NCBI GenBank assembly: GCA_024278345.1 | Contig: JAJRTK010000376.1 | Location: 1 to 13,730 of the forward strand | Length of the DNA: 13,730 nt | DNA from: a bacterium | Lineage (GTDB): Bacteria; CSSED10-310; JAJRTK01 | Direction: 5' to 3' | In this document: in pieces, positions 1 through 13,730 of the stretch | How the letters are laid out: each line of letters opens with the position of its first letter | Position numbering within the stretch: the first letter of the stretch is position 1 | The notes under the pieces: generated by a model | The model's database searches: none | The model's input: only the letters and a program-made list of their open reading frames with translations | Told to the model about the DNA's origin: nothing | Translations under genes and position numbers: made by a program

Positions 1-467
1 CTCGCCAATCCCTTCTGGGCATTTGGCCCGGAAACACCTAGCATCACCGTCATTTCAGTTCGGTCATCCACCCCGAGATCTTCCGTGAAATGGTAGAATT
101 CCAGGTGCTCCAGAAGAGCGCTTCGGGTTTCTTGCTCGGTCATGAGCATGAAGGCGTTGGGAAGGCAATAGACCGTACACCAAGCCAAGAGCCTTCCCTT
201 CACGGTGGCGAAGACTGTCGGCTGCCCTTGACCTGGAGCCAGGACCTTCACATTGTTGGTGGTCATGTTGTGGAGAAAGCTGACCCGGTCCTCTCCGGTC
301 AGGCGGAGGCGGCCGTAGTGGGAGAGCTCGTAGACGCCCCAGTGATCGCGGAGCGCACGAGCTTCCTCCAAAGGTTCCGAAAATTGTTCCGGGACCTCGA
401 AATCAGCGCGAGTCGTAAAGATGGCGCCGAGCTTACTGAAATCAGAAGAGAGAGCTGTTTGCTTCAT
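1..467 (-). CDS. YgfZ/GcvT-type folate-binding protein, N-terminal part (runs off the left edge)
   Basis: The minus frame from ATG at 467 stays open to the window edge, giving 155 residues of an incomplete gene. Residues about 35-135 match the start of the YgfZ/GcvT folate-binding fold: WGVYELSHYGRLRLTGEDRV (43-62), then FLHNMTTNNVK (64-74), then VKGRLLAWC (89-97). The KGR motif (90-92) is typical of YgfZ/CAF17-like proteins, which use tetrahydrofolate to help assemble or repair certain Fe-S enzymes; glycine-cleavage T-protein is the related alternative. The start is supported by GGAG five bases upstream of ATG. The stop of the 312-residue gene lies 28 bases upstream, so the two are probably cotranscribed. 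The family is fairly secure; choosing YgfZ over GcvT is inference because the C-terminal half is missing. Confidence 0.82.
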   Translation of the reverse strand, partial: MKQTALSSDFSKLGAIFTTRADFEVPEQFSEPLEEARALRDHWGVYELSHYGRLRLTGEDRVSFLHNMTTNNVKVLAPGQGQPTVFATVKGRLLAWCTVYCLPNAFMLMTEQETRSALLEHLEFYHFTEDLGVDDRTEMTVMLGVSGPNAQKGLA

Positions 468-495
468 GATTGCTCCGTTTCCAGGTAGTTCGCCA

Positions 496-1434
496 TCAGA
501 TTCCGTCCCGTTGCTGTTGAATGCGAACGAAACGATCGACCTTTTGCCGCAGGACATCCCTGGCCGAACGTTGCTTCGAGGCGCGTTTCCGGCCCAACGT
601 CGTATTCAGCAAAGTCATTTCATCGCTGGGCGAGCTCAGGCGAAGCAGCCGAACATGTCCCCGGTTGCTCAGGTCTCGGATCAGACCGCACAAGAGGTTC
701 GCCAACCGCCGCAAACAGGCAATGGGAAACCCCAAAGACGCGGAGTCGGCCAAGGCATCGAGCTGATCGTCGATCTGGATGTCAATGGATTCCAGCTCGT
801 CCTGGAATTGCTCGCCGTCCAGACAACTCCGATCCACGAGCTGGCGCACGTGGAAAAGAGCGGGCCCCCAGCCAAGCGGCTGTTGTGAGTCGCTGGAGTT
901 TTGCGGCTGGAGACCGATTCCAACGGCTCGAGCTATTTCCAGGAGCGCTGGAACAAAATGTGCCTCCAGCACGGGGCTTTTCAGGTAGAGGACGAACCCT
1001 TCCTCCACCCTCTCCAGGTGGACCATCAAGGAAAAATCTCCCAAGCGGCGGATGGAATCCAAGGGGAGAAATGGGGCCCGGGCAAATAAGATGGCGTCGT
1101 GGGCCTGGTGCAACGTGGAAGCGATGAGCTCGAGATCCCGGATATCAACATGTTCGGCTTCCACCCAAAGGCGACCGACGCCCAGATCTTTTCTTGCTTC
1201 TTCCTCTTCTTCTTCCGCCCTGCGCCTCAAGCCGTCGAGAACCATTTCAAGCTCGGACAATTGGCTGCTGAGCTCGCGGTGGTACTGGAGGATTTCACTG
1301 GCCGCCGGGGCGGCGCAACCCAATTCCTCCAGCCTGCTCAAGAGGGCTCCATTCCGAAGAATGCACTCGGTGATTGAACCCCTCAGATGAGTCATTTTGA
1401 GTAAAAGTTCCGGATTTACTTGAGAAGAGAGCAT
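496..1434 (-). CDS. Hypothetical 312-residue helical protein, possible degenerate CheA-like core
   Basis: I do not recognise this protein with confidence. It is 312 residues, has no signal peptide or membrane helix, and is mostly helical. A charged coiled-coil stretch with a run of six glutamates sits near residues 55-83, and a mixed alpha/beta part at about 88-175. Residues about 226-277 (LGFPIACLRRLANLLCGLIR at 234-253, then DLSNRGH) faintly resemble the CheA segment after the dimerisation helices, where MVP and RLVRDLA motifs normally occur. No ATPase domain follows, so this is a weak idea only. ATG at 1434 has GAGG about ten bases upstream, a modest ribosome-binding site; Met14 (1395) is an alternative start. 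It lies 28 bases upstream of the YgfZ-like gene and is divergent from the tRNA. The reading frame is well supported; the function is unknown. Confidence 0.68.
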   Translation of the reverse strand: MLSSQVNPELLLKMTHLRGSITECILRNGALLSRLEELGCAAPAASEILQYHRELSSQLSELEMVLDGLRRRAEEEEEEARKDLGVGRLWVEAEHVDIRDLELIASTLHQAHDAILFARAPFLPLDSIRRLGDFSLMVHLERVEEGFVLYLKSPVLEAHFVPALLEIARAVGIGLQPQNSSDSQQPLGWGPALFHVRQLVDRSCLDGEQFQDELESIDIQIDDQLDALADSASLGFPIACLRRLANLLCGLIRDLSNRGHVRLLRLSSPSDEMTLLNTTLGRKRASKQRSARDVLRQKVDRFVRIQQQRDGI

Positions 1435-1474
1435 CCTGTTCCATCCTCGATGCGGAAAACCTCAATCCCAGGCG

Positions 1475-1503
1475 TTGCCATTGTCGCGAATTGTGGCTAT
1501 AAG
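1475..1503 (+). promoter_or_regulatory. Sigma70-type promoter of the tRNA-Leu gene
   Basis: TTGCCA (1475-1480) and TATAAG (1498-1503) are separated by exactly 17 bases. This predicts a transcript start near 1510 and a leader of about 18 bases before the mature tRNA 5' end at 1528. Spacing, consensus and position all fit; no experimental evidence. Confidence 0.7.
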
Positions 1504-1527
1504 AGTTGCGTTCTTCAAAGAACGACT

Positions 1528-1615
1528 GCCGGAGTGGTGGAATTGGTAGACGCGCTGGACTCAAAATCCAGTGTCCCTTGCGGACGTGGGGGTTCGAGTC
1601 CCCCCTCCGGCACCA
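1528..1615 (+). tRNA. tRNA-Leu, anticodon CAA, CCA end encoded
   Basis: A complete class II tRNA. The acceptor stem pairs GCCGGAG (1528-1534) with CTCCGGC (1605-1611), followed by discriminator A1612 and an encoded CCA (1613-1615). The D arm contains GGTAGACGCG. The anticodon stem CTGGA/TCCAG encloses the loop CTCAAAA, which places CAA at positions 34-36, so it reads the leucine codon UUG. A long variable arm (TGTCC with GGACG) and a T arm with the GGGGG/CCCCC stem around TTCGAGT complete the fold. The 88 bases including CCA are normal for tRNA-Leu. It is the only plus-strand gene here and is convergent with the flavin reductase gene, whose stop lies 25 bases beyond. I see no obvious terminator between them. 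Confidence 0.97.
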
Positions 1616-1640
1616 CCGGCGCGCAGCTTGGCAACTCGCA

Positions 1641-2150
1641 TCAGTAGCCGCGCCCCGACTTGCGCCGATAGCTTTTCGGCCTGTCGCCATGGAGAACCCG
1701 CCCCTCCTCCACGGCTCCAAAAAGAACTGCGTGATCTCCGCCATGCCATTCGTCCACCAACCGGCACCGAAGATAGGCCATGGCATCTTGAAGGATGGGG
1801 GCACCCAATTCAGTTGATCCGTGGGGAAGCTCCAGGATTTCTTGCTTGCCCAGCCCCTTCCAAAACCGTTTGACGAGCTTCCCCCGGTCTTCCTGGCCGA
1901 TGACGTGGACGACGAGCTCTCCAGTTTTTTTGATCAATTCGTAGGCTGGCCGAGCAGGGTTCATGGCAACCATGAGCATCAACGGCTCGAAGGAGACCTG
2001 CTGGACGAATGAAGCCAGGAAACCGGCTGTTTCTTCGTCGTTGCCAGCGGTGATGATGAACAGTCCGCTGCCCACCGCGCCCATGGCTTCGCCCACAGGG
2101 TCTGGCCCATCCGGATCTTTCCCGGGATGGCGCTCATCGGGTTGCGTCAC
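1641..2150 (-). CDS. Flavin reductase-like FMN-binding protein
   Basis: A 169-residue protein of the flavin reductase-like (FMN-binding split barrel) family, which binds FMN or FAD and uses NAD(P)H or a partner protein to reduce it. Visible features are the entry strand GSGLFIITAG (27-36), the flavin-contact region ASFVQQVSFEPLMLMVAMNP (46-65) and the late GDHAVLFGAVEEG (138-150), where family members carry a GDH(T)-type motif. No fused rubredoxin or other domain is seen. The start is GTG at 2150, preceded by GAGGAG and AAAGGA, and the stop is TGA. It follows the aldo/keto reductase by 55 bases and is probably cotranscribed with it. Family assignment is good; substrate and partner cannot be read from the sequence. 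Confidence 0.85.
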   Translation of the reverse strand: MTQPDERHPGKDPDGPDPVGEAMGAVGSGLFIITAGNDEETAGFLASFVQQVSFEPLMLMVAMNPARPAYELIKKTGELVVHVIGQEDRGKLVKRFWKGLGKQEILELPHGSTELGAPILQDAMAYLRCRLVDEWHGGDHAVLFGAVEEGRVLHGDRPKSYRRKSGRGY

Positions 2151-2205
2151 GAGTCCTTTCTCCTCTTTTCATGCCCAGCCGGCCTTTCACGTGCCCGCGG
2201 CAAAG

Positions 2206-3198
2206 CTAGCGGAAATCGGGTTCTTGTATCGGTTTGTTGCCCAAGATTCCCTCGATCTCATTCATCGTCGCCTCGTCGAGCTTGGCGGCGACCTTCAGGG
2301 CATCCATGTTTTCGGCCACCTGCTCCGCCCGGGAGGCGCCCGTGATGACGGTGCTGACATCGGGATTCTTCAGGCACCAGGCCAAGGCCAATTGAGCCAT
2401 CGTACAGCCAAGTTTTTCGGCGATGGGCGTCATTTCTTTGACCTTCTCGATCTTGTCGGCGGCTTCTTCTCCCACGAGCTTGCTGCGGAGCCATTCGTAC
2501 CCCGACAGAGTCGCCCGAGAACCCTCGGGAACACCATCATTGTATTTTCCCGTGAGCAGACCACTGGACAAGGGACTCCAGATGGTGGTCCCCAGCCCGA
2601 GCTCGCTGTAGAGGCGCCGGTACTCTTTCTCTACGCGCTCCCGGTGGAACATGTTGTACTGGGGTTGTTCCATGGTGGGCGGGATGAGATGCTCCCGCCT
2701 GGCCACCAGATGAGCCTCCATGATCTGCTGAGCCGTCCACTCACTGGTACCCCAATAATAGGCCTTGCCTCGGTTGATCAAGAAGGTCATGGCCCGCACT
2801 GTTTCTTCGATGGGAGTATGGAAATCTGGCCGGTGACAGAACAGGAGATCGACGGTTTCCAGTCCCAACCGTCCCAAAGCCGCTTCGGTTCCTTCCACCA
2901 CGTGCTTGCGGCTCAAGCCCCGCTGGTTGGGCCCCTGACCGCCCCAAAAAATCTTGGTGGAGATCACGAAATCCGACCGTTTCCAGTCCATCCGCTTCAG
3001 GACATTGCCCATCACCGTTTCCGCGTTTCCTGAAGCGTAGACCTCCGCGTTGTCGAAGAAATTGACCCCCGCTTCTCGGGCGGCCTTCATGCAATCACCG
3101 GCCACCGTTTCGCCGACCTGGCCCCCATAAGTGACCCACGCACCAAGGGAGAGAGCCGAGACCTGCAAACCCGAGCTTCCAAGATACCGATATTCCAT
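2206..3198 (-). CDS. Aldo/keto reductase, Kv-beta-like (AKR6) type
   Basis: A full-length 330-residue NADPH-dependent aldo/keto reductase with a (beta/alpha)8 barrel that reduces carbonyl compounds in the cytoplasm. The catalytic tetrad is visible: Asp49 and Tyr54 in [11 protein letters not shown], Lys82 in STKIFWGG, and His122 in LLFCHRPD. The C-terminal [17 protein letters not shown] (about 286-302) fits the cofactor phosphate-binding segment. The opening [19 protein letters not shown] and the [15 protein letters not shown] stretch resemble the voltage-gated potassium channel beta-subunit-like branch; bacterial members are soluble enzymes, so no channel is implied. ATG at 3198 is preceded by GAGGAG and AAGGA. 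A flavin-reductase gene follows 55 bases downstream, and the 115-base leader carries an inverted repeat. Substrate is unknown. Confidence 0.93.
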
Positions 3199-3223
3199 GT
3201 TCCTTACTCCTCACTTTTCGTAG

Positions 3224-3245
3224 ACAAGAGATCGTTTTCTCTTGT
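3224..3245 (-). promoter_or_regulatory. 8-bp inverted repeat in the aldo/keto reductase leader
   Basis: ACAAGAGA (3224-3231) and TCTCTTGT (3238-3245) are perfect inverted arms around a six-base centre, ending 26 bases upstream of the reductase start codon. It could be a repressor operator or a leader hairpin. It is AT-rich compared with its surroundings. I could not place a convincing promoter beside it. Confidence 0.35.
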
Positions 3246-3313
3246 TCTGGAACTTCTTCAAGAACTTGCCGGGGTATTTCACCCATCAGCCGTTCAGAAT
3301 CCGTCGTTTTCCA

Positions 3314-3715
3314 TCAACTCGCTTTGCTCATCCTCCAGGCATCCGCTTCGAGCTCTGGACCGGCGAAGTCTGAACCCTCCAACGGACTCTCCAGTTCCCG
3401 AAGATCCTCCAAAAGTGCCTCGACGAGCGCTTCTTGCACCGTGATTTCTTCCTCTAAATCCAGTGCTTCCTCCCGCAGCGAATCCGCCAAATCCTGGTAG
3501 AGCTCCGAGATTGTTTGCCATCGTTGCGGGTCCTCCACCACGAGGCGCATGCTTGCCCGCTCCAAGGCGTCCATCCGCTGGATTTCCGGTTCGATGACCG
3601 TGTCGAGGGTTTCCCGGCGTTCCAAACTCTTCCTCCGAAGCTCCGCGATCACCCGACGGGTCATGCTGGCTGCTTGAAGCACTCGGCTCCATTCCTTCCT
3701 GGACTTCTTTTCCAT
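3314..3715 (-). CDS. Small charged coiled-coil protein, function unknown
   Basis: A 133-residue protein that is almost entirely helical and acidic toward its C terminus, with heptad-like spacing through residues about 20-50 and 70-115 (for example EEALDLEEEITVQEALVEAL). It has no cysteine, signal peptide or membrane segment. Length and character resemble small helical chaperone-like proteins such as FlgN or FliT, but no flagellar or secretion gene is nearby and I do not assign it. The start is fixed by an excellent Shine-Dalgarno, AAGGAGG, nine bases before ATG (minus strand, 3731-3725). This favours it over a longer overlapping frame from 3845 whose composition looks non-coding. It lies 115 bases upstream of the aldo/keto reductase. 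Confidence 0.72.
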   Translation of the reverse strand: MEKKSRKEWSRVLQAASMTRRVIAELRRKSLERRETLDTVIEPEIQRMDALERASMRLVVEDPQRWQTISELYQDLADSLREEALDLEEEITVQEALVEALLEDLRELESPLEGSDFAGPELEADAWRMSKAS

Positions 3716-4072
3716 GGCTCGGTTCCTCCTTAGAGCTCACGGAGAAAGCAAAGTCCAGGCCAACTTCTTTTTCCAATTCTCCGCCGTCAATTTGGCTGTC
3801 GCGCCTCGCCTTTTCATCGCCCTTGGCAGGTCTGTGTGCATCCATCCGATGAGGCGCTGTCGCCTCGACTGCGATGAAAGGGTCTTTTGCACAGCCGAGG
3901 GCGGCTGTGGTCCATCAGGTGGCCGAGATGATGACCAGTGCCTTGGCTCCAGCCACTGACAACAACCTTGACACCCCGGCGTCAAGATTCTTTCCCTTCT
4001 CCAGGTGCTGCAGGTCCCCGCCGTGATCTCGGCTCCGCCGCGGAAGCTGACCCGGCAACCGCACGAGAACAC
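3716..4072. other. Intergenic stretch between the toxin remnant and the coiled-coil gene
   Basis: No convincing gene. It holds the Shine-Dalgarno of the coiled-coil gene (3725-3731), a hairpin GAGGCG-CTGT-CGCCTC (3851-3866), a second hairpin with 6-bp arms CTTGAC/GTCAAG (3967-3986), and one copy of the interspersed repeat (3991-4040). On the minus strand the 3967-3986 hairpin is followed only by a weak GTTGTTGT tail, so it is at best a poor terminator for the toxin-antitoxin transcript. Open frames across the stretch are rich in Arg, Ser and Gly and look like shadows. Confidence 0.5.
3991..4040 (-). repeat. Interspersed repeat, copy A, 3' of the toxin remnant
   Basis: This 50-base unit shares a 15-base block (TTTCCCTTCTCCAGG, 3991-4005 on plus) and a 30-base block (4011-4040) with copy B at 4877-4928. 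The blocks are identical, separated by 5 bases here and 7 in copy B. The 30-base block contains alternating GCCG and CGGC modules that can form small hairpins. It ends 32 bases past the toxin stop codon, in the same orientation relative to transcription as copy B. Confidence 0.8.
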
Positions 4073-4355
4073 TCACTCCTCACTGCCGCGGTGCCGCCAC
4101 GCGCTTTGCGTCTGATCGCGCATCACGATCAGGAGACTTGGCCATTGCTCTTCCGCGACAACCGTGAGCGCCTGCAGCACCCGCTGGTGGATCTTCACTC
4201 GATTTGGTTGCCTGAGTCGAACGATCAAGATCCCACAATGCGGCTGAAGGCGCCGCGAAGTAAATCCCTTGTCTGTGGTCACCAGGATTCGCCCTTCTCT
4301 CTGGGCTTTCTCCCACAGAATCGCATCGGATATTCTCATCGACCAATAGCTTCAC
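4073..4355 (-). pseudogene. DUF5615 PIN-like toxin, broken by an internal deletion and frame change
   Basis: The gene begins at GTG 4355, overlapping the antitoxin TGA as GTGA, the usual arrangement for these pairs. The first frame reads VKLLVDENI, the canonical start of DUF5615 proteins, whose DEN acidic residues belong to the PIN-like active site. After that the frame loses similarity. The rest of the family appears in another frame from about 4339: SDAILWEKAQREGRILVTT, then DKGF (acidic PIN position), GILIVRLRQP, and a helical tail to TGA at 4073. The segment normally between DENI and SD (first helix and second strand, roughly 20-25 residues) is missing. An 88-residue protein from ATG 4339 would lack the first catalytic strand. 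I therefore read it as a deletion-inactivated VapC-like RNase toxin; sequencing error is unlikely to remove this many codons. Confidence 0.75.
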
Positions 4356-4588
4356 AGCGCACCTGCAAGTAGCTCCAGCGGCGTGATCTGTTCTTCGGCC
4401 AACGAAGCCGCATAGTCGAGACAAGCGAAGATGTCTTCTGGCTTCAGCGTAGGATACTCCTCCAAAAGCTCCTCGGGCGTATCCCCCGCGGCAAGCATTC
4501 GCACAATCTGATGGACTGGAAGTCTGGTGCCTTTGATGCAGGCCTGTCCATGACAAACCTGAGGATCTATGGAAATTCGTTCATGCAT
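4352..4588 (-). CDS. DUF433 family antitoxin (VapB-like partner of DUF5615)
   Basis: A 78-residue DUF433 protein, the usual antitoxin of DUF5615 toxins: a small winged or helix-turn-helix-type domain that binds DNA and neutralises the toxin. The opening MHERISIDPQVCHGQACIKG followed by TRLPVHQIVRML is the family signature (ID..VC.G.ACIKGTRLPV), and DTPEELLEEYPTLKPEDIFA (36-55) is the conserved second helical part. ATG at 4588 is chosen because GGAGGT lies six bases upstream. The frame also continues upstream to a GTG at 4774, but that 62-residue extension has no family similarity. The TGA overlaps the toxin GTG. The gene is intact while its toxin is not, so it is either an orphan or a surviving autoregulator. 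Confidence 0.88.
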   Translation of the reverse strand: MHERISIDPQVCHGQACIKGTRLPVHQIVRMLAAGDTPEELLEEYPTLKPEDIFACLDYAASLAEEQITPLELLAGAL

Positions 4589-4631
4589 GAATTTACCTCC
4601 AGTAATCTTTTTAACATGGCGATGCCTTGTT

Positions 4632-4782
4632 CTCAGCTCGTGCATATCTTTGCCAGAATCCCGGCTCAACTTCGATTTCATCGGGCTTCCACGAATTGGC
4701 GGAAAGCTCCTCGCCCGGCCGATGGGAAGCCCCATGACATGGGGATCGAACCCCACGGAGTCCAAGTTATGCACGAGCTGAG
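4632..4782. repeat. 15-bp inverted repeat flanking a 121-base unassigned core
   Basis: CTCAGCTCGTGCATA (4632-4646) and its exact reverse complement TATGCACGAGCTGAG (4768-4782) face each other across 121 bases. The core carries further inverted pairs, GGGCTTCC (4683-4690) with GGAAGCCC (4725-4732), and the palindromic GGGGATCGAACCCC (4741-4754). It could be a miniature element or just a folded leader. No transposase or target duplication is visible. Confidence 0.4.
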
Positions 4783-4809
4783 TTCAGAGCAGCATGGTGG
4801 ACATTGCAT
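4678..4809 (-). CDS. Candidate 43-residue Cys/Trp-rich leader ORF
   Basis: A short minus frame starting at ATG 4809 encodes MQCPPCCSELSSC and continues to 43 residues with three tryptophans (16, 19, 26), ending at TGA 4678. The reason to list it is the very strong Shine-Dalgarno AGGAGGTG (minus, 4824-4817) seven bases before the ATG, downstream of an extended -10 element. Composition is unusual and I recognise no family. It ends 89 bases before the antitoxin start. It may be a leader peptide, a decayed gene start, or chance. Confidence 0.22.
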   Translation of the reverse strand: MQCPPCCSELSSCITWTPWGSIPMSWGFPSAGRGAFRQFVEAR

Positions 4810-4840
4810 GGTCGGCCACCTCCTGTTGGAAATCCATACG

Positions 4841-4876
4841 ACTATACCAGACCACTACCTTATGGGGCACTACCTT
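4841..4876 (-). promoter_or_regulatory. Extended -10 promoter with tandem 9-base repeats, upstream of the antitoxin
   Basis: On the minus strand TGGTATAGT (4849-4841) is a good extended -10 element; there is no clear -35. Just upstream, AAGGTAGTG occurs twice as a direct repeat with a 15-base period (4876-4868 and 4861-4853). Tandem operators beside the core promoter are typical of autoregulated toxin-antitoxin operons. The predicted transcript would start near 4834, about 245 bases before the antitoxin ATG, which is long for such an operon. Confidence 0.4.
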
Positions 4877-4928
4877 TTTCCCTTCTCCAGGCGCAGGGCA
4901 GGTCCCCGCCGTGATCTCGGCTCCGCCG
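4877..4928 (-). repeat. Interspersed repeat, copy B, 3' of the exported-protein gene
   Basis: This is the second copy of the unit at 3991-4040 (15-base and 30-base identical blocks around a variable 7-base spacer). It ends 21 bases past the TAA of the exported-protein gene. With flanking sequence it forms a hairpin: GTGATC (4911-4916) with GATCAC (4935-4940), and inside it TCGGC with GCCGA around TCC, leaving a CCCCT bulge. No U-tract follows, so it is not a classical intrinsic terminator. Confidence 0.8.
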
Positions 4929-4949
4929 ACCCCTGATCACCGAGTCCCC

Positions 4950-5729
4950 TTACCAGCCCAGAGCCTTTTGGTAGCTTCTCTCGAGCTGGGCGTGAATCTC
5001 AAGGTACTTCTTGTACTGGCGAGGCCGTTTGAGAGAGAGCCTCTCAATGCGGTTGTAGAGCTCCTGCTGGCGGACGATCCGAGCTTCGATCCTCGGAGCC
5101 AGCCTCTGATAAATCGCCCGGTGCTCCACGGTCCAAACTTCGAGACCGGAGCTGGGATACTTGCTGTAAACAGCGGCGATCTCGTCCAAGGTGAGCTGTT
5201 GGCAATAGGTTTGAGCCTCGAGGCGCAAGATCTCACAGACGGATCGCTCCAAGCCACCGCAGTTGATGGAAACACCTTCGAGGGCCAGGCAGCCTGGCTT
5301 CACCAGACAGCCTTCATCATCGAGCAAGAGGAGACCGATATAGCTGGAGCGGAGGGCAATGTTTCCAGACAATCCCTCAGCCCGGATCTCCAACGTGCTA
5401 CGCTTGGCTGGAAGCTCCACGTCCAGCCAATAAATGGGTGCCGGCCCTTCGGCCCGAATCTCCCCAAGTCGCCGGCCGCCCCAAAAAACAGGCAGCCGCA
5501 ACGAAGAAGCTCCTTCCAGCGGGCCGCTCACCCCTACGCGCCCCTTCTTCGAAGAAGGGCATTCCAAGTCGATTTGCGCCTTGTAAACGGAGGCTTCGGC
5601 GGTAAAGACGTGAGAGCCCACGTGAAGCTCGGTCTCTTCGGCGTTCGCCGAGACAGCCAGCGTGATGAGTGCGAAACCGAGACCCAAACGAAGCCCCGTG
5701 GGCCAAAAAGTTTTTTTCTTTTTACTCAT
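4950..5729 (-). CDS. Exported six-cysteine protein, function unknown
   Basis: A 259-residue protein with a clear Sec signal peptide: MSKKKK charged start, a hydrophobic core at about 14-27 (LRLGLGFALITLAV), and an ANA-EE cleavage site after residue 30. The start at ATG 5729 is chosen because GGAG lies six bases upstream and the signal peptide begins there; the frame extends 61 residues further upstream without sense. The mature protein has a beta-rich half (31-135) and a helical half (160-259). Six cysteines (57, 141, 147, 157, 165, 176) suggest disulfides in the periplasm. The C terminus is basic and helical with many Arg and Tyr. I recognise no family. It lies after a likely terminator, so it probably has its own promoter. 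The interspersed repeat follows its stop. Confidence 0.8.
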   Translation of the reverse strand: MSKKKKTFWPTGLRLGLGFALITLAVSANAEETELHVGSHVFTAEASVYKAQIDLECPSSKKGRVGVSGPLEGASSLRLPVFWGGRRLGEIRAEGPAPIYWLDVELPAKRSTLEIRAEGLSGNIALRSSYIGLLLLDDEGCLVKPGCLALEGVSINCGGLERSVCEILRLEAQTYCQQLTLDEIAAVYSKYPSSGLEVWTVEHRAIYQRLAPRIEARIVRQQELYNRIERLSLKRPRQYKKYLEIHAQLERSYQKALGW

Positions 5730-5812
5730 GCCATTCTCCAGGCTGAGTTCAACGCAAGGCAAAACAGAGGGGGACTGGGCCATGGCGGCCCCGATTCTGT
5801 TCAAGGGTCCTG

Positions 5813-5848
5813 AAAAAGGCGACTGGCGGCGGACGGATTGCCGCCGCC
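5813..5848 (-). terminator. Likely terminator after the Ser/Thr kinase gene
   Basis: On the minus strand GGCGGCGG and CCGCCGCC form a perfect 8-bp GC stem around an 8-base loop (plus 5825-5848). A run of five T (5817-5813) follows seven bases after the stem. The gap to the T-run is longer than ideal, but the position, 95 bases past the kinase stop and 84 bases before the next start codon, fits. Confidence 0.5.
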
Positions 5849-5943
5849 GGGAGCGGAAAACAACCCAAAGAGAAGAACTCGGTTCCTCAGATTTCTTCCT
5901 TGCAAGGGGCACCCTCCTCGGCCCGTCAAAAGCTCTTCAGGAT

Positions 5944-8235
5944 TTAGTCACTTTTCCGTTTTGCCTCTTGTACCGTTTCCAATTTTTTCGCGGCTGCCCA
6001 TAATTGGGTGAACCGAGTATAACAGTTGTGGGCCAGAGGCAGATTCCCGAGTTTTTCCGCGATGACTCCCAGGCGGTAGTAGGCCATTGGATAGACGAGC
6101 ACGGCGACCCGATTCACGATGGAAGTGGAGCCGATGGGGATCAGGAAGTTGGCGGCGATGAGGCGGGAATAGGTCTCCCGCGCCTTCTCGAGCTGGCCAT
6201 TGGCGGTGTATGCGCTGGCCAGGGCTTCGAGGTGGACAGGGCGGAAGTGGGCCTTCTCCTGAAACGGAGCTTGGTTGAGGACTGAAATCGCCTCTTCGTT
6301 TTTGCCCTCCGCAAGGAGAATGCGCCCCCGCAGGTGGAGTGCGTACTTGTTTTTTGGCCCGGCCTTGGCCACGATCTTGTCGTATTCCAGTTTCGCCCAA
6401 GCAAGCTCCCCTCGCCTGATATGGAGCCAGCCCCGGTAAGCTCGCCAATAGGGCCGCACCTGGCCTCCATAGACGTCATAGGCCTGTTCCATTTCTCTTA
6501 GCGCTCCATCGAGATCTCCTTCCAAGAAGTCGCTGAAGCTTAGATCCTGGTAGCTTGTGGACAAAATCCGCTTGTCCTGGAACCGTTCGCCCAGCTCTTT
6601 CTTCTGGCGGAAGTAGTTTCGCGCCTCCTGGAAGCGCCCCTGGTGCAGAGCCACGCAGCCCATATTCTGTAGGGCCACGTAGCCCAGGGAAGAGGTTCTG
6701 TCGTAGCTCTTTTCGTAGAGCCTCAGGGCCTCGTCATACGTTTCTTCCAGGACGAAGGTCCCCGCCATGTTGGCGTAGGCATCGCGGAAGCTCGGGTCGA
6801 TTTCGATTGCCTTACCGTAAAGAGCTCGTGCGGCCGCAAGTTGTCCCCGCATTTGGAGAACGTCCCCCAAGAGTCCCTGGGCTCGAGCATGTTTTGGGTG
6901 CTCGCCGGCAAAGCGTTGGGCGAAAGCCAGCGCCCGTTCTTGTTGGCCCGGAACGGAAGCGCAGCGGAGCAGTGAGCCGTAGGCGATGACGAAATCCTGG
7001 TCGAGCTCCAGGACGCGCTCGAAATAGGGGATCGCTTCGCTCTCCCTCTCGAGTCGCCGGTAATTGTCGCCGACCCAGTAGAGGGTTTCCTTTTCATCCG
7101 GGTACTTGCGGTTCAGGGCAAGATAAAGTTCCAGGCTTTTGTCGTACTTCTCACCCACAAAGGCCAGGAAGGCCTCGATACTCTCGCGCTCCCGTTTCGG
7201 CAGGCGGCCAAGGTTCCGTCCAAGGGCCTTTTGGGCCCGTTCGATCACTTCGGGATCGGGGACCCACCAGACTTGGGTCATGGCCAGGCGATAGTGGGCC
7301 AGGGCGAATTCCGGATCGAACTCCATGGCTTTCTCGAAAGCGGTCTGTGCATCTCCAAAATTCGAGCGGTTCAAGAGATCGAGTCCGGCAACGTACTGGC
7401 GGTAGGCTTCCTCGGACGTCGTGGTGGCAGCCTGGAGCCAGTCAGTTTCGGATTCCTTTTTTGAATCCGCCACATTTTTCCCTTCCAGAACGGTTCGGAT
7501 TTCTCCAGAAAGTGAGTGGACGATCTCAAAGAGCCCGGCGAGCTCGCCTTTTCCTTCGCCCGTGGGCGATGCCAGGAGGGCTCCGCTCTGTACGTCCACG
7601 ATCCTGGATTGGACAGCGACGCGAGCGCCCTTTCTTGAGACGCTTCCCAGGACGATCTTCGGGACACCCGCCTCTTGAGCCACCTGGCGGGCGGTCTCCT
7701 CGTCCACCACCTGCTCGCTCCCCCGACTTCGGAGAATGTCGGAGAGTTTCTGGATTGAAAAGACCGGGAGCTCACCCTCTTGCGAGAGACTTGTGATGAG
7801 CAGATTCGTCACCATCTGCCCCAACCGGTCTTGGTCTTCGGGGGAGGCAAGGTTCTGGAAATAAAAGACCGCGAGACCGGGCTCGACTTCTTTCCGTCCG
7901 AAGAGCCGCCATCCCAGGGCCAGGCTCCCAAGTACGAGCAGGATCGCCAGTGCCACGGCGACTTTCAGGGAAACGCCCTTGGCGTCGGCGGGCTTGTAGA
8001 GCTCCTGGTAAAGAGCTTTGAGCTCAGCGGCCATCTCGTCGATACTGGCGTAGCGGTTCTCTTTCTCCTTCTCCAGCCCTTTCTGGAGGATTTCGCCAAG
8101 CTTTTCCGGCAAATGGGGGGCCAGATCCGAAAGGGGCCGGGGCTCTTCCTGAAGGATTTGGCGCAGGAGGAGAGCCTGTTTGTCGGCGGCGAAGGGTAGC
8201 TGTCCGGTGAGGAGCTCGAAGAAAAGGATCGACAC
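5944..8235 (-). CDS. C-terminal part of the kinase: late C-lobe, membrane helix, FlgO/TolB-like domain, TPRs
   Basis: This is what could still be made if translation restarted at GTG 8235 after the premature stop (763 residues). Residues 1-80 are the end of the kinase C-lobe (ILFFELLTGQLPF; Arg61 in EKENRYAS is the conserved subdomain XI arginine). A membrane helix follows at 88-110. Residues about 119-250 (LAVFYFQNLA, then VPKIVLGSVSRKGARVAVQS) match the FlgO/TolB N-terminal-like domain often placed between kinase and TPRs in such proteins. From about 275 to 750 lie roughly ten TPR-like helix pairs, for example FGDAQTAFEKAMEFDPEFAL and LAAARALYGKAIEIDPSFRD. TPRs bind protein partners; here they would be extracytoplasmic. 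No good ribosome-binding site precedes GTG 8235, so independent expression is doubtful. Confidence 0.7.
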   Translation of the reverse strand: MSILFFELLTGQLPFAADKQALLLRQILQEEPRPLSDLAPHLPEKLGEILQKGLEKEKENRYASIDEMAAELKALYQELYKPADAKGVSLKVAVALAILLVLGSLALGWRLFGRKEVEPGLAVFYFQNLASPEDQDRLGQMVTNLLITSLSQEGELPVFSIQKLSDILRSRGSEQVVDEETARQVAQEAGVPKIVLGSVSRKGARVAVQSRIVDVQSGALLASPTGEGKGELAGLFEIVHSLSGEIRTVLEGKNVADSKKESETDWLQAATTTSEEAYRQYVAGLDLLNRSNFGDAQTAFEKAMEFDPEFALAHYRLAMTQVWWVPDPEVIERAQKALGRNLGRLPKRERESIEAFLAFVGEKYDKSLELYLALNRKYPDEKETLYWVGDNYRRLERESEAIPYFERVLELDQDFVIAYGSLLRCASVPGQQERALAFAQRFAGEHPKHARAQGLLGDVLQMRGQLAAARALYGKAIEIDPSFRDAYANMAGTFVLEETYDEALRLYEKSYDRTSSLGYVALQNMGCVALHQGRFQEARNYFRQKKELGERFQDKRILSTSYQDLSFSDFLEGDLDGALREMEQAYDVYGGQVRPYWRAYRGWLHIRRGELAWAKLEYDKIVAKAGPKNKYALHLRGRILLAEGKNEEAISVLNQAPFQEKAHFRPVHLEALASAYTANGQLEKARETYSRLIAANFLIPIGSTSIVNRVAVLVYPMAYYRLGVIAEKLGNLPLAHNCYTRFTQLWAAAKKLETVQEAKRKSD

Positions 8236-8286
8236 CGAGAAAACGTCACTCCGGCTATCGATCTCACCATCGAGGATCTGCTCCGG

Positions 8287-8289
8287 TTA
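8287..8289 (-). other. Premature in-frame TAA stop inside the kinase activation segment
   Basis: The plus bases TTA at 8287-8289 read TAA on the minus strand, codon 188 of the kinase. Codons on both sides give GTVEYM and PEQILDGEIDSRSDVF, both canonical. The sequence around it has no homopolymer that would favour an indel; the defect is a substitution, most simply C to A in TCA. Confidence 0.9.
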
Positions 8290-8850
8290 CATGTACTCCA
8301 CCGTGCCCAGCGTGATTCCGGAACCGGTGATTTCATCGCCGTGGAAACCTCCCTCTTCGCCGAAGGTCTTGGCGATCCCGAAGTCCATGACCTTCACTTC
8401 GCCTCGGGGCGTTTCCATGACGTTGGCCAGCTTGAGGTCCCGATGCACGATCTTGTGGCGGTGGGCCTCGGCCAGAGCCTCGGAGATGGCGCGGGCCACC
8501 TGAAAAAAGCGTTTGAGTTCCAGAGGCCCTTCTTCCACCAGAGCCTGCTTGAGAGTCCAGCCTTCCACACATTCCATGGAGATGAAGCCGAGGCCATCGG
8601 CTTCGTTGATCTCGTAGATCGTCGCGATCCCCGGATGGTTGAGGCGTGCGGCCAGGCGTGCCTCCCGGATGAAGCGTGCCCGGGTATCGTCATCGATTTC
8701 GGTGCCAAGGTCGAGGAGCTTGAGGGCGACGGTCCGACCGAGCTTGAGATCCGCGGCCTTGTAGACCGCAGCCATGCCTCCCTGCCCAAGCTTGTCGATG
8801 ATCCGATAGTGGGCGATGCGCTGTCCTGGCCGCAGCTCGACGATGTTCAT
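8287..8850 (-). CDS. N-terminal part of the Ser/Thr kinase, truncated before the APE motif
   Basis: A 187-residue cytoplasmic fragment containing the kinase N-lobe and the first half of the C-lobe. Visible residues are the glycine loop GQGGMAAVYK (22-31), the ATP lysine Lys44 in VALKLL, the alphaC Glu63, the catalytic loop HRDLKLANVM (136-145, Asp138 and Asn143), and DFG (156-158). It ends at GTVEYM, one residue before the position that should be Ser or Ala of the APE-type motif. The fragment lacks the substrate-binding helices (subdomains IX-XI), so it should not fold as a normal active kinase. All catalytic residues up to the stop are intact, with no other sign of decay, which points to a very recent event or a base-call error. 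Confidence 0.85.
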   Translation of the reverse strand: MNIVELRPGQRIAHYRIIDKLGQGGMAAVYKAADLKLGRTVALKLLDLGTEIDDDTRARFIREARLAARLNHPGIATIYEINEADGLGFISMECVEGWTLKQALVEEGPLELKRFFQVARAISEALAEAHRHKIVHRDLKLANVMETPRGEVKVMDFGIAKTFGEEGGFHGDEITGSGITLGTVEYM

Positions 8851-8884
8851 TCAGCGGGTTCCTTAGCCAACGTTTCGCGGATTC

Positions 8885-11818
8885 CTAGCCCAAGAGTTCT
8901 TCGAGCTTGGCCAAGAGCTCCTTGAAGCGGTACGGCTTGGCCAAAAAGGTCACCGCTCCTCCGCTGGCCAATTCATCGGCCAGCTCCTGGCGATTATAAC
9001 CACTGGAGAGGATGACGCGAACATTCTTGTCCAAGTTGCGCATCTTTTCCAGCGCGGTGAGTCCGTCCATGTGTGGCATGGTCAAGTCGAGGAGGACACA
9101 GGCAATCTCGTGTCGCCGCCTTTGGTAGATCTCCACCGCTTCACATCCATCGACAGCCAGCAAGACTTCGAATCCCGCAAGCTCCAACATATATTTGGCG
9201 ACGCCTCGGATCGTCTCTTCGTCATCCACCACCAGGATCTTCCCACGCCGCAAGATGGCGCTTTTGAGAAACGCCCTGGATTTTTCCACGACTTTGGCCG
9301 ATTCGGCGGCGGGGAAGAGAATGCGAAAGGTCGTTCCCACTTCCGGTTGGCTCTCGATTCGGATTGCACCGCGATGGCTCCGCACGATTCCCAGCAAAGC
9401 CGCCAGCCCAAGGCCCCGGCCCGCGAACTTCGTTGTGAAGAAAGGGTCGAAGATCTGCTTCCGGCTCTTTTGGGGAATCCCGCATCCCGTGTCGGCTACC
9501 TCTACATAGACGTAGATACCTTCCCGTTGTCCCTCGTCCAAGTAGCAGCTCTTCAAGTAATCCCGCTTGCAGTCCAAGGCGCCGGTTCGGATGGCGATGA
9601 GTCCACTCCGGTCGGCAATCGCTTCTGAAGCGTTGGTGACCAGGTTCACGAGCACCTGTCGTATCTGCGATTTGTCCCCTTCGAAAGCCGGCAGATCAGG
9701 CTCAAAATCAAGCTTGAGCAGGGCGCTTTTCGAAATCGAGAGCTTCAGAAAATGGAGCATTTCCTGAATGAAAGCACTCAAGTTGATGGGCTCTACCACG
9801 AACTTGCCCTTGCCGGAATAGGCGAGCATCTGCCGCACGAGCTGGGCAGCTCTCCGGGATGACGACTCGATCTCCCGCAAATATCCCTGAGCTTTGGAGT
9901 CGTCCGGAAGATGGAGCATCGCCAAATCCGTGTTGCCCAGGATCGCCATAAGGATGTTGTTGAAGTCGTGGGCGATACCGCTGGCGAGCACACCCAGGCT
10001 TTCGAGCTTCTGGACCTGCCGCAAGTGGGTCTCGAAACAACGCTGTTCTTCTTCCGCCTGCATCCGCTGGGTCACGTCCACAAGGTAGCCAAGGTAGTGC
10101 TGAACCCGACCCTGTTGATCCCTGAGGATCGTCGTGTAGTCCGCAACCCACACGAACTCCCCATTTTTCTTTCTCAAACGGTAAGGCTTGTGTTCGAAGC
10201 GGCTGACACCGCTGGCCGTGTACTTCTTCACTTCGTTGGTCACTTCCGCCAGATCGGCTTCCACCACGAGATCCGCATAGGGAATCTCGCCGCTCAGGAA
10301 CTCTGGGGCCGTGTAGCCCAGCAACTCCGTGACATTGGGCGAAACGTAATCCACCGGCCAACCCTCCACCGCTCTCCACTTGAAGGTCACCACGGGACCG
10401 GTGAAGAACAGATTGCGCTCCTGCTCCAAAAGCGCGTTGAGCTTTTTGAGCCTCGATTCCGCCTCCTTCCGCTCGGTGACATCCTTGCAATGGGTCAAGA
10501 AATTGCCACCAGGTAGCTTGACGGCGTCGAAAGCAATCCAAAGCTCGGAGCCATCTTTCCGGCACAAAGAACCCTCCCCCCGTAACGACCCCGTTTCCTT
10601 GAGCCTCTGGAAACGCTGGCACGCCGTCTGGCGGAACCATTCCGGAACGAGATCGAGAAAGGACGAACCCGCAAGCTCTTCTTTGGAATAACCCGTGATG
10701 CGGCTTGCCGCAATGTTCACTTCCAAGCAAACGCCTCGCGGATCCAGAATGACGATGCCATCGGGTGCCAACTCGACGTAGGCCCGGTACCGCTCTTCGC
10801 TCCTAGCCAAGCTTTCTTCAGTCCGTTTGCGGTGCAAGGCATCCCCGAAAAGAACCCCCATCATCCGAAGCAGGGGCCAGGCCTCCCGGGGAGCGGGGGC
10901 TTCCGCACGGACAAAATCGAATCCCACAAATCCCGTGAGATCTTGCTCCCGCACCATGGGTACGGTCACCAAGGAAAGAATACCCTGCTCCACGAAATGA
11001 GCCTTCTCCCGGCTCGCTTCTTCCGGGAGTTCCGCGACGGACGGAATCACCAGGTCTTCCATATTCCGGATTCGGCGAGCAAGCCAGGGGAGCTTCTCGT
11101 CCATAAGGATGCCCTGAAGCCGCGATATCCGCGGCTCAATCCCCTCCCGGCACCATTCGTGAGTGTTCGTCGCTAGAACGCCAGCCTTGTCAAACTGGAA
11201 AACGTAGGCGCGATCGACCCCCACGTACTCGCCCAACAAGGCCAGCGCCCGGTCGATCCCGCCGTCGATCTCATGGGAACCAAGGCGCATGAACTCCATG
11301 GCCAAAGCCGAGATGATCCGATCAAGACCCAGCCGATAGTCCCCATCCCCGGACCGATTCTCCTCTCCGATCCGGCGAACGATGCTATAAAAAGCCATTC
11401 TGCCGCCGTAATCGATCACCCGGGAATCGACACTCACCGGGAGCTCCATCCCATCCTTCTTCTGAATCTGCTCGAACCGAACGTGCCCCTTGGAAAGCAG
11501 TTTTTGGATGATCTCGCGATTCCGCGCCGCCGACATCCCCGAATAGAGATCATGAACGCGAAGCTGCAAAAGCTCTTGCCGCTTGTAGCCCAGAAATCTC
11601 ACCGCCGCATGATTGGCGTTCAAGATCTCCCGCCTGTCTGGACCTACGATGAACACAGCTTCGTCCATCGCCTCAATCAGCCGACTCCAACGAAGGCGCA
11701 CCTCCTCCATCCCCGACCCGGTTCCCTCCATGCTTGCCCTTCCCCCTTGGGCAAGCTGCCCACGAAGAAACTCGATCTCGGCCAAAAGCTGATCCCGTGT
11801 TCGACACTCCCCATCCAT
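8885..11818 (-). CDS. Soluble PAS-GAF-PAS-PAS hybrid histidine kinase with C-terminal receiver
   Basis: A 977-residue hybrid sensor kinase with no membrane helix, so a cytoplasmic sensor. Order: short coil (8-25); PAS (45-150); GAF-like (168-330, with VDRAYVFQFD and an EHGI-like EQGI stretch); PAS (338-452, APDGIVILDP); PAS with PAC (470-588); HisKA with phosphoaccepting His617 in GIAHDFNNIL; HATPase with N box Asn725/Asn729, G1 DTGCGIP (776-782) and G2 GRGLGL (800-805); receiver (859-976) with Asp865/Asp866, phosphoacceptor Asp911 in LLDLTMP, Ser938/939 and Lys961. The short F-box and GIAHDFNNIL put it in the HisKA family often lacking a cognate output regulator. ATG 11818 has AGGA eight bases upstream. 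The Ser/Thr kinase starts 34 bases downstream, suggesting one operon. The ligand of PAS or GAF cannot be read. Confidence 0.95.
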   Translation of the reverse strand: MDGECRTRDQLLAEIEFLRGQLAQGGRASMEGTGSGMEEVRLRWSRLIEAMDEAVFIVGPDRREILNANHAAVRFLGYKRQELLQLRVHDLYSGMSAARNREIIQKLLSKGHVRFEQIQKKDGMELPVSVDSRVIDYGGRMAFYSIVRRIGEENRSGDGDYRLGLDRIISALAMEFMRLGSHEIDGGIDRALALLGEYVGVDRAYVFQFDKAGVLATNTHEWCREGIEPRISRLQGILMDEKLPWLARRIRNMEDLVIPSVAELPEEASREKAHFVEQGILSLVTVPMVREQDLTGFVGFDFVRAEAPAPREAWPLLRMMGVLFGDALHRKRTEESLARSEERYRAYVELAPDGIVILDPRGVCLEVNIAASRITGYSKEELAGSSFLDLVPEWFRQTACQRFQRLKETGSLRGEGSLCRKDGSELWIAFDAVKLPGGNFLTHCKDVTERKEAESRLKKLNALLEQERNLFFTGPVVTFKWRAVEGWPVDYVSPNVTELLGYTAPEFLSGEIPYADLVVEADLAEVTNEVKKYTASGVSRFEHKPYRLRKKNGEFVWVADYTTILRDQQGRVQHYLGYLVDVTQRMQAEEEQRCFETHLRQVQKLESLGVLASGIAHDFNNILMAILGNTDLAMLHLPDDSKAQGYLREIESSSRRAAQLVRQMLAYSGKGKFVVEPINLSAFIQEMLHFLKLSISKSALLKLDFEPDLPAFEGDKSQIRQVLVNLVTNASEAIADRSGLIAIRTGALDCKRDYLKSCYLDEGQREGIYVYVEVADTGCGIPQKSRKQIFDPFFTTKFAGRGLGLAALLGIVRSHRGAIRIESQPEVGTTFRILFPAAESAKVVEKSRAFLKSAILRRGKILVVDDEETIRGVAKYMLELAGFEVLLAVDGCEAVEIYQRRRHEIACVLLDLTMPHMDGLTALEKMRNLDKNVRVILSSGYNRQELADELASGGAVTFLAKPYRFKELLAKLEELLG

Positions 11819-12204
11819 GAAGACCGTCCTGTTCGATTTCCCCTCTATCTCTTATGGGACTTCTTCTCCCCCTCGTTGTCAATTCTACCTTCCATTCTTC
11901 ACCGTCAACGGCCATGGATTCGGCGCACAAAAAATAGTGTAACCTCCATCATTTAGAAGGAAAATCAGATTGTCCGGTGTTTTTTTTTCTCTATTTTCTG
12001 TTCCGCTCGCGTCGCTCACAGCCGTTCGCGCCACTCACCACATCCCCCCCTAAATCGGGCTGCAAACCCTCCTGACAAACGTTCACCCAAAAGTTGCGCG
12101 GAGGCCGCGGTCCTCGGCGCCTCTTCAGGAAGCCTGGATCGCCAAAGGCCGCCACCAGGCTCAAGGAAGCGGGTCCGCGGACGATCCGTGGATTCCGGGG
12201 AGTT
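11819..12204. other. 386-base non-coding stretch between the HupE-like gene and the histidine kinase
   Basis: No credible gene. Next to the HupE-like stop there is a 10-base palindrome GTCCGCGGAC (12173-12182) and a pair of 7-bp arms AGCCTGG/CCAGGCT (12131-12161) enclosing a smaller GCC-AAA-GGC hairpin; no U-tract follows on the minus strand. The half nearer the histidine kinase is AT-rich, with a run of nine T on plus near 11982-11990. A weak minus-strand -10 (TACACT, about 11943-11938) with a poor -35 could drive the kinase operon. Confidence 0.45.
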
Positions 12205-13446
12205 TCAGACGAAAAAGATCCGCTGCACCGTCCAGTATAAGCCACAAAGAGCAATTCCGACCGACCCGGGGAGCACGATTGCCCGGCGATACCATTGCTT
12301 GTGGCGAAACCAAAGCCCCACCGCCAGGAAGGCCAGGGTCAGGACCGCGAGCTGGCCGATCTCCACGCCCACGTTGAAACTCACCAGAGCCGCGGCCAGT
12401 TGGGAGCTGGGAAGGCCCAGGTGGCGAAGAACCGTGGCAAACCCCATGCCGTGGAGAAGCCCAAACCCGAAGACAACGCCGATCCGATGGCGGGCCAGCC
12501 GCTCCGTCAAAAGGTTTTCCACGGCAATGGTGACGATGGAGATGGCGATGAGCGGCTCCACGATCCGGGGGGGGAGCGATGCGATCCCCAACGTGCTCGT
12601 GGCCAGGGTCACCGTGTGCGCCAGGGTAAAGGCTGTCACCTGGGCCAGGAGTGGCCGCCATTCCAGGCTCAGAAGGAAGAGCGCCAAGACGAAGAGGATG
12701 TGGTCGATGCCCAGGGGAAGAATGTGGGTGAATCCCAGGACCAGATAACGGCCAACGGTTCCCAAAAAGGTCGGCGGAACGTAGTCTCGATTCAGAGGGA
12801 AAGGGGGGCTCATGGCACCCTCCTGGAGCCACTGAACGTCGGGATCTTCTTGCCCTTCATGGCGCAGGGAGAGAGAGACCTGCCCCAGAGCCAGGGTTTG
12901 CCCCCACTGAAACTCACCGGCGCCGGCAGGAATCTTCCCAGAGTAGCGAAGATGTAGAAACTTCCAGGGAGGAAGCTCGGATTCCAGGCCACTTTCCGTC
13001 ATGGAACGGACTTTTTCCAGGCGGGGCTGGACCTGCCGGGAATCGAAAAGCAGGATCATCCCGTTGGTGAAGTCGCGGAGAAGCCGTCCATAGCGCCGGG
13101 CCACCCGGCGAGAGACCTCTTGGGAGTGGAGATCGGTGAAACCGGGAGCCGGGCCAATCCCGGAAGTCGCATGGCGGAGGTCAAGCTCCACCTCCGCGCG
13201 GTAGGTTCCGCCTTTGGAGAAGAGAACCTTCACGCGGGCCGCGCCAAGACCATGAGCCAAACTGTTCGGTTGTGGGAAGAAAGCGGCGGCGGCAAGGATG
13301 AGGATCCACCAGATGCGGCTGCGGCCGTGGATGAGAGAAACAGCGAAAAAGGCGCGAAGCGCCGGCAGGAGGCACAGACGCTCCCGGCAACCTTCTGTCT
13401 GGCCCCGTACCACCGAAGTCGGCGGGAGCCGTAAAAACCTGTTCAT
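12205..13446 (-). CDS. HupE/UreJ-like membrane protein with periplasmic N-terminal domain
   Basis: A 413-residue protein of the HupE/UreJ_2 type. A signal anchor (about 45-58, ending near SLAHG) is followed by an exported beta-rich domain (66-225) and about six or seven membrane helices (232-408). Conserved polar and metal-ligand-like residues lie in the helices: GFTHILPLGIDHILFVLALF (238-257; His241, Asp248, His249), TLAHTVTLA (His277), EPLIAISI (Glu297), GLLHGMGFA (His332), FNVGVEIGQ (357-365). Classical HupE/UreJ carry nickel for hydrogenase or urease; the role of this longer branch is not established, and no hydrogenase, urease or nickel gene is present. ATG 13446 has AGGA nine bases upstream; it gives an unusual 44-residue basic stretch before the anchor, but no better start is seen. 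Confidence 0.88.
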   Translation of the reverse strand: MNRFLRLPPTSVVRGQTEGCRERLCLLPALRAFFAVSLIHGRSRIWWILILAAAAFFPQPNSLAHGLGAARVKVLFSKGGTYRAEVELDLRHATSGIGPAPGFTDLHSQEVSRRVARRYGRLLRDFTNGMILLFDSRQVQPRLEKVRSMTESGLESELPPWKFLHLRYSGKIPAGAGEFQWGQTLALGQVSLSLRHEGQEDPDVQWLQEGAMSPPFPLNRDYVPPTFLGTVGRYLVLGFTHILPLGIDHILFVLALFLLSLEWRPLLAQVTAFTLAHTVTLATSTLGIASLPPRIVEPLIAISIVTIAVENLLTERLARHRIGVVFGFGLLHGMGFATVLRHLGLPSSQLAAALVSFNVGVEIGQLAVLTLAFLAVGLWFRHKQWYRRAIVLPGSVGIALCGLYWTVQRIFFV

Positions 13447-13630
13447 TCGCCGATTCCTACGGGAGAGAGCAAGGAATGGCCGGGTTTCCGGGAAAAGATC
13501 CGGGAGAGTCTGGCACGACGCAACGGAACATGGAATGATCCCACCATAATTGGATACCGGAGATTTCTGGTTTCTGGGCAGTGAGAAGGCGGGGACCTAT
13601 CAGATCCGGTTGACAACATCACCGCTGGGG

Positions 13631-13694
13631 CGGGCCTCCTTCCCGGCTCCGTGCAGCCCGGAGGGCGCTACACCGGCAAGATGCCGGTGCCACC
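13631..13694. repeat. Palindromic (REP-like) intergenic element at the right edge
   Basis: A dense set of hairpins upstream of the HupE-like gene: a perfect 7-bp stem CACCGGC/GCCGGTG around AAGAT (13671-13689), and a stem CTCCG/CGGAG (13647-13663) with competing pairing of CCTCC (13635-13639) to GGAGG (13660-13664). No coding frame fits. This pattern is typical of dispersed REP-type palindromes; a second copy is not present in the window, so repetition is inferred. Confidence 0.45.
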
Positions 13695-13730
13695 GTTTCG
13701 GCGAAGAAAATTGTAAAGCAAAAACACGAC

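What the first reader, a model, noticed from the sequence alone, without database searches (positions are those of the whole stretch)
8287..8289. Single stop codon at the APE motif splits an otherwise perfect Ser/Thr kinase
The sequence shows GTVEYM-TAA-PEQ in one continuous frame, with all catalytic residues intact before it and a full membrane, FlgO/TolB-like and TPR region after it. The affected residue is a Ser or Ala in relatives, and TCA to TAA is one substitution. Loss of the kinase C-lobe would uncouple the sensor or TPR part from kinase activity. It is either a strain-level nonsense mutation that switches off a signalling branch, or a base error. Translational readthrough at this exact site would be novel but is the least likely.
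Basis: partly seen in the sequence, partly recalled or inferred. Interest (0 to 1): 0.6.

Follow-up and report, generated by a model that had tools for sequence, protein, structure and literature searches.

The report
Stray stop codon in bacterial kinase
One stop codon cuts an otherwise intact bacterial signalling-kinase gene in two, but the same draft genome carries similar lone stops in several other kinases and in unrelated genes, so this is most likely a sequence error or an ordinary nonsense mutation rather than a new kind of switch.

Summary
On the minus strand, codon 188 of a 968-codon frame (8850-5944) is TAA at 8287-8289, reading GTVEYM*PEQ, inside a complete PknB-like kinase domain followed by a membrane helix and FlgO-like and TPR regions. 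It is not unique. The window is one contig of a 550-contig draft genome (87.9% complete) with roughly 100 kinase domains. Four have an in-frame stop, all within seven codons of the activation segment (xYMSPEQ): YM*PEQ (TAA, this one), YM*PEQ (TAG), SPE*VQ (TAG), P*CLAPEQ (TAA). Lone TAA/TAG stops also interrupt two HATPase_c domains, an OppD-type ATPase, a benzoyl-CoA reductase subunit, and DUF3352, RHS and propeller proteins. A sister genome has none in 74 kinase matches. RF1 and RF2 are intact, TAG ends 29% of genes, and no CTA/TTA-anticodon tRNA was found, so alternative code or suppression is not supported. Best reading: one of many single-base nonsense lesions in this assembly, more likely consensus error than real mutation; both stay open without reads. 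The activation-segment clustering (simulated chance about 0.003) is unexplained. Programmed readthrough is not excluded but has no positive evidence.

The parts
8287..8289 (-). In-frame TAA, codon 188, at the Ser/Ala position before PEQ of the kinase APE motif
   Evidence: residue identity
8287..8850 (-). 5' open frame: 187 codons with the N-lobe, catalytic loop, DFG and the start of the activation segment
   Evidence: PF00069 profile positions 1-153
8047..8808 (-). Complete protein kinase domain when the stop is read as X
   Evidence: (PF00069 1-253, 1 TAA inside)
7915..7983 (-). Probable single membrane helix, about residues 290-312
   Evidence: by eye from the translation; not predicted with a tool
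7564..7878 (-). FlgO-like domain, residues 325-429
   Evidence: PF17680 E 3.2e-7
6148..7392 (-). TPR repeat region, about residues 487-901
5944..5946 (-). Regular TAA stop at the end of the 968-codon frame
8885..11818 (-). Intact hybrid histidine kinase gene (PAS, GAF, HisKA, HATPase_c, Response_reg) immediately upstream on the same strand, probably co-transcribed
   Evidence: co-transcription is inference

Best explanation
The TAA is a single-base nonsense lesion in an otherwise intact PknB-like, membrane-anchored kinase gene, and one of many lone in-frame TAA/TAG codons scattered through this draft genome. Most likely it is a consensus error of a fragmentary metagenome-type assembly, so that the real gene would encode the full 968-residue kinase. 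If the base is real, termination would leave a 187-residue half kinase without the APE motif and C-lobe (inactive, by inference) and an untranslated sensor/TPR part, as no reinitiation signal is evident. Shown: the stop, the intact frame, the other stops, the standard termination machinery. Inferred: that the base is wrong.
For: Lone stops occur across unrelated families of the same genome: kinases 4 of roughly 100 domains, ABC 1 of 65 matches, HATPase_c 2 of 55, plus benzoyl-CoA reductase B, DUF3352, RHS and propeller proteins. Among the nine genes read, each has one stop in the stretch examined, and the rest of that frame is open. A sister draft genome has 0 in 74 kinase matches. The TAG:TAA:TGA counts 7:4:0 do not clearly depart from those expected for random single substitutions (chance of no TGA 0.03-0.07). 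RF1 and RF2 are intact and TAG/TAA are ordinary terminators. The genome is fragmented and incomplete. A published survey shows that inflated internal-stop counts mark poor assemblies and that low-quality reads add stops more than frameshifts (PMC11017572).
Against: All four kinase stops fall in one seven-codon stretch; the simulated chance is 0.003 for any such window, 0.0002 given the first site. The implied substitution error rate, about one per kilobase, is high. No reads or coverage were available. Frameshift or deletion lesions also exist in the genome, which real gene decay would give too.
Confidence: 0.58

Rival explanations
1. Real, recent nonsense mutation: loss of function in this kinase, in a genome or strain with many fresh pseudogenes. 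The truncated product is an inactive half kinase.
For: The sequence as assembled has the stop. The family is very redundant, with roughly 100 kinase domains, so loss would be tolerated. Other lesions occur: a deletion with frameshift in a DUF5615 gene of this window, a degraded kinase on C463, a split ABC gene on C49.
Against: Each stop-bearing gene that was read otherwise looks intact over its open frame; older pseudogenes should carry several lesions. The phenomenon spans catabolic and transport genes as well. No sister genome could be compared.
Confidence: 0.33
2. Functional stop: some kinases of this lineage carry a selected stop in the activation segment, giving a truncated product or full-length kinase only by readthrough.
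For: Four kinases have stops in the same seven codons, while the motif is nearly intact in the others. Bacterial readthrough can be substantial under stress (PMC11126739).
Against: Stop codons, residues replaced and 3' contexts differ (TAA C, TAG C, TAG G, TAA T). The stop motif YM*PEQ is absent as a kinase from 385 other genomes. Similar stops interrupt unrelated enzymes. No suppressor tRNA was found.
Confidence: 0.03
3. Alternative genetic code or genome-wide TAA/TAG suppression.
For: All 11 internal stops found are TAA or TAG, none TGA.
Against: RF1 and RF2 are intact. TAG and TAA end 44% of long genes. The residues replaced differ: Ser/Ala and Gln from paralogs, probably Tyr at an RHS YD repeat (motif knowledge). 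No CTA/TTA-anticodon tRNA found, although the genome is only 88% complete.
Confidence: 0.02

Closest known systems
Spurious pseudogenes from assembly errors (Cooley and Wright 2024, PMC11017572)
   Same: Isolated internal stops in otherwise intact genes, in excess over a related genome, in a fragmented draft assembly
   Different: Read coverage could not be checked here; the clustering in the kinase activation segment is not predicted by that explanation
PknB-type Ser/Thr kinases (solved PknB structures, for example 6b2p)
   Same: Whole kinase domain aligns across the stop; residue 188 is the Ser of SPEQ
   Different: Stop codon at that residue; C-terminal FlgO-like and TPR region instead of PASTA repeats (PASTA from general knowledge)
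Kinase-TPR relatives in G016, G001 and Candidatus Aminicenantes genomes
   Same: Similar along much or most of the length, 27-34% identical
   Different: The G016 and G001 frames have Ser at the position and no internal stop

Membership tests
Hanks-type Ser/Thr protein kinase (PF00069) | Full kinase domain with invariant Lys, HRD, Asn, DFG, APE and C-lobe in one frame | tested here: inconclusive
   All present if the stop is read as X; split by TAA at codon 188 as assembled
Spurious pseudogene from assembly error | Excess of isolated internal stops relative to related genomes | tested here: met
   Eleven found in G000; none in 74 kinase matches of G001. G001 is only a same-phylum relative
Spurious pseudogene from assembly error | Reads contradict or barely support the stop | not testable with these tools
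   No reads or coverage held
Programmed stop-codon readthrough | Same stop conserved at the site in diverged relatives | tested here: not met
   Long relatives have Ser; YM*PEQ pattern not found in a kinase of 385 other genomes
Programmed stop-codon readthrough | Full-length product or spanning peptide | not testable with these tools
   Needs protein data
Alternative genetic code or suppression | TAA/TAG not used, or rarely used, as terminators; RF1 lost or altered | tested here: not met
   TGA 351, TAG 183, TAA 91 at ends of long frames; RF1 and RF2 intact
Alternative genetic code or suppression | tRNA with CTA or TTA anticodon | tested here: inconclusive
   None among the tRNA genes found, but the genome is 87.9% complete

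The most novel reading that the evidence does not exclude
In this lineage, with roughly 100 kinase domains, a subset of kinases carries a selected stop codon in the activation segment, so that only a truncated half kinase is made unless the stop is read through: a translational on/off switch placed at the APE motif.
Probability: 0.03. Interest if true: 0.8.

Novelty: already known. Interest (0 to 1): 0.2.

Why it matters
If the stops are assembly errors, this is a caution: the draft genome contains many falsely broken genes, and its kinases should be counted as intact. If they are real, the lineage is losing kinases. If the cluster at the activation segment proved functional, it would be a new way to gate kinases, but nothing here shows that.

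Tried and rejected
Alternative code: rejected by intact RF1/RF2 and normal TAG/TAA use. Suppressor tRNA: none found; an odd tRNA-like gene on C257 has a six-base anticodon loop and shows no CTA or TTA anticodon. Conserved stop in relatives: none; the two pattern hits outside the phylum are not in kinases. Error hotspot at repeated DNA words: of nine sites tested only the window site and C179 lie in words repeated more often than the random 99th percentile. Chimeric joining of two kinases at the motif: not supported, since relatives match across the stop. A stop on C378 (L131:776) that I first read as the catalytic Tyr of an integrase was dropped, because Pfam shows an AbiEii gene starting about 20 residues later. 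A first coding-potential scan was too weak and was replaced by a dicodon model, which still misses some known cases. Self-tblastn gave many antisense-frame matches that I ignored. Structure prediction was not run: the domain is certain by sequence.

Full report
What is there. The minus strand of the window carries a frame from ATG 8850 to TAA 5944 with one internal TAA at 8287-8289, codon 188. With the stop written as X, residues 15-268 are a complete PknB-type kinase domain (PF00069 150 bits; solved PknB structures E 3e-49). A membrane helix (by eye, about residues 290-312), a FlgO-like domain and TPR repeats follow. An intact hybrid histidine kinase ends about 34 bases upstream on the same strand, so the two are probably co-transcribed (inference).

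The site. The replaced residue is the Ser/Ala before PEQ. Two long relatives have Ser there, PknB has Ser, and 79 of 90 kinases of this genome have Ala or Ser. A relative in G016 matches residues 9-954 at 33% identity without a break at the stop, so the downstream part belongs to the same gene.

The genome. The window is the whole of contig 306 of a 6.06 Mb draft in 550 contigs, 87.9% complete. Only eight genomes of its phylum are in the set searched, and none of the others is closer than phylum. One search lists 129 PF00069 matches, some of them two pieces of one protein; I count roughly 100 domains. Four contain a stop: this one; C179 GSPSYM*PEQ (TAG); C57 GTPQYMSPE*VQ (TAG); C414 SHP*CLAPEQ (TAA). 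All four lie within the seven codons xYMSPEQ.

Is that cluster chance? Weighting each codon by its single-base routes to a stop, the seven codons hold 5.9% of all opportunities in 93 kinases. The chance that the other three fall there given the first is 0.0002, and that some seven-column window takes all four is 0.003 (the script stopped with an error after printing these values). It is suggestive, not conclusive. A hotspot of random errors would also make many missense changes, yet the motif is nearly intact in the other kinases. I have no explanation beyond chance for this clustering.

The stops are not confined to kinases. PF00005 has 1 stop in 65 matches, at the Q-loop Gln of an OppD-type ATPase. 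PF02518 has 2 in 55, PF00158 0 in 31 and PF00072 0 in 81. In 1.6 Mb of fetched sequence a coding-potential scan found further lone stops, supported by Pfam or NCBIfam matches, in a benzoyl-CoA reductase subunit B (TAA), a DUF3352 protein, an RHS protein and a propeller protein (all TAG). The scan is not very sensitive. The domain searches imply about 1e-4 stops per codon, which would mean of the order of 200 in the genome (rough inference). The sister draft genome G001 shows none in 74 kinase matches. In the listed matches of the other relatives, the three stops reported lie beyond the kinase domain.

Code and termination. RF1 (PAT motif) and RF2 (SPF motif) are both intact. TAG and TAA end 44% of long frames. 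ARAGORN on the tRNA loci gives no CTA or TTA anticodon. The 11 internal stops are 7 TAG, 4 TAA and 0 TGA; random substitution predicts 21-27% TGA, so the absence of TGA has a chance of 0.03-0.07. That is a weak hint, not enough to argue for suppression, and the residues replaced are not of one kind.

Interpretation. A published survey found that many internal-stop pseudogenes in bacterial assemblies are assembly errors, that low coverage raises their number, and that low-quality reads add stops more than frameshifts (PMC11017572). The pattern here fits: scattered single lesions, frames otherwise open, a fragmented draft, an excess over a sister genome. Real recent nonsense is the main rival. 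Other kinds of lesion do occur in the genome, including a deletion with frameshift in a DUF5615 gene in this very window. Without reads I put error at 0.58 and real nonsense at 0.33. Readthrough can be substantial in E. coli under stress (PMC11126739), but nothing specific to this site supports it.

How it would work if real. Termination at codon 188 would give a 187-residue fragment holding the ATP site and catalytic loop but lacking the APE motif and the C-lobe helices. From general kinase knowledge this should be inactive. The stop is preceded by ATG (ATG TAA), but the four kinases share no downstream start arrangement that suggests reinitiation, so the sensor/TPR part would probably not be made.

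Noticed in passing
window 4076-4339 (-) with 4355-4774 (-): DUF433-DUF5615 pair of toxin-antitoxin type. The DUF5615 frame matches its profile only from position 34; its start (VKLLVDEN) lies in another frame just upstream, so the gene has lost about two dozen codons with a frameshift: a second lesion in this window.
   Followed up: partly
L067:798 (C179), L147:17752 (C57), L066:3713 (C414): Three further kinases of the same genome with a stop in the activation segment, within the same seven codons as the window's.
   Followed up: yes
L166:5411 (C262): OppD-type ABC ATPase with TAG at the invariant Q-loop Gln (AMVF*EPMTSLNP).
   Followed up: partly
L232:5673 (C51): Benzoyl-CoA reductase subunit B relative (686 bits over the full model) with an internal TAA; suggests anaerobic aromatic degradation in this organism.
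   Followed up: partly
L137:2872-2944 (C257): tRNA-like gene near a tRNA-Met with a six-base anticodon loop and an imperfect acceptor stem; possibly a decayed tRNA.
   Followed up: partly
L207 around 1300-1750 (C463): A kinase whose pieces lie in different frames, apparently with frameshifts or deletions around the catalytic region.
   Followed up: no
Many kinase loci of G000, for example window 8341-8925 (+): The antisense frame of kinase genes often stays open and even gives matches to the kinase profile, a trap for six-frame searches.
   Followed up: no
window 1528-1615 (+): tRNA-Leu gene, anticodon CAA.
   Followed up: no
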